Shown here: positions 1-64,000 of the stretch, piece by piece
Layout of the letters: every line of letters starts with the position of its first letter
Numbering within the stretch: the first letter of the stretch is position 1
Virus record (IMG/VR): IMGVR_UViG_3300032241_000811
Span: 1 to 64,000 of that record
Source: a virus
Length of the DNA stretch: 64,000 nucleotides
Reading direction: 5' to 3' (one strand)
Program-made: the position numbers and the translations under genes
The notes under the pieces: model-generated
What the model saw: only the letters and a program-made list of their open reading frames with translations
Databases searched by the model: none
What the model was told of the DNA's origin: nothing

Positions 1-52
1 ACGTAACGCCACCTTCGGCGCGGGTTTTTGTGCGGACAATTTTGTTTTCCAT
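1..52 (-). CDS. Partial CDS, N-terminus only
   Basis: The first 17 codons of a minus-strand gene (begins MENKIVRTKTRAEGG) run off the left edge of the window. An AGAG Shine-Dalgarno-like stretch lies a few bases before the ATG. Too little is visible to name a family. It follows two very small reading frames in what looks like one operon. Confidence 0.5.
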   Translation of the reverse strand, partial: MENKIVRTKTRAEGGVT

Positions 53-74
53 TGCAATTCTCTTTGTTAAGGCT

Positions 75-149
75 TCAATTCCAAAAAACAGGTGTCGTGG
101 GAATGTTTGAGTTCGCAAGTAGCGGCCAAGGGTGCGGGGTTTCAGCCAT
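75..149 (-). CDS. Very small ORF, 24 aa
   Basis: A 24-codon frame starting MAETPHPWPLL. Its ATG overlaps the stop of the preceding small ORF (ATGGCTGA) and has a strong GGAG Shine-Dalgarno 6 nt upstream. No family recognised. The strong ribosome-binding site and tight coupling favour translation, but the length leaves doubt. Confidence 0.35.
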   Translation of the reverse strand: MAETPHPWPLLANSNIPTTPVFWN

Positions 150-225
150 CTATCTCTCCTTCGCGTGTGGAATATTCAGTTGTCATCGCCGTATGCAGTG
201 CAATCTCATCCGCCCAGTCAGACAT
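142..225 (-). CDS. Very small ORF, 27 aa
   Basis: A 27-codon frame beginning MSDWADEIALHTAM. MSDWAD-type starts are common in small phage proteins. It begins 3 nt after the stop of the winged-helix-like gene and overlaps the next small ORF. No clear Shine-Dalgarno, so translation would depend on coupling. Confidence 0.35.
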   Translation of the reverse strand: MSDWADEIALHTAMTTEYSTREGEIDG

Positions 226-228
226 GGG

Positions 229-699
229 TTATTCGTTGGTCAGAGCCAGAGCCTGCAAGTCAACGCCTTCAACGGAATCAAAGTCGGGGTCAACAGAGTA
301 AGAACCCCCGCCAAACTCACCTTCCTTGGACATGTTCAAGTCTTGCAACAGCTTTTCAGCAGAGACATCCATGACGGGCTTGCTGGCCTTACCGACCTTC
401 ATAGGCTTGGGGGCCTTGACAGCCTTGATCTTAGGCGCTTTAGGAGCCTTGACAAACTTAGCAGCACGTGCTGCCATAGCGCCTGCGCCCTTGCCATCAG
501 CAACAAACGAATAGGACGCAACGGAGCGACCCTGCTTGTTTACGCTGATTTCAAAGCCAAGCTTGCGCAGGTACCAGATGTTCTTGGAAGCATAATCGCC
601 GCAGCCCAATTCTGTGTTAATTTCAGAAGGGGTTACGGTACCCTTCGCCTTGAGCAGGGCGAGAGTGCGTTCGGGGTATTGCTTATCGCGGGACGACAT
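229..699 (-). CDS. Putative winged-helix DNA-binding protein with basic linker
   Basis: The 156-residue protein has an N-terminal region (about residues 8-70) whose pattern fits a winged-helix fold, with TPSEINTELG as a candidate helix-turn-helix. A low-complexity Lys/Ala/Pro stretch (about 80-115) and an acidic C-terminus follow. The basic linker suggests nucleic-acid contact. A sigma70-like promoter lies just upstream (739-767). It could be an early transcription modulator; function is inferred from fold impression only. Confidence 0.6.
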   Translation of the reverse strand: MSSRDKQYPERTLALLKAKGTVTPSEINTELGCGDYASKNIWYLRKLGFEISVNKQGRSVASYSFVADGKGAGAMAARAAKFVKAPKAPKIKAVKAPKPMKVGKASKPVMDVSAEKLLQDLNMSKEGEFGGGSYSVDPDFDSVEGVDLQALALTNE

Positions 700-738
700 A
701 ATGATATTTACCTTTCTATTGTTGTCAACGATGTTATA

Positions 739-767
739 ATCTTAGTGGAAGCAGCCATAAAAGTCAA
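739..767 (-). promoter_or_regulatory. Sigma70-type promoter, consensus class
   Basis: TTGACT (762-767), 17-bp spacer, TAAGAT (739-744) on the minus strand, pointing at the winged-helix-like gene. Unlike five other promoters in this window it has a good -35 box and no upstream palindrome. Confidence 0.65.
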
Positions 768-789
768 GTGACATATTGACGCAGGCTAA

Positions 790-1011
790 TCAATGCTGTG
801 CATCTATGTCAAGCACCTGGACACTCACAGCATTGGCGCCGGCTAACCACTTGTTAATGTGCTTTGAGGTCTTTCTAGACCAATTGGTAGCAGTCTTGTA
901 ATATCCCTTTCCAGGGATCCACATGGCCACAGGGGTTTCGTATGAGAACAGAATCCGCTTGTTGTCAAGCAGAAGTTCTGTCATATTTGCACCTAGGATC
1001 TTGATCTTCAT
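790..1011 (-). CDS. Small conserved phage protein (DUF8033-like)
   Basis: The 73-residue protein carries the pattern FSYETPVA...GKGYYKT...SRKTSKHINKWL, which I recall from a family of small phage proteins (DUF8033-like). Function unknown. It is the first gene after a promoter with an upstream palindrome (1068-1124). The family name is from memory; the motif is directly visible. Confidence 0.65.
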   Translation of the reverse strand: MKIKILGANMTELLLDNKRILFSYETPVAMWIPGKGYYKTATNWSRKTSKHINKWLAGANAVSVQVLDIDAQH

Positions 1012-1067
1012 ATCTACTACTCCTTGTTGTTTAGCACGAAATTGGCGTGTCTCATTGATATACTGAC

Positions 1068-1124
1068 CTTATAGGACGTTTAGCGATGCTTTGCAAGACA
1101 TATTTTTTGGCATACCTGGTATGC
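1068..1124 (-). promoter_or_regulatory. Promoter with upstream 15-bp palindrome (copy 1)
   Basis: TTGCAA (1091-1096), 17-bp spacer, TATAAG (1068-1073). Upstream of the -35, after 13 bp, is the perfect palindrome GCATACCAGGTATGC (1110-1124). Further upstream (1141-1195) are two copies of an ATTGATTTT.TTG motif that recur near 41804-41847. The rest of the 1012-1188 gap holds no gene I can see. Confidence 0.7.
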
Positions 1125-1188
1125 AAAACTGTCATAGCGTAAGTCATTGATTTTGTTGGGGGGGTTTCATAGGGCTAACCTATTGATT

Positions 1189-1836
1189 TTATTGAGCAAT
1201 ATATGCACCAGCGCGGCTCAAGATATTGTCGGAAGCTGCCACAGCGGCTTCCATGAGGGCTTTTTCGTCGATAGGGGATACATCAACTCGCTCACAGTTC
1301 TTCGCCCAGACCCATACCATGTCTTTATAGGCGTCAACCACCTTGCCATTTGGCAGAGCCTTCTTGTATGTAATATCAGAAGTTGCAATGCCCAGCTTTT
1401 GCATCACGCAAGAGTGCCGGCCAAAGCCGTAGCGGGCGTCCATGCACACTACAACCTTACCTTGCAATCCCTTGGCATTACGACCTTTGATGATCTTGGC
1501 AATACAGCCCTTGATGAGCCGTGCAGCTTCATCCTTAGCGGTATTCATCTTCTTTAGATAGGTGTGCTTGATGAGCCAGTTGCGATATGCGCTCTTCACT
1601 TCATCGGTGGCGTCTATCTCAGCAGTGGCTTTACGCGGCCCTTCCCACAAGACAACAACGAGTACATCTTGAGGTTGTGAGATATCTGGACGCCAAACCT
1701 TCGCCCAGATGGCGGTGCACCATACATCGCTCATAATACGATAGTTAGTGTCATGCCAGATGTCCAGAACACAACCAGCATGTTCAATCTTCTCGGTAGT
1801 TGTACCGTCTTTTTTTACAACTCGCACGATAGCCAT
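1189..1836 (-). CDS. Hypothetical protein, 215 aa
   Basis: I do not recognise this protein. It has no clear membrane segment or catalytic motif. The sequence is basic in the middle and contains the stretch VVVCMDARYGFGRHSC. It is transcribed alone from its own palindrome-bearing promoter (1867-1921), which suggests early expression. Confidence 0.7.
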   Translation of the reverse strand: MAIVRVVKKDGTTTEKIEHAGCVLDIWHDTNYRIMSDVWCTAIWAKVWRPDISQPQDVLVVVLWEGPRKATAEIDATDEVKSAYRNWLIKHTYLKKMNTAKDEAARLIKGCIAKIIKGRNAKGLQGKVVVCMDARYGFGRHSCVMQKLGIATSDITYKKALPNGKVVDAYKDMVWVWAKNCERVDVSPIDEKALMEAAVAASDNILSRAGAYIAQ

Positions 1837-1866
1837 TCAGATATCTCCGTCTTTCAATATGCTATA

Positions 1867-1921
1867 CATATAGCATTTTTGGCTAAGCTTTGCAAGACAA
1901 ATCTGCGCATTGCTGGTATGC
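1867..1921 (-). promoter_or_regulatory. Promoter with upstream 15-bp palindrome (copy 2)
   Basis: TTGCAA (1890-1895), 17-bp spacer, TATATG (1867-1872) preceded by TGC (extended -10). Eleven bp upstream of the -35 is GCATACCAGCAATGC (1907-1921), an imperfect version of the copy 1 palindrome. Confidence 0.7.
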
Positions 1922-1982
1922 GTTTCAAGCATATCCAACTCTATTGGTAGTTGTATAATAGGCCTTTACAACCTATGCGATT

Positions 1983-2174
1983 TTAGTGGAAGTCGTCTAT
2001 GATGTCAGCTTCATCTTTGTGGTCTCGCCAAGCTTTGGTCCAGTTTTGGATTGGCCTGCGGCGCTGTTCTTTGTTGGGGCGATGATTGATTGCCAGCATA
2101 TTATTTTCATCTGGATCAAGGTCCCTATAGTTATTCTTTTTCTTGTTTTGTGCCAATAAAAAAGATTTTGCCAT
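1983..2174 (-). CDS. Small basic hypothetical protein, 63 aa
   Basis: Starts MAKSFLLAQNKKK and is rich in Lys, Arg, Asn and Asp. A longer frame exists upstream but overlaps the SprT-like gene; the internal ATG gives an AAAAGG Shine-Dalgarno at 11 nt. An ATG 9 nt earlier is an alternative start. No family recognised. Confidence 0.55.
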   Translation of the reverse strand: MAKSFLLAQNKKKNNYRDLDPDENNMLAINHRPNKEQRRRPIQNWTKAWRDHKDEADIIDDFH

Positions 2175-2193
2175 ATTACACATTACCTTTTCT

Positions 2194-2589
2194 TTAAGTT
2201 TTAATACCCTTCTTCTCCAAGCGGGCGCTCCATTCACCAAAGGTTGAACCATGATTGACTGGATTACCACTGACATATTGCCAGTGATGCACCATCTCAT
2301 GGGCTAACACTTCAACGAAAAACTTTTTGGATTTATAGCGATGGTTCATCTTGATCACACTCTCGCTAAGGTGGGGATTATTGTCATCAATGATACATTC
2401 ATACAATCCCCATGTCTTGCGGCGTCTGCCAATCTCAAAGCGGGTTGGCAGAGGCAGTTCTTTATTAAAGAAAACATTGTTGAGGATTCTAAACCACTTT
2501 TCACAATCTTCATAAGATGTCTCATAAAGCAAATCGTATTTTTCATTTACGACTTTCTCAAGCTTTGTCTTATATGAGTGTCTTGCCAT
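2194..2589 (-). CDS. SprT-like zinc metallopeptidase
   Basis: The 131-residue protein contains the zinc-binding HExxH motif in LAHEMVHHWQY followed by NHGSTFGEW, the arrangement of SprT/Spartan-like proteases, where a later His is the third ligand. In cellular Spartan, related domains cleave DNA-protein crosslinks. The phage role is not known. Length fits a bare catalytic domain. Confidence 0.85.
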   Translation of the reverse strand: MARHSYKTKLEKVVNEKYDLLYETSYEDCEKWFRILNNVFFNKELPLPTRFEIGRRRKTWGLYECIIDDNNPHLSESVIKMNHRYKSKKFFVEVLAHEMVHHWQYVSGNPVNHGSTFGEWSARLEKKGIKT

Positions 2590-2641
2590 CTATTTGGTTC
2601 TCTCCTACTAGAATGGTGGCACATGTTAAAAAGATAGTTCA

Positions 2642-3076
2642 TTAGTTTTTATCAGGCAGCATACCAGGAAAAGCTTCTTGCACAAGTTCATAAGACAACC
2701 CATCAACAGGAAGTTTCTTCATCAACATACCCGCAAACACTTCCGCTTCACGCTGCTCTAATGATTCAAGCATTTGAACTAGAAGATACTTCTTGCGTTC
2801 CATAGTAAGCGTAGGTGATACTTTTGGATTGTTCACTTCAAAGAGATAGACACGTCCCAGTTCTTGATGAATGGATGAATAACTCAAACCAGGAGGGGCA
2901 TCTGACTTTCTATACTCAGGGATTGACTCAAAGACATACTTGATATATGGATGAAATGCGCCGCGCAATACAGCATCCAATGCATATCCACTATTCTTGC
3001 GCAACACAGCGATCTTCTGCTCTTTTGTAGGCGCCGCCACAAAATCGTCAAACACTTCACTTACCAATTTCAACAT
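2642..3076 (-). CDS. Conserved T4-like phage protein (DUF6433-like)
   Basis: The 144-residue protein starts MLKLVSEVFDDFVAAPTKEQ, a start I associate with the DUF6433 family of T4-like phages. The ATG at 3076 has a GGAAG Shine-Dalgarno; the open frame extends upstream but without a better start. Function unknown. A plus-strand homing endonuclease lies immediately behind it. Confidence 0.65.
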   Translation of the reverse strand: MLKLVSEVFDDFVAAPTKEQKIAVLRKNSGYALDAVLRGAFHPYIKYVFESIPEYRKSDAPPGLSYSSIHQELGRVYLFEVNNPKVSPTLTMERKKYLLVQMLESLEQREAEVFAGMLMKKLPVDGLSYELVQEAFPGMLPDKN

Positions 3077-3093
3077 TTTAGTCTTCCTTTTTT

Positions 3094-3101
3094 CATAAAT
3101 A
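3094..3101 (+). promoter_or_regulatory. Candidate T4-type late promoter
   Basis: CATAAATA on the plus strand, 61 nt before the GIY-YIG start codon. This is one change from the T4 late consensus TATAAATA. Between them lies a 5-bp inverted repeat TACTC/GAGTA whose 3' arm contains part of the Shine-Dalgarno. Confidence 0.4.
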
Positions 3102-3161
3102 AGATTGTAGGTCGCGGATGGGAGTCCCACCTACTCTAATACCACAAAGGAGTATCAGCCC

Positions 3162-3569
3162 ATGACTATTTATACTATATACAAACTCACCAACAAAGTC
3201 AATAATAAATCATACATAGGCTTCACAAAAAGATGGCCTCAAAGAATAAAAGAACATTCTTGGGCTTGCACTAATATGCTTATTCACAAAGCCATTAGAA
3301 AATATGGAATGGATTCTTTTGAAAGTAGCATTCTTTATCAGGGGGAAGATAAAGATTTTACTCTGTCTATTATGGAGCCTCATTATATAAAAATGTATAA
3401 TACTTTGATAGAAGGATATAATCAAACTTCTGGTGGAGAAGGAACATCTGTCCAGAAATCTATAGAGCATAAAAGAAAGATTGGTCTGGCTCACATCGGT
3501 ATGAAAAGATCCAAACAAACCTGTGCGAACATTAGCAAAGCTAAAATAGGTAAAAAAAATGTCTATTGA
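3162..3569 (+). CDS. GIY-YIG homing endonuclease, frameshifted
   Basis: The N-terminal catalytic domain is visible as YTIYKLTNKVNNKSYIGF (GIY and YIG strands), followed by a NUMOD3-like DNA-binding repeat (HKRKIGLAHIGMKRS). AAGGAG lies 9 nt before the ATG. The frame ends just after a run of eight A (3552-3559), and the next frame continues the same type of repeat to 3726, so this is the N-terminal part of a broken or slippage-dependent gene. It lies on the opposite strand to its neighbours. Confidence 0.85.
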   Translation: MTIYTIYKLTNKVNNKSYIGFTKRWPQRIKEHSWACTNMLIHKAIRKYGMDSFESSILYQGEDKDFTLSIMEPHYIKMYNTLIEGYNQTSGGEGTSVQKSIEHKRKIGLAHIGMKRSKQTCANISKAKIGKKNVY

Positions 3570-3726
3570 AGCTAGGAAAAATATGTCTGACGGTCATAAA
3601 GGTCTCAAACAAAGTAAGGATACTATTGAAAAACGCGCCTCAAGGCATCGAGGCAAAAAAAGAAGTGAAGAAACACGACAAAAAATGCGTGATGCCAAGT
3701 GTCCTAGAATCCTAGAACTCCTGTGA
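3559..3726 (+). pseudogene. C-terminal part of the GIY-YIG gene, shifted frame
   Basis: Read in the next frame from 3559, the sequence encodes SIEARKNMSDGHKG, DTIEKRASRHRGKKRSEE and TRQKMRDAK, which are NUMOD3-type repeats continuing those of the upstream ORF. The junction is an A8 tract. The end overlaps the last 15 nt of the converging RNase H gene. Confidence 0.7.
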
Positions 3727-4563
3727 TACTTCCATTAGATTGACAAGCTTCTTTTCAGCAAAGTAGGTCATCAAGTCGCTGCGCTTTGCAGCCTTTGTAT
3801 TGTCATAGGCTTCCACGATCTTGTTCTTGATATCTTCTGGAATGTAATCCAGGTCAACAAGCAACTGATTTCGCTTATAGCCTCGAAGCATTGTATCATT
3901 GGTGCAAAAATCTTCAATAGGCTTTGACAACCATTGAGTCAGCTTCTTACTATTTATGACTTTCTGGCGCTCTCCTAAAACGAATACATTATCAGCAGAT
4001 AGAAAGTTGGGGATGCCGTCACCCCTGTCGCCCTTGAGAATATGCTCTTTGACATACATTGCAGGATCCTCGGTCTTGATAAACCGCTTGAGAATAGGGC
4101 TATACTGAGTGACATTAGGATACTTTTGAAGCTGCATGAAGTCTTTGTCTGACGATAGAATCAAGATTTCCTCATGCGCTGCCATACGTGTGGCCAGAAC
4201 GCCAATGATGTCATCCGCTTCTGCGCCTTCAACTTCAATGACTTTATGGGGGAAATGCACCTTGAGTTCATCACGAATCTTATTGAGGATTTCAAAGATG
4301 TTTACCCAATCAAAGCCTGACTCTTCTCTCGCCTTCTTGCGGTTGGCCTTGTAGAAAGGAAATACCTGCCGGCGCCAGAAGTGCTTGTTGTCACACGCAA
4401 TGACAACCTCACCATACTTTTGTTTGAACTGTTTGATATAGGAACGCAGGCAGTTCCAGACCATATGCCGAATGAGGTTCTCATCCAGCTTTGTTTTGGG
4501 GTTGGAATTGATTTGCTGCATCAGATTGGAAATAAGAACCTGATTGAGGTCAAATAAGATCAT
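3712..4563 (-). CDS. rnh: T4-type RNase H (5'-3' exonuclease, FEN family)
   Basis: The 283-residue protein has the metal-binding motifs of phage 5' nucleases: FDLNQVL at the N-terminus, EGAEADDIIGVLA, SSDKDFMQL and GDRGDGIPN. In T4 the enzyme removes RNA primers from lagging-strand fragments. Length is close to T4 RNase H (305 residues). The stop is TAG. Its 3' end overlaps the converging plus-strand endonuclease gene. Confidence 0.92.
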   Translation of the reverse strand: MILFDLNQVLISNLMQQINSNPKTKLDENLIRHMVWNCLRSYIKQFKQKYGEVVIACDNKHFWRRQVFPFYKANRKKAREESGFDWVNIFEILNKIRDELKVHFPHKVIEVEGAEADDIIGVLATRMAAHEEILILSSDKDFMQLQKYPNVTQYSPILKRFIKTEDPAMYVKEHILKGDRGDGIPNFLSADNVFVLGERQKVINSKKLTQWLSKPIEDFCTNDTMLRGYKRNQLLVDLDYIPEDIKNKIVEAYDNTKAAKRSDLMTYFAEKKLVNLMEVSQEF

Positions 4564-4611
4564 GTCAAATAATACTCTTCATTATGGAAACAATAAGCTA
4601 TCTTACACTAT

Positions 4612-5007
4612 CTAATCAGTTTTGTCAACTGTATTATTGTCATTGTTTCCGGATTCTTGAACTGGTTCATTCTTTTCCAATCGCTTGAGTGCTGGATTTT
4701 CCGTGACGATTTCAATACTGGAATTAATAAACGCATGGAGAGGATGTTCTATACCAAGATTGCGGTATATGGTTACGCGTAGAACATCGATGAGGAAAGC
4801 ATAGTCTTTACTGGTTTCAATATCAATTTCAATGCCGTTATTACTCAACCCATAAAGGGTATTGTCCATGATGTTAGCAAGAACATCTTCTGCATAGTTG
4901 ATCTTGCCGCGCTCTTTTGTTTTTTCTAGTTCCTCGACATTAGGTGGAACTTCCCTGACTATTTTATTCTTCGGAAAATGGTAGATGTTGTCCTGAGTTG
5001 TCGTCAT
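4612..5007 (-). CDS. Hypothetical protein, 131 aa
   Basis: Begins MTTTQDNIYHFPKNK and has a mixed helical centre and a polar Asn/Asp-rich tail. I do not recognise a family. It overlaps the 3' end of the upstream gene by 44 nt and lies upstream of RNase H, so it is probably co-transcribed with it. Confidence 0.65.
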   Translation of the reverse strand: MTTTQDNIYHFPKNKIVREVPPNVEELEKTKERGKINYAEDVLANIMDNTLYGLSNNGIEIDIETSKDYAFLIDVLRVTIYRNLGIEHPLHAFINSSIEIVTENPALKRLEKNEPVQESGNNDNNTVDKTD

Positions 5008-5476
5008 TCTTTTCCTTTTTCTTCTTTTCAGGCGCCGCCTTCTTCTTCTTTTTTATCTCTGCTGCTTTTTCTTTTTCAGCTTCTTCAAGACGGTCCTGCT
5101 TTTCTTTTTCCAACAACGCCTTTGCTGCTGCCTTTTCCTCTTTCTCTATTTGCTTTGCACGTTTCTGGTTCTTAGTATTTAGCTTATCAAATAGTTCGTT
5201 CTTGAAGTCCCAGTCCTCAAAGTCTTTGATGACACAAATTCCATCATCAAGAAAGTCATACTTGTCCATAAGACGAGCGCCATAACCAAACGCATCACCC
5301 TCTCTGGAGAATACGGGAGCATCACAGAAAAACTCAAACATTGCATTTGGATTTCCGTTCCACTTACCCGTATCATCCGAGACGGTGCCGTAAATGGAAT
5401 CTATGTTCTTGCAATATGCTGCTCTATATTCCGGTCCAGCGGTTTTGAGAACATAAATTCCATCAGTGCCATACAT
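4964..5476 (-). CDS. Hypothetical protein with long charged coiled coil
   Basis: Residues 1-95 look globular (MYGTDGIYVLKTAGPEYRA...). From about residue 100 the sequence is almost entirely Lys, Glu and Ala, a likely long helix or coiled coil ending in a poly-Lys patch. No family recognised. Confidence 0.65.
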   Translation of the reverse strand: MYGTDGIYVLKTAGPEYRAAYCKNIDSIYGTVSDDTGKWNGNPNAMFEFFCDAPVFSREGDAFGYGARLMDKYDFLDDGICVIKDFEDWDFKNELFDKLNTKNQKRAKQIEKEEKAAAKALLEKEKQDRLEEAEKEKAAEIKKKKKAAPEKKKKEKNDDNSGQHLPFSEE

Positions 5477-5490
5477 AATATTATCTTTTG

Positions 5491-5580
5491 TTACTTCTTG
5501 CGGTTCTTACGAGCCTTGCGCTTTGCGCTGCCGATCTTTCTACGACCCTTACGTGGGCGATTCTTATGTGGATGTGGCAT
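5491..5580 (-). CDS. Very small, highly basic protein, 29 aa
   Basis: MPHPHKNRPRKGRRK begins a 29-residue peptide made almost only of Arg, Lys, His and Pro. The start at 5580 lies 1 nt after the stop of the upstream gene. Such peptides often bind nucleic acid; the role here is unknown. Confidence 0.55.
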   Translation of the reverse strand: MPHPHKNRPRKGRRKIGSAKRKARKNRKK

Positions 5581-5581
5581 A

Positions 5582-5833
5582 TTATAATGAAACCTCCATT
5601 TTCTGAACACTATCAACTCTGAACGAACGCCAGGAGCCCTTGTCAATGTCCCATACAGGAATGACATCTTCATTTACTGCCCGAGGCGTTTTATCTTCTT
5701 TTACTTCCTTGGCTTCTGGCAATTGGTTAGCCATAAGAGTGCAGTGCATCTCTCGCTTGCTGCCGTCTGCCTTTTCAAAAATAACGCTACAGACATTATT
5801 CTTGAGCATATCCAACATTTCATTCCTTGTCAT
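5582..5833 (-). CDS. WYL-like/DUF2693-type small phage protein
   Basis: The 83-residue protein has the pattern VIFEKADGSKREMHCTL ... VIPVWDIDKGSWRSFRVDSV. I recall this pattern from SH3-like small proteins (DUF2693-like) common in T4-like phages. The second half resembles the ligand-binding part of WYL domains. Function unknown; overlaps the upstream gene by 14 nt. Confidence 0.75.
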   Translation of the reverse strand: MTRNEMLDMLKNNVCSVIFEKADGSKREMHCTLMANQLPEAKEVKEDKTPRAVNEDVIPVWDIDKGSWRSFRVDSVQKMEVSL

Positions 5834-6089
5834 AATGAATACCCTTTCGTACCTTTGCTACCATCTTTTCAAAGTCTGTATGAACCATAAAGTATTTCAG
5901 GGTGGAGAGAATACCGTCTGATGTATCCACGAAGTTTTCATAGTCTTCCATTTGGTGTCCAGGAAGAACTTCACCGCTATGCATACGACTTTCCAATCTT
6001 GCCATTTCTTCCAAAAGAGACCTATATGCTCTGATAAGGTTCTTCACTACAATCTTGTCTGCTATTTCATCATCAATCTTGATCTTCAT
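5820..6089 (-). CDS. Small helical hypothetical protein, 89 aa
   Basis: Predominantly helical pattern (MKIKIDDEIADKIVVKNL...). It overlaps both neighbours by a few bases (ATGA-type junctions), typical of a co-translated phage operon with glutaredoxin upstream. No family recognised. Confidence 0.65.
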   Translation of the reverse strand: MKIKIDDEIADKIVVKNLIRAYRSLLEEMARLESRMHSGEVLPGHQMEDYENFVDTSDGILSTLKYFMVHTDFEKMVAKVRKGIHYDKE

Positions 6090-6340
6090 TCTAATGCTCC
6101 AATAATACCTGTTTCTTCACAATAGCGAGCCAAGTCCTCATACCCGCCTATTCGTTTATTAGTTTTATCATAAATCTGTGGTGCTGTCAAGGGCAAATCG
6201 GTTGGCACAATTGCACGTAACTGTTCCTTGGTATAATCAACACCAAGAACAAGTTCCTTGTATTCCAGATTCAAGTCCTTCATTAGCTGCTTGGCCTTGT
6301 CACACCATATGCAGTTTGTCTTTGTGTAAATGGTATACAT
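6086..6340 (-). CDS. nrdC: Glutaredoxin
   Basis: The 84-residue protein is a complete thioredoxin fold: YTKTNCIWCDKAKQL carries the CxxC redox site (residues 10-13) and LTAPQIYD the cis-proline. Phage glutaredoxins reduce ribonucleotide reductase; T4 NrdC is the model. Here the reductase (14.5-16.3 kb) is of the B12 type, which also needs dithiol reduction. Confidence 0.88.
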   Translation of the reverse strand: MYTIYTKTNCIWCDKAKQLMKDLNLEYKELVLGVDYTKEQLRAIVPTDLPLTAPQIYDKTNKRIGGYEDLARYCEETGIIGALE

Positions 6341-6341
6341 A

Positions 6342-6599
6342 TTATTTTTTCAACCCATACTTATTATTCCGTTTCTTAACATCATCGTAATAGTCATATG
6401 TAGAAAAGTATATGTATATGAGAGCGGCGGCTAAAACAGAAATAGGGAAACCATTTGGACCAAACAAATAAATAGACAATAAAATAAAAGCAATGCCAAG
6501 CCCGGCGCACCCAATAATCTTACTAAACATCTTTGCTGCTTTCCTATGAATCTCCAAGTCACCATACCAAAGTGTTTTCTCATTCTTATTATCGCTCAT
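6342..6599 (-). CDS. Small membrane protein, two TM helices
   Basis: Two hydrophobic stretches (about residues 26-47 and 51-67) follow a polar N-terminus; the C-terminus is basic (KKRNNKYGLKK). Overlaps the end of the upstream coiled-coil gene by 11 nt. No function can be assigned. Confidence 0.7.
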   Translation of the reverse strand: MSDNKNEKTLWYGDLEIHRKAAKMFSKIIGCAGLGIAFILLSIYLFGPNGFPISVLAAALIYIYFSTYDYYDDVKKRNNKYGLKK

Positions 6600-6759
6600 T
6601 TGCTTTCTCCTGTATTAGTTGTTCAATCGTTGCGCGTAGCCGCTCATTGGTTTCTTCCAAGTCGGCTACTTCGTGCTGTAATTTGATCAATCTGGACCTA
6701 AGCTGTGGATATAGCTTGTCCAGTTGCTCAATCAATTCATCGGTTATACTATCTGACAT
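6589..6759 (-). CDS. Short coiled-coil protein, 56 aa
   Basis: Translation gives MSDSITDELIEQLDKLYPQL followed by heptad-like leucines and many Glu/Arg residues. The start overlaps the end of the kinase gene by 11 nt and the stop overlaps the membrane-protein start. The coding frame fills the gap exactly, which supports it as a real gene. Confidence 0.7.
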   Translation of the reverse strand: MSDSITDELIEQLDKLYPQLRSRLIKLQHEVADLEETNERLRATIEQLIQEKANER

Positions 6760-7270
6760 TCTTCACCAAGATTATCACATCAAAGCCCTCATCAAAGCTT
6801 GGCTCTTCAATAGTTGCAGCCATGCGCTTCAAGACTTCTTTAGGAATAGTCTTGCCTGGTCGAGAGACCAGACGGCGCTCCCACTCTTCATCAGAGGGCT
6901 TGTGAAAGTACACGGCGATCTTTTGATAAGTGTCTGGAATCATGGCTAGCTTCTTGGCACGGCTCTTCTTGCTGAGGTTAGTCTGGTCCCAGACGATGTC
7001 AGCATCTTCCAGTAGTGCTTCTTTCACCGTATCATATAACAAAGCTTCTGCTTCCTTGATAGTGCTTTCAAACACTTCGTTATAGGTCGATCCCTTTTTC
7101 AATGCCACTTGTTCAATGAAATTATCTGTAGAAGCCAACCAAAAGTTATTTGAGATGGTATTCATACTCAAGAAGTTCTTGCTGTACCAAGTAGACTTCC
7201 CAGAAGCAGGAAGCCCGATCAGCATGTACAACGTGGGACGCTCTTCCCCAATTTTAGTAAACTTCATCAC
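6749..7270 (-). CDS. Polynucleotide 5'-kinase domain protein
   Basis: A P-loop kinase with Walker A GLPASGKST (residues 19-27), a lid region (PSDEEWERRLVSRPGKTIP) and the nucleotide-binding pattern of the T4 PseT kinase domain. It phosphorylates 5'-OH ends. The PseT-type phosphatase domain is a separate gene at 10669-11118, and Rnl1 ligase lies between them, so the end-repair pathway is complete but split. The stop is TAG. A second possible start is 3 nt downstream. Confidence 0.85.
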   Translation of the reverse strand: MMKFTKIGEERPTLYMLIGLPASGKSTWYSKNFLSMNTISNNFWLASTDNFIEQVALKKGSTYNEVFESTIKEAEALLYDTVKEALLEDADIVWDQTNLSKKSRAKKLAMIPDTYQKIAVYFHKPSDEEWERRLVSRPGKTIPKEVLKRMAATIEEPSFDEGFDVIILVKNVR

Positions 7271-8001
7271 AACTTCTCCAACTTCTTCTTGGCAATATCC
7301 AACTGTTCATTCAAATCAGAGATCACCTTTTCCAACTCAACCTTCTTAGGATCTTTCTTTTTAAGAGGTGTAAACTTGGAAATCAACATCATGATCAATG
7401 GCTTAAATTCTTCTTCCAAGTCATTGAGAGTAATGGTTTTATTAAAAATGTTTAGTTCATAACCAACTTCATTTCTAGACCTATAACCAGTCAAAGTTTT
7501 CCCATTGTAAATGAAAGAAAACCAATCATTGTTTGATTCAATGTCTGCATCACCAGATACCTTGGCATCACCATAGACCTTGGCATCACCATAGACATAG
7601 GCATTACCATAGACATAGGCATTACCATAGACATTGGCATTACCAGATACCTTGGCATTACCATAGACATAGGCATTACCATAGACATTGGCATTATCAT
7701 AGACCTTGGCATTATAAAAGACATTGGCATCACCAGATACCTTGGCATTACCATAGACATAGGCATTACCATAGACATTGGCATCACCATAGACATAGGC
7801 ATTACCATAGACATAGGCATTACCATAGACATTGGCATCACCAAATACCTTGACATTATCAAAGACCTTGGCATCACCAGATACCTTGGCATCACCAAAT
7901 ACCTTAGCATCACCAAATACCTTGACATTATCAAAGACCTTGGCATCACCAAATACCTTAGCATCACCAAATACCTTAGCATTATAAAATACGTTTTTCA
8001 T
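7267..8001 (-). CDS. Hexapeptide-repeat (left-handed beta-helix) protein
   Basis: From the start MKNVFYNAKVFGDAKV, about 150 residues consist of near-perfect six-residue repeats of the type [DN]-A-[KNY]-V-[FYS]-G, the signature of left-handed beta-helix folds. A C-terminal domain (NNDWFSFIYNGKTLTG...) and a helical tail follow. The ATG at 8001 has GGAG 9 nt upstream. No active-site residues are apparent, so a structural or binding role is more likely than acyltransfer. It sits between kinase and RNA ligase. Confidence 0.75.
   Translation of the reverse strand: MKNVFYNAKVFGDAKVFGDAKVFDNVKVFGDAKVFGDAKVSGDAKVFDNVKVFGDANVYGNAYVYGNAYVYGDANVYGNAYVYGNAKVSGDANVFYNAKVYDNANVYGNAYVYGNAKVSGNANVYGNAYVYGNAYVYGDAKVYGDAKVSGDADIESNNDWFSFIYNGKTLTGYRSRNEVGYELNIFNKTITLNDLEEEFKPLIMMLISKFTPLKKKDPKKVELEKVISDLNEQLDIAKKKLEKL
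7536..7998 (-). repeat. 18-bp tandem repeats encoding hexapeptide units
   Basis: About 25 consecutive copies of an 18-bp unit (plus-strand form close to ACCATAGACATAGGCATT) with a few variant classes: ACCAGATACCTTGGCATC, ACCAAATACCTTAGCATC and ATCAAAGACCTTGGCATT. Higher-order order of the classes suggests block duplications. Open frames on the opposite strand here are by-products of the repeat. Confidence 0.9.
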
Positions 8002-8002
8002 T

Positions 8003-9178
8003 TCAATCTTCTCCAATCTCATTATAATGTACGTCTGACAAGAAAGCATCCTTGACCTTCTGATAAGAACGCTTGCTACCACAGTTCTTCTTGACACTAT
8101 CTACAATCAACTGATACGCATCGGACCAATCAAGGTCTTTTTCCCAGAGACGGAACACCATGCCACGCCACATTGGATCTACGCTACCCCCACTGTTAAT
8201 AGCGTAGTCTTTCTTGGTTCCAGCGCTCTTGGCCAGAGTCCAGGCAGTCAAAAGAGTCTCAGCCTTTTCAGTCAATTCCAAAAGCATCTCATTGCGGAAC
8301 TTTTCTATCTTATTCACATCATCCTTTGGCAGAACAGGCAACAAGTCATCCAACTCATTGTTCAGAATGAGAGACACGACATCACGCTCCTGCCCCAACA
8401 GAGCCTTGACTTTGTGAATACGCACATACCAGTCTGACTTGATCTTGAACATGTGTCCGTCATCAAAGCGGACAACGACACCCTCTTCACCTTCATGATT
8501 GCGAACGAGATCAATGATCACGTTGATGTCAAGGGATTTAGTTTTGATTGCCTTGACGACTTCGATGCCGTAACGCTCTCCGATGTTCTCTAGCGCATCT
8601 TGTAACAAATAGTTGCCAGAATGATTGACACGCATTGCAGTCAGAACAAGACGATCTTCTGGATAGTTCAGAACGATGCGGTTCTTGTTGGAACACCATT
8701 CAAACACGGGAGTGAACCCATTCTTCAAATAGCGTTCAGCAAGTTCAGTATAATCGGGCCGAGAAGCAACAAAAGCTTCAGCTTCCATGCTGGTGTCGGT
8801 GATGCCCATCTTGGTCATCCAACGGATATGGCCATTCACATAGCACGGGCTGACCATAGAGCCGTCCAGCTTCTCCAAAATCATGTGAGGCTTGTTCAAA
8901 TTGATGTTGGTCAGAGAGGTCTCGTCTCGCTCATTCACATTGAAAAACTTGTGATAGCGTCGATTGATCAGCTTGCCTTCCGTGTCAAATACAAGACCTC
9001 GGCACTCACGGCGAATGGCCGTTTTTATGTCATCAACTGGAGGAAAAGTCGTCTCATTCATCACCACATAGTTGATCACGGTATAGCCATCCTTGGCTAC
9101 CACGACGAACTCTGGTGAACCCTCAATATGTGGAAGGACATCGCTGATATGCGAGATGAATGGAAAAGAATAGTTCAT
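8003..9178 (-). CDS. rnlA: RNA ligase 1, T4 Rnl1 family
   Basis: The 391-residue protein has the nucleotidyltransferase motif EKLDGSM with the adenylated Lys at 103 (T4 Rnl1 uses Lys99), plus RECRGLVF before it and EGVVVRF and FKIKSDWY (motifs IV and V) after it. It joins 5'-phosphate and 3'-OH RNA ends, in T4 to repair tRNA cut by host anticodon nucleases. Length matches Rnl1 (374 residues in T4). Confidence 0.93.
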   Translation of the reverse strand: MNYSFPFISHISDVLPHIEGSPEFVVVAKDGYTVINYVVMNETTFPPVDDIKTAIRRECRGLVFDTEGKLINRRYHKFFNVNERDETSLTNINLNKPHMILEKLDGSMVSPCYVNGHIRWMTKMGITDTSMEAEAFVASRPDYTELAERYLKNGFTPVFEWCSNKNRIVLNYPEDRLVLTAMRVNHSGNYLLQDALENIGERYGIEVVKAIKTKSLDINVIIDLVRNHEGEEGVVVRFDDGHMFKIKSDWYVRIHKVKALLGQERDVVSLILNNELDDLLPVLPKDDVNKIEKFRNEMLLELTEKAETLLTAWTLAKSAGTKKDYAINSGGSVDPMWRGMVFRLWEKDLDWSDAYQLIVDSVKKNCGSKRSYQKVKDAFLSDVHYNEIGED

Positions 9179-9213
9179 ATCCTGTTAGCTTTCATTTATT
9201 CCGTATAAGAGTA

Positions 9214-10290
9214 TTATACAGCAAAGCCGAACTTTTGTCTAGTCTTTTCGTTCTGTTGATTGAAGATTTCGCTCAAGGCATATTCAGGTTTTGCTGTTCC
9301 ATCTTCATTCAGTGGAAGAGGTACACCAAGCTTTCCAGCGGCAATGGTTGCCTCCGATTGATTCAACAACCTGAAATTGCGGGCATCAAAACAACGACCA
9401 GGGCGCAACAAAGCATCATCAATCTTGGTAAGGTTGGTGATGTTAGCAGTGAAGATAAACTTTTTATCATCGGAAGAAACAAGACCATCAGCAGAGTTGA
9501 GAATCTTGTTCATGATCTTGTTGCCTTCTTTTTCTCGGCTTGTCAGTAACACATCGGCATCTTCCATGATAACATACTTCTTGGTGTTATTGAAACACTC
9601 CACATAGAACTTGTCGGTGTTCATAACGGATTCATCAAATGTGGTGATTGCTTCTGCGTTGTTGATTGTCAAAAGCTGGCGAATGAATGATGTCTTGCCG
9701 GTGCCAGGAGGACCCAACAGGATCAAGACATTTGATCTGCTTTGATCAAAACGCTTGCAATATGCTTCAACACCACCCTTGATGAAAGGATAAAACTCAT
9801 CATGGAAGACAGTGTTGAGTCTCATCATCTTTTCAGTTGATACCAAGTCGCCGCCCCCAATGGTGTAATACCAATCAATGGTGATCTGCTTGGTGGACTT
9901 TGACTTGAAGTGATCATGAAGCATCTTGAGTGTGCTGGTCTCAAAACCATAGATCGTGATACCAATGTTATTATGCCCTTTGGACCAGCCATCAGAATAC
10001 GACCTGTTCTTGAGGGTGATCATGACATTAGGTGCATACAGAACACACCGTGAATCAGAGAGAAACTGAAACTTGAACTCTGGAAATTGCTTGACAAACT
10101 CATCCACAAAGTTGATCATTGTGGTATTGTTATGAAAGATTTCAACATGAGAACAATAAACGCTATTCTTGCCATTCTCAGGAAGGTTGTCAAGCCAAGC
10201 TTCTTTGATACGCTCCTGTTTCAGTTCCCAGTCTGTGCTGTCAAAGACATATCCAAAAGAAGTCTTATTGATCGCTTTTGTTTCAAACAT
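9214..10290 (-). CDS. AAA+ ATPase, BCS1-like
   Basis: Walker A is GPPGTGKTS (residues 193-201), Walker B is VIMEDADVLL, sensor 1 is FTANI and the arginine finger is DDALLRPGRCF. The N-terminal 180 residues are family-specific. Overall pattern resembles BCS1-type AAA proteins, which remodel other proteins. The target is unknown. It lies in the RNA end-repair operon, so a stress or repair role is possible but only inferred. Confidence 0.85.
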   Translation of the reverse strand: MFETKAINKTSFGYVFDSTDWELKQERIKEAWLDNLPENGKNSVYCSHVEIFHNNTTMINFVDEFVKQFPEFKFQFLSDSRCVLYAPNVMITLKNRSYSDGWSKGHNNIGITIYGFETSTLKMLHDHFKSKSTKQITIDWYYTIGGGDLVSTEKMMRLNTVFHDEFYPFIKGGVEAYCKRFDQSRSNVLILLGPPGTGKTSFIRQLLTINNAEAITTFDESVMNTDKFYVECFNNTKKYVIMEDADVLLTSREKEGNKIMNKILNSADGLVSSDDKKFIFTANITNLTKIDDALLRPGRCFDARNFRLLNQSEATIAAGKLGVPLPLNEDGTAKPEYALSEIFNQQNEKTRQKFGFAV

Positions 10291-10292
10291 CT

Positions 10293-10667
10293 TTACTTTC
10301 CTACAATATCTTTATATTGGCGTGGATGAATATGATCATGCCCAGCTTGAAAAGTCAGTACAGCATCACCAAACTGGTATGCAACCTGTCTCACAATCTG
10401 AGCAGCATGTGGATTCTGAGGAATGACCCAGATAACCTTATTGCATCTTATAGCACTATTTCTAATCGTTGTCAAGTCTTTATGCAGAGTTATACTATAA
10501 GGATCATTGGACCCCGCAGAGATGATACACATCGAGCCTTGATTGCCCGATGTGAAATGTTGAGAAATAAAATGCGCACTCTTGCCAACCTTGGCGTGAA
10601 TTGCACAATGAGAAGCCTGGCCGTATCCAACAGCGATGCTGTCTCCGATAGCTACACAATCAATCAT
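10293..10667 (-). CDS. SGNH/GDSL-type hydrolase
   Basis: The 124-residue protein shows block I AIGDSIAVGYG with the catalytic Ser, block III-like SAGSND with the Asn, and DHIHP near the end with the Asp and His. That is the SGNH catalytic set. Substrate unknown; relatives are esterases or sugar deacetylases. It is short for the family (usually 180-220 residues), so it is a minimal version. It overlaps neither neighbour. Confidence 0.75.
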   Translation of the reverse strand: MIDCVAIGDSIAVGYGQASHCAIHAKVGKSAHFISQHFTSGNQGSMCIISAGSNDPYSITLHKDLTTIRNSAIRCNKVIWVIPQNPHAAQIVRQVAYQFGDAVLTFQAGHDHIHPRQYKDIVGK

Positions 10668-10668
10668 T

Positions 10669-11118
10669 TCAAAAATCTCCTGGTGCTACCTGCATCACAC
10701 GAATACCCTCCGCACGGATTGCATCCACTACTTGCTGCCTGTCATCAAACCACATAAATGGTTCACCGTAATCTTTACGGATCTGTTGTAGCAGTTCTAC
10801 CTTGACAATACTATCCTTGCGGTTATCACCCGCAGGACGCATATACAGCTTTCCATACGGCACATTGAACTTTGCCATCTGCGTCTCGGTCGCTGCGCGG
10901 TTTTCTTCACCACGCCCGGAGCACAGTACCACAGTATGCCCTGCATCCCAAAGCAGCTTGGCCAGCCATACGATGTCATCATGTGGCGTGTCGTTTACGA
11001 TGCCAGCGTTGAAAGCCTTCCAGTTCTTGGGCTTGGTAGCGACATACTGGCGGCGATGGTCAACATTGGCCAGTGTGCCGTCAATGTCAAACACAACAAT
11101 TTTATTATTCGAGGTCAT
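10669..11118 (-). CDS. Polynucleotide 3'-phosphatase domain (HAD), PseT-like
   Basis: Begins with HAD motif I FDIDGTLA (residues 10-17), then LCSGRGEENRAAT (motif II) and MWFDDRQQVVDA (motif IV). This matches the C-terminal phosphatase half of T4 PseT, which removes 3'-phosphates and 2',3'-cyclic phosphates. Here it is a stand-alone protein, with the kinase half encoded separately at 6749-7270. Confidence 0.85.
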   Translation of the reverse strand: MTSNNKIVVFDIDGTLANVDHRRQYVATKPKNWKAFNAGIVNDTPHDDIVWLAKLLWDAGHTVVLCSGRGEENRAATETQMAKFNVPYGKLYMRPAGDNRKDSIVKVELLQQIRKDYGEPFMWFDDRQQVVDAIRAEGIRVMQVAPGDF

Positions 11119-11121
11119 TCA

Positions 11122-11373
11122 TCATTCCTTATTTGATCTGATACCAATATACGATCCCATAAATGCACCAAATGCAGCGGGCAGCAATAACCAGTGGTTC
11201 TCAATATATGATGTCACCGAGATGCCGCCAAATATATAAATGCCAAACGACCACAGCCCTGCTTGAAGCGGCTGTTTATTGGCTGCTGCAAGAGTATATC
11301 TGGCCCAGCAAATGTCAGCGGCAAAAATCAATACCGCTACCAGTATGCTATCATATAAAATGTTACCCGTCAT
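11122..11373 (-). CDS. Small membrane protein, three TM helices
   Basis: Three hydrophobic segments (about residues 8-25, 38-57 and 61-78) in an 83-residue protein ending in RSNKE. This arrangement is common among phage inner-membrane proteins of unknown role. Overlaps the upstream gene by 4 nt. Confidence 0.7.
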   Translation of the reverse strand: MTGNILYDSILVAVLIFAADICWARYTLAAANKQPLQAGLWSFGIYIFGGISVTSYIENHWLLLPAAFGAFMGSYIGIRSNKE

Positions 11374-11744
11374 ACTTTTCTTCCCAACGTGGCGGGGTCC
11401 ATATCATCTGTGATGTACATAAACGGTCCCTTGTTATAAGCAGGCGCAATGCGCTTCTTCTTACGTTCAATCTCAGCGATAGTTTCTCTAGATTCTTTTG
11501 GTTCATCACGCCGCCACTTATAGTCATCAATGGAACGCTTGAAGCCATTGCCCACAACATTACTGAGAGGTGGTAAGTTCTTCTTGACCATTGGCTCAGG
11601 AAAATAAATCGACCTGTCTGGATTGCTGATAAAAGTCTTGCGAACCTCGGCAAACATTTGCTTGCGCTCTTCACGCAACCGCAAAATTCGTGCAGACGGC
11701 TTCTTTCGCGTGGAACTATTGCGTGTATAAACTATACCTGCCAT
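11370..11744 (-). CDS. Conserved phage protein of unknown function
   Basis: Basic N-terminus (RNSSTRKKPSARILRLREER) and a conserved-looking end, APAYNKGPFMYITDD...TLGRKV. I recall this ending from a widespread unnamed phage family. No catalytic motif seen. Confidence 0.65.
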   Translation of the reverse strand: MAGIVYTRNSSTRKKPSARILRLREERKQMFAEVRKTFISNPDRSIYFPEPMVKKNLPPLSNVVGNGFKRSIDDYKWRRDEPKESRETIAEIERKKKRIAPAYNKGPFMYITDDMDPATLGRKV

Positions 11745-11746
11745 AC

Positions 11747-11941
11747 TTAACCTAATGTAACCTCTTCTGGACGCTTTGAGTAGTGCTGTTCAAGCCCCGC
11801 AAGAAAGCCATTGATTTCGTCAAGAGGAATATCCTCAATACGCTTGCCATTGGAAACTGTCAAAACATATTCCTTGATAAGCAAGGGGATTTCAGCATAC
11901 TCCTTATAGGGCATCCGGTGACTGGTAAACTTCTGCTCCAT
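11747..11941 (-). CDS. Small hypothetical protein, 64 aa
   Basis: Mostly helical, MEQKFTSHRMPYKEYAEI at the start. It overlaps the upstream gene by 38 nt. No family recognised. Confidence 0.6.
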   Translation of the reverse strand: MEQKFTSHRMPYKEYAEIPLLIKEYVLTVSNGKRIEDIPLDEINGFLAGLEQHYSKRPEEVTLG

Positions 11942-12083
11942 CTTCCTTCTCCACTAAAACTACAGAGACATTATAACTCTTTTTTGCACGGAATGCAAGT
12001 GCTGCTTTTTGCTGAGCCTCATAGCTTGTTCTTCCATATACTGTCATCTTATGTCCCTTGTGGAAAGCAATATAGGTATTCAT
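11904..12083 (-). CDS. Small conserved phage protein, 59 aa
   Basis: Starts MNTYIAFHKGHKMTVYGRTS with SYEAQQKAALAFRAKKSY following. I have seen this pattern in many phage genomes as an unnamed family. The start at 12083 lies 2 nt after the upstream stop; the longer frame would extend into the upstream gene. Confidence 0.65.
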   Translation of the reverse strand: MNTYIAFHKGHKMTVYGRTSYEAQQKAALAFRAKKSYNVSVVLVEKEDGAEVYQSPDAL

Positions 12084-12084
12084 G

Positions 12085-12423
12085 TCAATGGGCTCCCGTC
12101 CAGGTGATATGACCCTTCCAAGTCTCAGGCTTTTCAAGATGGGCCCGGACAAAATTCTTTGCAGGGGCATTAAAAGCAGCGGCCTTGAGAATAGTGCCTA
12201 CAGGAAACTTGCCGTTGGGCTTGTTGACAATAAACGAATGGACGCTACGATCCGTGACAATCTTGATATAAGATGTCCCAGGTTGGATTTCGGCTTTGAA
12301 AGCTGCAATCATGCCCTGAACAGTCTTTTCAGAAGCCTTGGGGCCCCACCACTTGATATAGTCTTCCTTAATATACGCAAGGTAGGCATCAAGCGCCTTT
12401 TGGGGAACATTCAACTTAGACAT
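12085..12423 (-). CDS. Conserved phage protein of unknown function, 112 aa
   Basis: Contains the pattern DRSVHSFIV...GTILKAAAFNAPAKNFVRAH, seen in many lytic phages. No motif tells function. It is the first gene of a small operon under a palindrome-bearing promoter (12450-12504). Confidence 0.7.
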   Translation of the reverse strand: MSKLNVPQKALDAYLAYIKEDYIKWWGPKASEKTVQGMIAAFKAEIQPGTSYIKIVTDRSVHSFIVNKPNGKFPVGTILKAAAFNAPAKNFVRAHLEKPETWKGHITWTGAH

Positions 12424-12449
12424 AAAACATCCTTTTCAGTTACAGATAA

Positions 12450-12504
12450 AATATAATGACTTTTGATACGCTTTACAATAGATACCTTTGCATAGCTGTT
12501 ATGC
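12450..12504 (-). promoter_or_regulatory. Promoter with upstream 15-bp palindrome (copy 3)
   Basis: TTGTAA (12473-12478), 17-bp spacer, TATATT (12450-12455). Eleven bp upstream is GCATAACAGCTATGC (12490-12504), which overlaps the stop codon of the preceding gene. Reads into the 12085-12423 gene. Confidence 0.7.
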
Positions 12505-12762
12505 GTCAAACGCATTGACGCCATACTTACGGATGATATACTTCTTCATCCAAGTTACACCCTTCCAGACATATGTTCGGGCAGCCTGTCGGCTGCCGAC
12601 ATTTAGTTCATGCGCAATTTCCTTATAGGTGCATCCGCGGCAAATATACAGATATGCAGCACGGGCAAAAACACTACCATGAAGCTGCCGGGGCGCATTC
12701 TTCTTCTTGTTCCAGAGCGCCGCAAGGGCATCTAACATCAACTCTCGGTTGTTAATAATCAT
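12499..12762 (-). CDS. Helix-turn-helix protein, sigma region 4-like
   Basis: The 87-residue protein contains CTYKEIAHELNVGSRQAARTY, which fits a helix-turn-helix of the sigma70 region 4 or LuxR type. An upstream TTG at 12780 is an alternative start. The gene has its own palindrome-bearing promoter (12798-12852), and another palindrome overlaps its stop codon. It is therefore a candidate for the factor that binds these palindromes; that link is inference. Confidence 0.7.
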   Translation of the reverse strand: MIINNRELMLDALAALWNKKKNAPRQLHGSVFARAAYLYICRGCTYKEIAHELNVGSRQAARTYVWKGVTWMKKYIIRKYGVNAFDA

Positions 12763-12797
12763 TTCTACATCTACTATCAATCATTCTCTATACTGTC

Positions 12798-12852
12798 ATT
12801 ATAGCATGTCCGGAACATCAAAACAAGCGCAAAATTGGAATACCTGGATTGC
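12798..12852 (-). promoter_or_regulatory. Promoter with upstream palindrome (copy 4)
   Basis: TTGTTT (12821-12826), 17-bp spacer, TATAAT (12798-12803) preceded by TGC. Eleven bp upstream is GCAATCCAGGTATTC (12838-12852), matching 12 of 15 positions of copy 1. Reads into the helix-turn-helix gene. Confidence 0.7.
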
Positions 12853-12887
12853 GTAAAATGCATAGCTACACAACCATCAGTTGAGCC

Positions 12888-12931
12888 AAAAGAAAAGGGC
12901 ATCAACCATAAGTTGTATAGCCAATGCCCTT
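12888..12931 (-). terminator. Rho-independent terminator
   Basis: Stem AAGGGCAT/ATGCCCTT with a 21-nt loop, followed on the minus strand by TTTTCTTTT. Lies after the 68-residue gene (12951-13157) and before the next promoter. Confidence 0.75.
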
Positions 12932-12950
12932 GTTTTGTGCTGTTTTTGTC

Positions 12951-13157
12951 TTAGCGGTGTATAGAAGCTAGAAAAGCTGAAACATGGTCATCCGTAAGTG
13001 GAATGTGATTTGCCTTGAACCACTTGTAATCTCTGTTATATTCAACCTGAAGTAGACGCACCAATGGGCTGTCTAAATCATTTCCGTTTCTCATATAGTC
13101 ATTGCTAAACATAGCATTCCAAATAAAACTAATCAATTTTCTTCCCCATGCAATCAT
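12951..13157 (-). CDS. Small hypothetical protein, 68 aa
   Basis: Begins MIAWGRKLISFIWNAMFS. It has an isolated transcription unit: consensus-class promoter 13200-13228, Shine-Dalgarno AAAGGAGG, terminator 12888-12931. That suggests strong early expression. No family recognised. Confidence 0.7.
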   Translation of the reverse strand: MIAWGRKLISFIWNAMFSNDYMRNGNDLDSPLVRLLQVEYNRDYKWFKANHIPLTDDHVSAFLASIHR

Positions 13158-13199
13158 GGCAGGACCCTCCTTTAGGTTTTGTGTGATTTGACATGTGTA

Positions 13200-13228
13200 T
13201 TTATATCACACATTTGCATCGGAGTCAA
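13200..13228 (-). promoter_or_regulatory. Sigma70-type promoter, consensus class
   Basis: TTGACT (13223-13228), 17-bp spacer, TATAAA (13200-13205), directly upstream of the single-gene unit at 12951-13157. No palindrome upstream. Confidence 0.75.
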
Positions 13229-13253
13229 GAAAAATGTTGCAGTGCAGCAAAAA

Positions 13254-13658
13254 TTATAGTTTGAGGTGAGACCTATGGACACGGCAGCGAACCTGCTCAT
13301 TGTACCAATCATCTGGTTTTTCCAGAACAGCGCGAAGCATCTGTTCCTTGGCTTCAAGATAGTTTGCTGTGCCTTTTGATTTGCAGAGATATAGGATTTC
13401 CCGTTTGAAGTTCTCAGCACCAAGCTTGACTACATCTTCTTTCAGTTCATTATTGGAACCATAGTATGTGCGCCAATCGGATTCCGATCTGATTTTCTTT
13501 TTGCGGGTTTTGCCTTTGACAACTTTAGAACGTGTTTTTTGAAAAATCTTCTTGCCAATATATTGCTTATTGGTCTTTAGGTTTGTTATCAGATAGACAA
13601 AGGCTACATTGTCGCCTATCTGATCATCAGTCAACTCTTTGCCGTTATACAGCCACAT
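13254..13658 (-). CDS. GIY-YIG endonuclease, SegE-like
   Basis: The 134-residue protein has FVYLITNLKTNKQYIGKK (GIY-YIG core), SDWRTYYGSNNEL and a C-terminal YNEQVRCRVHRSHL, the pattern of SegE-like GIY-YIG proteins of T4-like phages. Its start codon is preceded by an 11-bp hairpin (13663-13697) containing the Shine-Dalgarno and a late promoter, so translation is probably limited to late transcripts. Confidence 0.82.
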   Translation of the reverse strand: MWLYNGKELTDDQIGDNVAFVYLITNLKTNKQYIGKKIFQKTRSKVVKGKTRKKKIRSESDWRTYYGSNNELKEDVVKLGAENFKREILYLCKSKGTANYLEAKEQMLRAVLEKPDDWYNEQVRCRVHRSHLKL

Positions 13659-13662
13659 AACA

Positions 13663-13700
13663 AAATACTCCCAAGAAGGACATTCCTGGGAGTATTTATG
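13663..13700 (-). promoter_or_regulatory. RBS-sequestering hairpin with late promoter (SegE-like gene)
   Basis: Inverted repeat AAATACTCCCA/TGGGAGTATTT (13687-13697 with 13663-13673). GGGAG in the 3' arm is the Shine-Dalgarno, 9 nt before the ATG. CATAAATA, a T4-type late promoter, occupies 13693-13700 and overlaps the 5' arm, so transcripts from it would lack most of that arm and leave the site free. Confidence 0.75.
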
Positions 13701-14321
13701 TCAGTTGTTATTCGTGTCCAGCTTATGTTTACATTTGGTTCCATGCCACCTTTTATAATTGCCAGGTGTTGTTATAAAACTACAATATTCACACATATAC
13801 GTTTTCTTATTGATGTGATCGAACCCGCCTTTTTTACCGTAGTTTGGATTTTTTGCGCCTAGTTTTCCTTTACGAATGTTTTCTTTAGCTAAAACGGACT
13901 TTTTTATTCCTTTAGACTTTTTTCCAAATTCCACAAAGCGCAATCGTCTATCCTCAGTTAGATTCTTTTTATGGTTGATGTTTAGTTCACCCATTTTCAT
14001 CTTTGACATTTTTTCTCTAGTGGCTTTTGTGTGATGTTTTAGAAAAAACTTTCCGTTGCCGTTGTGTTGGTTATAGAAATCCTCATTTATTCTAGCATCA
14101 ACACCCCTAAGGATACTAACTTCGAGTTTTCTTATATCCTCAAAGGATTCTTCGGCTATGATCTGTCGAGTAAAATCTTCGGGTCTTTTGTAGTATTCTT
14201 CCAACATATACTTTGAAGAACAAATATATCCATCATCTGCCGTTCCTTTATGGGAACCAACATAAAGTTTTCCTTTTTTATGGTCTGTCCAACAATAAAC
14301 GAAAGAACTATTAGTTATCAT
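13701..14321 (-). CDS. GIY-YIG homing endonuclease with NUMOD3 repeats
   Basis: GIY-YIG core is FVYCWTDHKKGKLYVGSHKG. NUMOD3-type repeats follow (TKATREKMSKMKMGELN and LGAKNPNYGKKGG), and a C-terminal zinc-finger-like CEYCSF...GNYKRWHGTKCKH ends the protein. The start overlaps the preceding zinc-ribbon gene by 11 nt, so it is probably translated by coupling rather than from its own switch. Confidence 0.88.
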   Translation of the reverse strand: MITNSSFVYCWTDHKKGKLYVGSHKGTADDGYICSSKYMLEEYYKRPEDFTRQIIAEESFEDIRKLEVSILRGVDARINEDFYNQHNGNGKFFLKHHTKATREKMSKMKMGELNINHKKNLTEDRRLRFVEFGKKSKGIKKSVLAKENIRKGKLGAKNPNYGKKGGFDHINKKTYMCEYCSFITTPGNYKRWHGTKCKHKLDTNNN

Positions 14322-14484
14322 CCTGATCTTCGTCTATTTCCAAATCCACATCATCATCAAAACATTCCGAACCGCAAAATGAACAAAAACGCACTTTTCC
14401 TTGAGTTTCTTCATAATCATATATTACTTTGTAAGACGATTCACAGTAATTACATAATACTTTTTCTACTTCTTTCTGTGACAT
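14311..14484 (-). CDS. Small zinc-ribbon protein, 57 aa
   Basis: MSQKEVEKVLCNYCESS starts a peptide with two CxxC pairs (CNYC and CSFC) and a very acidic C-terminus. This is a zinc-ribbon pattern. It lies between ribonucleotide reductase and a GIY-YIG gene and overlaps the latter. Confidence 0.7.
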   Translation of the reverse strand: MSQKEVEKVLCNYCESSYKVIYDYEETQGKVRFCSFCGSECFDDDVDLEIDEDQDDN

Positions 14485-14498
14485 AGTTGCGTGTTCCT

Positions 14499-16349
14499 TT
14501 ATGTTATTTCACACGCACCTGCTGCGCAAGCGGCTTGATCTTGAAGATTAGTATTGTCCACTTCTTCATTTACCTTGGACAAGTCGATGGTATGCAGATG
14601 CTTCATCTTTTCTATATATGTATCATTGGTGCAATCTTCAAATGGGGCTTGCACATAGGTATGATCGGAATGAGGCAGCACAGACAGAGCAGTGAACTTA
14701 TCCTTGTTCTTCCACATCCACTCACCGACTTCTTCCCATTCATTTGGCTTGACAGTGATAGTTGCTGAGACATTGTTCTTGTTTTGCCCCTTGCGATGCC
14801 CAGGAACAATCCACTGGCTATATACAGCCTCTACACGGCTCAGCAACTCAAGTGCTGTTTCATTGCGTGTTCTGGCCCCTTCTGGTGCCTTCTGAGGAAC
14901 AGCAATGATGGCCTGTGTCTTTGGCTTGAAGAAGTCATCCTCAATGATTTCAGGATGGTTCTTGATAAGATAATCATAGATAGGCTCATTCTTGCCGACA
15001 CGCAGGCGTCTGATGTAGAAGTCATTATGCCATGCGTGAATGCCAGATGATGTGCCTAGGACAAGGCTTGATGTGCCTTCTGGCTTGACAGTTGTTGTTC
15101 GCGCAGCGGGCTTGATGCCAATCAGTGCAGCAACGCGGCTATTTTCTACCTTGATGACATTTGCAGCTTCCTTCATGGAAAGAGCAAGGACCTTGCCAGA
15201 AGCAATACCAGTCATGGAAATACCGATGAGTGCTTCCTTTTCGGTTGTCTTTTTCCAAATATCACGCAGATAATGGAAATTGGTATAAGATGCTTGCAGG
15301 GTGCCGATGAAAGCAGCAGCCTTTGCTCTTGCATTATAATCTTCCTGTGACTCAATGTTATCTGCATTGATTGTGCAGAGATTGCAGAACTGATAAGAAC
15401 GCAGGGAGATTTCAGCACAGGGGTTCAATCCCCATGTTGGATCGTTTGTGAAAAACACACCAGGCTCACCAGAACCAGAAGCAGCAATCTTTGCCCAGAG
15501 TTCCTTGAACTTCTCTTCATCAATCAAGTGACGAACGATGACAGCAGTATTGTTTGCTCTTGCTCTTTGTGGGTTCTCATTATACCATTCACCAAACTTG
15601 CATGTCAACATATCTTCATCATCAATGTCAAACAATGCAATCATTGCTGAACGGCGGATGCCACCAGACAGCACGGCATCAGCGATATAGCAGTTGATGT
15701 CATGTATTTCAAGTGAAGTCAGTTGCTCACCGTTCTGCTTTCTATCAAGCATCTTTTGAACATTGTGTATACAGTCCTTGAGAGGTTCAGGACCAGGTGC
15801 TTTACCTCCTGATGTGATAAGAGAAGCGCCCTTTGGTCTGATATCAGAGAAGTCAAATATTGGCAAGGGCTTGCCAGTGAAGTAAGCCTTGACGAGAACC
15901 TTGATAGCATCCGCCCAACCTTCAATGGAATCACCAACCAGATAGCGGCGAGTGCGAGTAGGCTTTGTGATTGTTGGCAGCTTTTCAATGTGTGCAGATT
16001 GAACAGAATAGCCAACGCCAACACCAGACAAAAGCAAGAACATCAACTCTGCAAATGATTCAATAGAATCCATTGGCATAAAGCAGCAGTTATAGATACG
16101 TGCATTGTTGATGACAGCAGGCTTGCCTGAAAACTGAATAGAACGCATTGAAGGCAAAATCTTCTTGTCATATACAAACTTATAGGCGCCTTCAATTTCA
16201 TCCTTCAAAGCAGGGAACTTTTCAAGATGCATATTCTTGTTACGATCAACAATCTCTTTCCAAGTTTCGCGTCTTTTCAATAGAGGATTATACTTTGCAT
16301 ATTTCATATACACTGTGATGTCAGATAAGATTTCCCTTGAGATGTCCAT
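14499..16349 (-). CDS. nrdJ: Adenosylcobalamin-dependent (class II) ribonucleotide reductase
   Basis: The start MDISREILSD gives 616 residues. Seen are CC near residue 88, SGGIRRSA, NPCAEI with the thiyl-radical Cys near 311, the partner Cys 11 residues later, and C-terminal AACAAGACEIT, the redox Cys pair. This is the class II, Lactobacillus-type monomeric arrangement. It makes deoxynucleotides using vitamin B12 without needing oxygen. The phage glutaredoxin and ThyX complete a nucleotide supply set. The host presumably provides cobalamin. Confidence 0.92.
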   Translation of the reverse strand: MDISREILSDITVYMKYAKYNPLLKRRETWKEIVDRNKNMHLEKFPALKDEIEGAYKFVYDKKILPSMRSIQFSGKPAVINNARIYNCCFMPMDSIESFAELMFLLLSGVGVGYSVQSAHIEKLPTITKPTRTRRYLVGDSIEGWADAIKVLVKAYFTGKPLPIFDFSDIRPKGASLITSGGKAPGPEPLKDCIHNVQKMLDRKQNGEQLTSLEIHDINCYIADAVLSGGIRRSAMIALFDIDDEDMLTCKFGEWYNENPQRARANNTAVIVRHLIDEEKFKELWAKIAASGSGEPGVFFTNDPTWGLNPCAEISLRSYQFCNLCTINADNIESQEDYNARAKAAAFIGTLQASYTNFHYLRDIWKKTTEKEALIGISMTGIASGKVLALSMKEAANVIKVENSRVAALIGIKPAARTTTVKPEGTSSLVLGTSSGIHAWHNDFYIRRLRVGKNEPIYDYLIKNHPEIIEDDFFKPKTQAIIAVPQKAPEGARTRNETALELLSRVEAVYSQWIVPGHRKGQNKNNVSATITVKPNEWEEVGEWMWKNKDKFTALSVLPHSDHTYVQAPFEDCTNDTYIEKMKHLHTIDLSKVNEEVDNTNLQDQAACAAGACEIT

Positions 16350-16377
16350 TTTTCTTGCCTTTATGATGTGATGATTG

Positions 16378-17049
16378 TTATGACGATGCCTTGCTCTCAT
16401 TCACGGATAGAATGTCTTTGAGAGAAGGAAACTGTTCGGTGAGAATGCTCCAACATTGTGTTGCGATTTCACGATGCTCTTTTTGAGTGCCATTGCCCAT
16501 ACGCAACTCGCAATAGTGAATCCAGCTACGCAATGATCCTGACATATACAGACGGCTCATTGTCAGCCCCTCTGGCAATACAACTCTGGCCACTTCTTTG
16601 GCAATGCCTTGCTTCAAGGCTTCTTGATATATACCTGTGATTCGTTCTATAAGTCGCGCCTGTTCTTCTTCCCACCACTTCTGAGTGTGTATATCATCTG
16701 TCTCTACGCTGTTTTGGCGGTTCTTGGTATCTTGCAGGCGAGCCTCTTTTGGTGGTGACATATCAACCACAGCAGCATAACGCTGGCTGAACTCCTGAAA
16801 TGAGAATGATCTGTGGCGCAAAATCTGGCGTGCAATATCTCTTGTCGTATTGATTTCAAGAACCACATGAACCATCTCAAATGGCGACCAGTGTTTGTTT
16901 CTAACAAGATACTTGAGTAGCCTTGCTGAATCTTGATTGTCTTGGTTCGCGGGATTAGACACTCTGGCGCAATAAGCAACAAGCTGCTCTGCTGTGTCAA
17001 TGCCTTCAATCTTTGGCTGAGTTACGCCAATCAGTTTCACATTATTCAT
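16378..17049 (-). CDS. thyX: Flavin-dependent thymidylate synthase
   Basis: The ThyX signature RHRxxSxxxxSxR is present as RHRSFSFQEFSQR (residues 78-90). The 223-residue length is typical. It makes dTMP from dUMP with FAD and NADPH. The start ATG overlaps the stop of a small GIY-YIG fragment (ATGA), suggesting coupling to primase translation upstream. Confidence 0.93.
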   Translation of the reverse strand: MNNVKLIGVTQPKIEGIDTAEQLVAYCARVSNPANQDNQDSARLLKYLVRNKHWSPFEMVHVVLEINTTRDIARQILRHRSFSFQEFSQRYAAVVDMSPPKEARLQDTKNRQNSVETDDIHTQKWWEEEQARLIERITGIYQEALKQGIAKEVARVVLPEGLTMSRLYMSGSLRSWIHYCELRMGNGTQKEHREIATQCWSILTEQFPSLKDILSVNESKASS

Positions 17050-17156
17050 GGTATTTTCTTAGTCTCTATTCCATTTTCAAGGTTATTTGTGATGCCAATA
17101 TATGATTTATTTGTTCCTTTAAGAACCGCTCTGTATACTACTAAACTTTTTGCCAT
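17046..17156 (-). CDS. GIY-YIG N-terminal remnant, 36 aa
   Basis: Translation begins MAKSLVVYRAVLKGTNKS and continues YIGITNNLENG, an N-terminal GIY-YIG core without the rest of the enzyme. Its ATG overlaps the last codons of primase and its TGA overlaps the ThyX start. It looks like a decayed homing endonuclease whose remaining frame now links translation of the two neighbours. It has no catalytic C-terminal part. Confidence 0.65.
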   Translation of the reverse strand: MAKSLVVYRAVLKGTNKSYIGITNNLENGIETKKIP

Positions 17157-18160
17157 TTGCTGAACTCTAACTTGGCCCGTAAATCTTCGTGTGTGTTTTC
17201 ATTTATTATACTGACTATTTCTTCTTGTGTCAATCCGGAAATGATAGCTTCGTTTATGTCTTTGCCAGGAAAGTTTTCTGGCAACAAACATACACTATAT
17301 TTTTGTGCTATCATTTTTTCAACATTTTTTACTACTTCTTTATTTCGTATATCTCTATCTGGCACAAGAACATATTCAAGATCAAGGTTTCCTAAAACTG
17401 TTCTTACCTTGAAAAGTGAAGCATCCATCAATGCAATACTATTCGGAAGGAATAACGAATCTATTATTCCTTCTACAACATATATCTTTTTGGTGAAGTC
17501 CAGCTTGTCTAAGCCAAAGACTTTTGGATTGTTTTCATCCAACTTTACTGTTATATATTTGACTTTTGAAGCGCCGATTGCTCTGCCTTGAACGCCCAAC
17601 AACTTTTTATTTTTATCCCAGAACGGGAAAACTATACGGGGTTCTGCATAAATAATCTTGTTTACGCTGTCAGGCGCAATCTCATTGCTAAACGCTTTGT
17701 AATCATCAGCATAATAGATGTCTTCCAAAGCTTTGTCTGGAATCTTTCGCTCAACAAGGTATCGTTTAGCTGGGTGCTTTGCATCCAATGACGCAATGGT
17801 TGGAAGCTTGATTGTATTGAATACAGGTCTGCTACCCTCTGCAATAGATACGATTATATCTGGTTTGGGTACATTACCGCTGCTTTCGTTTTTATATCGC
17901 TCAAGCTTATACTCACGGTAAAGAGAAGGGTCTATAGTCTTTATAAAGTTACCTAAAGACATACCTGTATGACAGTTATGACACGTAAAGAATATATTGG
18001 ATTTCTTTCCATAAAGATATCCACGCGCTTTCATCTTGTTCTTTTTGGAGTCGCCACAAACCGGGCAGCGAAAATTCCAAAGGAACTCCGACTTCTGTTT
18101 GAAATGTTCCAGTTTGGGGGAAACGAGCGAGACAAACTTCTTATCAATCATCAATGACAT
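17141..18160 (-). CDS. DNA primase, T4 gp61-like
   Basis: The 339-residue protein has an N-terminal zinc ribbon (Cys32, Cys35, Cys60, Cys63 in CPVC and CHNC) and a Toprim core (YVVEGIIDSLF and VPDRDIRNKE). This is the T4 gp61-type primase that makes lagging-strand primers with the gp41-type helicase (42.1-43.5 kb). The stop is TAG followed directly by a second TAG. A terminator lies just upstream of the gene. Confidence 0.9.
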   Translation of the reverse strand: MSLMIDKKFVSLVSPKLEHFKQKSEFLWNFRCPVCGDSKKNKMKARGYLYGKKSNIFFTCHNCHTGMSLGNFIKTIDPSLYREYKLERYKNESSGNVPKPDIIVSIAEGSRPVFNTIKLPTIASLDAKHPAKRYLVERKIPDKALEDIYYADDYKAFSNEIAPDSVNKIIYAEPRIVFPFWDKNKKLLGVQGRAIGASKVKYITVKLDENNPKVFGLDKLDFTKKIYVVEGIIDSLFLPNSIALMDASLFKVRTVLGNLDLEYVLVPDRDIRNKEVVKNVEKMIAQKYSVCLLPENFPGKDINEAIISGLTQEEIVSIINENTHEDLRAKLEFSKWQKV

Positions 18161-18165
18161 AAAAC

Positions 18166-18208
18166 AAAAAATCCACTATGAACCTTTGAGAGATTCTACA
18201 GTGGATTT
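18166..18208 (-). terminator. Rho-independent terminator
   Basis: AAATCCACT/AGTGGATTT stem with a 22-nt loop followed by a T-rich run on the minus strand. It separates the 161-residue membrane protein gene from primase. Confidence 0.75.
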
Positions 18209-18230
18209 ATGTGAAAGTCAATGATTATTA

Positions 18231-18716
18231 TTAGTTTGATGAAAAGATTTTTGATATGACGTTTGACTGGCCAATAGCCCAGGAAATGATGATACCAACA
18301 CCAACGATGGCATACTTCCAGACTTCAATCTGCCCTATACGTGATCCCAGGTTGTCTTTATTTGTATGTAGTTCTTCGCGCAACTTTTGAATCTCTGTCA
18401 GAATGGTTTTTTCAGTTGTCGTTATCTTATCTGTCAGTGCTTCATTTACCCTGTTGATTCGCTCGTAAACATCCTTTATATTTTCGTTGTGTTCTTGTCG
18501 TCTCATTTCCATCAAGCCCTGGAACTCTGTTGTTACTTTTTCTTGTGTTTCGAGTCTCTGTTCTTGAAGAGACAACATCTTAGAAAGATTTGATGCTATT
18601 TCCTGCATCTTATCTATAGTTGTATCGAACTTCTCCAGCAGTGCTGACATAGTTGTTACATCTTTTTTGAGCAACTCAATCTCGATTTTATTTTCTTTTT
18701 CTAATTCCACAGTCAT
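18231..18716 (-). CDS. Coiled-coil protein with C-terminal TM helix
   Basis: Residues 1-125 are a continuous charged coiled coil (KIEIELLKKDVTTMSALLEK...), followed by a TM helix (about 133-152, WKYAIVGVGIIISWAIG) and a short tail. It is the last gene of the lysis-cassette side. It could be a spanin-like or membrane-anchored accessory protein; this is inferred from topology and location. Confidence 0.7.
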   Translation of the reverse strand: MTVELEKENKIEIELLKKDVTTMSALLEKFDTTIDKMQEIASNLSKMLSLQEQRLETQEKVTTEFQGLMEMRRQEHNENIKDVYERINRVNEALTDKITTTEKTILTEIQKLREELHTNKDNLGSRIGQIEVWKYAIVGVGIIISWAIGQSNVISKIFSSN

Positions 18717-18729
18717 ACCTCTAGACTAT

Positions 18730-19068
18730 TTATTTTCTGCTACGCATAGCTTCCAGTTTGGCTGCGATGGCCATCTGTCTGCGCTTTGCTGGTGATTTGC
18801 CTTTGAACTGTGGCGCACTGGACTTTTCAAAGTCTTTGATATATGTACCCATAGAAGTCTTTGGTGTCAGGACTTCGTTGACTTCAGATTCTTCTTTGAT
18901 GTCTTTATGCAGTTTCATCTTTCTCTGAGCATCAGCTTGCATACTCTTCATAGCCTTGCGAGCCAACTGCTTGGCCTTTGTTTTCGGATTCTTGTATGGA
19001 GTTGACTTTACAGCAGTAGGCTCAAATGGGGCCTTTTCTTCATTTATGAACTGATCGAAGGATTTCAT
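18730..19068 (-). CDS. Late T4-like protein, MKSFDQFINE type
   Basis: The start MKSFDQFINEEKAPF resembles the N-termini of many T4-like prohead and virion-associated proteins. A basic middle (KTKAKQLARKAMK) and KGKSPAKRRQMAIAAKLEA near the end follow. The ATG at 19068 was chosen over the longer frame because of this start. A terminator lies upstream. Confidence 0.6.
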   Translation of the reverse strand: MKSFDQFINEEKAPFEPTAVKSTPYKNPKTKAKQLARKAMKSMQADAQRKMKLHKDIKEESEVNEVLTPKTSMGTYIKDFEKSSAPQFKGKSPAKRRQMAIAAKLEAMRSRK

Positions 19069-19090
19069 TTTTGTTCTCTTTCTTTGTCTC

Positions 19091-19117
19091 AAAAAGGGGG
19101 AGAAAAGCATCTCCCCC
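19091..19117 (-). terminator. Rho-independent terminator
   Basis: GGGGGAG/CTCCCCC stem with an 8-nt loop followed by TTTTT on the minus strand. Lies downstream of the TM/proline-rich lysis gene. Confidence 0.85.
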
Positions 19118-19143
19118 TCTTGTATATTTAGTGTTTGTGGCTT

Positions 19144-19440
19144 TTACTGTGGAATGCCGACTGGTGCATTTGCTGGTGCAGGAGCAGCAGTATTTACAAC
19201 AACTGTAGGTGGTGCAGCAGGTGTGTCCTGAGGCACTGGTGCAGGAACCACAGCAGGTGCATTTGCTGGTGCAGGAGCAGCAGTATTTACAACAACTGTA
19301 GGTGGTGCAGCAGGTGTGTTTTGAGTCGCTGGCGCTGATCCATGATACCAGTCAATTAACTTTCTGACCCAGCCAGGCTGAGGCAGGAAGTGCCAACCGA
19401 CAACGACACCAACGATAAACAACAGAATAAGAATGTCCAT
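19144..19440 (-). CDS. Membrane-anchored Pro/Ala-repeat protein
   Basis: An N-terminal TM helix (MDILILLFIVGVVVGWHFL) is followed by a short linker and two copies of a Pro/Ala/Val repeat unit (NTPAAPPTVVVNTAAP...). This layout fits a periplasm-spanning protein. Position next to two holins and the endolysin suggests a lysis or spanin-like role, by context only. Confidence 0.65.
   Translation of the reverse strand: MDILILLFIVGVVVGWHFLPQPGWVRKLIDWYHGSAPATQNTPAAPPTVVVNTAAPAPANAPAVVPAPVPQDTPAAPPTVVVNTAAPAPANAPVGIPQ
19163..19319 (-). repeat. 64-bp direct repeat within the Pro/Ala protein gene
   Basis: Copies at 19163-19226 and 19256-19319 are essentially identical, separated by 29 bp. Low divergence indicates recent duplication and a possible slippage site. 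Confidence 0.9.
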
Positions 19441-19457
19441 ATTTTATTTCTCCATGA

Positions 19458-19979
19458 TTACTTCTTTAGCATGTCTTTGGTGGTAGGCAAGACATTGATT
19501 TTTCCAATAGGGGTTATACCACCGTAACCCATCTTTTCAAGGATTCTGGCACCAAACCAGAATGAGATAATCGTTCCAAACAGTGCCATAGTATCCTGAT
19601 CCCAAACATTTGCAAGCATCTCTGGAATAGAGTTGCCGTCTTTTATCATAACAGTTGCAGCAGCTACCTTGACAGCAACGAATAGAATGAATAGAGTATA
19701 GGTAATGACTGGCCTGATAGAAGCTTTAAGTATATTAAGAAACTTTCCGCCGTCAATGTTATTATCATAAGATCGAACAGATTGCGCGTCTGCAATGTCT
19801 GCCTGAGCATCCGCGATATCCATCTGTATCTGCGCAGTCTGCATACTAATCTGTAGTTGGAGTTTGACGAGTTCAACATTATATTTCATCTCCATGCTTC
19901 TGGCAAATATGTTCACAAGGCTGGGCAAAATGCTGCCAAAGATACCTAGAAACGGTGATAGTAGTGTCAAAAATGACAT
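19458..19979 (-). CDS. Holin-like membrane protein (3TM type)
   Basis: The 173-residue protein has an N-terminal hydrophobic stretch, a polar helical region (QISMQTAQIQMDIADAQAD) and two further TM helices ending in FWFGARILEKMG, a pattern of three-TM phage holins. It is next to a second 3TM candidate and the endolysin. Confidence 0.72.
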   Translation of the reverse strand: MSFLTLLSPFLGIFGSILPSLVNIFARSMEMKYNVELVKLQLQISMQTAQIQMDIADAQADIADAQSVRSYDNNIDGGKFLNILKASIRPVITYTLFILFVAVKVAAATVMIKDGNSIPEMLANVWDQDTMALFGTIISFWFGARILEKMGYGGITPIGKINVLPTTKDMLKK

Positions 19980-19994
19980 TTTATATTTCTCCTT

Positions 19995-20339
19995 TTATTG
20001 CACTGACATTTCTTTTAGCTTTTCCTGGCCTCTAGACCAAGAAGTAATACCCAACACAGCGCCCATAGCCAAATGGTAAAGCCCGCCACCTTCAAGAGAA
20101 AGTGGGTGCCATTGTATATATGCAGTGTGTGTATAGGTGGAATAAAAGGTGAGCATTATTGGCGCAAGAATGAAATCAAATATACAGACAGCCATATACT
20201 GCCATGCCATTGCTGGGCGCCAATAAGAATAGACCCAATGTTCACCTTTTGCATCGACAAGAACTTGTTGTTGAGCAGAGTTGCTTTCAGTGGCGATTGC
20301 TGTTATTGCTGGCCCATTACTAATGATCGCCTCTGCCAT
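19995..20339 (-). CDS. Holin-like membrane protein (3TM type), second copy
   Basis: The start MAEAIISNGP was preferred because the longer frame runs into the endolysin gene. The protein shows YWRPAMAWQYMAVCIFDFIL and GGGLYHLAMGAVLGITSWSR, typical of three-TM holins of gene-transfer-agent type. It begins 5 nt inside the endolysin-gene end region, so expression is coupled. Confidence 0.78.
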   Translation of the reverse strand: MAEAIISNGPAITAIATESNSAQQQVLVDAKGEHWVYSYWRPAMAWQYMAVCIFDFILAPIMLTFYSTYTHTAYIQWHPLSLEGGGLYHLAMGAVLGITSWSRGQEKLKEMSVQ

Positions 20340-20343
20340 AATC

Positions 20344-20877
20344 TTATGCTCCCAGAAGTGTTTTGGCCTTCTTGAGATATGTTTCGCGGCTTGAAAGACC
20401 GTTTGTTCCGCCATTGATGCGCTTGGTGATTGTCACCACATCATCCTCGTCAGCATAGTCTGATAGAGAATGATCGTTCCAGTATTCACAAGCAGTCTTG
20501 ATTGAGTTGATAGGTTCTGCTGCAAGTTCAGGATTGTTTTCCAAATCCACACCAATCAGCTTGCCATACTTCCGATAGTTGAAACGCCCAGTGACTTGAA
20601 AAATACCACGCCCCTTGAAACGCTTGCCATCACCTGGTTCTGTGTTACCCAAATCATCGCGCCCTTCATATTCACTACCAGAAGCATATTCTTCCAGCGT
20701 ATCCATACCAGCAGTTTCATGTGCAGCTTGTGCTAAGAAATGTGCGATGCGAAGCGGTGTATTGATTTCATACTGATCCAAATACTTCTGCAAGTTTGCG
20801 GCCAATCCATTGATGACATCTTCATCACCATTTGGGCATAGCTTGTTTAGTAAATCTACAGTAATCGCTGTTGTCAT
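20344..20877 (-). CDS. Endolysin, GH19 (chitinase/lysozyme-like)
   Basis: The 177-residue protein has the GH19 signatures AHFLAQAAHETAGMDTLEE (first catalytic Glu), YEGRDDLGN and KGRGIFQVTGRFNYRKYG. In phages this family cleaves peptidoglycan sugar chains at lysis. No signal peptide is visible, so it would rely on the neighbouring holins for release. Confidence 0.9.
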   Translation of the reverse strand: MTTAITVDLLNKLCPNGDEDVINGLAANLQKYLDQYEINTPLRIAHFLAQAAHETAGMDTLEEYASGSEYEGRDDLGNTEPGDGKRFKGRGIFQVTGRFNYRKYGKLIGVDLENNPELAAEPINSIKTACEYWNDHSLSDYADEDDVVTITKRINGGTNGLSSRETYLKKAKTLLGA

Positions 20878-20893
20878 ATTATTTAATCTCCTA

Positions 20894-21355
20894 TTAAGAG
20901 TATCTTACATAAGTGCAAGCACCGGTCTTTTCGTCTTGCACAAGTATAGGACCCTTCTTTTTCTTTCTTGCTTCTTCTCTAATATGATGGTAGGCATCAT
21001 CTTCTTCCAAATAAGTTCGCCAATGCTTACCCTTTTTCTTTGCTTCCTTGATCTGATGGAAGACTTTGGAAGATACAACATAGGGTTCAACACCCATGAT
21101 CTTCTTTCCACGGCGTGCCATTGGCATCAGTTGTGGTGGCATACCAGGTTCGCCCTTTGGACCAAACCCAATACCCTGAACACCACCCCCTCCAACGCTG
21201 TTAGCTGGTGCTCCGCCACCAACAACTCCATCTTCATTGAGGCAGTTGCACTCACCGATATGACCGCAGGCTTTCTTTTCTGATAGATGTCCAACAAAGC
21301 CAGCAGGAAGTGCAATGGGCTTTATTGTTTCTGGTTCTACTTTTTTTGTTGACAT
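20894..21355 (-). CDS. Hypothetical late protein, 153 aa
   Basis: Contains a glycine-rich stretch (VVGGGAPANSVGGGG) and a helical basic C-terminal half (HWRTYLEEDDAYHHIREEA). The Gly-rich NSxGGGxxGxG motif recurs in the 1052-residue protein downstream, so the two may share a virion context. Confidence 0.6.
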   Translation of the reverse strand: MSTKKVEPETIKPIALPAGFVGHLSEKKACGHIGECNCLNEDGVVGGGAPANSVGGGGVQGIGFGPKGEPGMPPQLMPMARRGKKIMGVEPYVVSSKVFHQIKEAKKKGKHWRTYLEEDDAYHHIREEARKKKKGPILVQDEKTGACTYVRYS

Positions 21356-21395
21356 TCTTATAAATCTCGTGTATAAAGGCTATGTGCCGCCATGA

Positions 21396-21782
21396 TTAAA
21401 GTTCCCTTAACCTCTTACCTACCATAAGGTCCACCGATATCTCAGAGGTGTTATAATCTATTCCTCTAATACCAAGGACCTGTGCTGGGACATAATTCAA
21501 GAACAAAAGAAAAGTTTTAAGAGTAGGATAGTCCTTTTCATCTATTCTATAGAATAGCATTCTTACAGCAGCTTCCACACCAAATACATTTGCAAGTATT
21601 ATAATGTGGTTCAGAATCAATCTGTCTTTCAACTCTGATGTGGCTTTGTATCGCCTAATCAGTCGTTTCACATATTTCAATCTCTTGAAATCTTCCTCAA
21701 ACTCACTCATTATGGCATTTGGTTTTTCATATGCCCTCATTGCGTAGAGTAAGAAGTTATCATCACAAAGGTTTTCAAACAT
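21396..21782 (-). CDS. Conserved T4-like protein (DUF7207-like)
   Basis: The 128-residue protein starts MFENLCDDNFLLYAMRAYEK and contains ELKDRLILNHIIILANVFGVE. I recall this pattern from an unnamed family in T4-like cyanophages (DUF7207-like). It lies in the late block. Function unknown. Confidence 0.65.
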   Translation of the reverse strand: MFENLCDDNFLLYAMRAYEKPNAIMSEFEEDFKRLKYVKRLIRRYKATSELKDRLILNHIIILANVFGVEAAVRMLFYRIDEKDYPTLKTFLLFLNYVPAQVLGIRGIDYNTSEISVDLMVGKRLREL

Positions 21783-21786
21783 TTAG

Positions 21787-22434
21787 TTATTCAGTAGGTG
21801 ACTTGATCTTCTTGATGTTTTCCTTGACGACCTGATTTCTGAACTTTGTATCGCTCTTGATGTACTTGGAAAGACCAGAGAAGGTTTCTTCATCCAACTT
21901 CTTTCCACTGATCTTTTGATTTGCATCTTTGTATGAATCAAATGAGTCAGAAGCATCACGATCATCCTTATCTGGTTCATCACCAGAGTCTTCAAGTTCA
22001 TCATCAACATCATCAAGTAAATCTTCCAGTTCATCTTCATTGACGATTTCGCAGAACACATCAAAAGAACCTCTTCTATTCAGTTGATACTCAAAGTAGA
22101 CGTAGTAAGGAGAACCAACTTTGGTTACTACTTCTCCCTGATTGTTCATGCCCATAGTATCGCCAAACTGCTTGATTTCAAATACCTCATGCCCCGCATC
22201 ACCATCAAGGAAGTTGGTTGCAGGCAGCATGATGTGAAATGGAGCCAGAACTTTTCTGACGAGTTCAAGAGCATGATAAGGTGTTGCGTGTGTGCAAGAT
22301 GTGACAGAATGTAAGAGAATGTTGATATTATCTCTTACAGGGCTGTTATCTACACCTACCATGCTCTTTTCAGATTGGGCATAAGGTAACATTTCTTCAT
22401 TGAGCAGATAGTCGCGGAATTTCTTTATAGCCAT
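21787..22434 (-). CDS. Hypothetical late protein with acidic linker
   Basis: The N-terminal 130 residues are globular (MAIKKFRDYLLNEEMLP...), followed by a very acidic stretch (EDELEDLLDDVDDELEDSG) and a basic C-terminal segment. The MAIKKFRDYLLNE start resembles virion-associated proteins of T4-like phages. Confidence 0.6.
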   Translation of the reverse strand: MAIKKFRDYLLNEEMLPYAQSEKSMVGVDNSPVRDNINILLHSVTSCTHATPYHALELVRKVLAPFHIMLPATNFLDGDAGHEVFEIKQFGDTMGMNNQGEVVTKVGSPYYVYFEYQLNRRGSFDVFCEIVNEDELEDLLDDVDDELEDSGDEPDKDDRDASDSFDSYKDANQKISGKKLDEETFSGLSKYIKSDTKFRNQVVKENIKKIKSPTE

Positions 22435-22457
22435 ATTGTTATGCCTTCTGTGTTAGA

Positions 22458-23030
22458 TTAGATGCCAGAGAAGAATACGTTGTCGCTTGGATCATCAAGT
22501 GTGATTGAACGCATAGCTACAAGTGTTTCTGTCTTGATACGACCAGCGCGGCCGCCAAGAGTAAATGTCAGTGTTGGCTGTGTCACGTTGCTTGAGTCTG
22601 TTACTGCATAACCGATAGCAGCAGCATTAGACCAACCATCACCGCCGTTGATGATAGTGACTGAGACAACATTATCTGTATTGCTGACTGTATACGCAAT
22701 GTTAGCATTGGCACCTTTGCCAAGAACGCTGTTGTCCTTCAGAATGATAAAGCCGTTTGCTGTGACATCACCGCCGTCTGTAATGGTAACACCAGTAATT
22801 GGACCGGTTCCAACTTTTACGCTGACCCAGCCTGCATGTTGCGGAATTGGACCGCCGACATTATTTGCTCTTTGTTGTTCTGTTACAGACACACCAGCAA
22901 CCGCACCATAAAACTTGTCAGTATTAGCCACACCATTGTTGATGGTAGACTTTGATGTTGTCAGTGTTGTGTTAGCAAACAGGGGCTTTTGATTGCCTGA
23001 TGGATAGTCTTTGTTTCCCCAAAGTGACAT
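22458..23030 (-). CDS. Probable virion structural protein
   Basis: The start MSLWGNKDYPSGNQKPLFAN and the repeated phrases GWVSVKVGTGPITGVTITDG and VVSVTIINGGDGWSN match a beta-rich family I associate with structural proteins of T4-like cyanophages. No enzymatic motif. Confidence 0.7.
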   Translation of the reverse strand: MSLWGNKDYPSGNQKPLFANTTLTTSKSTINNGVANTDKFYGAVAGVSVTEQQRANNVGGPIPQHAGWVSVKVGTGPITGVTITDGGDVTANGFIILKDNSVLGKGANANIAYTVSNTDNVVSVTIINGGDGWSNAAAIGYAVTDSSNVTQPTLTFTLGGRAGRIKTETLVAMRSITLDDPSDNVFFSGI

Positions 23031-23053
23031 TTGTTAGTTCTCCTTGATAGTGA

Positions 23054-23389
23054 TTACTTAGTTATATTTATTTCTTTGTTTAGAGGGCCTTTGTCAGCAG
23101 GTTGAACATCAACATTGTCCGCACCGACCCCTGTAGAGGTTCTAGAACCTTTTTGTACCTCTGCGGCTTGTTCTTCTGATACACCATAACGGCGACCGCC
23201 TCTCATATTCTGATTAGCAGAGTAAACCTGTGTGCGCTTTCTATCAGACGGTAAGAGGTTGCTGCTGCTGGTATTAGTTGGAAATAGATGTCTGCGCCCA
23301 CCAATAGATGAGCGAGACATGATGTTTCCTTCTTCTATTTTCTTTTTGCGGAGATTTATGATCATCTCCGCAAGTTCTTTGTTGTCCAT
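23054..23389 (-). CDS. Hypothetical late protein, 111 aa
   Basis: Polar, low-complexity sequence with a short N-terminal helix (MDNKELAEMIINLRKKKIEE) and Ser/Arg/Gly-rich middle. No family recognised. It lies directly downstream of the large Pro-rich protein gene and is probably virion-associated by context. Confidence 0.6.
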   Translation of the reverse strand: MDNKELAEMIINLRKKKIEEGNIMSRSSIGGRRHLFPTNTSSSNLLPSDRKRTQVYSANQNMRGGRRYGVSEEQAAEVQKGSRTSTGVGADNVDVQPADKGPLNKEINITK

Positions 23390-23394
23390 TCAGT

Positions 23395-25158
23395 TTAGAC
23401 TTTCTTCTGCTGAGACATAGGTACATACTTCTGCCCAGCTAGATTTGTCTGATATTGTTTGCCCTGCCAACTAAACTGCCCTGTTGAAGGAACGCCAGCA
23501 GAGGCAGCCTTTTGTCTAGCAGCAGCAAATGCTTGAGCAAATGTCTGAGGAGCCGAAGGCTTAGGTAGTGTTGGGCTGACAGGAGCAGCATTAGGAGCCT
23601 TTGCGGACTGTAGAGGTTTATCAGCAGCAGCAGGTGAAGGTGTATTTACTGCTTTTGGTGTCTTATCTGCATCAGTAACCGGTGCTCCATTAGCATTTAC
23701 TGTAGTTGATGTTAATGGATTAAAAGTTGTTTGTGATTTAGGTGGAGTAACCGGTGCTCCATTAGCATTTACTGTAGTTGATGTTAATGGATTAAAAGTT
23801 GTTTGTGATTTAGTATCAGTCGCATTATTTGTTACAGGTCCGGCATTTACATTAGGAGGAGGAGAATTAGCAGGCAGAGCATCATTAGCCTTTGGTGCAG
23901 GCTTTGATGCCATATCTGTTATACTATCATCATCAGTTGTGGTATTAGTAAGTGGGTTGTAACGCTCATTCACCATATTCAAAAGCTGGACTTGCTCTTC
24001 ATTCAGTGAGTTGATAAATGCGTTCAAGCCATTGACACCTTCTGAAACGAAAGCACGATATGCTTGTTCACTCAGCTTGTGTGCGATTTCTTCTTGAATC
24101 ATTTCAATTGAATATGATTCCTTCATGTGCTTGGCACGAATCTTGGCTAGAACGGCGCCAGCAACTTTCTTGCCACGCTCTTCTGAACCATATCTCTCAG
24201 CAGCCTTTGCAGCGATCTTAGAGAACATCTTGCCTGGCTTGCCAATGTCTTTACCAGCACGAGCAGCCTTTGCAGAATATGCGGCTTCTTCAAGTTCGCC
24301 ATGAGTCATATAGTCATCAACCGCTGTTACACCGTCTTTAGCTACAGCAAGCTTGCTCTGAACCCAAGCAGGCAAATCTTTATCATACTTGAGTTGCTTA
24401 TTGATGTTCATGGCCTTTGCTGCCATAGCTTTAAGCTGTGTTTTAGCCATTGCTGTTTCTTCAGCAGCGTCATCTCTTTGAGTCTCAGCAGATAGTCCCT
24501 CCTTCAGCTTAGATGCAATAACAGCGCGGCGATGCTTCAGATAGCTGTCAGTTTTATCAACCTTGCCATCATTGTTTACATCGCTATCTTCCTTGCCTAC
24601 TGGATCAAGATTAGGTGCTTTCTTATTTGAAAGCTTCTTGATAGCTTCTTTCAAGTCACTCTTATCTGCTCTATTTACAGTCTGTTTATCAAGATTTAGA
24701 TCGCCTTTACCCGCAGTATTGACAGTCTGAGGATCCATCTTTAGATCGGTCTTGCCAGAACTTGTATTTGGGCTCTTTCTTGCCCAATCTGGTGTTGTAT
24801 AACCATAGTCTGGCTTTTTGATTCCCATTTCTAGTGGGCTTGTAGAATCCTTGGCAGCAGGATCGGGATTGGTTGCTTCATACATCTTCTTGCCCTTAGC
24901 AGACATTTCGCGTTCAGCTTCAACACCATGCTCTTCAGGCTTCTTTTCCTTTGTCTCTTTCTTCTTGTCAGAGGCCAAGGCTTCATTGATGTTCTGCTGT
25001 AGAACCGCCTTATACTTCTCTTGAAGCTGGTGAGGTAGCTGAGAAATAGACTGAATGCCAAGTTCTTCATTGAGGTTGGCTTCAACCTGTCTGCGGAGTT
25101 CATTCTCCTTCATTACTTTCTGAACTGATTCAATCAGCGGGTCTTTTCTGTTTAGCAT
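23395..25158 (-). CDS. Large late protein, probable virion or prohead-associated
   Basis: The 587-residue protein has helical Lys/Glu-rich N-terminal parts, an EF-hand-like loop [12 protein letters not shown] (about residue 200), a conserved-looking segment [20 protein letters not shown] (about 320), and a Pro/Ala/Asn-rich C-terminus with a tandem repeat ([16 protein letters not shown]). It resembles multi-part proteins in the structural region of T4-like cyanophages. Specific function unknown. Confidence 0.65.
23674..23813 (-). repeat. 68-bp direct repeat in the 587-aa protein gene
   Basis: Copies at 23674-23741 and 23746-23813 are essentially identical and encode tandem [16 protein letters not shown] units; a diverged third unit ([11 protein letters not shown]) precedes them. 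Confidence 0.88.
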
Positions 25159-25200
25159 TTTCGTTGATTCCTCTATGGTTTCTTATATTTATGTTATTAC

Positions 25201-28200
25201 TTATCTAAAGCCCTTGGAGCGAGGTTCTTTTCCTGCTGTGGGACCCACCAACTTATGTGGCTGATAGTTTTGTGAAGTCTGCTGCTTGCGTCTGCGCTCT
25301 CTGACATATTGTGCAGCTTGATCTGTTCCCTTTTTGACGCTGGGAAACTTGTCAAGATAGCCTTTGGGCATCATATCCATGACAGAATCTTCATCCATAC
25401 CATCTTGCATATGAGGTCTGAGCATACCTGTGCCGATGACTCCGCCGGACAAAGATGTACCAGCAACATCACCACCAGAGTAATAACCTTCTTTGACAAA
25501 GCCTTCTCTCAGCTTTCTAAAGCTTTTCTTTGTTGTAATGCCAGAAGAAGGATTGTCTTTTTCATTGAGTCTCATGCAAGCTTCATAAAGCTTTGCTGGT
25601 CCCTGTTCACCATACTTGTCCGCAAACTTTCTTTGTGTACTTTCCTTGAGTGCCCATGCTTTGACTGATTCATTGAAACCTTCAGCAAGAGCAGAGCCGA
25701 TCTGGGCAAAGCCAGTAACAAGTGCTGGTGATGCTTTCAAGCTGAAAGTTGGTCCCAAGCCGTCATTGACACTACCCAAGTCCCAAGCACCCTTTGGCAA
25801 TCCAGCATCTTCTTCCACTGGCTTTTTCTTTTCAGGTGCTTTTGCGCCTGGTTCTTGACCAGGTGTCATATTTTTATAGATATTGGTGAGCGAATCGGTT
25901 CCAATAAATCTGTTTTCAGGCTTAGAGATATAAGCAGCAAAGTCTTTATCAATGCTCTTTTCTTCTTGTATTTTTCTCATTAGTTTTCCTTCATTGTTCT
26001 TTACAAACAAGACCTTGTTTTGTCCTTCGACTTTTTTGCCAAAGCGACCAAAACCATAGTAGTTCAAACCAAGTTTTCGCGCTTGGTCAAGTGTGTCGCC
26101 CTGAGGATGCTGTATAGCAGGTACCGGTGGTACTACAACAGGCTGTTGTGTAGGTTGTTGTGTTGATTTTAATAGGTTTTGCTTTACTGTAGCAAAAGAA
26201 CGAGGTGGTGTGTATGTGATGCCTCTTCTTTGTGCTTCTGCTGCAATCCACTTTGCATAGTTGGGATTCTGGTTTTCAGCAGACACAAAACCGCGAATAG
26301 TCTTGTGCAGCTTTTTGAAGTTATCTTCAATTTGCTTCTTCTGTTCATCTGAAGCTTTGCGGGTATCTACAGTATTATCAATTATAGAGAAACGGTTATC
26401 ACCAAACAACTGTTGCAGCCCAGGTATATTTGCTTGTGCAGCTTTCCACTTTGTGCCGCGAATATCTGCTGAACCATCAGGGCGACCTTGTTTATCGGTG
26501 CCATCAGGAATCTTTCTATTACCGAGTTTTCCTCTTTCTACATTGCGCTGTCTTGAAACATCATTTGATGTATTGACAAAGACCATGTGAGTATCATAGC
26601 CTTCATCTTCAAGCATTTTCTTTAGTGCAGACACACCATCAATGTCATCTGCTGTATTATTGATGATCAGACCGTTACGACCTCTAAGAGCATGACGCTC
26701 TTTTTCTTTTGTCATCGTCTTTGCACGACCTCTGAGGATTTCTCTCTCAAGTCTTTCATTCTCAGGCATCTCAAAATCAAGACCGTGTTTACCCATCAGA
26801 TATTCAAATGCGGTATCAGAGTTGATTTCTTTCAGACCATGCCCTCGCAATGATTTGCTCATAACAAAGTCTTTGCCAGAACCAGGTCCGCCAGCAAGGA
26901 ATACTGCTTTCATCTTTGCTTGATCATAGATGCCTTCATTGAGTGCTTCTTCTGACATGAACTGTTCTTCATCGTGAACGTCTCTGCCATTTTTTCCAAG
27001 ATGTCTGGATGCATTGAAACGATGCTCAAAAGAAGTTCTCTGTTGCAGCCAAGTGTTTTCTTTTTCTAGGGTATCAAACACATACGAATGATTTGCTCTG
27101 TGATGCGGCCAGTTTCCATGTGCTGATACGAGAGGCTTTTCTGCTGGGCGATTATGATTGTGTTTGTGAAATGAAGCTTGTGTAGACTTCATCTTGTCTG
27201 TTTCGCCAATGTTTGTAGTCAGGTAATTTGAAACAAAGCCTTCTGGGTTTTCACCCAAGCTTGGCATGCCGCTGACATAACCCATACCACGAACTCCGCC
27301 TCCAGCAGAGTTGGTTGACTCAGCAACATAATCAAGCTTGAACATTTCTGGAAACTTGCGACCAAAGTGGCGCATGATGATACCAGCTTTCATGTTTGCT
27401 TCGTTTTCAATGTCAGAACCTGTGTCACCATCTTTAGCAGATGTAGCTGAGGATACTCTGCCCTCTTCTTTTTGCTTGTGATGTACAAGTTCGTGTGCTA
27501 GTGTTCTGAATATATCCATTGGGTGTCTGTCTTTGGTTGACACAACAATGGATTCACTTTCAGGGTCATAACCACCAAAGCTTGTTATCAGGTCTTTATC
27601 AACACCCTTCTTGTAATGAATAGGAGGAATGTCTTTCAGACCGATCTGGTCAGCAGCAAATTTGACAAACTGGTCCAACACTGGCTTGAAATCATCGTGC
27701 TTTATCTCTTCATATAGAGTTCTCATTTCCTTGATTGACTTGGGTTTTTTGATTCCCTTAGCCATCAAGTCATGAACCTTCTTGCTATATGAGCCATATA
27801 GGTCTGTGATAATTTGCTTTTGAGTATTTCTATCTGCATTTGCAAACTGTTGGCGCAACTCAGTAGCAGACTTAATTGGCTTCCCCAGCACATTGAATTT
27901 GAATGTTGGTGTGACAACCACATAACCTGTTGGTTTGTCAGGATCGCCAAAAGGTTTTAGTTTGTTTTCATTGCCTTCATATGGCTGTAGATAACCGGGT
28001 TTGCCTGATTTTGTTGGTTTGAACGCAAATCTAGGGTCTTCAGCCATATCCTTTTCAGACACAGCAAAAACAAGAACAGTCTTTTTGGGATCGTATTCTT
28101 TCAGTATTTCTCTTGAGATGTAGGGATTAGTTACTTTGTGAATGTCAGACTCAGGCACACCCGCATGAGTCATCATGACTTTCTTTTCTTCGAAGTTGAA

Positions 28201-28359
28201 TGGGCTTTTTGGTAGTTCTGTCTTATCGGTTGTTGCGATTACAGCTTTACCAAACTTGTCTTTTAGCCACTTATAGGCTTCTGCATGACCTTTATGAAAG
28301 GGCTGAAAACGCCCAGGATAGACAGCTAGTATCTGTAGTTTATTCTTCTTATTATCCAT
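25201..28359 (-). CDS. Giant fusion: nucleotidyltransferase, metallopeptidase, P-loop kinase
   Basis: The 1052-residue protein contains, in order, a cytidylyltransferase/NMNAT-like domain (VYPGRFQPFHKGHAEAY, residues 13-29), a zinc metallopeptidase-like motif (LAHELVHHKQK, HExxH at 289-293, with ENEAN near 320 as candidate third ligand), a P-loop kinase domain (LAGGPGSGKD, Walker A 490-497, then DGVSALKKMLEDEG and NVERGKLGNRK), and long C-terminal regions of unknown fold. It sits among late genes, so it may be packaged in the virion. Individual domains are clear; the combined function is unknown. Confidence 0.82.
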   Translation of the reverse strand: MDNKKNKLQILAVYPGRFQPFHKGHAEAYKWLKDKFGKAVIATTDKTELPKSPFNFEEKKVMMTHAGVPESDIHKVTNPYISREILKEYDPKKTVLVFAVSEKDMAEDPRFAFKPTKSGKPGYLQPYEGNENKLKPFGDPDKPTGYVVVTPTFKFNVLGKPIKSATELRQQFANADRNTQKQIITDLYGSYSKKVHDLMAKGIKKPKSIKEMRTLYEEIKHDDFKPVLDQFVKFAADQIGLKDIPPIHYKKGVDKDLITSFGGYDPESESIVVSTKDRHPMDIFRTLAHELVHHKQKEEGRVSSATSAKDGDTGSDIENEANMKAGIIMRHFGRKFPEMFKLDYVAESTNSAGGGVRGMGYVSGMPSLGENPEGFVSNYLTTNIGETDKMKSTQASFHKHNHNRPAEKPLVSAHGNWPHHRANHSYVFDTLEKENTWLQQRTSFEHRFNASRHLGKNGRDVHDEEQFMSEEALNEGIYDQAKMKAVFLAGGPGSGKDFVMSKSLRGHGLKEINSDTAFEYLMGKHGLDFEMPENERLEREILRGRAKTMTKEKERHALRGRNGLIINNTADDIDGVSALKKMLEDEGYDTHMVFVNTSNDVSRQRNVERGKLGNRKIPDGTDKQGRPDGSADIRGTKWKAAQANIPGLQQLFGDNRFSIIDNTVDTRKASDEQKKQIEDNFKKLHKTIRGFVSAENQNPNYAKWIAAEAQRRGITYTPPRSFATVKQNLLKSTQQPTQQPVVVPPVPAIQHPQGDTLDQARKLGLNYYGFGRFGKKVEGQNKVLFVKNNEGKLMRKIQEEKSIDKDFAAYISKPENRFIGTDSLTNIYKNMTPGQEPGAKAPEKKKPVEEDAGLPKGAWDLGSVNDGLGPTFSLKASPALVTGFAQIGSALAEGFNESVKAWALKESTQRKFADKYGEQGPAKLYEACMRLNEKDNPSSGITTKKSFRKLREGFVKEGYYSGGDVAGTSLSGGVIGTGMLRPHMQDGMDEDSVMDMMPKGYLDKFPSVKKGTDQAAQYVRERRRKQQTSQNYQPHKLVGPTAGKEPRSKGFR

Positions 28360-28406
28360 TCCATTCCCTCTATAGGAACTATATTATAGAGGTATTTAGT
28401 ATTCTT

Positions 28407-29507
28407 TTAGACTATACCATATGTGGAACGTCTGATTGACTCTGAAACAATACCTTTTATAGAATCAACGACCTTGTTGCCATCCAAGTTTTCTGAGTGT
28501 GAACCATCAAAATCTTTGGCTATACGCATCAGTTCAAGTATAGGCAAGTCAACTCTGATCGTATTACTCTTGCCATTCTTGTCATCATTATAGTCTGCAA
28601 GCCAGCGGTGGTGCCCATCCAGAATGTAGTCGTCATTGGAAATAATGATCTTTGCGGCATTTGCCTTGCTATTCAAACTGGACATCATATTCATCACCTT
28701 ATCAAGATTGAACTCCATCTGAGTAGCCTTCAAGTCCTTTGATGATACTTTCTCATTATTATAGCTGATGTTCTGTTTCTTCAAGTGATCTAGAAACGCT
28801 GGTATCTGCTCTTTGCGTATCTGCGGCATCAGTGAACGACCAAATGTCATGCCGATCTTTGGCACTTCAATTGATTCATTCATGTTGTTCTTATACTTGG
28901 TGACCTTGCCATCAGTGACAAGATAGCCTATTGCTTCAATCTTGGGAAACATCTTAGCTACTTTGAATAGCATATTGAGGTTCTCTTCGCTGTCATCCCA
29001 CATACGAACCCTGTCAAACTTTCCAGACGACATGTATCTCTTGAGGATAATCCCCTTATTTACGCTTGCCTTTGAATTGGGATTGTATTTTATTATATTA
29101 CCTGCTCGCTCAACATAGACATGATCTATGGGAAATCCATAGTCACGAAAAGTTTGGAGGAACTCTTCTTTATCCTTGAAGTCTGATCTTGCTGTCAGAA
29201 TGATTGACTTTGAGTTTTCAGATTGGTTCCATACAATCTCTTTAGCCCTGTCTAATACACTGTTTATTGGCTTTGCAGTTTCACGAAATACTTTACCAGA
29301 ACGAAACTCTGAAAAGTCAAATGACTCGCCAGGCTTCAAATTATATGTATTGTATGCACCAGGCTCAAGCTTCTTGACTTGCTTGCCATCTTTCTTGACG
29401 ATCACACGCGCATCTGTGGTGAACAGGGTGTCATCAATATCCCAGACATTCAGGGTTCTCACCTCATTGGTGTGCGACTTCACATATGATTTGAGTGTAG
29501 TTACCAA
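28407..29507 (-). CDS. HAD-type phosphatase fused to ParB-like domain
   Basis: N-terminal HAD motifs: VWDIDDTLF (residues 22-29), SIILTARSD (motif II) and RMWDDSEENL (motif IV), as in polynucleotide phosphatases. From about residue 215 a second domain carries ILDGHHRWLADYN (DGHHRW 297-302), the motif of ParB/sulfiredoxin-like nucleases or kinases. It is directly between the giant kinase fusion and the ligase-like gene. Substrate unknown. Confidence 0.78.
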   Translation of the reverse strand: MVTTLKSYVKSHTNEVRTLNVWDIDDTLFTTDARVIVKKDGKQVKKLEPGAYNTYNLKPGESFDFSEFRSGKVFRETAKPINSVLDRAKEIVWNQSENSKSIILTARSDFKDKEEFLQTFRDYGFPIDHVYVERAGNIIKYNPNSKASVNKGIILKRYMSSGKFDRVRMWDDSEENLNMLFKVAKMFPKIEAIGYLVTDGKVTKYKNNMNESIEVPKIGMTFGRSLMPQIRKEQIPAFLDHLKKQNISYNNEKVSSKDLKATQMEFNLDKVMNMMSSLNSKANAAKIIISNDDYILDGHHRWLADYNDDKNGKSNTIRVDLPILELMRIAKDFDGSHSENLDGNKVVDSIKGIVSESIRRSTYGIV

Positions 29508-30689
29508 TTATTTGCTCCAGTTCTTGGTAGCATTGAAGTTAGCCTGAGAAAACTCAAGTCTGTCAATCAGCTTCACAGCATTACCAATATGATCTATAGC
29601 AACGAAGCCTTCTGGTGCAGTAGCCACATAGCCTCTATCATCTGTTTTTAGATATGATGATAATGAGTCTTGCACTGTTTGCAGCTTTTTGACAATGATC
29701 AGTTTAGCACGAACCAATAGGTTTTGCAAGTCAAAAATGTTCTTCAGTTCATTCTTGTTAGATTTATAGAAAGACAACACCATATTCTTTTCCGCAGTTC
29801 TTTTGCGCTTGGTATCTTCCTTCTTTGCGTCAAGAATATCCTTATTCATCTTTCTTTCTATTTCATCAATCAGCCCGGAAACATGAGCAGAGGTATTTGT
29901 AATCTCTTTACCTTCTCGGACCTTGAGATTATTCCAAGCCTTGATTTGAACTTTGTATGTTTCATTGTTGGCAATCATATTCAGAGTTCTGGGTGAGATA
30001 CGTCTGAATAGCGCACCTGCCTCTGACAAAATGGCATTGAGTTCTTTTGTTTCTTCCAGTGTCAGGTTTGCTATACCAGAAGCATCAACATATTCTGCAT
30101 CTCTGAACCACACATATTTTGATGGGTTCAATGTTGCTGCTGAAAATCCAAATGATGCTTTCATAGTAGCCAACTCATCACCATCATATGATGTGTGCCA
30201 TACAATGCCGAGTTTAGCTTCTGACATTTTCTTGGCCAGCTTTGAATCAGCAGGAACAGCATATGTGATTGTGTTTGGTGTAAAGACAAGATACTTGGCA
30301 CCATCAATCGTTTCTGTTTTCAGATCACTATTGATGAACATCATATCACCTTGAATGACGCCTTTGATGTTCAACTCAGGCAGATAGCGCAATGCAATCT
30401 TCAGCTTTTCATTCAGCCCAGCACCTGGATGATTATTATCAATGTCTTCTGGTGTGTAATTCAGCTTTGCTCCCTTTGCAAACACACCCTTGGTACCGAC
30501 AAAGAACTTGCCATTTTCTGGATTGATGCCTGCAAATACTGCTGGCGCACCATCAAACTTTGTTGTGACCTTGATAGGAGCCTTTGTATGCCCACTAAGC
30601 ATATCTCTCAGTGATTGCAGAAAGTTGATTGCTCCACGAGTGCCATTGACTCCGCCGTTCAGCACCTCATCTTCAAGGTGTTCATTCAA
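29508..30689 (-). CDS. Ligase/nucleotidyltransferase-like protein (DUF6267-type)
   Basis: The 393-residue frame carries TTKFDGAPAVFAG (KxDG, Lys44-Gly47) and FFVGTKGVFAK, resembling motif I and its surroundings in covalent nucleotidyltransferases (DNA/RNA ligases). I associate it with DUF6267 of T4-like phages. This frame starts at TTG; a preceding 32-codon frame (30682-30780) reads like the true N-terminus but is out of frame because of a TGAA duplication. Ligase activity is not proven. Confidence 0.7.
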   Translation of the reverse strand: MNEHLEDEVLNGGVNGTRGAINFLQSLRDMLSGHTKAPIKVTTKFDGAPAVFAGINPENGKFFVGTKGVFAKGAKLNYTPEDIDNNHPGAGLNEKLKIALRYLPELNIKGVIQGDMMFINSDLKTETIDGAKYLVFTPNTITYAVPADSKLAKKMSEAKLGIVWHTSYDGDELATMKASFGFSAATLNPSKYVWFRDAEYVDASGIANLTLEETKELNAILSEAGALFRRISPRTLNMIANNETYKVQIKAWNNLKVREGKEITNTSAHVSGLIDEIERKMNKDILDAKKEDTKRKRTAEKNMVLSFYKSNKNELKNIFDLQNLLVRAKLIIVKKLQTVQDSLSSYLKTDDRGYVATAPEGFVAIDHIGNAVKLIDRLEFSQANFNATKNWSK

Positions 30690-30780
30690 GGTGAAGGTTT
30701 TTGCCTTCCTTGTCTTCTTTCAACAAGAAAGAACCTTCACCCGAAAGGTCTCCTCTATTATATTGTTTGTAACTTAGCAT
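30682..30780 (-). pseudogene. Out-of-frame N-terminus of the ligase-like gene
   Basis: Begins MLSYKQYNRGDLSGEG and ends EGKNLHLE-stop. The next gene in the other frame continues HLEDEV, matching the EGKN-x-HL-x-HLE start I recall for this family. The two frames meet at a tandem TGAATGAA (30682-30689). The start overlaps the GIY-YIG stop. It is either a recent frameshift or a recoding site. Confidence 0.6.
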
Positions 30781-31418
30781 TTTTCTATTTTCAATCCATA
30801 TCTTTTAGAATGATTTCCGTTTTTATACAGAGACTTCATAGTGGAATAGTTATATTTATACTCATCACAAAAGTCTTTTATACACTCAAATCTAACTGTA
30901 TTACCATTATCAAATACGACCTTTATTGTTTTTGCATTTGGATTATTTGCACCTTTTACTGGGGTTTTTCTGCCCCAGTTACGATTTATACTCTTTGATC
31001 CTATTTTCTTTTTTGTTTCTTCTGTGTGCTTTTTGCCATACATGGGATTTTTTGAACCAGAAATATCCGGTCTATTCCAATTTCTCATGTGCTTTCTTTC
31101 TTCTAGTGTGTACATTGACCAATAATCTTTTATGCTTTTAGAACACCCTCCGAAACCACCATAAGAAATGTTATAATAATCCTTAGATTCAACTGCTTGT
31201 AGTTTGTCGATCCATTTTTTTTCAGCCTCACACATATATTTGAATGTAGGACAATCTTCTAAAGTTACTCGTGTAAAGCTATCTTTACCATACTTTTTTA
31301 TTGCTTGTTTCAAAAGTTTTCCGGATCCTATGTATTCTTTTTCGTGCGTGTATTTGCACATACCAACATATTTTTTGCCATTTTTGTTGTTTGTCGTCAA
31401 GTATATAAATCCATACAT
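30774..31418 (-). CDS. GIY-YIG homing endonuclease
   Basis: GIY-YIG core is YGFIYLTTNNKNGKKYVGM, followed by NUMOD3-type motifs (GSKNPMYGKKHTEETKKKIG) and a C-terminal helix-turn-helix-like region. It is inserted directly upstream of the ligase-like gene. TATAAATA lies just upstream and GGAG 9 nt before ATG. A weak 6-bp repeat ACATAG/CTATGT spans the ribosome-binding site. Confidence 0.88.
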   Translation of the reverse strand: MYGFIYLTTNNKNGKKYVGMCKYTHEKEYIGSGKLLKQAIKKYGKDSFTRVTLEDCPTFKYMCEAEKKWIDKLQAVESKDYYNISYGGFGGCSKSIKDYWSMYTLEERKHMRNWNRPDISGSKNPMYGKKHTEETKKKIGSKSINRNWGRKTPVKGANNPNAKTIKVVFDNGNTVRFECIKDFCDEYKYNYSTMKSLYKNGNHSKRYGLKIEKC

Positions 31419-31435
31419 AGTGGTTCTCCTATGTG

Positions 31436-31443
31436 TATTTATA
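31436..31443 (-). promoter_or_regulatory. T4-type late promoter
   Basis: TATAAATA on the minus strand, about 17 nt before the GIY-YIG start codon. No long hairpin here, unlike other endonuclease genes in the window. Confidence 0.6.
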
Positions 31444-31467
31444 ATACTTTCATCTTCTAAATGTTCA

Positions 31468-32190
31468 TTAGACCTCTACGACTACAGCGTTTGAAGGAAC
31501 ACTATCGGTAATAACAATGCGCCCGGCGCTGTCTCCTCTTGACGGTGATTTGCCATAAATCTTTGGAACACCGCCGGATTGTGCGTCAGGATCAAATCTT
31601 TGATCTTCTCTTCTGGCTCTGAGACGAAAATATAGATCGTGCGTCTTTGCAAACATCTTTGATTCAGTCAGTTCACCATTTAGGACCAATAGATTTTTAT
31701 TCGCATCATACTGCGAACGAACATCCATGGGTCCGATATACATATAATCAATAGGGCCGCCCATGGCTGCATTACCAACAATAATCTTTTCCTTGTTGTA
31801 ACGAGAAATCTTGCCGAAAACATCTGGAACTTTATCACCGGCTTTTAACCCCATGGCTATAAGTTCATCATGCGCCTTCTTCATAAACTTGCTGGCCAAC
31901 CCTGGCACAATAGCATTTAGACCTTGTAATCCGCCTCCGGCTAAAGAAGGAGTTGACTCACCTTTTAATGATAGGTTTATTGGTTTTTTGTTTTTAGAAA
32001 GCAGCATCACATCAGTATATGGTTCTGATCCGCTTGATTGTCTTCCGGTATATTTTCTAGCCCCGGAGACACCAGATAAGCGAACATCTCCAGCCATAAT
32101 AGTTATAGGTTGATTCTTGTTTTTACGGACTGCCGAGTTTATGGCGTTTATAACACCAGTTTCTTGTCTTTCGGCTGTTACACCTGCCAT
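31468..32190 (-). CDS. Hypothetical late protein, 240 aa
   Basis: The sequence has SEPYTDVMLLSKNKKPINLSLKGES, which recalls the D...(S/E)xK core of PD-(D/E)xK nucleases, followed by LAGGGLQGLNAIVPGLA. A nuclease-like fold is possible but not established; virion or DNA-handling roles fit the context. Confidence 0.55.
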   Translation of the reverse strand: MAGVTAERQETGVINAINSAVRKNKNQPITIMAGDVRLSGVSGARKYTGRQSSGSEPYTDVMLLSKNKKPINLSLKGESTPSLAGGGLQGLNAIVPGLASKFMKKAHDELIAMGLKAGDKVPDVFGKISRYNKEKIIVGNAAMGGPIDYMYIGPMDVRSQYDANKNLLVLNGELTESKMFAKTHDLYFRLRARREDQRFDPDAQSGGVPKIYGKSPSRGDSAGRIVITDSVPSNAVVVEV

Positions 32191-32212
32191 TTTTCAATAT
32201 ACCCTTTATTAT

Positions 32213-32419
32213 CTATTTATCTGTCTTTTGATTTGGCTTCTGCTCTGCTTTCCATTTGCCTAGGGGGCATTCAGCATAGTATAGCTTTGTTTTCATCTCC
32301 ATCATACAGCCACATTGTCTGCATAGTTTGAATGTCTTGTCCAGCTTATCGCATTCCATACAGATAGACATGCGGCGATCAGACATTCCATAGCGTTCTT
32401 TGAAGTAGTTGTCAAGCAT
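32213..32419 (-). CDS. Small zinc-finger protein (DUF6171-like)
   Basis: From MLDNYFKERYGMSDRRM: cysteines in CMECDKLDKTFKLCRQCGC and CPLGKW form a zinc-ribbon pattern I associate with DUF6171. The start at 32419 lies right behind a terminator, without a clear Shine-Dalgarno. Ends in TAG. Confidence 0.65.
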   Translation of the reverse strand: MLDNYFKERYGMSDRRMSICMECDKLDKTFKLCRQCGCMMEMKTKLYYAECPLGKWKAEQKPNQKTDK

Positions 32420-32437
32420 GTTAGTATATAGACAAAT

Positions 32438-32467
32438 AAAAAAAGCGCCCTTTTGAGGGGGCGCTTT
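32438..32467 (-). terminator. Rho-independent terminator
   Basis: AAAGCGCCC/GGGCGCTTT stem, 8-nt loop, then a T run on the minus strand. Ends the Dps/secreted-protein transcript. Confidence 0.88.
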
Positions 32468-32495
32468 GAGTTTGAAAGGTAACAACTATGATATA

Positions 32496-32783
32496 TTAGT
32501 TTTGCTGAACAAGCCAGCATTCACGGTGAGGCTGTGAAACCCAAACACCCTGTCTATAATCATAATAGTCTGACCAGCGTGTTTCACACTGTCTGACAAG
32601 GGTATGATTATATCGTTCGTGATGATCTTGATGGATAGCTTCACCCAAAACAAGACCACCGAAAAGCCCACCCAGGAAGATGCCAATACCTGCTGCATTA
32701 TCAGCCTTTGCTGGTGCTGATGCTGCTACAAGCCCAAGGCTCAATACTGCTGCTAAGGCCACGTTATTCATATTCTTTACCAT
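32496..32783 (-). CDS. Exported glycine-rich protein
   Basis: The first 28 residues form a signal peptide (LAAVLSLGLVAASAPAKA, cleavage likely after AKA). A glycine-rich hydrophobic stretch (GIGIFLGGLFGGLVLGEAI) and a His/Arg/Tyr-rich end follow. It overlaps nothing, starts 1 nt after Dps ends, and is closed by a strong terminator. Function unknown. Confidence 0.7.
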   Translation of the reverse strand: MVKNMNNVALAAVLSLGLVAASAPAKADNAAGIGIFLGGLFGGLVLGEAIHQDHHERYNHTLVRQCETRWSDYYDYRQGVWVSQPHRECWLVQQN

Positions 32784-33233
32784 TTACTTATCTTCTCCTA
32801 ATGTTGCTTTAAGCATCCAGCCGTGCTTGGCATGAATGTCCATTCTATCCTGCAAAAAGTTTGCTAGTCCATCTTCTTTTGCTTCGTTTGCTAGTATATA
32901 GGCTTCTTTGAGACTTGTCAAGACAATTTTGTTTGCATCCAATATATTTCTGACCATATCATCTGATACTGGAATGAGTTCATCTTCATCCACATCTGAC
33001 AACTCAATCATTCGTGCTATTGTTCCAGGTGCAAAGCCATCTATTGCTCTGATATGTTCTGCGATTGGGTCTACTGCGCCCCATAGTTCCTCATAGAACT
33101 TTTCAAAGAAACTGTGGAGTTGTGGAAAGTCTGAACCAATAACATTCCAGTGATAGCCATGTGTTTTCATATACATCACGAAAGTATTGGCTAGAACCTT
33201 CTTCATCGCATCTTGTAGTTTTTCGTTATCCAT
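32784..33233 (-). CDS. dps: Dps-like ferritin-fold protein
   Basis: The start MDNEKLQDAMKK gives 149 residues. HGYHWNVIGSDFPQLHSFFE and DPIAEHIRAIDG contain the His, Asp and Glu of the Dps ferroxidase site. Cellular Dps coats DNA and detoxifies iron and peroxide. A TTG upstream gives a longer frame; the ATG at 33233 is preferred because GGAGG lies upstream and the family start fits. A TATAAATA late promoter is 28 nt upstream of it. Confidence 0.88.
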   Translation of the reverse strand: MDNEKLQDAMKKVLANTFVMYMKTHGYHWNVIGSDFPQLHSFFEKFYEELWGAVDPIAEHIRAIDGFAPGTIARMIELSDVDEDELIPVSDDMVRNILDANKIVLTSLKEAYILANEAKEDGLANFLQDRMDIHAKHGWMLKATLGEDK

Positions 33234-33260
33234 GTATGATATAAGCCTCCGTTGCAAGAG

Positions 33261-33268
33261 TATTTATA
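33261..33268 (-). promoter_or_regulatory. Candidate T4-type late promoter
   Basis: TATAAATA on the minus strand upstream of the dps gene, followed by GGAGG before its start codon. Confidence 0.55.
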
Positions 33269-33274
33269 ACACGA

Positions 33275-33496
33275 CTAACAAGATATGTTTAGAAATGTCG
33301 GGCAGTCTGGAGATGCACAAACAAATCCCATTACACCTTCCAATCTCATACCACATTTTGGGCAATGACTTATCTTATTTAATTGCGGCTTCTGTGGTAC
33401 ATAAGGTACATAAGGTGCCTCTTGTTTCTTGCCTTCATTGAATCCATCTCGCCATCCATCCCGATAGCCATTTGTATAGTCATTGTTGTCTGTCAT
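33275..33496 (-). CDS. Small zinc-ribbon protein, 73 aa
   Basis: N-terminal Tyr/Asp/Gly-rich segment (YTNGYRDGWRDGFNEGKK), Pro-rich linker, and C-terminal CPKCGMRLEGVMGFVC with further Cys, a zinc-ribbon pattern. Ends in TAG. No known partner. Confidence 0.65.
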   Translation of the reverse strand: MTDNNDYTNGYRDGWRDGFNEGKKQEAPYVPYVPQKPQLNKISHCPKCGMRLEGVMGFVCASPDCPTFLNISC

Positions 33497-33512
33497 GTTA
33501 TCTCCAATAAAG

Positions 33513-33604
33513 TGGCGGAATGTACTGGATTTGAACCAGTGGTACCTTTTTAGGGGTACGGCGGTTTAGCAAACCGCTGGAATAAGCCTCTCTCCCAACA
33601 TTCC
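33513..33604 (-). tRNA. tRNA-Ser (GCT)
   Basis: Complete class II cloverleaf with acceptor GGAATGT/ACATTCC, anticodon loop TTGCTAA, long variable arm and encoded CCA. Reads AGC/AGU. Confidence 0.93.
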
Positions 33605-33626
33605 ATTATTATTCAAGATAAGGTAT

Positions 33627-34010
33627 TCATTCTTCGGCGAAAGAGCAGTTCTTAGCCCCCTTGAATAGGGGTGCAATCTGTTCGTCTTTATATCCAGCCA
33701 ATCCACAACCGACACGTGTCACAAACCATTGTGTGTTTTGGTGTGATGTGATTTGGGTATACAGACAAAAGATTTCAATTGATCTAGCTATCGTTTGTAA
33801 ATCAAGTGTTTCTATACTTTGGTTTTTGGTAGCTATAGCATAACTATTTCCACAAAGACCTTGACCAGTTCCTCATACTGCACCAAACTTTTGGAGTGCC
33901 ACTTTAGCAGCGCCAGCACCATGAATGCCAGCTAGATTGCTTCCGAATACAAACACCTCCCCGTTTTGGGGAAGTGTTCCATCTCTATGGAATGTATATA
34001 GGTATGTCAT
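33627..34010 (-). pseudogene. Macro-domain-like gene interrupted by TGA
   Basis: The frame reads MTYLYTFHRDGTLPQNGEVF, then VFGSNLAGIHGAGAAKVAL and, later, VTRVGCGLAGYKDEQIAPLF. That is the pattern of phage macro-domain-like proteins (ADP-ribose-binding). Codon 46 (33873-33875) is TGA, placed where relatives usually have an aromatic residue before a Gly. All other codons are open to 33629. It is a recent nonsense mutation or a readthrough gene. Upstream it begins 3 nt after the TAG of the YkuK-like gene. Confidence 0.75.
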
Positions 34011-34012
34011 AT

Positions 34013-34525
34013 CTAAGCTACCTTCAGCTTACGATCTTTCTTTTGTGTCATTTGCATGATAGCATCCTTGTAGCGGTCTGCACAATAACTTGCACACCAT
34101 GCGTCTGGCTTGACCATAGGAATAACATTGCACATACCGCGAATGTATCCAACAGCTTCATTGATAACACATGAAGAACCTTCCTTGAGGTCTGGGTTGA
34201 TGTCAAGATGAATCTCAACCTCGCGCTCACCGATGATGTCAACAAGCTTCAAGTATAGTTCTGCTGTCTTCATCACCTCAGTCATCAGGCGCAAACGCGG
34301 GCGATCCTTCTGCTGGTCATAGTCACGCTCACGAGTGATTTCACCAAACACACGGCAGCCGTTCTTGCCATTTATATGGACAACAACGACATTGATGTAG
34401 TCAGCATACCAAACACCATCCATCTGGAAACGCTCGGAGTCGCCACCGATGTATACCTTTGTGTCCAGCGATTGGGTGTTTAGAAATGCTGTGAGTTCGT
34501 CTAAATCTAACTTTTTGCGTAACAT
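34013..34525 (-). CDS. RNase H-like protein, YkuK/DUF458 type
   Basis: The 170-residue protein has VYIGGDSER, INVVVVHINGKNGC, FGEITRERDYD, VEIHLDINPDLKEGSS and VKPDAWCASYCADRYK. This is the pattern of the YkuK-like, RNase H-fold family (DUF458) of unknown exact function. Ends in TAG. Confidence 0.78.
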   Translation of the reverse strand: MLRKKLDLDELTAFLNTQSLDTKVYIGGDSERFQMDGVWYADYINVVVVHINGKNGCRVFGEITRERDYDQQKDRPRLRLMTEVMKTAELYLKLVDIIGEREVEIHLDINPDLKEGSSCVINEAVGYIRGMCNVIPMVKPDAWCASYCADRYKDAIMQMTQKKDRKLKVA

Positions 34526-34535
34526 GATTTTATCC

Positions 34536-34946
34536 TTAGTTTAGTTTCAGTTCTATCCTCTGTCTGAGTTCTGTGGAACTGAAACCATGGCGGCGTTTAT
34601 TGAAATAGTAATCCATATTCAGATCACTACCGGTGAAATCTTTTCCTTTGTATTCTTCACCTAGTATTCTAACATCTATTGGTAGGGTTGTCAACAGATC
34701 ATAGAGTTCCTTTTCCGTGTTATAGACAACAATCTCATCCATAAATTTGCAAGCACGGACCTGCAAAACCCTTTCTACGATTGATTGAATGGGTTTGTTC
34801 TTTTGTGGGCGATCAATGGTTGGATCAATCTGAATACCGACTATGAGCCAATCACATTGTCTTTTTGCTTCTTCAAGCATAGTCACATGACCTGTATGAA
34901 ATAAATCAAAAGCACTGCAAGTAAATCCGATTCGTTTATGTTCCAT
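34536..34946 (-). CDS. Cytidylyltransferase-like nucleotidyltransferase
   Basis: The 136-residue protein has CSAFDLFHTGHVTMLEEA (HxGH nucleotidyltransferase motif) and HGFSSTELRQRI (ISSTxxR motif). It resembles glycerol-3-phosphate or other small-molecule cytidylyltransferases. The ATG at 34946 has GGAG 6 nt upstream; an upstream TTG is less likely. The substrate is unknown. Confidence 0.8.
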   Translation of the reverse strand: MEHKRIGFTCSAFDLFHTGHVTMLEEAKRQCDWLIVGIQIDPTIDRPQKNKPIQSIVERVLQVRACKFMDEIVVYNTEKELYDLLTTLPIDVRILGEEYKGKDFTGSDLNMDYYFNKRRHGFSSTELRQRIELKLN

Positions 34947-34961
34947 ATTATACTCCAAAAG

Positions 34962-35035
34962 TGGTGCACAGAAGTAGAATCAAACTACTGTCTCCGCGTT
35001 ACGAGGGCGGCGTTATATTACTTAACTATTCGGGC
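34962..35035 (-). tRNA. tRNA-Thr (CGT), acceptor stem damaged
   Basis: Anticodon loop CTCGTAA (Thr, ACG), good T-arm and encoded CCA. The 5' acceptor strand GCCCGAA pairs only partly with TCTGTGC (five of seven, one wobble). That strand is the 3' end of the adjacent GIY-YIG gene, whose stop TAG is tRNA nucleotides 8-10. It may be nonfunctional. Confidence 0.6.
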
Positions 35036-35715
35036 ATTCTTTTATGTGTTCCAAATCTTTTTCTATCTGGAAAATGGCTGGTCAAAAACATTATTAAGGG
35101 TTTAGGGTTATTCCAACCATATTCTTTAGAAAGTAATTTTGCGTTTTCACCTGATTCATATCTCTCTAAAATTGAAGATTTGTAATTTATGCGCCTTTTA
35201 CGTAGCAGTTCTTTTTCAGTTTCAATTTTTATTTTTTGAGGGTATTTCATCGACAAAGTTTTAGATATTTTCAGTTTTGTCTCGGTTGATCTAGGAATTA
35301 CTTTATTCCATGCTAATCTTGGCTTTTTTATCTTGACTTTTTGACTCTTGAGTAAACCTTTTTCTCTTAGATTTTCTCTAAGTTTTGTTCCTCCCAGTTT
35401 ACCTCTACGCTGTCTTTCTTCTTTTGTTATCGACTGATTGATGAAACCGAATCCACCGGGCCCTCCTGGACATATATTGTAGTTTGTTTCTTTATCAGGT
35501 ACAACTAAAATCTTCTCCAAAAGATTCATGTGTTTCTCATCTTTACAGTGATGAAGAATCTCTCTATGAAAGTTCTCTATTCCATGTTTCTTTATGGAAT
35601 GATTTAGTCTCTTACCTGAGCCAAAATAACCATCGTTTAGATCATTGGTTTTATGTTTGCCGATGTAATATTTTACATTCAGTAGATTGGACGTTTTATA
35701 GATGATATAGTGCAT
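35026..35715 (-). CDS. GIY-YIG homing endonuclease inserted at tRNA-Thr
   Basis: The 229-residue protein has YIIYKTSNLLNVKYYIGKHK (GIY-YIG core), HSIKKHGIENFHREIL, and basic DNA-binding repeats. GGAG is 9 nt before the ATG but lies in a 12-bp hairpin (35721-35770) containing a late promoter. The last 10 nt overlap tRNA-Thr(CGT); the stop TAG is formed by tRNA nucleotides 8-10. This suggests insertion at the tRNA 5' end. Confidence 0.9.
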   Translation of the reverse strand: MHYIIYKTSNLLNVKYYIGKHKTNDLNDGYFGSGKRLNHSIKKHGIENFHREILHHCKDEKHMNLLEKILVVPDKETNYNICPGGPGGFGFINQSITKEERQRRGKLGGTKLRENLREKGLLKSQKVKIKKPRLAWNKVIPRSTETKLKISKTLSMKYPQKIKIETEKELLRKRRINYKSSILERYESGENAKLLSKEYGWNNPKPLIMFLTSHFPDRKRFGTHKRMPE

Positions 35716-35720
35716 TTTGG

Positions 35721-35770
35721 AAGGCTCCAGAAAATAAACCCATATAGGTTATTTATACTTCTGGAGCCTT
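35721..35770 (-). promoter_or_regulatory. RBS-sequestering hairpin with late promoter (GIY-YIG)
   Basis: Perfect 12-bp inverted repeat AAGGCTCCAGAA/TTCTGGAGCCTT (outer arms) around a second, inner imperfect stem AAATAACC/GGGTTTATT. TATAAATA (35750-35757) is inside the 5' half. GGAG in the 3' arm is the Shine-Dalgarno of the GIY-YIG gene. Shares the core TAAATAACCTATATGGG with hairpins at 39424-39474 and 39610-39652. Confidence 0.82.
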
Positions 35771-35775
35771 CGATG

Positions 35776-35846
35776 TGCTCCCAACAGGTACCGACCCTGT
35801 GTCTCAGCTTTACCAAAGCTGTGTACTACCTTTGTACTATGGGAGC
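35776..35846 (-). tRNA. tRNA-Thr (GGT), no encoded CCA
   Basis: Acceptor GCTCCCA/TGGGAGC, anticodon loop TTGGTAA, discriminator A. The expected CCA is replaced by CAT, the start of the downstream hairpin element. Confidence 0.88.
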
Positions 35847-35938
35847 GGGCTGATTAAATCTTTCCTTGAAACCATGTTTATTTTTTCTTCCGTTAAGAGA
35901 CGCTGATATTTTTTATTGATTTCTTCTTGATTTCTCAT
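35837..35938 (-). CDS. Small ORF, 33 aa, behind an expression-switch hairpin
   Basis: Begins MRNQEEINKKYQRLLTEEK, with GGAGG 6 nt before the ATG inside a 15-bp hairpin (35942-35985). Its stop TAG is nucleotides 8-10 of tRNA-Thr(GGT). It may be a remnant of a mobile gene or a small gene in its own right. No family recognised. Confidence 0.5.
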   Translation of the reverse strand: MRNQEEINKKYQRLLTEEKINMVSRKDLISPLP

Positions 35939-35941
35939 TTG

Positions 35942-35985
35942 AACCTCCACACACATTTTATACTATTTATATGTGTGTGGAGGTT
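35942..35985 (-). promoter_or_regulatory. RBS-sequestering hairpin with late promoter (33-aa ORF)
   Basis: Perfect 15-bp inverted repeat AACCTCCACACACAT/ATGTGTGTGGAGGTT. GGAGG of the 3' arm is the Shine-Dalgarno. TATAAATA is at 35964-35971 in the loop and next to the 5' arm. Confidence 0.8.
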
Positions 35986-35990
35986 TATAG

Positions 35991-36068
35991 TGGTGCGTTT
36001 GGAGGGATTCGAACCCATCACTGTACAGCTTCTAAGACTGTTGACTCCTACCGTTGGTCTACAAACGC
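35991..36068 (-). tRNA. tRNA-Leu (TAG), short variable loop
   Basis: Acceptor GCGTTTG/CAAACGC, anticodon loop CTTAGAA, encoded CCA. The T-stem has mismatches and the variable region is shorter than the long arm expected of bacterial tRNA-Leu. Confidence 0.7.
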
Positions 36069-36070
36069 AT

Positions 36071-36097
36071 GTGTCTCTACCGTTGGACTACGGGCCC
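36071..36097 (-). pseudogene. tRNA 5' fragment
   Basis: GGGCCCGTAGTCCAACGGTA is the 5' acceptor strand and D-arm of a tRNA with no matching 3' half. It abuts the complete tRNA-Leu(TAG), whose D-arm is similar. It looks like a deletion scar. Confidence 0.6.
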
Positions 36098-36104
36098 ATA
36101 AACT

Positions 36105-36178
36105 GGTTGTCGATGATGGAATCGAACCATCGGACTTCCCCATGTCAAGGGGACGTTGTACCATTCAACTAATCGACA
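36105..36178 (-). tRNA. tRNA-Val (GAC)
   Basis: Acceptor TGTCGAT/ATCGACA, anticodon loop TTGACAT on a CCCC/GGGG stem, encoded CCA. Confidence 0.9.
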
Positions 36179-36179
36179 A

Positions 36180-36255
36180 TGGTAGTCCGAGAGGGATTCG
36201 AACCCCCGACATTCTGCATGTAAAGCAGACGCAGCTACCACTGTGCTACCGGACT
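36180..36255 (-). tRNA. tRNA-Val (TAC)
   Basis: Acceptor AGTCCGG/TCGGACT, anticodon loop TTTACAT on a TCTGC/GCAGA stem, encoded CCA. Lies 1 nt from tRNA-Val(GAC). Confidence 0.92.
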
Positions 36256-36261
36256 ATATTC

Positions 36262-36336
36262 TGGAGCGGGCAACGGGAATCGAACCCGTGACTCAACCTT
36301 GGCAAGGTCATATGTTACCTCTAGAACCATGCCCGC
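36262..36336 (-). tRNA. tRNA-Gly (GCC)
   Basis: Acceptor GCGGGCA/TGCCCGC, anticodon loop TTGCCAA, encoded CCA. Confidence 0.92.
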
Positions 36337-36343
36337 AATAATT

Positions 36344-36419
36344 TGGTACCTCCGCCAAGTTTCGAACTGGGTTATCGCCCTTATGAGGAGCGCACGATGT
36401 ACAACACCGTCCCGGAGGT
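36344..36419 (-). tRNA. tRNA-Met (CAT)
   Basis: Acceptor ACCTCCG/CGGAGGT, anticodon loop CTCATAA, encoded CCA. D-arm is unusual. A CAT anticodon can also belong to tRNA-Ile read after lysidine modification; the sequence alone does not settle this. Confidence 0.8.
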
Positions 36420-36425
36420 ATATAG

Positions 36426-36500
36426 TGGTGCCTCAGAACGGAATTGAACCGCTGACACCATGCTCTTCAGGCAGACGCTCTACCACTGAACTACCGAGGC
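36426..36500 (-). tRNA. tRNA-Phe (GAA)
   Basis: Acceptor GCCTCGG/CTGAGGC, anticodon loop CTGAAGA, encoded CCA. One mismatch in the anticodon stem. Confidence 0.88.
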
Positions 36501-36507
36501 ATTATTT

Positions 36508-36582
36508 TGGAGCGAGTGGCCGGAATCGAACCGGTCCTCTACAGCTTGGAAGGCTGGGGCACCACCAATATACCACACTCGC
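36508..36582 (-). tRNA. tRNA-Gly (TCC)
   Basis: Acceptor GCGAGTG/CACTCGC, anticodon loop CTTCCAA, encoded CCA. Confidence 0.92.
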
Positions 36583-36590
36583 TTTATCTC

Positions 36591-36743
36591 TTATTCGTTT
36601 AGAAGCTGCTTTGTGCTTTCCTGTAGTTGCTGCTTGTTATGTTCGTCTAGTTTAGCAACATACTGTTCATTTGTCAAGCCATGCCAGCCAACGCAAAAAC
36701 CTGTTGGTGAACGACCGCAACCACATTTCTTTTTATCTGTCAT
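36591..36743 (-). CDS. Small Cys/His metal-binding protein, CDGSH-like
   Basis: From MTDKKKCGCGRSPTGFCVGWH: C-x-C-x7-C-x3-H, close to but not identical to the CDGSH iron-sulfur motif. A helical Gln/Glu-rich tail follows. The 50-residue gene lies inside the tRNA array and I recall similar ones in cyanophages. Confidence 0.7.
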   Translation of the reverse strand: MTDKKKCGCGRSPTGFCVGWHGLTNEQYVAKLDEHNKQQLQESTKQLLNE

Positions 36744-36760
36744 TTTCTTTTCCTTATAGA

Positions 36761-36855
36761 TGGCGGAAGAGGTAGGATTTGAACCCACGGAACCCGATGT
36801 TAGCGGGTTCTCCGGTTTTCAAGACCGGTGCAATCAGCCACTCTGCCACTCTTCC
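36761..36855 (-). tRNA. tRNA-Ser (TGA)
   Basis: Class II cloverleaf, acceptor GGAAGAG, anticodon loop CTTGAAA on CCGGT/ACCGG, long variable arm, encoded CCA. Confidence 0.93.
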
Positions 36856-36864
36856 TTATATATG

Positions 36865-37272
36865 TTAGTTTTTGATGATGGTTGCTTCAATCCGACAAAC
36901 GCCAGAACCAATGCAACCCAATAATACTGCGACATGTCTTGATAGGTCGATGTCTCTTCCCTTTACATAGGGGCCGCGATCATTTACGCGAACGATAACT
37001 GTCTTGCTGTTATGTTTCAATCTCAGTTTTGTTCCAAGTGGTAAAGTCTTGTGAGCAACCGTCAATGCGTTTGGGTTGAACTTTTCTCCGCTTGCGGTAA
37101 TCTTACTTCTGCTGCATTCACCTCTGTGTGCGCAGTCATACCATGATGCTCTCATATTGCTTGCTTGAGAGTCTTGTGTTGTTGTAAATATAATACTACA
37201 TATTACAAGAGTCTTTTGGATAATGCTTTTCGTTTTTATCAATATAGATACTCCTCTTTTTATGAGCATCAT
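36865..37272 (-). CDS. RlpA-like secreted protein (double-psi beta-barrel)
   Basis: An N-terminal signal sequence (KTLVICSIIFTTTQDSQA) is followed by SWYDCAHRGECSRSKITASG, LTVAHKTLPLGTKLRL and VRVNDRGPYVKGRDIDLS, all RlpA/DPBB signatures. Cellular RlpA proteins act on peptidoglycan at septa. Here it would be exported to the periplasm and could aid lysis or cell-wall change. A TTG 13 codons in, with GGAG upstream, is an alternative start. Confidence 0.85.
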   Translation of the reverse strand: MMLIKRGVSILIKTKSIIQKTLVICSIIFTTTQDSQASNMRASWYDCAHRGECSRSKITASGEKFNPNALTVAHKTLPLGTKLRLKHNSKTVIVRVNDRGPYVKGRDIDLSRHVAVLLGCIGSGVCRIEATIIKN

Positions 37273-37336
37273 TTTCTTCTTCCGAAAAAAACAATGTAGT
37301 TCTATTTATGGCATGACCAAACCCTTGATTTTTTAA

Positions 37337-37412
37337 TGGCGCGCCAGACAGGATTCGAACCTGCATCGGACATATAATCCACTCCAGTTACCTTTGTTCG
37401 CGTTCGTAGCGC
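37337..37412 (-). pseudogene. Degenerate tRNA-like sequence
   Basis: A normal T-arm (GCAGG TTCGAAT CCTGT), acceptor strand CTGGCGC and CCA are present. Upstream, a perfect 5-bp stem TCGCG/CGCGA holds a loop CTACGAA (anticodon ACG, Arg). The spacing between the two parts is too long for a normal variable arm, and no matching 5' acceptor is found. It is probably a fused or decayed tRNA. Confidence 0.5.
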
Positions 37413-37432
37413 GAGGGGATACTAACGCATAT

Positions 37433-37507
37433 TGGAGGAGCAAACAGGAATTGAACCTGTATTGAGGGATTTGCAGTCCCTTGCATCAGCCATTCTGCCA
37501 TTGCTCC
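37433..37507 (-). tRNA. tRNA-Cys (GCA), copy 1
   Basis: Acceptor GGAGCAA/TTTGCTCC, anticodon loop CTGCAAA, encoded CCA. Identical over its full length to the copy at 38157-38231. Confidence 0.93.
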
Positions 37508-37512
37508 GTTAT

Positions 37513-37587
37513 TGGCGACCCAAGTAGGACTCAAACCCACATCTCTTCGCTTTAGAGGCGACTGCATAATCACTCTGCCATTGGGTC
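37513..37587 (-). tRNA. Suppressor tRNA with CTA (amber) anticodon
   Basis: Acceptor GACCCAA/TTGGGTC, D-stem GCA/TGC, T-stem GTGGG/CCTAC and encoded CCA are all present. The anticodon stem is TCGC/GCGA with a canonical 7-nt loop CTCTAAA, so nucleotides 34-36 are CTA and would read UAG. The 27-43 pair is a G-A mismatch. Amino acid identity is unknown. Confidence 0.82.
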
Positions 37588-37593
37588 ATAATT

Positions 37594-37773
37594 CTATTTA
37601 TGGTTGTTAATGATTAACAATTCATTATTTCTATAGCAGATAATATAACGTGAATCTATCCAAGCCATATGTGGATTGTTTTTCACGTGCTCCATAATCT
37701 GATTATATGTTTCAAATTTTGGACCAGGAGCACTAAACTTAGTAAATGCCAGATATTCTTGTTTCATCATCAT
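37594..37773 (-). CDS. Small hypothetical protein, 59 aa
   Basis: Starts MMMKQEYLAFTKFSAPGPKF; the ATG overlaps the upstream stop (ATGA). Ends in TAG. It is third in a three-gene group between the two tRNA-Cys copies. No family recognised. Confidence 0.55.
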   Translation of the reverse strand: MMMKQEYLAFTKFSAPGPKFETYNQIMEHVKNNPHMAWIDSRYIICYRNNELLIINNHK

Positions 37774-37901
37774 AACTTTAATAATGCTTTATAGAAAAAA
37801 TCATTATGATACTTGTTGAAATACAGCGTATAATAATATCCAGGTTTAATAGGTTTGTTTTCTGGATATGTAAGCCACACTTCTTCTTGATTCATATTCA
37901 T
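37770..37901 (-). CDS. Small hypothetical protein, 43 aa
   Basis: MNMNQEEVWLTYPENKPIK; the W..YPENKP pattern recalls short DUF551-like phage proteins. Starts 8 nt after the upstream gene and couples to the next by ATGA. Confidence 0.5.
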   Translation of the reverse strand: MNMNQEEVWLTYPENKPIKPGYYYTLYFNKYHNDFFYKALLKL

Positions 37902-37908
37902 TACAAAT

Positions 37909-38139
37909 TTAATTCTTGTTATCAGTTACAGTAAAACCAAGTTCAATCAAAAAAACTCTTATCTTATCAGAAACTTCATATTCTTTATTTTGTCTATATA
38001 TATCACGAATAGCATTTAATGCCGACAATAACATTGTTATTTTATGCTTTTGATTTTCTGAATACTTAGACATTATCTGAAGTTCATTCTCTAAACGATA
38101 AATTTCATACTGTAATTCATCTTTTGTTTTGTCAGACAT
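37909..38139 (-). CDS. Small coiled-coil protein with CysRS-tail-like end
   Basis: The 76-residue protein has an N-terminal coiled coil and ends YEVSDKIRVFLIELGFTVTD, which resembles the ADxIRxxLxxxGxxLxD tail of cysteinyl-tRNA synthetase. It is directly downstream of a tRNA-Cys gene. AGGA Shine-Dalgarno present. The resemblance is short and may be chance. Confidence 0.6.
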   Translation of the reverse strand: MSDKTKDELQYEIYRLENELQIMSKYSENQKHKITMLLSALNAIRDIYRQNKEYEVSDKIRVFLIELGFTVTDNKN

Positions 38140-38156
38140 AACAAATTCCTAAAAAA

Positions 38157-38231
38157 TGGAGGAGCAAACAGGAATTGAACCTGTATTGAGGGATTTGCAG
38201 TCCCTTGCATCAGCCATTCTGCCATTGCTCC
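38157..38231 (-). tRNA. tRNA-Cys (GCA), copy 2
   Basis: Identical to the copy at 37433-37507; the two enclose the suppressor tRNA and three small genes. Confidence 0.93.
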
Positions 38232-38239
38232 GTAAACAC

Positions 38240-38313
38240 TGGTGCTCCCACAGGGAATTGAACCCCGAATTGATGATTACAAATCAACTGTTATACCTTT
38301 TAACTATAGGAGC
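38240..38313 (-). tRNA. tRNA-Thr (TGT)
   Basis: Acceptor GCTCCTA/TGGGAGC, anticodon loop TTTGTAA, encoded CCA. Confidence 0.88.
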
Positions 38314-38324
38314 ATTTATAAAAT

Positions 38325-38401
38325 TGGCTGCTCGGGTAGGGATCGAACCTACGACATCCTGATTAACAGTCAGGCGCAACTACCGGCTGTGCTACCGAGC
38401 A
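38325..38401 (-). tRNA. tRNA-Asn (GTT)
   Basis: Acceptor TGCTCGG/CCGAGCA, anticodon loop CTGTTAA on a CTGA/TCAG stem, encoded CCA. Confidence 0.92.
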
Positions 38402-38461
38402 ATGAATTTCGCTCCGATTTCTTATAGTGGTTACGGCCTCCACTTATTTGCCTATGTTGTT

Positions 38462-38490
38462 ATTCTAGACTATTACACAGGCTAAGTCAA
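38462..38490 (-). promoter_or_regulatory. Sigma70-type promoter within the tRNA array
   Basis: TTGACT (38485-38490), 17-bp spacer, TAGAAT (38462-38467), reading into tRNA-Asn, Thr and Cys. The rest of 38402-38498 holds no gene I can see. Confidence 0.65.
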
Positions 38491-38498
38491 GCCCTATT

Positions 38499-38573
38499 TG
38501 GCTGCCCGTCATGGAATCGAACCACTGTAACAGGTTCCACAAACCTGCGTTCTACCATTGAACTAAAACGGAG
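38499..38573 (-). tRNA. tRNA-His (GTG), weak acceptor
   Basis: Anticodon loop TTGTGGA on CAGGT/ACCTG, D-stem GTTC/GAAC, encoded CCA. The 5' acceptor pairs imperfectly with the 3' strand, so it may be partly decayed. It abuts tRNA-Glu directly. Confidence 0.75.
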
Positions 38574-38648
38574 TGGTAGTCCCAGAGGGAATCAAACCCT
38601 CATCTCCGCCTTGAAAGGGCAGCGATCTAATCACTAATCTATGGGACC
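38574..38648 (-). tRNA. tRNA-Glu (TTC)
   Basis: Acceptor GGTCCCA/TGGGACT, anticodon loop CTTTCAA, encoded CCA. Confidence 0.9.
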
Positions 38649-38654
38649 GTTGTT

Positions 38655-38731
38655 TGGATGCGGGAGGAAGATTTGCACTTCCGATCTCCGACTTATGAGG
38701 CCGGTGAGATAGTCTGCTTCTCTATCCCGCA
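38655..38731 (-). tRNA. tRNA-Met (CAT), second
   Basis: Acceptor TGCGGGA/TCCCGCA, anticodon loop CTCATAA, D-stem GAGA/TCTC, encoded CCA. T-loop TGCAAAT is noncanonical. Met or Ile2 identity not resolved. Confidence 0.82.
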
Positions 38732-38737
38732 ATAATT

Positions 38738-38812
38738 TGGAGGACGCAATGGGATTCGAACCCATGACTTACGGTTTAAAAGACCGCTACTCTACCACTG
38801 AGTTATGCGTCC
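38738..38812 (-). tRNA. tRNA-Lys (TTT)
   Basis: Acceptor GGACGCA/TGCGTCC, anticodon loop CTTTTAA on CGGT/ACCG, encoded CCA. Confidence 0.93.
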
Positions 38813-38816
38813 ATAA

Positions 38817-38890
38817 TGGCTGGGAGACAGGGACTCGAACCCCAATATACGGAATCAAAATCCGCAGTCCTACCATTAGACGATCTCCCA
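38817..38890 (-). tRNA. tRNA-Gln (TTG)
   Basis: Acceptor TGGGAGA/TCTCCCA, anticodon loop TTTTGAT on CGGA/TCCG, encoded CCA. Confidence 0.92.
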
Positions 38891-38893
38891 ATA

Positions 38894-39271
38894 TTATTGT
38901 GAAAGTCTCTTTGCTTTAGCTTCTGCTGAGACTGACTCAAATAGGTTCATGTTGTCATGGACTCTCTTGACATCTTCTTCTACATTTGGATTGTAGTCTT
39001 TGAAGTTGTCGCCGTGACCGAGCAAGAGATGGCACTCTTTGTCCATGCACAAAGTAATAAGATTTGTTGGTTCAAGTTCTAATTCAGGAAACAAGTGGAA
39101 CGGCTTCTTGTGATGCACATTCAGCTTCTTGTCTGAACCGCAGCAAGCACATACTGGTTGTTCTTTTAGGTGTGCGTGTTCTACTGCTGGCCAATGAGGG
39201 CTGCGCGGCTTTTCAATGCCTGCTGCATCGTCTCTGTTGGCTGCGACTGATAAATCTTTCTTCTGTGTCAT
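38894..39271 (-). CDS. HNH endonuclease
   Basis: The 125-residue protein has CACCGSDKKLNVHHKKPFH (zinc Cys pair and HH of the HNH motif), LEPTNLITLCMDKECHLLLG and a second Cys set. This is a common stand-alone HNH nuclease type. GGAG, 9 nt before ATG, lies in an 8-bp hairpin with CATAAATA beside it, so late expression is likely. It sits among tRNA genes next to a tRNA-Ile half. Confidence 0.85.
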   Translation of the reverse strand: MTQKKDLSVAANRDDAAGIEKPRSPHWPAVEHAHLKEQPVCACCGSDKKLNVHHKKPFHLFPELELEPTNLITLCMDKECHLLLGHGDNFKDYNPNVEEDVKRVHDNMNLFESVSAEAKAKRLSQ

Positions 39272-39274
39272 ATC

Positions 39275-39303
39275 AATACTCCTTGGTTGACGGAGTATTT
39301 ATG
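39275..39303 (-). promoter_or_regulatory. RBS-sequestering hairpin with late promoter (HNH gene)
   Basis: AATACTCC/GGAGTATT 8-bp stem with a 9-nt loop (39275-39299); GGAG of the 3' arm is the HNH Shine-Dalgarno. CATAAATA (39296-39303) overlaps the 5' arm. Confidence 0.7.
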
Positions 39304-39307
39304 AAAT

Positions 39308-39352
39308 TGGTACTAGCGGGTGGGATCGAACCACCTACCACACGGTTATCAG
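39308..39352 (-). pseudogene. tRNA-Ile (GAT) 3' half
   Basis: Loop CTGATAA, T-arm GGTGG TTCGATC CCACC, acceptor strand CGCTAGT and CCA are intact. The 5' acceptor, D-arm and 5' anticodon stem are absent and replaced by GIY-YIG coding sequence. Confidence 0.75.
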
Positions 39353-39423
39353 TTTGATGTTTACCTATGTAGAATTTTTGATTTATTTTGTTAGTAATAT
39401 GATAGATAGTGTAGAACATTTAG

Positions 39424-39474
39424 AGAATCCGATTTGTATAAGCCCATATAGGTTATTTATACAAATCGGATTCT
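39424..39474 (-). promoter_or_regulatory. Late-promoter hairpin (GIY-YIG fragment)
   Basis: Inverted repeat of 18 bp, AGAATCCGATTTGTATAA and its complement, around the core ATAACCTATATGGG. TATAAATA is at 39454-39461. Starts 5 nt beyond the discriminator of tRNA-Pro. GGA in the 3' arm is a weak Shine-Dalgarno. Confidence 0.75.
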
Positions 39475-39478
39475 GATG

Positions 39479-39554
39479 TCAGCGTAGATGGATTTGAACC
39501 ATCGGTCTCCTGCTCCCAAGGCAGGCGGATTAAACCATACTTTCCCACACGCTG
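39479..39554 (-). tRNA. tRNA-Pro (TGG), no encoded CCA
   Basis: Acceptor CAGCGTG/TACGCTG, anticodon loop CTTGGGA on CCTGC/GCAGG. Discriminator A is followed by CAT instead of CCA, the start of the hairpin element. Confidence 0.85.
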
Positions 39555-39560
39555 TTATTC

Positions 39561-39609
39561 TGGCGACCCATAGCGGTTACGATCCGCTGACACATCTTAG
39601 ACAGAGAAG
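39561..39609 (-). pseudogene. tRNA-Asp (GTC) 3' part
   Basis: Anticodon loop CTGTCTA with four of five stem pairs, a T-arm AGCGG ATCGTAA CCGCT and acceptor ATGGGTC with CCA. The 5' acceptor and D-arm are missing; a hairpin ending in GGAGG lies in their place. Confidence 0.65.
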
Positions 39610-39652
39610 CCTCCGAATACTAAACCCATATAGGTTATTTAGTAAACGGAGG
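39610..39652 (-). promoter_or_regulatory. Orphan late-promoter-type hairpin
   Basis: CCTCCG/CGGAGG outer stem with ACTAAATAACC/GGGTTTAGT inside. It shares AAATAACCTATATGGG with the hairpins at 35721 and 39424. The late promoter is degenerate (CTAAATA). GGAGG remains but no endonuclease frame follows, only tRNA-Asp. Confidence 0.65.
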
Positions 39653-39661
39653 ACTTCAATG

Positions 39662-39750
39662 TAGGCGTGTAGGGACTCGAACCCTAGCGAGAACACCGAT
39701 CTAGTGCTAAAGGGATTATAAGGCCCTCCGGTATACCTATACTCACGCCT
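39662..39750 (-). tRNA. Class II tRNA with TAT anticodon loop (Leu-like)
   Basis: Acceptor AGGCGTG/CACGCCT, long variable arm, T-arm TAGGG TTCGAGT CCCTA. Loop CTTATAA gives anticodon TAT (AUA, Ile), yet the long variable arm is typical of Leu. One A-to-T change from CTTAAAA (Leu TAA) would explain it. CCA is replaced by CAT. Identity and function uncertain. Confidence 0.6.
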
Positions 39751-39758
39751 TTATTTGT

Positions 39759-39944
39759 TTACAACACCTTGGCAATCAGCCAGAGAATACCTACAACAAG
39801 AATAATCACAATCAAGATGACGGGAATAGCCCAGAAAGGCGCAAGAACCCACCACCAAGACCAGTCAATATAACCCATAAGCTTCAACACAATGAACACA
39901 ATACCCAATGTGCTGAGAAAACCAGGTCCTACTTGAACGCTCAC
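39759..39944 (-). CDS. Small membrane protein, 61 aa
   Basis: Two TM helices; the phrases GFLSTLGIVFIVLKLMGYID and SWWWVLAPFWAIP match a small membrane family widespread in phages and bacteria (Fragile-X-F-associated type). Lies in the tRNA array. Role unknown. Confidence 0.75.
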   Translation of the reverse strand: MSVQVGPGFLSTLGIVFIVLKLMGYIDWSWWWVLAPFWAIPVILIVIILVVGILWLIAKVL

Positions 39945-39983
39945 ATTCTTATCTATGACAATATATCCTTTTCAAAACATTTT

Positions 39984-40059
39984 TGGTAGCCGCTGTGGGA
40001 CTCGAACCCACCCTTGGACGATTTTAAGTCGTCTGTCTCTACCACTGGACTAAGCGGCC
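39984..40059 (-). tRNA. tRNA-Leu (TAA), short variable loop
   Basis: Acceptor GGCCGCT/AGCGGCT, anticodon loop CTTAAAA on ACGA/TCGT, T-stem GTGGG/CCCAC, encoded CCA. The variable loop is only 5 nt, unlike normal bacterial tRNA-Leu. Confidence 0.82.
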
Positions 40060-40066
40060 GATATTC

Positions 40067-40143
40067 TGGCGGTCCCGGAGGGATTCGAACCCCCAACTCG
40101 CCGCTTAGAAGGCGGCTGCTCTATCCAGTTGAACTACGGAACC
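40067..40143 (-). tRNA. tRNA-Arg (TCT)
   Basis: Acceptor GGTTCCG/CGGGACC, anticodon loop CTTCTAA on CCGC/GCGG, encoded CCA. First tRNA of the array in transcription order. Confidence 0.92.
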
Positions 40144-40153
40144 AATAATCTAT

Positions 40154-40357
40154 TTATATAGTTGCAGCAACATCCTTATAGAAGGCTTCAATAAACTTAC
40201 CATCAAGAAACTTTTCGCCCGTCTCAGCAGCCTTAACATAGTCCACAAAGAATAGCTTGTGTATGATAGCATCATCTTCATAGCATGTCAAGTCAAAACC
40301 AATCGGGTCTCCGATATGCAACTCGATATCATACGAACGGTGGCGTGAAAGCATCAT
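40154..40357 (-). CDS. Small protein, paralogue of the 40809-41000 gene
   Basis: The 67-residue sequence shares the pattern CYEDDAI...KAAETGEKFLDGKF with CFEDDDC...KAVAYGIRFLDGEF at 40809-41000. No known family. The two flank the SWIM-like gene. Confidence 0.6.
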   Translation of the reverse strand: MMLSRHRSYDIELHIGDPIGFDLTCYEDDAIIHKLFFVDYVKAAETGEKFLDGKFIEAFYKDVAATI

Positions 40358-40362
40358 GGTCG

Positions 40363-40812
40363 TTAAGCTGCCTTTTTATTGGTTGTAACACTCGCAACAT
40401 GCTTGCACATTTTGCGAAACTGAAAGCCCAGACAGTCACACGAATAATGCCGGGTTGTTCCATCATAAGTAACAGTGTAAGTCTTTTCTGGCGTCTTGCG
40501 CGATGCAGACTTCACGACCCATGACTTGAGAACAGGCAAATCTTCCTTTACTTTCTCAGCTTTTGTATTGTCATCATACACTATATCTACTACTGTGTCA
40601 AGAGATACCACTGAATGCGGAAAATTAGGATTGCCAGTCGATAGACGAAAAGTATTTGGGCTATCAAGCTTACCACGATCAACAACAATTCCGCGCTTGA
40701 CGCTAATGCGTTCCACATTCTGACTATAACCTTTCATCAACTTTGACCAATCGGAAGTCACGGTAATGCGAGAACCGACCTTGGGTGCTTGAAAAACAAA
40801 AGACTTATTCAT
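40363..40812 (-). CDS. SWIM-type zinc-finger protein
   Basis: The C-terminal end YSCDCLGFQFRKMCKHV has the CxC...CxH pattern of SWIM zinc fingers. The N-terminal 100 residues appear beta-rich (KVGSRITVTSDWSK...). SWIM domains bind nucleic acid or protein. Co-transcribed with two small paralogues. Confidence 0.78.
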   Translation of the reverse strand: MNKSFVFQAPKVGSRITVTSDWSKLMKGYSQNVERISVKRGIVVDRGKLDSPNTFRLSTGNPNFPHSVVSLDTVVDIVYDDNTKAEKVKEDLPVLKSWVVKSASRKTPEKTYTVTYDGTTRHYSCDCLGFQFRKMCKHVASVTTNKKAA

Positions 40813-41000
40813 TCCGCTTCCCGAACAATTTCAAATCCATTTTTGAACTCACCATCAAGAAAGCGGATGCCATAAGCAACAGCCTTGTCCTCGGTCTTAA
40901 AGCGATCTTGCCAAACACAATCATCATCCTCAAAACAGAACAGATTGTACATGCCGCTGTGATCTTCATCTTTTTCTACAATAGTATAGCGATAACCCAT
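40809..41000 (-). CDS. Small protein, paralogue of the 40154-40357 gene
   Basis: MGYRYTIVEKDEDHSGM then CFEDDDCVWQDRFKTEDKAV and FLDGEF. It is first in a three-gene unit under promoter 41024-41052. Function unknown. Confidence 0.62.
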   Translation of the reverse strand: MGYRYTIVEKDEDHSGMYNLFCFEDDDCVWQDRFKTEDKAVAYGIRFLDGEFKNGFEIVREAE

Positions 41001-41023
41001 ATCTTTTCCTCATCAATACGTAT

Positions 41024-41052
41024 ATTATAACACAATAACCTTTGGAAAGCAA
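41024..41052 (-). promoter_or_regulatory. Sigma70-type promoter
   Basis: TTGCTT (41047-41052), 17-bp spacer, TATAAT (41024-41029). Reads into the SWIM unit. No palindrome at the expected upstream position. Confidence 0.65.
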
Positions 41053-41058
41053 GGCATA

Positions 41059-41520
41059 TTAGCCCCGCTTCTTTTGAGCAAGTGACAGCTTATAAAGCTG
41101 AGACAAGGCACGTTCGGTTCCATTGGCTTCAATTTCCCAAGGGTAGAACAAATAGTTGATCAGCTTATCACTCAGCTTCCACTTCTTACCCATCCAGTAT
41201 GCGGTATGAATGTCATGTTCCTTCAGTTCCTTTCGCGCATACTGCTTTACGTGTACCATCTCATGTGCTAGAACCTTGAGTTGCTTTGCACGGCTCATCT
41301 TGGGGTTGATTGAAACTTCAAATACACGTGACCCGTGGCGCCCCTCATCTACAGCAAAACAATGCCCATCAGCCATGCCATCCTTTTCAAATGTCAGCAT
41401 GATGTCAAGGTTCTGGCTCAGCTTGGGGCCCAACAGGGCTTCAGCGTAGAACTTGACGGCGTGCTTTGTTTCGCGGCGCGTCAGAGCGCCTGGCTTTCCA
41501 AATATATCAATGTTGATCAT
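41059..41520 (-). CDS. HExxH metallopeptidase-like protein
   Basis: The 153-residue protein has LAHEMVHVKQYA (HExxH) and WEIEANG (candidate third ligand). It resembles SprT-like or related phage peptidase domains. Substrate unknown. It overlaps the upstream small gene by 1 nt. Confidence 0.78.
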   Translation of the reverse strand: MINIDIFGKPGALTRRETKHAVKFYAEALLGPKLSQNLDIMLTFEKDGMADGHCFAVDEGRHGSRVFEVSINPKMSRAKQLKVLAHEMVHVKQYARKELKEHDIHTAYWMGKKWKLSDKLINYLFYPWEIEANGTERALSQLYKLSLAQKKRG

Positions 41521-41657
41521 TACCGAACCGCCGGAGAAACACTATAACTTGTAATCATATAGTCCTTATCATTTTGCCACTTGGTATTCAAGATATACTT
41601 GACTAGCTTTTCCTCAGCATTCTTGTAGTCCTTGGCAATGATGCGAAGATAAATCAT
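41520..41657 (-). CDS. Small hypothetical protein, 45 aa
   Basis: MIYLRIIAKDYKNAEEKLVK begins a 45-residue frame that fills the gap. A 10-codon leader-like frame (41659-41691, MNSKNLDALG) ends 1 nt before its ATG, and its own TAA overlaps the metallopeptidase ATG, so translation is chained. Confidence 0.6.
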   Translation of the reverse strand: MIYLRIIAKDYKNAEEKLVKYILNTKWQNDKDYMITSYSVSPAVR

Positions 41658-41720
41658 CTTATCCCAAGGCATCAAGGTTCTTGCTATTCATACTAAAGTC
41701 CTTTCATCAAGTTATGCCTT

Positions 41721-41775
41721 CTTATAGCATAGCTGGACCTATGCCGCAAGCGCAAAATGCGAATGCCTGCTATGC
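41721..41775 (-). promoter_or_regulatory. Promoter with upstream palindrome (copy 5)
   Basis: TTGCGG (41744-41749), 17-bp spacer, TATAAG (41721-41726) preceded by TGC. Eleven bp upstream is GCATAGCAGGCATTC (41761-41775). Further upstream (41804-41847) are ATTGATTTT.TTG motifs also present at 1144-1195. The remainder of 41776-41867 holds no gene. Confidence 0.7.
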
Positions 41776-41867
41776 AGTTTATGCAAGGCAGGCAGCTGGC
41801 TAAGTCATTGATTTTATTGGGATTTTAGGAACCCCTTGATTTCATTGAGTTTTATCTTCTGGTTGTA

Positions 41868-42098
41868 TCAGACCAATAGACTAAACTCCTGGTTGATGTT
41901 GTCAAGGTCCACATGGTTCGTCTTGCGTATCATGAAAGCAGGTGTCCAACCTGAGAAGGCCCCACCGTTGGTGAGAAACTTCACATAATCATGTGCAGCA
42001 TCTTCATAAAAAAAGGACGCAATCGTATGCAGCGTGGTGTGTTCCACTACATCCCAAGTGAAGTCTGTTTCATCCAGAACTACTGTATATTTTGTCAT
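41868..42098 (-). CDS. Small hypothetical protein, 76 aa
   Basis: MTKYTVVLDETDFTWDVVEH and later FLTNGGAFSGWTPAF. Weak likeness in layout to the small paralogues at 40-41 kb. It overlaps the helicase start by 4 nt. Confidence 0.6.
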   Translation of the reverse strand: MTKYTVVLDETDFTWDVVEHTTLHTIASFFYEDAAHDYVKFLTNGGAFSGWTPAFMIRKTNHVDLDNINQEFSLLV

Positions 42099-43507
42099 GC
42101 TACTTTGATTCCTTTGAACTTGTCTCTGTTATTGGTATCATTATTCTTTCCAGTAAATGTTTGTTTACCAGAAACCGGTATAGTTTGCTGCCCACTGTCA
42201 ACAATGTTTTGTGCCGATGCTTCCACATCATATAGCTTCATCTTAGCACGATTGATGCCCAGAACAAATCTCTTGTTGACGTTGGGATCATTATATCTGT
42301 TCTTGAGTTGCTTCACCATGATCTGCCCCAATTTGTCAAGGTTCTCATTTGCGATAAGCGCAAACATGAAGTCAGCAGTTGCAGGCAATCCAAACGATTC
42401 AGAAGTATCTTCAAGCCCCACATCAGTTGATACAAAGCCTGTTCTGTTTGTCTGAGTTGCTGTCAATAGAGGCACTTCGGCTTCAACCGCAAGCCCTCTG
42501 AGTTCTTCTGCAATAGCCTTCACATAGGTATATGAGTTGCCCCCTTCACCAGCACGAATACGAGATGAACAGCAAATGTTCAGATAGTCAATGATCATGA
42601 CATCTGGTTTGAACTTCTTCTTGAGATGCAGTTCGTTCAGCAAAGCCTTGAAGTGAATGGAGCCTGCACTGGCCGTTGGATACTCTTTGACGATCAGTTT
42701 TCCATTGCTCTTGGACTTTAGCTTTTCAGCTTTAGTCTTATACATATCTTTTGGCATGTTCATCAAATCATCAAAAGTCACATTCATCAGATTTGCGTCA
42801 ATGCGCTTAGCCACTTCTTCTTCTGCAAGTTCTAGTGTGATATACAACACATTCTTACCTTGATTGATAAGAGAAGCAGCATAGTGACACATAAAAAGAG
42901 ATTTACCAACACCAGTACCAGCAAGGGCAACATTCAAAGTTTTCTTGGGCAATCCGCCTTTTGTAATCTTGTTGAAAAACTCCAAGTCAAACGGCAGACG
43001 TTCTTCCACACGATGATAGTAATCATAACGCTTGTCATATTGCTCAAAGTAATCATGACCAACATTTGGATCAAATGAAACTGCAAGCGCATCTGAAAGT
43101 ATCTTGGGAATGGCACCTGTAGTCAAGGCGCCACCCTTCTTGTCCATAATCTCAATAGACTTCATGATTGCATGATACAGAGCCTTATCTTGACAGAACT
43201 TTTCAGTTGTGTCAATCAGCCAATCTTCATTGGTAGGCTCATCTTGCGCCTTGAAGTCATTGATGGCCGCTGTGATACTCTTGACTTGATCATCCTTGAG
43301 GTTACGCAAGGAATCAATTTCAATCAACAGTGCATCAGTTGTAGGAGGCTTATTATACTTGAGGATAAATTCCTTGATTTCATTGAATAGAACTTTTTCA
43401 TTCTCATCAGTGAAATACTCAATCTTTATGAAAGGCAATACTCTGCGAGTGTAGCTTTCATTCCTCAGTAACGACTTGAGTATCGTCTTTTCCAGACTTG
43501 TTTGCAT
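42095..43507 (-). CDS. Replicative DNA helicase, T4 gp41 (DnaB-like)
   Basis: The 470-residue RecA-fold helicase has Walker A AGTGVGKS, Walker B VMIIDYLNI and TATQTNRTG (sensor region), the DnaB/gp41 arrangement with an N-terminal helical domain. It unwinds DNA at the fork with the gp61-type primase. It is downstream of uvsX as part of the replication cluster. Confidence 0.93.
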   Translation of the reverse strand: MQTSLEKTILKSLLRNESYTRRVLPFIKIEYFTDENEKVLFNEIKEFILKYNKPPTTDALLIEIDSLRNLKDDQVKSITAAINDFKAQDEPTNEDWLIDTTEKFCQDKALYHAIMKSIEIMDKKGGALTTGAIPKILSDALAVSFDPNVGHDYFEQYDKRYDYYHRVEERLPFDLEFFNKITKGGLPKKTLNVALAGTGVGKSLFMCHYAASLINQGKNVLYITLELAEEEVAKRIDANLMNVTFDDLMNMPKDMYKTKAEKLKSKSNGKLIVKEYPTASAGSIHFKALLNELHLKKKFKPDVMIIDYLNICCSSRIRAGEGGNSYTYVKAIAEELRGLAVEAEVPLLTATQTNRTGFVSTDVGLEDTSESFGLPATADFMFALIANENLDKLGQIMVKQLKNRYNDPNVNKRFVLGINRAKMKLYDVEASAQNIVDSGQQTIPVSGKQTFTGKNNDTNNRDKFKGIKVA

Positions 43508-43787
43508 CAGCTTCAGCGACCTCCAATATCATAGCATTCAAAATAAGACCAGCGAAGTTCTCAAACTTCTTGTCATTGCGTAAACTGGTTTCAGTATGGT
43601 TCTCACCAAGTTCAATCAGGTCATAGCCAAAGTTTAGCTTTGCTGTGCCATCACCGACTTCCTTGATTGCCACCTTTGTGAAACGCAGTATAACACCTTT
43701 ATACGGATCAATCAAGAGTTCTATTGGCACCGTATCATATTTTTCACTCAGTTCATCATGAAATCTATAATCTTCACCTAGAATCAT
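43458..43787 (-). CDS. Conserved protein between uvsX and helicase
   Basis: The 109-residue protein has GVILRFTKVAIKEVGDGTAK and KKFENFAGLILNAMI. It overlaps the helicase start by 50 nt and uvsX by 4 nt. I recall similar small genes here in T4-like cyanophages. Function unknown. Confidence 0.65.
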   Translation of the reverse strand: MILGEDYRFHDELSEKYDTVPIELLIDPYKGVILRFTKVAIKEVGDGTAKLNFGYDLIELGENHTETSLRNDKKFENFAGLILNAMILEVAEADANKSGKDDTQVVTEE

Positions 43788-44848
43788 TGTTCTTCCTCCT
43801 CAATCTCTTTCTCATTGTTGGTATGACCTCCCATACTTTCCAATGAGTATTTTTGCTCTATATATTGTTCGAGATTTGTTGAAGATAGAATGCTCTCCCA
43901 GAAGTCATCATTATCTACAATATCCTTGGCTCGATACTTGTCACCAATGAAGTTGCCAGATTTATCTGTTTTCTGGAACCACCCAACAGTAGGTTTACCC
44001 AAGAATTTACCATCAACAGCTATATCAAGCAGGCCCGACCATTTATTGACTCCGCCCTCAAAAGTCACTGTAATAGGAATCTTAGACTTTTCTTTTACAT
44101 ATCTTGATTTTTCTACATTGATGATAAAATGATATCCTTGGATTTCTGTACCATCTTTTTCTTGCTGGCGCCCAATGATCCAAACATTATCTGCTGAATA
44201 CATAATACCGGTACCGCCTGATACAACATCTTTTGGGAACATACCGATTTCTTTGTATGTATGATTGATGACGATCAAAGGAATATCCTTCATAGTCAAG
44301 TGTGGTGTCACAACCCTAAACAAAGATTTTAGTGCTTTTGCTCTTGACATATCTGCAACTACTTTTCCATCAACCGCATCGTCTACTTCTTTTTTGGATG
44401 CAAGATTACCCAAAGAATCTATAACAATACATACTTTGTCACCTCGATTCAGTTCTTTTAGTTGAACACTCAAGTCATGTTTGAGTTGTTCAATATCAGT
44501 GATAGGTGTATGAATAACTCTATCTGTATCTACATCAAAGTTTTTGAAATATGATTGTGGTGTTCCAAACTCTGAATCATAAAACAATACGACTCCATCT
44601 GAATACTTTTTCTGAAAGGCGGAAGCCATAATCAGTGAAAACGCAGATTTGAAATGCTTAGATGGACCAGCCAACACTGTAACACCTGGAGTTAGCCCGC
44701 CTTTTATAGACCCAGATAGTGCTACGTTTATCATAGGAACGGGTGTTACTACCATATCTTTTTCATTGTAGATTTTAGATTTACGCAACAATGCCGTTTC
44801 AGGGATTGTTGAGTTTTTCTTCAGTTTATCAAAAAGTGCAGATGCCAT
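43784..44848 (-). CDS. uvsX: UvsX recombinase (RecA-like)
   Basis: The 354-residue protein has Walker A VLAGPSKHFKSAF (T4 UvsX-type GPSKHFKS), Walker B KVCIVIDSLGNL and VINHTYKEIG. It forms filaments for recombination-dependent replication. Length is typical. An HNH gene is inserted upstream on the opposite strand. Confidence 0.93.
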   Translation of the reverse strand: MASALFDKLKKNSTIPETALLRKSKIYNEKDMVVTPVPMINVALSGSIKGGLTPGVTVLAGPSKHFKSAFSLIMASAFQKKYSDGVVLFYDSEFGTPQSYFKNFDVDTDRVIHTPITDIEQLKHDLSVQLKELNRGDKVCIVIDSLGNLASKKEVDDAVDGKVVADMSRAKALKSLFRVVTPHLTMKDIPLIVINHTYKEIGMFPKDVVSGGTGIMYSADNVWIIGRQQEKDGTEIQGYHFIINVEKSRYVKEKSKIPITVTFEGGVNKWSGLLDIAVDGKFLGKPTVGWFQKTDKSGNFIGDKYRAKDIVDNDDFWESILSSTNLEQYIEQKYSLESMGGHTNNEKEIEEEEQ

Positions 44849-44907
44849 ATTTTCTCCTAATAAAAATCTTGGTTTTACTATATAATCATATATATGGAGT
44901 AGACGAA

Positions 44908-45522
44908 ATGAAACATATCCATCACATACTACCTAAACACAGAGGAGGTTCTGATGAACCTTCCAATCTCATAGAACTTTCTATATCAGAACACGCCAAA
45001 GCCCATAAAACATTATGGGCACAGCACGGGCATATTGAAGATTTTATAGCTTGGAAATGCCTTTCTGGAAGAAGATTGTCTGAGTCTGATCGCATCTTGT
45101 TAGCAAAGTCCGGCTTCATAAAGTATATGTCCAATCCAAAAAATAAAGAAAGTTGGAAGCATAATATCAGAAAGGCAAGAAAAAGTCAAGTGATAACAGA
45201 AGAACATAAAAAAAATATAAGTATAAGTCTAAAACGATCATATAATGAAGGAAGAAAAGTATATAAAAAACCTTCTTCGGAAGTGTTATTGAACAACTAT
45301 AACAAAAATAAAGAAAAGATGGCTGAAAATAGAAAGACATCTTCAAAATGGAAAGCCTCAGTTACTTCAAAAGAAAGCAGAGAAAAGAGACGAAAAAACA
45401 GCAAAAAATCTTTCAAAATATTAATTGATGGAAATGTATATGATTCCATAAGACAGGCCGCAAAAGAAAGCGGTTATTCATATTATACTATTAGGTCTAT
45501 GATAAGAAAAGGGCTTCTATGA
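44908..45522 (+). CDS. HNH homing endonuclease
   Basis: The ATG at 44908 (GGAG 8 nt before it) begins MKHIHHILPKHRGGSDEPSN, the HNH core, with EHAKAH after it. NUMOD3-like basic repeats and a C-terminal NUMOD1-type helix-turn-helix (NVYDSIRQAAKESGYS) follow. Opposite strand to uvsX, and converging with the membrane gene (6-nt overlap). A classic intergenic homing insertion. Confidence 0.88.
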   Translation: MKHIHHILPKHRGGSDEPSNLIELSISEHAKAHKTLWAQHGHIEDFIAWKCLSGRRLSESDRILLAKSGFIKYMSNPKNKESWKHNIRKARKSQVITEEHKKNISISLKRSYNEGRKVYKKPSSEVLLNNYNKNKEKMAENRKTSSKWKASVTSKESREKRRKNSKKSFKILIDGNVYDSIRQAAKESGYSYYTIRSMIRKGLL

Positions 45523-46377
45523 TTTGATAGATTTTGCCCTGATCTTTACTCTAGGCTTCTTCTCTTCTTTGGGTTCTTCATCAGCAATCGTGACATATTC
45601 CAGGCTTCCATAATCATCGCTCATATTTTTCACTGATACGTTGAAAGCTAGAAGCAAACAAATAGCTAACGGATCAAAAACTGCGATAATAATTATTATA
45701 ACAAAACGGATGGCTTTGTCAACTACTTTCGTATCATCAGAGCCATAAATTAGTTCTGCAACATATTTGATAGGTCCAACTTCTGCTTCAACCTTTTTAT
45801 TTTCAGATTCAAGCTTGATCTTTTCAACTTTGAGGCTGGATAGTGTTTCAACTTCCTTTTGCTTTTGATCTATAAGTGCCTTGCGGTTTGCCTTTTGCTG
45901 TTCATTGATTGTTATGGAAGTTGTTGCACGCCCCTTTTCAATCAGCTTATTTACTGAGTTATCAATGACTGCAATCTGCTTGTCTATATCATCCACAACA
46001 CCTTGTTGGATTGAAATCTTTCCATCTACAATCTGAATCTGTTCAGATACGCCTGTGTTGACGGCTAACTGTTGATCAATATGTGCGCGGGATAGAAATC
46101 CAAATATGCCCATGCTGGTGATAAGCATCAACACAATGATTGCAGAGAAAAGATAAACGCGAGTCAGTAGAGGCGCAATCTTCCAGTTGTTATACAACCA
46201 AGAGACAGCGACAAGTTTACCTGTCTCTAATGCTGTGCCCATGATCAGAATCGACCAGAATGCTCCTGCAAACAGCGTTGTCAAACCCACAACAGAATAA
46301 TATGCTGCAACACCAGAAATGGTAATGCCGGATAGAAATGTAAGTATAGGAAGTAGTTTATTTGTGGTCTGTTTCAT
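45517..46377 (-). CDS. Membrane protein with coiled coil
   Basis: The start MKQTTNKLLPILTFL gives 286 residues: three N-terminal TM helices ending near residue 92, a long coiled coil (about 110-205), another TM helix, and a basic tail. I recall the phrase FWSILIMGTALETGKLVAVS from a family common in T4-like phages. Function unknown; superinfection or lysis roles are possible. Confidence 0.75.
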   Translation of the reverse strand: MKQTTNKLLPILTFLSGITISGVAAYYSVVGLTTLFAGAFWSILIMGTALETGKLVAVSWLYNNWKIAPLLTRVYLFSAIIVLMLITSMGIFGFLSRAHIDQQLAVNTGVSEQIQIVDGKISIQQGVVDDIDKQIAVIDNSVNKLIEKGRATTSITINEQQKANRKALIDQKQKEVETLSSLKVEKIKLESENKKVEAEVGPIKYVAELIYGSDDTKVVDKAIRFVIIIIIAVFDPLAICLLLAFNVSVKNMSDDYGSLEYVTIADEEPKEEKKPRVKIRAKSIKS

Positions 46378-46385
46378 AGACCTAT

Positions 46386-48971
46386 TTATGCGAAGAAGTC
46401 CTCCAGTGATGAAACCTTTTCTGTCTTCCATCCGATAGCATTCAAAATGATACGAACAGGCTCGACAAACGCCTTTTCATATTGGGTTTCATAGTCTATG
46501 TAGTTATCTAAACCAAACTCTTTTGGCAAAGATTGAGGAAATGCAATGATGTCTGACTGTATAGCATTGGGCTCCTTGAGATAGATATACTTGATCTTCT
46601 CACCTTCATTGATGCGATTATACCGCTTTGTCAGATTTTTTTCCTTGAGCAAATGATTATAGAGCAATGAGCCACGCACATGGATTGGTGTTCCCTTGTC
46701 ATAGATGCGTGTCTTGTGGCTATACTCAGATAACCCATTCACGCCACGAGGAAATGAAATCTCAGGCGGCGATGTCTTGCTAAACTGTTTGCGATAGTCA
46801 TCAATGAATGCAATCACATCTTCTTCTGTACCATTCAGAATGATATCAACAATCTTTTTGAGTTTGTCTCGGCAGTCAGATGGAGTTGAGGATTTTACCA
46901 TTTCTAAACCCATGACCTTAACCTTGGGCTTTGCATAGTCAACACCTTCATTATTATGCACATTGAGGATATAGCGTTTCTTTGCCGTCCAGATACCCTT
47001 GTCAGCAAGAGCCTCTCGCTTCATCTTCATTTTTTGCGCATAGGCATTGATATACTCAGCAAGGTTAGAATAAGACTTGTCAATAAACTGTTGTATCTTA
47101 GCTTCGCAAACACGGTCCATGAAGGCGATGATATATTTTGTGTCAGCATTTGGTTTCTCTTCAGTAATAGTTCTGCTGACCAAATCAGCAAGCGATAGGT
47201 AAATACTATCCGTATCTGATGCAATAACATAGTCCTTGTCCTCGGTGTTTTTCAGAATCTTATTCATATATAGATTCATTTCGTTTTCAATCCATCTAAT
47301 GGCTAACTGCCCAGATGTGGTAATAGCAGATGCAAGTCGGATATCAAAGAAACGGAAATATTCAGAACCCAATGCACCATAAGCTGAGTTCAATGAAACT
47401 TTCTTGGCCAATTGCAGATTGTTATATCGTGCAATTCGCTTCTCTACTTCAAATCGCTTGGCTGGGTCTGTTTCTTTTTCAAGTTCTTTCTTTGCTTCTA
47501 TGGACTTTTTCTTATAAACAGCACGGTCATTATACATAGCTTCCATCAACTCAGCAAGGAAGCCCTGCTTAGACTTGTCAAAGAACTGTGCATTTGGAGA
47601 TAGCGTTGCATTGATTGTTTCCAACGCGCTGAGTTCAATCTCTTTATTCAACAGTTTATTCACATTCACACCTTGAGATAAGATGCGGTGGTGTGTGTCA
47701 GTATACTTTTCTGGTGGTATAAACGTATCTGGCGAAATGTTCCACTGCATAATCAAATGTGGATAGAGTGAATTGAGGTCAAAGCTTGCAACCCACTTAT
47801 GCATACCCAGTATAGGGTCTTTGACATATGCGCCAATGTAAGCAGAATCCTTTGAGTGTGTAGTCAAAGGAGGAATTACAATGTTCTTGGATTTGAGATG
47901 ATTATAGATGATTACATCCCACATCCTGACTTGTGTGAATACATCATCATAATTGCACTTGTTATCATAAGCCAAAGTCAAGGATAACTCAATCAACTTG
48001 AGTTTGTCATCTAGGCGACCGACAAGTTCAACGTCTTTGATGTTATACTCAATGAACTTCTGGTAGTTTTCTTTATAGAGATTGTGCAGATTGCCATATT
48101 CTTCATATGACATCTTTCTCTCATTCAGTTCCAAATGGCAGATGGCATCAAGCTTATAGGACTCTTGTGAGTTGCCGCCAGGCGCAAACTTCTTATAGAG
48201 TTCAAGATAATCCAGAATAGCAATGCCAATAGGCTCATAAGATGTTTGCTTACGCCCCATAAGAACTACTGTGCGCTCAGATAGTTTGTTCCAAGGTGAG
48301 ATACGATTGGCCATATCATCGCCGAGCAAAATACGAATACGATTGATGAGATAGGGAATATCAAAGAACTTGACGTTCCATCCTGTGATGATGTCTGGAT
48401 AATCGCCAGACCATTCGTCAATAAATCTCTTGAGCAAGTCTGTTTCAGACCAGCATTTGATATAATGCACATCGGGGCGAGGATTGTCAAAGTCCCCACA
48501 GCCAAGCGCAATGAACTTGCCTTGGTTGTTCTTGAATGTGATTGCTGTGATGGGTTCTGCCGCTGTTGCAGGCTCAGGGAAACCATTTTCAGAACCAACC
48601 TCGATGTCAATGTTGGTAATGTTGATTAGGTTGATATCCCAATCAATATGTCTTTCTGGAAATGTTTCAGCAATATACTGGTACTCATAACGCTGCATAC
48701 CATAGATGGTGAAGTTTTGCACATCTTGATACTGCTTGACAAATTCACGACATTCATAGATTGTCCCAGGATTTACCTCTGAAACATATTCTCCATGAAT
48801 AGTCGTGAACTTTGTAGGCTGATTTGATCTGAGAAATAATGTAGGCTGAAATGACAGCCTCTTTCTTACTTTTGTGTTACCATTCTCAACTCCCCGATAG
48901 AGGATTTTTGAGCCAAATGTTTGGACATTAGTATAAAAGAAAGAAGATGAAGCTGCTTTGTCATTCGTCAT
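46386..48971 (-). CDS. DNA polymerase, family B (gp43-like)
   Basis: The 861-residue protein has exonuclease motif I NIDIEVGSENGFPEP, polymerase motif A FDLNSLYPHL, motif B KKVSLNSAYGALG and motif C ASDTDSIY. This is a complete T4-type replicative polymerase with proofreading. No intein or split is seen. Confidence 0.95.
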   Translation of the reverse strand: MTNDKAASSSFFYTNVQTFGSKILYRGVENGNTKVRKRLSFQPTLFLRSNQPTKFTTIHGEYVSEVNPGTIYECREFVKQYQDVQNFTIYGMQRYEYQYIAETFPERHIDWDINLINITNIDIEVGSENGFPEPATAAEPITAITFKNNQGKFIALGCGDFDNPRPDVHYIKCWSETDLLKRFIDEWSGDYPDIITGWNVKFFDIPYLINRIRILLGDDMANRISPWNKLSERTVVLMGRKQTSYEPIGIAILDYLELYKKFAPGGNSQESYKLDAICHLELNERKMSYEEYGNLHNLYKENYQKFIEYNIKDVELVGRLDDKLKLIELSLTLAYDNKCNYDDVFTQVRMWDVIIYNHLKSKNIVIPPLTTHSKDSAYIGAYVKDPILGMHKWVASFDLNSLYPHLIMQWNISPDTFIPPEKYTDTHHRILSQGVNVNKLLNKEIELSALETINATLSPNAQFFDKSKQGFLAELMEAMYNDRAVYKKKSIEAKKELEKETDPAKRFEVEKRIARYNNLQLAKKVSLNSAYGALGSEYFRFFDIRLASAITTSGQLAIRWIENEMNLYMNKILKNTEDKDYVIASDTDSIYLSLADLVSRTITEEKPNADTKYIIAFMDRVCEAKIQQFIDKSYSNLAEYINAYAQKMKMKREALADKGIWTAKKRYILNVHNNEGVDYAKPKVKVMGLEMVKSSTPSDCRDKLKKIVDIILNGTEEDVIAFIDDYRKQFSKTSPPEISFPRGVNGLSEYSHKTRIYDKGTPIHVRGSLLYNHLLKEKNLTKRYNRINEGEKIKYIYLKEPNAIQSDIIAFPQSLPKEFGLDNYIDYETQYEKAFVEPVRIILNAIGWKTEKVSSLEDFFA

Positions 48972-48974
48972 TAT

Positions 48975-49307
48975 TTACCTTGGTAGAATCAGTTTGTTAC
49001 TGTTTTGTGGAAGAACTAAACCACCAAATAGGGACTTATACTGGTTCAGAAACTCCGGGATGGGGTTCATTATACAGACAATATGGCTGTTGTCAATAGT
49101 AAAGTCCTTGTCGTCAGAAAATTCTGCCCAAGGCAAGAAACCAATATTGGGTGTCTTGGGATCAGCCTTTGACACACCAGCATAGACGACACGAATCGGC
49201 TGCCGAATGGTAGTTGTCCTATCGCTCTTAGCCACAACTTCGGCTAAGAGTTCATCACGATTGGACATCTTGATAAGCTTGATCTTGTTTGTTTCTGTAG
49301 TCATCAT
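48975..49307 (-). CDS. Conserved phage protein, Sm-like pattern
   Basis: KLIKMSNRDELLAEVVAKSD and FLPWAEFSDDKDFTIDNSHI suggest the small beta-barrel (Sm-like) family found near replication genes in T4-like cyanophages. Possible RNA or protein binding; not proven. Confidence 0.65.
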   Translation of the reverse strand: MMTTETNKIKLIKMSNRDELLAEVVAKSDRTTTIRQPIRVVYAGVSKADPKTPNIGFLPWAEFSDDKDFTIDNSHIVCIMNPIPEFLNQYKSLFGGLVLPQNSNKLILPR

Positions 49308-49313
49308 ATCACC

Positions 49314-49499
49314 TCAAACATCTAACTGGAGAAGCCAATCAAATACCCCGACAGTCATCCACTTCTCTGGAATGTAAGTCAAACGGTGCCCGCTCTCAGA
49401 CTTATAGACATACTTATTGTCATAGTCTATGACCTTGACGATCTTCTCCCACTTGCCGTCATATTCGCGCTGCTTGAACTGAGTTTCGAGGATTTTCAT
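49314..49499 (-). CDS. Small hypothetical protein, 61 aa
   Basis: MKILETQFKQREYDGKWEK with aromatic-rich end (YIPEKWMTVGVFDWLLQL). Part of the operon with the polymerase. No family recognised. Confidence 0.6.
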   Translation of the reverse strand: MKILETQFKQREYDGKWEKIVKVIDYDNKYVYKSESGHRLTYIPEKWMTVGVFDWLLQLDV

Positions 49500-49508
49500 T
49501 TTTATCTC

Positions 49509-49739
49509 CTAGTTATTGAATGCGTTTGGTGTTTTCAGTTTCTCGGCGGTTGTGACAGTCACATTACCATTCTCATTATTGAGTAGAAACAATGGTGTCA
49601 ACCCTGCGTTTTTATATTCGTCTGCCATCTTGATGATCTTTTGCAGGTTGCTGCCTTTTTCAGGACCAAGAATATCAAGCCCTTCTTGAATCATCTGTTG
49701 TGAAATCACTATCAGATTATCTTCTTCACCAGAAATCAC
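49509..49739 (-). CDS. Small hypothetical protein, 76 aa
   Basis: MISGEEDNLIVISQQMIQEG; mixed helix and strand. Overlaps the zinc-finger gene upstream by 14 nt. No family recognised. Confidence 0.6.
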   Translation of the reverse strand: MISGEEDNLIVISQQMIQEGLDILGPEKGSNLQKIIKMADEYKNAGLTPLFLLNNENGNVTVTTAEKLKTPNAFNN

Positions 49740-50019
49740 GATCTACCTCTTTTTCTTCTGCTATCTTTTCGTTTACTAGCTTGGTAATACATTCATCACA
49801 TATAGGGCCCAACTCATATCTGTCAGGAGAAGCATTCAACTCATACTTTTTCATATCAGCTACTCTTGAACCATAGTAGCCTTGAATGTAGTGCTTGCCC
49901 TCTGATAGATATACATCTGCTGCACAACCATAAAACTGGTCTGTATTGTAGCTGCCAGGAAATACTTCCTGTGTATAAGTTTCACCACAAGTCTTGCATA
50001 TGATACGAGGTGTGATCAT
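49726..50019 (-). CDS. Zinc-binding hypothetical protein, 97 aa
   Basis: CKTCGETYTQEVFPGSYN and PICDECITKLV provide two CxxC pairs at the ends of the sequence, a likely zinc site. Tyr-rich middle. Overlaps neighbours by 4-14 nt. Confidence 0.65.
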   Translation of the reverse strand: MITPRIICKTCGETYTQEVFPGSYNTDQFYGCAADVYLSEGKHYIQGYYGSRVADMKKYELNASPDRYELGPICDECITKLVNEKIAEEKEVDRDFW

Positions 50020-50462
50020 TTTCTCTTTTCAAACTCATCAATGTATTGCGTCAATGCTGTCTTGACACCCAGGCCAATCAAAGAATCCCTCACATCAATA
50101 GGCAAGTCAAGAGTGAGAGTCAACGAGCCATCATCGTTCTCAACAGTTGATACAATCAGATCATCCGGTTCTGAAACAGGATTATACATCTCCTCAAAGA
50201 TGTGCTTCTTGTTGAACCAATACTCACCCTTTGGTCCCTTGATAAGATAGTCACCATTCATTGCGGTCATATGCCCTTCTAGTGTGATGATCGTGAGAGC
50301 AGACATATCCAGAGGATCAATAGGGTTGATGCGATGCACAGCCTTGTCTTCATAGATTGCTCTATGAACCCAATCAGGAATGTTACCTTGATTATCTATC
50401 TCCAAGGTATCTATCTGCCAAGCATCCACAGGGATGGGCTTCTTGATGTATTTACCTACCAT
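50016..50462 (-). CDS. Conserved phage protein of PGDYxxKGxxGE type
   Basis: GKYIKKPIPVDAWQID, TLEGHMTAMNGDYLIKGPKG and YWFNKKHIFEEMYNPV follow a pattern found in many phages and prophages (unnamed family). No known biochemical role. Confidence 0.72.
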   Translation of the reverse strand: MVGKYIKKPIPVDAWQIDTLEIDNQGNIPDWVHRAIYEDKAVHRINPIDPLDMSALTIITLEGHMTAMNGDYLIKGPKGEYWFNKKHIFEEMYNPVSEPDDLIVSTVENDDGSLTLTLDLPIDVRDSLIGLGVKTALTQYIDEFEKRK

Positions 50463-50474
50463 GATTGTCCTTTA

Positions 50475-50723
50475 TTACATCTGAGACTTGTCGCCCTGAG
50501 CCATGCCAGAAAGAATGTCCTTAGGGGCCGCAGGAATGCACTGATAGTAAACTGTGCCGTTATTCGTTCCAATAGAGTTCTGTTCTTTACCAGCAATCTG
50601 ATCACCATAGTATTTGCACTTCTTTTCAGTGCTATCATCTGGCGTGTTTGGAAAATACAACTTGTTATTGACTGTACCGTTTTGCAGAATTGTAGTGACA
50701 ACTAAAATCCAAATCATAATCAT
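50475..50723 (-). CDS. Small exported or membrane-anchored protein
   Basis: From the ATG at 50723 (Shine-Dalgarno AAAGG), an N-terminal hydrophobic segment (MIMIWILVVTTILQNG) precedes a polar domain with two Cys. A signal anchor or signal peptide is likely. Function unknown. Confidence 0.6.
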   Translation of the reverse strand: MIMIWILVVTTILQNGTVNNKLYFPNTPDDSTEKKCKYYGDQIAGKEQNSIGTNNGTVYYQCIPAAPKDILSGMAQGDKSQM

Positions 50724-50730
50724 ATACCTT

Positions 50731-50940
50731 TCATACAAGTAGTTTGAGTTTGGGAGATAAGCGACTCAGTTGAAGAAGTGCTTCTTCCTTTTGATCGCGC
50801 ATAAGAAGTTCTTGAATGTGGTCCAAGGAATCAGTCCACTTTTCATTTATCTTATATCCTCGGCTTTCCAGTTCATCAATAAGTTCATTATCTGAAAATT
50901 CATCCAGATCAACCTTAACCTCTGCTGATACATGAGCCAT
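50731..50940 (-). CDS. Small hypothetical protein, 69 aa
   Basis: MAHVSAEVKVDLDEFSDNEL; the VDLDEFSDNELIDELESRGY phrase is common in small phage proteins. First gene after promoter 50978-51006. Confidence 0.62.
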   Translation of the reverse strand: MAHVSAEVKVDLDEFSDNELIDELESRGYKINEKWTDSLDHIQELLMRDQKEEALLQLSRLSPKLKLLV

Positions 50941-50977
50941 GGTGACTTCTTTTCTCCATTCAAGTTATTAATATGAC

Positions 50978-51006
50978 ACTATAGCAAAAGCTTGATGGTA
51001 AGTCAA
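50978..51006 (-). promoter_or_regulatory. Sigma70-type promoter, consensus class
   Basis: TTGACT (51001-51006), 17-bp spacer, TATAGT (50978-50983) preceded by TGC. Reads into 50731-50940. Confidence 0.75.
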
Positions 51007-51014
51007 GCTTTATT

Positions 51015-51164
51015 TTATTGCCCTCTACCAGATGGTCTTCTGGAAGGCTTCCTCATAGCTGCACTGGAAGGCTTTTTTGGTGTTTCCAGTTTGGGCTTTC
51101 TGACCTTGCTAAGACGAGCAGCGGCTTCAGAAATGTAATCACGAATGGATTTATTATTAGGCAT
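51015..51164 (-). CDS. Small basic protein, 49 aa
   Basis: MPNNKSIRDYISEAAARLSK, then Pro/Lys/Ser/Arg-rich to the end. GGAG is 7 nt before the ATG. It lies between the glycosyltransferase genes and the promoter at 50978. A nucleic-acid-binding role is possible. Confidence 0.62.
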   Translation of the reverse strand: MPNNKSIRDYISEAAARLSKVRKPKLETPKKPSSAAMRKPSRRPSGRGQ

Positions 51165-51176
51165 TGAGTATCTCCT

Positions 51177-52064
51177 TTATGCTATCAACGATTCTATCTT
51201 GTCTTGCAAGTCTTGTACACCAGTGAACTTATGCCCAATGAACTTGCATTTCAACTTGTCATAACTGCCGTAGAAAAAGCATGTTATGTCAGGGTCTTTA
51301 CTAAATGACATGAATGTTTTGTTTGGGTTCATCAGGTTCTCTCTGGTATGTGTAAAGCAGAATGGTCCTGAGTCTCGCCCAATAATCACATCACAGAATG
51401 TGGATATGTATCCAATCTCATTCAAATCGGTTCTATTCAGCTTATTGATTTCAGTTGTGGATATGATGTTATTCTGCTTGTGTTCAAACCGCTTTGTCAC
51501 GATAAACATCTTGTCTTGATGCTTCTCAGCGATGAACCTTATCATTTCAGACATATCACTATTGAACTCTGGTATCTGCTTACTCATACCTGGACCGTTA
51601 GATATTAGAATCTTTTTTCGCTTTTCAATGCGATCAAACTCTTTTGCATTGTCAATGGCATAATAAGAATAGTCAGTAGTTGGCAGCCAGAACTCATCTT
51701 GCGGCTTGGGCATCAGATTAAGATGAAACATATTGTTCAGCAGTCTTATGATTTCGCAGTAGAACTTGTAATAGAAGTTCCATGTAACTTCTGCTTGATT
51801 GAATACCTTTAAGTAAGTTCCCAGCCAAGTATTGACAAGCACTGCATCAGGCCCATAAAGTATTGTTGCATGATCTGATATAGCACTGGTGTTGAATGGA
51901 CCCTGTGGAATATTCAAGTCTCTGACAACCCAATATCCATTCAGATGTGCATAAGAAAACTCAGAATTTGGTAACTGGCTCATCAAGTCACGCACCAATG
52001 GCTTGGTGTAATGCAAATCACCATTATGATAGTGATTGTAGAATATGATCTTCTGCCCCATCAT
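51177..52064 (-). CDS. Putative glycosyltransferase, GT-B fold
   Basis: The 295-residue protein has YNHYHNGDLHYTKPLVRDLM at the N-terminus and ISNGPGMSKQIPEF and FCDVIIGRDSGPFCF in the C-terminal half, as in GT9-like transferases. Donor and acceptor unknown. Last gene of the sugar operon. Confidence 0.7.
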   Translation of the reverse strand: MMGQKIIFYNHYHNGDLHYTKPLVRDLMSQLPNSEFSYAHLNGYWVVRDLNIPQGPFNTSAISDHATILYGPDAVLVNTWLGTYLKVFNQAEVTWNFYYKFYCEIIRLLNNMFHLNLMPKPQDEFWLPTTDYSYYAIDNAKEFDRIEKRKKILISNGPGMSKQIPEFNSDMSEMIRFIAEKHQDKMFIVTKRFEHKQNNIISTTEINKLNRTDLNEIGYISTFCDVIIGRDSGPFCFTHTRENLMNPNKTFMSFSKDPDITCFFYGSYDKLKCKFIGHKFTGVQDLQDKIESLIA

Positions 52065-52438
52065 ACGCCTTTATATAACTTCACTGAGTTTTCTTTGAGT
52101 GCCTTGCCGTTGACAATGGCATCATCAAGTATCTGGTTGATTGCTTGCACCAGCTTGGGGCGCTTGACTTTGAAGCATTGGTCGATCTTCTGCTTGATGT
52201 CTGCAATATCTTCTGGTGTTGTTGCTTCCTTGATCTTATCTTCAAGCATCCAAGTCCTGATGTGAAGAATAATCAGCTTCTCTATTACCTCACCGATATT
52301 GTCGGTATTATTGTATTCCATTGCTCTTACAAACTGTGCTTTTTCAGTAAAGCTGTCAAAATCTGTAGCAAGATAAGTGCTTATTCGGTTCATCAACAAC
52401 AGGTCGATGTATTCACCAATCACAAGGTTCTCATTCAT
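52061..52438 (-). CDS. Hypothetical protein in sugar operon, 125 aa
   Basis: MNENLVIGEYIDLLLMNRIS; helical, with CFKVKRPKLVQAINQI. GGAG lies 9 nt before the ATG at 52438. It may be a small partner of a sugar enzyme (such as DUF4254-like proteins), but this is not certain. Confidence 0.6.
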   Translation of the reverse strand: MNENLVIGEYIDLLLMNRISTYLATDFDSFTEKAQFVRAMEYNNTDNIGEVIEKLIILHIRTWMLEDKIKEATTPEDIADIKQKIDQCFKVKRPKLVQAINQILDDAIVNGKALKENSVKLYKGV

Positions 52439-52440
52439 AT

Positions 52441-53619
52441 TCACATACTCCATAAAATCTCACCAAGCATGTCCATATCCGCATTATGAACAAACTGGTT
52501 ATTACCTATATATACACCATTTTCATGTAGGATGTCAACATTAAAATTGCCATTCTTATCTGATTCTATCTTGTAACCAGATTCTTTCAGATAAGGCTGC
52601 CTCAAAAGGTTTCCGCCAACAATCGGTCTGTACTCAATGGAGTTTTCATTCAGAGTCTTTATCAAGTCTTGCTTTATCTCCTTGCTGCGGCAGATCAATG
52701 GAAAGCAGAACGAACTGTTATTGGGTGTGTTGTTGACTGGATAGAATAAGTCTTGACGCCCCTCAACTATATTATAGAACACTTCATGGTTATCTCTGCG
52801 AGTTTTTATAAAGCAATCAAGCTTCTTCAACTGTGATAACCCAAGCACAGCAGCAAGTTCTGTATTGCGGAAGTTATATCCGTCAAGCACAAACAAGAAC
52901 TGTTTTTCAATGTCAGGATATTTTCTGTTATAAAAATGAGGAGCCAAGGCGTTGCGTGACATACCATGTGAACGCATCATACGCATTGCATTATATAACT
53001 CGGTGTCATTGGTTGTAATCATACCACCTTCAATGGTTGACATATGATGCCCAAAGTAGAAAGAGAAAGTTGCGCCAGTGCTTCTTGAACCAACCAAATC
53101 TCCATGATGATCTACGCAGCCGTGTGATTCACAAACATCATCAATATAGATAGCATTGGGCAGAATCTTCTTGAATAGATGCACTGGTGCTGGAATGCCC
53201 AATAGATGTGTGACAAACACAGCCTTGATGTCAGTATGCTTCTCAGAAATGTATTTGAGATTGTGCAGATCAAAAGAATAGTTATGCAGATCAATGTCAC
53301 AAAATATAGGCTGCAACCCCAACTGTATGATAGGGTTGATGTTCGTCACCCAGGTGCAAGCAGGAACAACAACCTTGTCACCCTTGTTGAGGCGCTTGGT
53401 TGCTATCAATGCAGCAATCAGCAAAAAGTTTGCGGTGCTACCAGAAGATACAAACAAAGAGTGTTTGCCGCCCAACCACCAAGACCATTCGCGTTCAAAT
53501 TCTTCAACTTTCTTGCCCTGTGTGAACTTGTCTGTTGTCAAAACAAACTTTGCTAGTTTCAGCCTGTCCATGAATGACAAGCTGTTCTTTTGCAGGGGCC
53601 AATCAAACTCTGATTTCAT
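52441..53619 (-). CDS. colD: PLP-dependent 3-dehydratase, ColD-like
   Basis: A DegT/DnrJ/EryC1-family enzyme of 392 residues. The usual PLP-binding Lys is replaced by His in SFYFGHHMSTIEGGM, which is the E. coli ColD signature (GDP-4-keto-6-deoxymannose 3-dehydratase). It would convert GDP-4-keto-6-deoxymannose to the 3,6-dideoxy sugar. The adjacent Gmd and Fcl/ColC-like genes supply the rest of a GDP-colitose route. Confidence 0.85.
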   Translation of the reverse strand: MKSEFDWPLQKNSLSFMDRLKLAKFVLTTDKFTQGKKVEEFEREWSWWLGGKHSLFVSSGSTANFLLIAALIATKRLNKGDKVVVPACTWVTNINPIIQLGLQPIFCDIDLHNYSFDLHNLKYISEKHTDIKAVFVTHLLGIPAPVHLFKKILPNAIYIDDVCESHGCVDHHGDLVGSRSTGATFSFYFGHHMSTIEGGMITTNDTELYNAMRMMRSHGMSRNALAPHFYNRKYPDIEKQFLFVLDGYNFRNTELAAVLGLSQLKKLDCFIKTRRDNHEVFYNIVEGRQDLFYPVNNTPNNSSFCFPLICRSKEIKQDLIKTLNENSIEYRPIVGGNLLRQPYLKESGYKIESDKNGNFNVDILHENGVYIGNNQFVHNADMDMLGEILWSM

Positions 53620-54550
53620 TTGTATCTCTGTTGTTCAAATACCAGTCTATTGTCATTCTCAGACCTTGACGCAGATCAACTTTTGGTTTCCATCCAAGAG
53701 CATCCATCTTTGATGTGTCTAATGCTCTGCGTGGTGTGCCATTTGGTTTTGATGTATCCCAAACAATCTGACCTTGATAGCCAAAGATGTCTGCTACAGT
53801 TTCGGCAAGTTCCTTGATCGTCACTTCATGGTTTGGTCCAATGTTGATAGGACCAGGGTCATCATAGTTGTTCATCAAGAAGATGCAAGCATCAGCAAGG
53901 TCATCACTATATAGAAACTCTCTGGTTGGTGTGCCATCTCCAAAACAGGTTATTGTCTGATAGTTATTTTCCTTTGCAGCAATGAAGCGATTGATGAATG
54001 AAGGAATCACATGGCACTTCTCTGGATCAAAGTTATCGTGAATGCCATATAGATTATTTGGCATGACTGAGACTGTCTTGAAGCCATACTGCTCTGTATA
54101 TTTCTGGCACATTGTCAGACCAATGATCTTTGACAGCGCATAGCCTATGTTAGTAGGTTCCATTGGACCTGTGAGCAGGTCTGTTTCCTTGATTGGAACA
54201 GGAGCAAACTTGGGGTAGATGCAAGCTGAACCCAAGAATAATAGCTTCTTGGCTCCTGATACATATGCTGAATCAATCACATTTGTCTGTATAAGCAGAT
54301 TGTCTCTGATGTATTCTGCTGGGTGCTTTTGATTATGCCCAATGCCACCAACCTTTGCTGCTGCTAGAAACACATAGTCAGGCTTCTCTGCTCTGAAAAG
54401 TTCAAATGTTTCTTGCTGATTGCGAAAGTCGCATCTTTGACGCCCAACACCTACGATGTTTGTATAGCCTTGCTGTCTCAGTTGTCGGTCAATAGCAGAA
54501 CCAACAAGACCATTAGCCCCTGCTATCAAAATCTTCTCATTACTGTCCAT
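53603..54550 (-). CDS. GDP-fucose synthase / ColC-like reductase-epimerase
   Basis: An SDR of 315 residues: GANGLVGSA (NAD(P)-binding), [11 protein letters not shown] (Ser) and [10 protein letters not shown] (Tyr-x3-Lys). The pattern matches Fcl (WcaG). With a ColD neighbour it may instead act as GDP-L-colitose synthase (ColC). The two activities cannot be separated by eye. Confidence 0.88.
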
Positions 54551-55556
54551 AGAGACACATCTCCTTTACAAGGTCTTTGAATGAATACTGTGGCTTCCAA
54601 CCAAGTGCTTTACGCGCCTTTGTGGAATCACCCAATAGCGTTTCAACTTCTGATGGTCTGAAGTATCTTTCATTGATGCGAATACGAACTTCACCAGTCT
54701 GATCAACACCAACTTCATTCAATCCTTCACCCTGCCATGTGATATTCATGCCAAAATATGGTGCAGCTTCATTGACGAAATCCCTGACTGAATACTGCTC
54801 ACCAGTAGCTATGACATAATCATCTGGCTCTGGTTGTTGCAGCATCAGCCACATTGCTTCAACAAAGTCTTTTGCATGACCCCAATCTCGCTTTGCATTG
54901 AGATTACCAAGTTCCAAGACTTTTTGATAACCAGAACTGATGCGAGACAGCCCCTTGACAATCTTGCGTGTCACGAATGTTTCACCGCGTCTTGGTGATT
55001 CGTGATTGAATAGAATGCCTGATGAGCAGTGCATACCATATGCTTCACGATAGTTCTTTACAATCCAGAAGCCATAAATCTTAGCCACACCATATGGCGA
55101 TCTCGGATAGAACGGTGTCTTTTCTGTCTGTGGCGTTTCTTGCACCAGCCCATAGAGTTCAGATGTTGAAGCCTGATAGATACGAACCTGCTTCTCCAGG
55201 CCCAATAGCCTCACAGCTTCCAAAACACGCAGCGTTCCCAAAGCATCTACTTGACCAGTATACTCTGGAATCTCAAATGATACTTTGACATGGGACTGTG
55301 CGCCCAGATTGTAAATCTCTGTGGGTTGTATATCCTTGATGATACGAATCAGGCTTGAACCATCAGTCAAGTCACCATAATGCAGTTTCAGCTTATGATA
55401 GATATGGTCGATGCGATCTGTATTGATCAGAGAAGCACGGCGCACAATGCCATGCACTTCATATCCCTTTTCAAGCAACAACTCAGCCAAGAATGAACCG
55501 TCTTGCCCGGTGATGCCTGTTATCAGTGCTACATTTCTGGGTCTTATCGCTGTCAT
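54540..55556 (-). CDS. gmd: GDP-mannose 4,6-dehydratase
   Basis: An SDR of 338 residues with [45 protein letters not shown] and YGVAKIYG, all typical of Gmd. It makes GDP-4-keto-6-deoxymannose, the shared precursor for GDP-fucose and GDP-colitose. Confidence 0.93.
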
Positions 55557-56443
55557 TGTATCATTATCCTTGTATAAACATTTGTGTCAAACCATCTTGT
55601 GAATCGGTCCAAGTTGGTAAATCTATTTCCTATTGAACTATGAAATAAAGGCTGTTGGTATATTTGGTTGTATACACTATCATTACTGTCTACCAACTCT
55701 ATTGCTTTAATAAAATCTTCATCACTGGCAAAGTTATGCCTATTGAGAAATGCCAATGGATTGAAATCAACTTCAATTGTTGGGCTGCCCCAATAGATCG
55801 GAATAGTTCCTCCCATATACGCTTCATATAGCTTTTCAGTAGCATAGCCAGGATAGCTGCTGTTTTCATAACAGATGTTGAACTTATAATCTTTTAGCCA
55901 TTCCATTTTTGCCTTGGGCGCATTGTCACCATATTCCAATACATGCCCTATATTATTGAACAACGGACCGCCGCTGTCAACCTTTTTATATTCGGAAAGC
56001 TTATGAAACATATTGTTGCGCATTTGGCAACTAGGATTGCGCACCAAAAAAGAGCAGAACTTAGTCTTTGAGTTTACATCTTCTGGGCTTCTAATATGAC
56101 TTTGAGACATATTAGGCCATCCTTTCACCTTGTTATGCCAATCATAGATCACATACAAAGGTAGTCTGTAGTGTGTTTCATCCTCAATGTGATCAAAAGA
56201 AATAAAGCAATGTGCATCATAGTTCCAGGGTCTTTGGTTCTCACCAGTGTAGAATACCTTGACGACTTTGTTCTTGTCTATGTTGAGATTGTTATGCCCA
56301 AAGTTACTATCACCAAAGATAACAACCTGAGGATTGTTTTGATCAACAGTAACAGCAAACTTGCTACTCAACACATTTAAGAAGAACGTGGCGATCTGAT
56401 TATTGGTATCAGTAAAGCCAAGGCGCAACGGCTTCTTCATCAT
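55553..56443 (-). CDS. GT10-type fucosyltransferase-like glycosyltransferase
   Basis: [43 protein letters not shown], and [20 protein letters not shown] are GT10 (alpha-1,3-fucosyltransferase) signatures. The start is at ATGATGA overlapping the FkbM stop. It would transfer a GDP-sugar, perhaps the product of the local operon. Confidence 0.85.
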
Positions 56444-57063
56444 CTGGAAAATATCCAATCTTCTTGAACAATTTCTTTTGTTGATGGGTCATGGTGCTTA
56501 TAGATCGTATTGACAAGCACATTTGGCTTAAAACCCATGTCTTGCAGAAACTTTGATACTTCATCCTTGAGTGGCGAGCCTTTGTTGTATTCAACCAAAG
56601 ACAGTTCAATCATGATGTGCTTTGCTTTTTCAAATGTCTTGGGTCCGCCCTTGATGATGTCAAGTTCAGACCCCTGTGTATCCATCTTGATCAACTCAAA
56701 CTCTTTCTGCTTTTCAAACTTCTTGAGTATGACTTCATCCAAAAGCTTTGTCTGTGTCTTTGAATAATCGTTTTCATTGAAATACGGAGTATTCTCAAGA
56801 TAATATGAAACACCAGTTGAAATGAAGTCCTTTGTATTGAAGAACAGCTTGACCTCTTTATGTTCGTCGGAGAGACAAGCAATCTCATATGGAATGCCAA
56901 CCCTGCTGAGATGATTGTCACACCAAGGGTTTGCTTCAATCATGAAGATGTCTATGTTGGGAAAGACATACTTTACAGTATGGGAGAACCGACCCACATT
57001 TGCGCCTATGTCAAGCACACTCAGAATGTTATTGTGGTCGATGAAGTCAATGATTTTCTGCAT
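56440..57063 (-). CDS. FkbM-family methyltransferase
   Basis: The 207-residue protein has VLDIGANVGRFS (SAM-binding), MIEANPWCDNHL, and LIKMDTQGSELDIIKGG, the FkbM pattern. It probably O-methylates a sugar. Overlaps the GT10 gene start. Confidence 0.85.
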   Translation of the reverse strand: MQKIIDFIDHNNILSVLDIGANVGRFSHTVKYVFPNIDIFMIEANPWCDNHLSRVGIPYEIACLSDEHKEVKLFFNTKDFISTGVSYYLENTPYFNENDYSKTQTKLLDEVILKKFEKQKEFELIKMDTQGSELDIIKGGPKTFEKAKHIMIELSLVEYNKGSPLKDEVSKFLQDMGFKPNVLVNTIYKHHDPSTKEIVQEDWIFSR

Positions 57064-57083
57064 AATAAAACTCCGTTACTGTA

Positions 57084-58019
57084 TTATATAGTGGCGCTGC
57101 CGTATAGTGCTTCAACCTTATCCTTGAGTGCAGGCACACGATCATATTGATGCACTATGCAGAATGGTTCATTGTGATCATTATAGACTATTCCCTCTTC
57201 ATCAAAGTGTGGCTGAATGTCTTTATATGCTGCAAGATACTCATCGACCGCTGATGGTTTATGTTGAGCAAGCAAGCCAATGTCACCCTTACCTGCATTG
57301 ATTGCTTGCAGGGTTGCACCAAGTTGTGCAGCCCAGGCATCCACATTTGACAATCTACGCACACCGCTCAGATATGGTTGTTGATTGATGAGGAAGTTGA
57401 ACACCGCTTGGTCAACAACAGGAATAGGTCTGTTGATAGACATCTGGAAAATCTGCAACAGAAGGTCTTTGATATATCTGTATTCACCTGCAAGAACACC
57501 AACATTACAAATCATAGCATCTTTCAGATGATTATGAAAGTATGGTCCAAATGCTTCATAGAGGTTTCTATTGTTCCATGGTTCGTCTTTATAGAGCAAG
57601 CCTTCTGCTGAAACAATATACTCATGCCCCATTGAATTATTGATGCGCAGATACTCAGAAGGGTTCAACTGAAACACCACATCGCGGGTGTCTGTTGCTA
57701 TCACATATGCAAACTGCCCACGGGTAGGCAACTTCTCCAAAAAGTTCCACATATAGAAGAAACGCTCAACATGTGGTGCGCCATTGCTTTGTGCCTTGAA
57801 GCTGCCGTCTTGCTGCTGTGTGCCATAGAGCGAGAGTGTTACACCTTCTGCTACCAGCTTGTCTATTGTCTCTTTTGATATGTTGGTTGCTACAAGAGCG
57901 ATCATACCCTTGAAGCCAGATTTCTTGATTGAGTTGACCCAACACTTCAAATGGTCCCATGTATAGTTGGATGCACCACCGATGATGATGTCGGGAAAGT
58001 TGTTTTCATTGTCTGTCAT
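57084..58019 (-). CDS. Putative glycosyltransferase, GT-A-like
   Basis: From MTDNENNFPDIIIGGASNY. VIATDTRDVVFQLNP carries a DxD-like metal-binding motif, and GVRRLSNVDAWAAQLG follows. GT-A-type transferase is likely; the donor is unknown. Confidence 0.72.
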   Translation of the reverse strand: MTDNENNFPDIIIGGASNYTWDHLKCWVNSIKKSGFKGMIALVATNISKETIDKLVAEGVTLSLYGTQQQDGSFKAQSNGAPHVERFFYMWNFLEKLPTRGQFAYVIATDTRDVVFQLNPSEYLRINNSMGHEYIVSAEGLLYKDEPWNNRNLYEAFGPYFHNHLKDAMICNVGVLAGEYRYIKDLLLQIFQMSINRPIPVVDQAVFNFLINQQPYLSGVRRLSNVDAWAAQLGATLQAINAGKGDIGLLAQHKPSAVDEYLAAYKDIQPHFDEEGIVYNDHNEPFCIVHQYDRVPALKDKVEALYGSATI

Positions 58020-58789
58020 TATGTGTTCTTCCATGGTAAGTTGCCTTTATAGTTTTCAAGTTGTATTTTGTTTCCGTTGTCAAAGAACTCTTTATTGACA
58101 GACTTGGGATTGCCATCTAGTCTATAGCAAAGAGTATGCTTGCATGTGGTGTTCCACTTTGATCTGTCTTTTATTGCATAGAAATACCTGCGATCTTCAC
58201 CCCAAGGTCCACTATGCCAAAGATGACAGGTTTGCTTGATAAAGTTTCGTGTAAATGCAAAAGAAGATGTATCAACCAAATATTGAGGATTATCATGAGT
58301 GAAATAGATGGGCCACTTACCCAGGCTCTCACAGTTATCTTCTGCTACAAATTTCTTATCAAGAGAGTATGCAGACCTAAAAGAGTGTGCCCAATCCAAT
58401 CCTTCACTCTCAATCAAGTCAATCAGTGTCTCCACATGGTTATCTTGATACCAGTTATCTTCATCAAGAAAGAACACATAGTCTGAGTTGACAAGATGAG
58501 GATAAGCAGCGTATATTCTCTGCCCATTGAAACCATTTGCACCAGTGTTCCATGGAGTAACCGTTGTAATGACCTTTCTATAATCTTCTGGTTTACGGTC
58601 TTTACGGCTATCAATAGCTTCTATGACATTATCAATGACTGAATCAAAGTGTTCAGGACCATCAGATACAACAAGGTGCTTGACACCTTCATAAGTTTGA
58701 TTGAGGATGGATTGAACAGCATCTTGCAGCTTTGCAGAGCCAACTGTTGGGGTGATGACTGTGACTGATTTGAGTATCTTGAGTTTCAT
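58019..58789 (-). CDS. Glycosyltransferase family 2
   Basis: SVTVITPTVGSAKLQDAVQS and YVFFLDEDNWYQDNHVETLI are GT2 signatures with the DxD metal site. First gene of the sugar operon behind a perfect sigma70 promoter. Confidence 0.88.
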   Translation of the reverse strand: MKLKILKSVTVITPTVGSAKLQDAVQSILNQTYEGVKHLVVSDGPEHFDSVIDNVIEAIDSRKDRKPEDYRKVITTVTPWNTGANGFNGQRIYAAYPHLVNSDYVFFLDEDNWYQDNHVETLIDLIESEGLDWAHSFRSAYSLDKKFVAEDNCESLGKWPIYFTHDNPQYLVDTSSFAFTRNFIKQTCHLWHSGPWGEDRRYFYAIKDRSKWNTTCKHTLCYRLDGNPKSVNKEFFDNGNKIQLENYKGNLPWKNT

Positions 58790-58821
58790 ATTATATCATT
58801 CCATAATGGCAGGACATAGGT

Positions 58822-58850
58822 ATTATATGCCCTGATTCAAGTGTTGTCAA
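58822..58850 (-). promoter_or_regulatory. Perfect consensus sigma70 promoter for the sugar operon
   Basis: TTGACA (58845-58850), 17-bp spacer, TATAAT (58822-58827). Exact match to the consensus, directly upstream of the GT2 gene. It lies right behind a terminator, so the sugar operon is insulated and probably expressed early at high level. Confidence 0.88.
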
Positions 58851-58852
58851 GT

Positions 58853-58890
58853 AAAAAAATAGGAGAGGTCGTTTCTGACCCCTCCTATTT
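58853..58890 (-). terminator. Rho-independent terminator
   Basis: 14-bp stem AAATAGGAGGGGTC/GACCTCTCCTATTT (one wobble or mismatch), 6-nt loop, then a T run on the minus strand. Ends the Hsp20/DUF3563 transcript. Confidence 0.9.
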
Positions 58891-58908
58891 AGTAGAGTAA
58901 TTTATCGG

Positions 58909-59055
58909 TTAGTATGAACTTCGTTTCTCATAAGACATACGATCCCATTCCCTTTGTAGCATTTCAAGGTGAACTATATCGACGGCTTGTGATAGAAAGT
59001 TGTTCATTCTTTCCTGTTCAGTCGGAAAAAACTTTTTGATATACTTTTTTATCAT
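58909..59055 (-). CDS. Small DUF3563-like protein, 48 aa
   Basis: MIKKYIKKFFPTEQERMNNF, then LSQAVDIVHLEMLQREWDRM, which matches the LAQAVDLxDLERRMRELDR pattern of DUF3563. Its ATG overlaps the Hsp20 stop (TAATG). Function unknown. Confidence 0.75.
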   Translation of the reverse strand: MIKKYIKKFFPTEQERMNNFLSQAVDIVHLEMLQREWDRMSYEKRSSY

Positions 59056-59519
59056 TAGTTTGCCTCATCTTCTTCGGTAAGAAGTTCTTTCTTGGTAGCG
59101 ACTGTGTTTACAGGCACCTTCTTTGGCTTCTTCTCTTCCGGAATGAAGCGTTCAAGCCAAATCTTGAGCATACCATTGATAAGGTCTGCATTCTTGACTT
59201 CAACAGAATCAGCAAGAGTGAACTTGCGAGTGAAGGCACGGTCTGCAATACCCTTGAAGATATAGTCGCTGTTATCCTTTGCTGTGATGATTCCTGTGAT
59301 TGTCAAGATACCATCCTGAATTTCAACATCGATGTCTTGCTGGCCAAAGCCAGCGACAGCAATCTCAACGACATAGTGATTGTCATTGACCTTGCGGATA
59401 TTGTATGGGGGATAAGTTGGAATCTTTGGAAGGGTTTCAGTCAGTTCGTTCAGCTTCTTGAACATATCGTCAAAGCCGACAGTGGACTTATAAAAGTTGA
59501 ATGGATCAAATGTATTCAT
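59055..59519 (-). CDS. Small heat-shock protein (Hsp20/IbpA type)
   Basis: MNTFDPFNFYKSTVGFDDMF begins the protein; VVEIAVAGFGQQDIDVEIQD and LTITG are alpha-crystallin-domain strands. A chaperone in the same family as cyanophage Hsp20. Promoter 59619-59647 is near consensus. The ATG at 59519 was chosen for the IbpA-like start. Confidence 0.9.
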   Translation of the reverse strand: MNTFDPFNFYKSTVGFDDMFKKLNELTETLPKIPTYPPYNIRKVNDNHYVVEIAVAGFGQQDIDVEIQDGILTITGIITAKDNSDYIFKGIADRAFTRKFTLADSVEVKNADLINGMLKIWLERFIPEEKKPKKVPVNTVATKKELLTEEDEAN

Positions 59520-59618
59520 GTATATTCTCCTTGTTAAGCGAGTTATGATTTCCTCTCCCATGATGGCAAGAGGTTTGTGCGCGAGATACGCAATACCTTA
59601 TTCCCGCGCACAATAGTA

Positions 59619-59647
59619 TATATAACACATCTCTACAGAAATGTCAA
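59619..59647 (-). promoter_or_regulatory. Sigma70-type promoter, consensus class
   Basis: TTGACA (59642-59647), 17-bp spacer, TATATA (59619-59624), upstream of the hsp20 gene. Confidence 0.8.
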
Positions 59648-59663
59648 GTGTTTATGAGATTTT

Positions 59664-60020
59664 TTATGATGATGGGCTGCCGTCTGAAAAGTTTGCTGAG
59701 CCGCTAGAGATAATATGCCCATCATAAGCATCACCAACGCGAGCCAGACCCCTTCCTTCTACTGTTACATGAGCAGAAGCAGTTGATAATGCAGGAGCGT
59801 GTGCAGAGCAGAAGCATCCAAATGGATGGGAAAGCATGGCATCGCCTCGTCTGACAACACCTATTCCATTTATTGTGACAGTGGAAGAGCCTGCATCTGT
59901 TGCTTGAACAGAGGGGGCTAGGCAAGAAGGTGGATCAGTTGGTGGACCGCATGGTGGTGCTGGATTTCCATCGGGAGATTGAACAGAATCAAATCCACTC
60001 TTTCTTGCTACAGCAGGCAT
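59664..60020 (-). CDS. PAAR-repeat spike tip protein
   Basis: The 118-residue protein has CGPPTDPPSCLAPSV, then INGIGVVRRGDAMLSHPFGC and VEGRGLARVGDAYDGHIISS. That is the PAAR repeat with His and Cys zinc ligands, as in T4 gp5.4, which caps the membrane-piercing spike. It is a structural gene placed beside metabolic genes. Confidence 0.88.
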   Translation of the reverse strand: MPAVARKSGFDSVQSPDGNPAPPCGPPTDPPSCLAPSVQATDAGSSTVTINGIGVVRRGDAMLSHPFGCFCSAHAPALSTASAHVTVEGRGLARVGDAYDGHIISSGSANFSDGSPSS

Positions 60021-60655
60021 TATTTTATCCCAGTTGAACCCAGCCCTCCAACTCTATCGGTTTTCTGCGTGGGTTTTGTTTTTGTTTCTTCTATCGTATA
60101 GACTTCAGACTTGACAAGTTCAGCCTGAGCAATACGATCACCATTATTTATTGTAAAATCGGTTTCTGAAATGTTTGTCAGCAAAACAAAAATCTCATTC
60201 ACATAGTCTGAATCAATGACGCCTTCAAGATTGGCCAAGACAATACCATTATTATATGACAGACCAGACCTTGGATGAAAGCGAACTGAGTATCCTTCTG
60301 GTATGTCAAAGAACAATCCAGTCGGCACCAAAATTCTATCACCAGGCATAATGCGTATATTACCATAATGCAATGGGCGAGAGAAAGGCGCACAATATTG
60401 GTTTATGCCCTCATATACATGCTTGCCTTCTGCTTGAAACGATAGATCAAAGCAAGCAGACTGCTTTGTAGCAAATGATGGCAGCTTGATGTTGTCGTTT
60501 ATCCTATAGATTTTCAAAGAACGAGGCTTGTAGATAAGTTCCTGTAAAGGTATGTGTTTGACTTCACCAGTATATGTGATGTTAGTATTTTTTAGGATTT
60601 CAGTTAGTTCTATTGTTTTCTTCTTTGTAGATGTCTTGATAGGTTTCTTTGCCAT
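60020..60655 (-). CDS. dut: dUTPase
   Basis: The start at MAKKPIKTSTKKK gives 211 residues with a basic N-terminal extension. Motifs 1-5 are seen: SACFDLSF, PRSGLSY, GVIDSDY, GDRIAQAEL and DRVGGLGSTG. It hydrolyses dUTP to dUMP for ThyX and prevents uracil in DNA. Overlaps the upstream gene's stop by 1 nt. Confidence 0.92.
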   Translation of the reverse strand: MAKKPIKTSTKKKTIELTEILKNTNITYTGEVKHIPLQELIYKPRSLKIYRINDNIKLPSFATKQSACFDLSFQAEGKHVYEGINQYCAPFSRPLHYGNIRIMPGDRILVPTGLFFDIPEGYSVRFHPRSGLSYNNGIVLANLEGVIDSDYVNEIFVLLTNISETDFTINNGDRIAQAELVKSEVYTIEETKTKPTQKTDRVGGLGSTGIK

Positions 60656-61683
60656 TATGAAATTCCCAGCCATTCTTTGTTGTTGAGGTACCAATCACTC
60701 ACTTGCTTGATGCGATTGGTAAAGGTGATCTTTGGTTGCCATCCCAGCGACTTCATCAAGTCTCCAGACAGTGCATAGCGCAAGTCATGCCCAGGACGAG
60801 ATGAATGAAAGTCAACCATTTCATATTTGAGTTCCTTGCCCTGCGCCTCTGCTACCATTTTTGCAAGAGATAGATTATCAATTTCTTCTGCACCTACGAT
60901 ATTAAACTTGGGAATGTATGCTCCACCAAAGTCTGGTGGTGTCTTGGGCTTGTTCTGCACCAAGAACATTACGGCATCAGCAACATCCTTTGCGTGAATG
61001 TAGAAGCGTGAGCCTGCTTTAGTCTTTGTCTTGTCAGCATGAATGGTTACAGGTTCACCCAGATGCACCTTGCGTATGCACATTGGAATGAACTTCTCTG
61101 GTGTCTGCCGTTCGCCAAACACATTCATCGTGTGTGTAATCATAATAGGCAGCTTGTATGTATTCTCAAAAGCAACACACATTTCTTCACCAGCAGCTTT
61201 GGTAGCAGCATATGGATTAGAGGAGTTATATCTTGCTCTCTCATCATATCTGACACCAAGAGGTGCAGGTCCAAAGACTTCATCTGTGCTGAAATAAAGT
61301 AACGAATCTAGGTTATCAAGCTGTCTGGCATAGTTCAAGAGATTGACTGTGCCTACCACATTGTCTTGCACAAACTCCATTGGGTTCTGAATTGATCTAT
61401 CCACATGCGATCCAGCAGCAACATGCAGAATGATGTCGGGCTTGCCAATGAGGTTTGCTGTGTGGGCGTTTATTTCAGCGCGAAGGTCATGAAACACAAC
61501 CTTTACTCGCTTTCTTTGTTCAGGAGAATATCCTTCAAGTATCTGACTCAGGCGATTGAGATTGCCTGAAAAGTCAAGACGATCAAGTGTAATCACATTA
61601 TAGTCGGTGGTGGCGATAATGGCATCAACAATATGATGCCCAATAAAGCCTGGTCCGCCTGTCAATAATACATTCTTTGTCAT
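60655..61683 (-). CDS. Nucleotide-sugar 4,6-dehydratase, RmlB-like SDR
   Basis: LLTGGPGFIGHHIVDAII (NAD binding), YFSTDEVFGPAP and NPYAATKAAGEE (Tyr-x3-Lys) are RmlB-type dTDP-glucose 4,6-dehydratase features. The 342-residue length fits. Separate from the gmd operon, so possibly a second sugar branch. Confidence 0.85.
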   Translation of the reverse strand: MTKNVLLTGGPGFIGHHIVDAIIATTDYNVITLDRLDFSGNLNRLSQILEGYSPEQRKRVKVVFHDLRAEINAHTANLIGKPDIILHVAAGSHVDRSIQNPMEFVQDNVVGTVNLLNYARQLDNLDSLLYFSTDEVFGPAPLGVRYDERARYNSSNPYAATKAAGEEMCVAFENTYKLPIMITHTMNVFGERQTPEKFIPMCIRKVHLGEPVTIHADKTKTKAGSRFYIHAKDVADAVMFLVQNKPKTPPDFGGAYIPKFNIVGAEEIDNLSLAKMVAEAQGKELKYEMVDFHSSRPGHDLRYALSGDLMKSLGWQPKITFTNRIKQVSDWYLNNKEWLGIS

Positions 61684-61698
61684 AACAAAAACTTTCTG

Positions 61699-62148
61699 TT
61701 AGTAAGTCTTGGGATACTTTGCTTTTACAGCATTGATCTTTGCAACTATATCCTGATACTCAGCAGAGTCAATACCCTTGCCAATAGCACCCAACTGGTC
61801 ACCAATAGATGGATATTCAGCACGGCGCAGAGCATAATAGTCAGGCATGTAAGGTTTTACGATCTCTTCCTTTGCAACATCACGAGTTCTTGGTTGCCCT
61901 GTCATATTATCAATATCGTCTACTGTTTTTGGTGCAGCAGCCCATTGTGCTTCTCTTGCATCAATCTGTGCAGCAACATTAGCTTCAGCAGTAGCTAGAG
62001 ATTCCCCTACTGGTGCAAACTGAGGTATATAGATAGCCCAGTTTGGATATGTGTTACCCTTGTAAGTGACATTGAGAAAAGCAATGTCTCTTGTCTCAGG
62101 TGCTGGTGGTGTTTGAACACCGATTAGTTCAAGTGTAATATCAGCCAT
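61699..62148 (-). CDS. Small phage protein, tail-related type
   Basis: YYALRRAEYPSIGDQLGAIG is a phrase common in small phage tail or baseplate-associated proteins. N-terminal half beta-rich. An assignment to the virion is likely but not proven. Confidence 0.6.
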   Translation of the reverse strand: MADITLELIGVQTPPAPETRDIAFLNVTYKGNTYPNWAIYIPQFAPVGESLATAEANVAAQIDAREAQWAAAPKTVDDIDNMTGQPRTRDVAKEEIVKPYMPDYYALRRAEYPSIGDQLGAIGKGIDSAEYQDIVAKINAVKAKYPKTY

Positions 62149-62186
62149 TTTATTTATAATCTCCTATTATATTTCTGTATTTATTA

Positions 62187-63527
62187 TTACGGTTTTACGA
62201 TGTACCATAGGTCTTGTTGAGCATTTTCAATTCTCAAGCCTACGGAATCAGAAAACTTGTTAGCAGCCTTGTTGACATGCTCTAGCCGAGCAAAGCCATG
62301 ACCAAACATCAATCCTCCGGACTTGAGTTTCTTCCAATAGTTAGCGCAATCTTTGAGTATCTGGTCATATTCAGAACGACCATCAACAAAGACAAAATTG
62401 AGTGAGTTATCTTCAAACTGTACCAGAGCATCATCAGAAGATGCCTTGATGAACGTGAAGTTTTGCCGCTTTTCTGTCTTGCGCAGAAGTTCTTTATAGT
62501 GTTCTTCAACAGGCGGAACATGCCCATCATAATCCACATATGACACATAAGGATCAACACCATATAGCTTTAGATTTGTCATGGATGACAGCAAGTGTTC
62601 TGTTGTGATACCATCTGCTGTGCCTATTTCAAGCCCTGTTATGAGTTGCTGTGTTCCCCATTTCTCTGTTACAAGTTTTGGAATATCTTGACCTGGAAGC
62701 CAACGATCAAAGCCACCCTTTGGATTGTTGATGCCACCTGGCAATCTTGAGAACCAACGATGATCAACAAACTTCTTATCATCAATTGTCAATACGCCTG
62801 AGGGCTTGATGTTGGTGTAATACTTGTTGAGATTGACATCAGGGTGTGCTGTATACTTGCCCGTGGCGATGTCCATATGCAGACATTGCACATCTGTATT
62901 GACAAGCAGCTTGACACCGCGCTTACGGATTCTATGAACAAAGAAGTTATCTTCGCCAACGAAAGGAATGTCCTCAATATCCTTTGCGACAACGCAGAAA
63001 GGAAGTTCAGGTTCTTCTTGCTTCATCTTGCGCAGAAGATCAACAGGGATCAACATACAATCCATACCAGTCTGCCATGCTTCAAGAATCTGCCCAGGAT
63101 CGACATTAGGTACAACGATATGATTGTCCTTCTTGACAGAAATCATTGCGTGGCTGCACTTGATGTAATACACACCAGTTACTACTGAGCCTGGATTCTC
63201 TTCTGCTGTTTTGTGAAGTATCTTGAAAGCATCATAAGGCACCACAGTATCGTCACCGATAAAGAACATATACTTTGCGTCTGAGTCATTGATGACACGC
63301 TCAATCAGGTAGTTACGCGCAACGTCAACCATCTCACCAATGACATCAATATAAGCAAAGCTATGCCCCATGACATCAACATGGTTCAAACCATATCCAT
63401 TGAAAGTCTGTGCTGGGGTATCTTCTTTGGTTCTGCGAGGCTGAGCGATGATCACATAAGGGAATATCTGCTCTGCTTCTTTCTTGATGTCTCTCAAAGT
63501 CTGAATAATCTTTTCACGGCTATACAT
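62187..63527 (-). CDS. Glycosyltransferase-methyltransferase fusion
   Basis: The N-terminal half has MFFIGDDTVVPYDAFKIL (GT-A-like DxD) and GEDNFFVHRIRKRGVKLLVN. The C-terminal half has LITGLEIGTADGITTEHLLS, LKLYGVDPY and LNFVFVDGRSEYDQILKD (SAM methyltransferase, Methyltransf_24-like). It starts at ATG 63527 or a GTG 4 codons earlier. Promoter 63562-63590 drives it. Confidence 0.8.
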   Translation of the reverse strand: MYSREKIIQTLRDIKKEAEQIFPYVIIAQPRRTKEDTPAQTFNGYGLNHVDVMGHSFAYIDVIGEMVDVARNYLIERVINDSDAKYMFFIGDDTVVPYDAFKILHKTAEENPGSVVTGVYYIKCSHAMISVKKDNHIVVPNVDPGQILEAWQTGMDCMLIPVDLLRKMKQEEPELPFCVVAKDIEDIPFVGEDNFFVHRIRKRGVKLLVNTDVQCLHMDIATGKYTAHPDVNLNKYYTNIKPSGVLTIDDKKFVDHRWFSRLPGGINNPKGGFDRWLPGQDIPKLVTEKWGTQQLITGLEIGTADGITTEHLLSSMTNLKLYGVDPYVSYVDYDGHVPPVEEHYKELLRKTEKRQNFTFIKASSDDALVQFEDNSLNFVFVDGRSEYDQILKDCANYWKKLKSGGLMFGHGFARLEHVNKAANKFSDSVGLRIENAQQDLWYIVKP

Positions 63528-63561
63528 GGTAAAACTCACCTCTCATAATAATGTTGGTAAC

Positions 63562-63590
63562 AGTATATATGTGTTTTTATTTTGTGTCAA
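63562..63590 (-). promoter_or_regulatory. Sigma70-type promoter inside regA
   Basis: TTGACA (63585-63590), 17-bp spacer, TATACT (63562-63567). The -35 lies inside the last codons of regA. Reads into the GT/methyltransferase fusion. Confidence 0.75.
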
Positions 63591-63993
63591 GTGGTGTCTT
63601 GAGTTTTCCAATGTTATATTTTGCAACAAGATTCCACTCTGATTTTTCCTTATGTGCAATGATCTTTATCTGGCTGATCGGAGCCACTGGGTCTTTGCTT
63701 TTTTCAGCGTCTACCAGCTTGACAAGTTCCCATTCGCTCAATAGATTTGCAATGGTATTTCTGCGAGACTTATCTTCATCTGAGAAGTCGGATTGCTTGC
63801 CATCAAGGATGAATAGTTCCTTGAAATGAATGATGTAATACTTGCCCTGCTTGTGTAGTATATGGCACGACTGATACAGGGTCTTTTCTTTTTTTGATGC
63901 CACACCAATACGAGAAAGAGTTTCTTTTACTTTCAGAAAGTCGTCTGGTTTATCTAGTGTCACCTCCAACAGATTTTCTATTAGATTTTGCAT
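63577..63993 (-). CDS. regA: RegA translational repressor
   Basis: The 138-residue protein has DFLKVKETLSRIGVASKKEK, TLYQSCHILHKQGKYYIIHF and KELFILDGK, closely matching T4 RegA. It binds early mRNA start regions and stops their translation. The gene is complete in this window. Confidence 0.92.
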   Translation of the reverse strand: MQNLIENLLEVTLDKPDDFLKVKETLSRIGVASKKEKTLYQSCHILHKQGKYYIIHFKELFILDGKQSDFSDEDKSRRNTIANLLSEWELVKLVDAEKSKDPVAPISQIKIIAHKEKSEWNLVAKYNIGKLKTPLDTK

Positions 63994-64000
63994 TATTGAC

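Follow-up and report, generated by a model that had tools for sequence, protein, structure and literature searches.

SegB-like homing cassettes at the CCA tails of phage tRNA genes, with half tRNAs as likely deletion products

How does a phage tRNA cluster come to hold half tRNAs beside homing endonuclease genes, and why do the tRNAs ahead of these elements end in CAT rather than CCA? The window analysed here is a stretch of 64,000 nucleotides, positions 1 to 64,000 of IMGVR_UViG_3300032241_000811, from a parent contig of 109,580 bp (109.6 kb). ARAGORN called tRNA-Thr(CGT) at 34962–35035, tRNA-Thr(GGT) at 35775–35846 and tRNA-Pro(TGG) at 39478–39554; it called no tRNA-Asp and no tRNA-Ile(GAT) in the window, and the contig's other 45.6 kb contain zero tRNA genes. 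A further tRNA with a TAT anticodon and a long variable arm (39661–39750) is the orthologue of a gene labelled ‘Ile(tat)’ in relatives. All four lie on the minus strand, as do the leader hairpins, GIY-YIG genes and 3′ tRNA halves described below. We consider it likely that three copies of one cassette, a late-promoter hairpin followed by a SegB-like gene, came to lie at CCA tails, and that the half tRNAs arose when deletions ran from two of them into downstream tRNAs.

The copy between tRNA-Thr(GGT) and tRNA-Thr(CGT) is the intact one. Its gene (35026–35715) is predicted to encode a SegB-like GIY-YIG homing endonuclease of 229 amino acids. The product contains the motif YIIYKT...YYIGKH and matches phrog_314 at 3.2e-32 and Pfam SegE_GIY-YIG at 25.6 bits, just over the cut-off of 25; judged by these matches, it belongs to the Seg group of GIY-YIG catalytic domains. 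Among its relatives, T4 SegB is the best characterised; a homologue from another phage (L043) matches it at 37.8% identity. The gene lies directly behind a tRNA in 36 of the 80 best relatives, even under a strict ORF pattern, and the Thr-Thr site is empty in two related genomes (L024 and L051), as expected of a mobile element. Published descriptions of DNA cutting at tRNA genes and of self-inheritance concern SegB (PMC13096335, PMC2988022), which is described as cutting inside tRNA genes (PMC13096335). By analogy, the 35026–35715 product is a putative tRNA gene-cutting enzyme that may promote its own inheritance.

Ahead of the gene is a 59-nt leader (35716–35774), which starts immediately 3′ of C74 of tRNA-Thr(GGT), so that A73-C74 of the tRNA abuts the AT of the element and CCA is absent. 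The leader has the late promoter TATAAATA within a hairpin and a Shine-Dalgarno sequence in the 3′ arm. A second leader hairpin of 58 nt, also with a late promoter, begins immediately 3′ of C74 of tRNA-Pro (39420–39477), and a third, in which ACTAAATA replaces TATAAATA and the gene is absent, lies behind the TAT tRNA (39605–39660). The promoter of the intact copy is of the T4 type. All three hairpins fold far more stably than shuffled sequences (z = −7.0, −7.7 and −5.1). In the covariation analysis of the hairpin, double changes occur at 10 of 10 pairs, with 83% of cells paired compared to 57% in shuffles. Sequence and covariation thus point to a late promoter inside a hairpin that would cover the ribosome site. 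An identical 59-nt leader lies behind tRNA-Glu in one relative (L041) and tRNA-Trp in another (L198); a scan of viral contigs with the DNA pattern of the window's promoter hairpin gave one chance match inside an ORF. By comparison with T4 I-TevI and SegB, the hairpin would hide the ribosome site on read-through transcripts of the tRNA cluster, while late transcripts would begin in the loop and expose it. I-TevI, I-TevII, I-TevIII and Aeh1 MobE likewise have a late promoter in a hairpin that hides the Shine-Dalgarno on read-through transcripts (PMC2988022), but they are intron-encoded or lie beside nrd genes, whereas the window's leaders are fused to a tRNA end.

The CAT ending noticed in the initial annotation was read as N73-CAT in all three upstream tRNAs, Thr(GGT), Pro and the TAT tRNA. 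Across relatives, N73-CAT replaces N73-CCA in 42 of 51 tRNAs that have a GIY-YIG gene 45–75 nt behind them, covering 16 isotypes, versus only 6 of 1,397 other tRNAs, four of which adjoin an element or resemble its scar (Fisher 1.6e-65, for sequences that are not independent). The annotation's placement of the elements at tRNA borders therefore holds, and the altered tail accompanies them in many phages. Five empty/filled pairs in relatives (Asp, Met, Trp, Glu and Thr) locate the insertion site at the CCA tail of the tRNA. In this phage, as in dozens of relatives, the CCA tail is the cassette insertion point at many different tRNA genes. Two comparisons in T4-like coliphages follow suit: BECP11 and NIC06P2, without segB at this place, have CCA, and JEP6 and T4, with segB, do not. 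The junction in T4 is N73|TAT, compared to N73-C74|AT in the window, and is thus one base apart between the subfamilies.

The cassette's 5′ end would lie directly after C74, replacing C75 and about A76. Loss of A76 is uncertain in some pairs owing to letters common to element and spacer, and the Met pair (L048) may keep CCA on its right side. The upstream tRNA would still be usable, since host enzymes can probably trim and rebuild CCA. Phage and island integrases also prefer tRNA genes as insertion targets and usually restore the tRNA 3′ end; the window's elements instead lose CCA, which would need to be added after transcription.

At its other end, the cassette gene would extend to the next spacer or tRNA and draw all or part of its stop codon from it. 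In the window, the last 10 nt of the 35026–35715 ORF lie within the 5′ end of tRNA-Thr(CGT); the final codons and TAG stop of the ORF form the start of the tRNA, with the TAG at positions 8–10 (U8-A9-G10). This overlap and the weakened acceptor stem (GCCCGAA/TCTGTGC, two mismatches in a stem that is well paired in relatives) are as first annotated. The overlap is not clear damage, because genes of this SegB-like family often enter the next tRNA in relatives and stop on its U8-A9-G10. As for a donor of the altered 5′ strand, GCCCGAATAG was common only to unrelated Leu(CAA) genes, which were rejected.

It is possible, if doubtful, that the CAT tail is selected rather than fixed by insertion, for example as self-protection from the cassette's own enzyme or for processing beside the hairpin. 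Its near invariance across 16 isotypes would fit, as would the fact that homing endonucleases normally ruin their own site by inserting. However, the empty/filled pairs locate the junction itself at the CCA tail, so selection is not needed to account for CAT; the two ideas are also compatible.

Insertion at the CCA tail leaves the half tRNAs to be explained. Behind tRNA-Pro, the leader is followed by a second GIY-YIG gene cut down to its first ~25 codons (39346–39419), which has an intact start at 39419, matches phrog_314 at 7.8e-9 and ends at IGKHQTD. This fragment is fused to a 3′ half of tRNA-Ile(GAT) that extends from the anticodon loop through CCA (39308–39352), and CTGATAAC at the join can be assigned to either side. 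An HNH gene (38894–39271) sits behind this half. Behind the TAT tRNA, the lone leader hairpin is joined to the 3′ part of tRNA-Asp(GTC), again from the anticodon loop to CCA (39561–39604), with 43 of 44 nt identical to positions 31–74 of intact tRNA-Asp in three relatives (L024, L047 and L051). The Ile half resembles its counterparts in relatives less than the Asp half does, so its identity comes mostly from synteny and the GAT anticodon loop. Both joins agree with the initial annotation, and the comparison it proposed showed that relatives keep intact tRNA-Asp and tRNA-Ile(GAT) at the corresponding positions, with gene order conserved. A direct blastn search with the tRNA stretch as query returned single tRNAs only, and megablast for close named relatives gave nothing useful. 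Relatives have Leu-Asn-Lys-Asp where the window has the hairpin and 3′ Asp, and Trp-Ala-Tyr-Ile where it has the GIY-YIG fragment and 3′ Ile. Whole Leu-CAA, Asn and Lys-CTT tRNAs are therefore missing at the first scar, and Trp, Ala and Tyr at the second.

These comparisons change how the halves are read. Endonucleases had been thought to cut into tRNA-Asp and tRNA-Ile, but insertion took place at the CCA tails of the tRNAs upstream, and each half marks the distal end of a deletion. The proposed series from intact insertion to scar is real and recurs independently in relatives (a leader and four codons beside tRNA-Lys in L202, and a leader alone in L238). Its end point is not a bare scar left by simple loss of the element, since the deletions removed whole tRNAs as well. 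In the Pro and TAT copies, a deletion would have extended from within the cassette as far as the anticodon loop of a tRNA further downstream. The rest of the gene and several complete tRNAs would have gone with it, along with a 5′ half, that of tRNA-Ile(GAT) in one case and that of tRNA-Asp(GTC) in the other. The likely route begins with breakage of the tRNA array, perhaps by the enzyme, and ends with repair at a few common bases. Junction microhomology is short, at ~2 bp for Asp; for Ile it reaches CTGATAAC at most, provided that the lost gene read QTDN. The half tRNAs would then be dead remnants.

Random deletion would not predict that both breakpoints fall at the anticodon loop. Their position at its 5′ edge could suggest that the elements inserted directly in both anticodon loops, those of tRNA-Asp and tRNA-Ile, in the manner of group I introns or integrases, with the 5′ halves lost later. 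We find this improbable: every insertion point resolved in relatives is a CCA tail, the upstream Pro and TAT tRNAs are complete with the same CCA-tail junction, and the absent intervening tRNAs require deletion anyway. Metagenome assembly artefacts, a concern with one contig only, are very improbable, given two distinct junctions of the same logic that are syntenic with relatives and independent scars in L202 and L238, which come from other samples. Split tRNA genes, whose products would be trans-joined to 5′ halves made elsewhere, are hardly credible despite the sound T arm and CCA of both 3′ halves and the unusual conservation of the Asp half (43/44), since the 109,580-bp contig, possibly partial, has no 5′ half with a matching acceptor and D arm, and the only 5′ half seen (36070–36103) resembles Leu and fails to pair with either.

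Insertion at CCA tails followed by deletion can be compared with the T4 and T6 SegB locus, where linkage of SegB to tRNAs is already known (T4; Nat Commun 2026). As there, a free-standing GIY-YIG gene lies within a tRNA cluster directly behind a CCA-less tRNA, with a predicted late promoter, a hairpin at the ribosome site and the next tRNA close behind (PMC2988022). In T6, SegB breaks the tRNA array and drives segmental tandem amplification under selection; in the rearranged arrays, tRNA ends are joined to segB ends through microhomology, and segB genes are associated with many tRNA isotypes (PMC13096335). The window's cassette family would share the array breaks, microhomology joins and range of isotypes; the window differs in having several copies per cluster and half-tRNA scars, natural deletion products rather than tandem amplification. 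CCA is not mentioned in the main text of PMC13096335. In full-text searches of open-licence papers, no publication connected the loss of CCA from tRNAs with homing endonucleases, and none of the literature searched described the CCA-tail rule, the use of a borrowed stop codon or the deletion scars.

On balance, we lean towards the view that the CCA tail is a dedicated site of widespread phage homing cassettes across nearly all isotypes, which often have no stop codon of their own, borrow one from the downstream spacer or tRNA U8-A9-G10, and may reshape tRNA sets by deletion and amplification. Such a spread could arise because the T loop, probably the recognised part, is common and the host rebuilds CCA. 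This would offer a simple reason for phage tRNAs without encoded CCA, including the T4 tRNA before segB, and name a tRNA-gene site where an element enters at little cost to its host phage. The scars provide natural products to compare with laboratory SegB-driven amplification, and a single enzyme family could serve to test how phages gain and lose tRNAs, a process now linked to escape from defences that cut tRNA.

A fourth late-promoter hairpin of unrelated sequence (35935–35990) lies behind tRNA-Leu(TAG), which keeps its CCA. A 33-codon ORF (35837–35938), for which no convincing relative was found, ends on the TAG at positions 8–10 of tRNA-Thr(GGT). Both are on the minus strand and together fill 35837–35990 between tRNA-Leu(TAG) and tRNA-Thr(GGT); the ORF probably belongs to another cassette, as a small gene or as a remnant.

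The window belongs to a 109,580-bp viral contig that looks T4-like from the gene content of its ORFs. ARAGORN finds 24 tRNAs in a minus-strand cluster at 33.5-40.1 kb. The remainder of the contig has none; the contig itself may be partial. The elements and tRNAs of the cluster all lie on the minus strand and are read from high to low coordinates. Each element described in the initial annotation is present in the sequence: an intact GIY-YIG gene (35026-35715, minus strand) terminates within tRNA-Thr(CGT), a second, truncated GIY-YIG gene (start at 39419, minus strand) runs on into the 3' half of a tRNA whose loop carries GAT, and a third leader hairpin, also on the minus strand, into one whose loop carries GTC. 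CAT was likewise read after the discriminator base (N73) of tRNA-Thr(GGT), tRNA-Pro(TGG) and the TAT tRNA. The leader hairpins have folding energies well below those of shuffles, and each has a predicted T4-type late promoter near its loop (TATAAATA; ACTAAATA in the third) and a would-be Shine-Dalgarno site in its 3' arm. Judged by sequence, their arrangement is the one known from I-TevI, SegB and MobE, with late promoter and Shine-Dalgarno site inside a hairpin (PMC2988022). Two more GIY-YIG/NUMOD3 homing endonuclease genes (13701-14321 and 30774-31418, minus strand) are not beside tRNAs; the latter has the TATAAATA late promoter immediately upstream.

With the neighbouring gene 34013-34525 as query, viral contigs yielded 80 relatives' loci (L-numbers; protein identity ≤77%), and a second search with three GIY-YIG proteins gave 80 more, the best relatives, in which the GIY-YIG gene commonly starts ~58-70 nt downstream of a tRNA. 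Allowing for the acceptor-stem register, an N73-CAT end is found in 42 of 51 tRNAs that have a GIY-YIG gene 45-75 nt behind them, covering 16 isotypes, versus 6 of 1,397 other tRNAs. Four of these six (L008, L202, L238, L240) are joined to an element or resemble its remains. Because the sequences come from related phages and are not independent, the Fisher value of 1.6e-65 is too strong; the isotype spread is unaffected. The CCA observation may already be recorded in the classic T4 SegB paper. We collected 47 distinct leaders. When 30 of these are aligned, each of the 10 helix pairs varies on both sides, with 83% of helix cells paired versus 57% in shuffles and ≤56% when slid.

For five tRNA types the phage group provides sites both with and without the cassette. 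The Asp site reads GGTCGC/CAATTCTAAAG when empty (L198) and GGTCGC/ATTGAAG...GGTAGAA/AATTCTAAAG when filled (L043); the other comparisons are L035 against L048 for Met, L241/L043 against L198 for Trp, L027 against L197 for Glu, and L024/L051 against the window for Thr. In all five, the cassette begins on the left directly after C74 and ends on the right at or beside the CCA/spacer border. An identical 59-nt leader stands behind tRNA-Glu of L041 and tRNA-Trp of L198, and each locus retains CCA on the other's target tRNA, which indicates that the cassette moves between tRNAs. Among T4-like coliphages, BECP11 and NIC06P2 have no segB beside the tRNA and encode CCA; JEP6 and T4 have segB, and the tRNA reads N73-TAT. 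The tRNA-Met/Ile of RB69 (L276, 1046-1110) also lacks CCA and reads N73-TAT without segB, possibly an old scar of a lost segB.

The intact gene overlaps tRNA-Thr(CGT), whose acceptor the initial annotation described as no longer fully paired. Of 84 distinct GIY-YIG ORFs, 23 terminate inside the next tRNA, about a dozen of these, the window gene included, on a codon at tRNA positions 8-10, usually TAG; spacer or tRNA supplies the stop in L043, L048 and L198. The overlap is thus habitual in the family and does not of itself point to damage. The imperfect acceptor pairing does stand, with two mismatches absent in relatives.

The tRNA order common to many loci of the first search is Ile(tat), Leu(caa), Asn, Lys(ctt), Asp, Pro, Trp, Ala, (Thr), Tyr, Ile(gat), Gln. 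The window has the TAT tRNA, leader, 3' Asp, Pro, leader plus gene fragment, 3' Ile, an HNH gene and Gln. By this comparison the window has lost, at one place, Leu(caa), Asn and Lys(ctt) together with the 5' part of Asp, and at the other Trp, Ala and Tyr together with the 5' part of Ile; Asn and Thr(tgt) tRNAs are present elsewhere in the window's cluster. Intact tRNA-Asp and tRNA-Ile(GAT), for which the initial annotation proposed looking in relatives, are both there in the same gene order as the window. From the anticodon loop on, the Asp piece matches intact tRNA-Asp of L024, L047 and L051 at 43 of 44 positions.

The simplest account of the halves is a deletion that would run from a point inside each cassette to the anticodon loop of a tRNA downstream. 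Both breakpoints lie at that loop, which short shared sequence would explain only in part. About two bases are shared at the Asp junction; at the Ile junction CTGATAAC may be common to both sides, provided that the lost gene read ...HQTDN; in one homologue KHQT is followed by the codon pair GATAAT. T6 SegB breaks DNA within tRNA genes and has the in vitro motif RAWTSGAAC (PMC13096335). We read this motif as the T-loop sequence GTTCSAWTY in reverse complement; the main text of that paper uses neither "T-loop" nor "T-arm". GTTCSAWTY is found in 631 of 1,281 tRNAs here, the commonest distance to the 3' end being 15 nt. T6 amplification units join a tRNA 5' end to a segB 3' end at microhomology (PMC13096335), and deletion would be the expected counterpart of this amplification. 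We infer that the enzyme may have caused the window deletions. Decay of the elements, as initially proposed, has independent cases without tRNA halves: L202 keeps the leader and four codons, then tRNA-Lys, and L238 the leader alone.

Further tRNAs of note in the cluster are all on the minus strand. Two apparently identical tRNA-Cys(GCA) genes (37433-37507 and 38157-38231; both 64.7 bits) lie ~0.7 kb apart. A CTA-anticodon tRNA of amber-suppressor type (37513-37587) is present in L043, L080, L097 and L100 too; since the GIY-YIG gene and a 33-codon ORF both terminate on TAG, read-through is conceivable. The TAT-anticodon tRNA (39661-39750), kept by many relatives as Ile(tat), has a long variable arm of class-II type, an uncommon feature in a tRNA for isoleucine. 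A tRNA-like RNA with an ACG anticodon loop (CTACGAA; 37340-37428) is not called by ARAGORN and scores 27.6 bits against the Rfam tRNA threshold of 29. It is conserved in L025, L028, L032, L040, L048, L057, L062, L109, L197, L216 and L262. Its acceptor varies yet stays paired, the D arm is missing, and the motif AAGGTAACTGGA and a hairpin are inserted between the anticodon arm and the T arm; other relatives have an ordinary tRNA-Arg(ACG) in the same cluster region. A Leu-like tRNA 5' half (GGGCCCGTAGTCCAACGGTAGAGACA; 36070-36103) abuts the 5' end of tRNA-Leu(TAG) and has a 21-nt match to Leu(tag) of L035.
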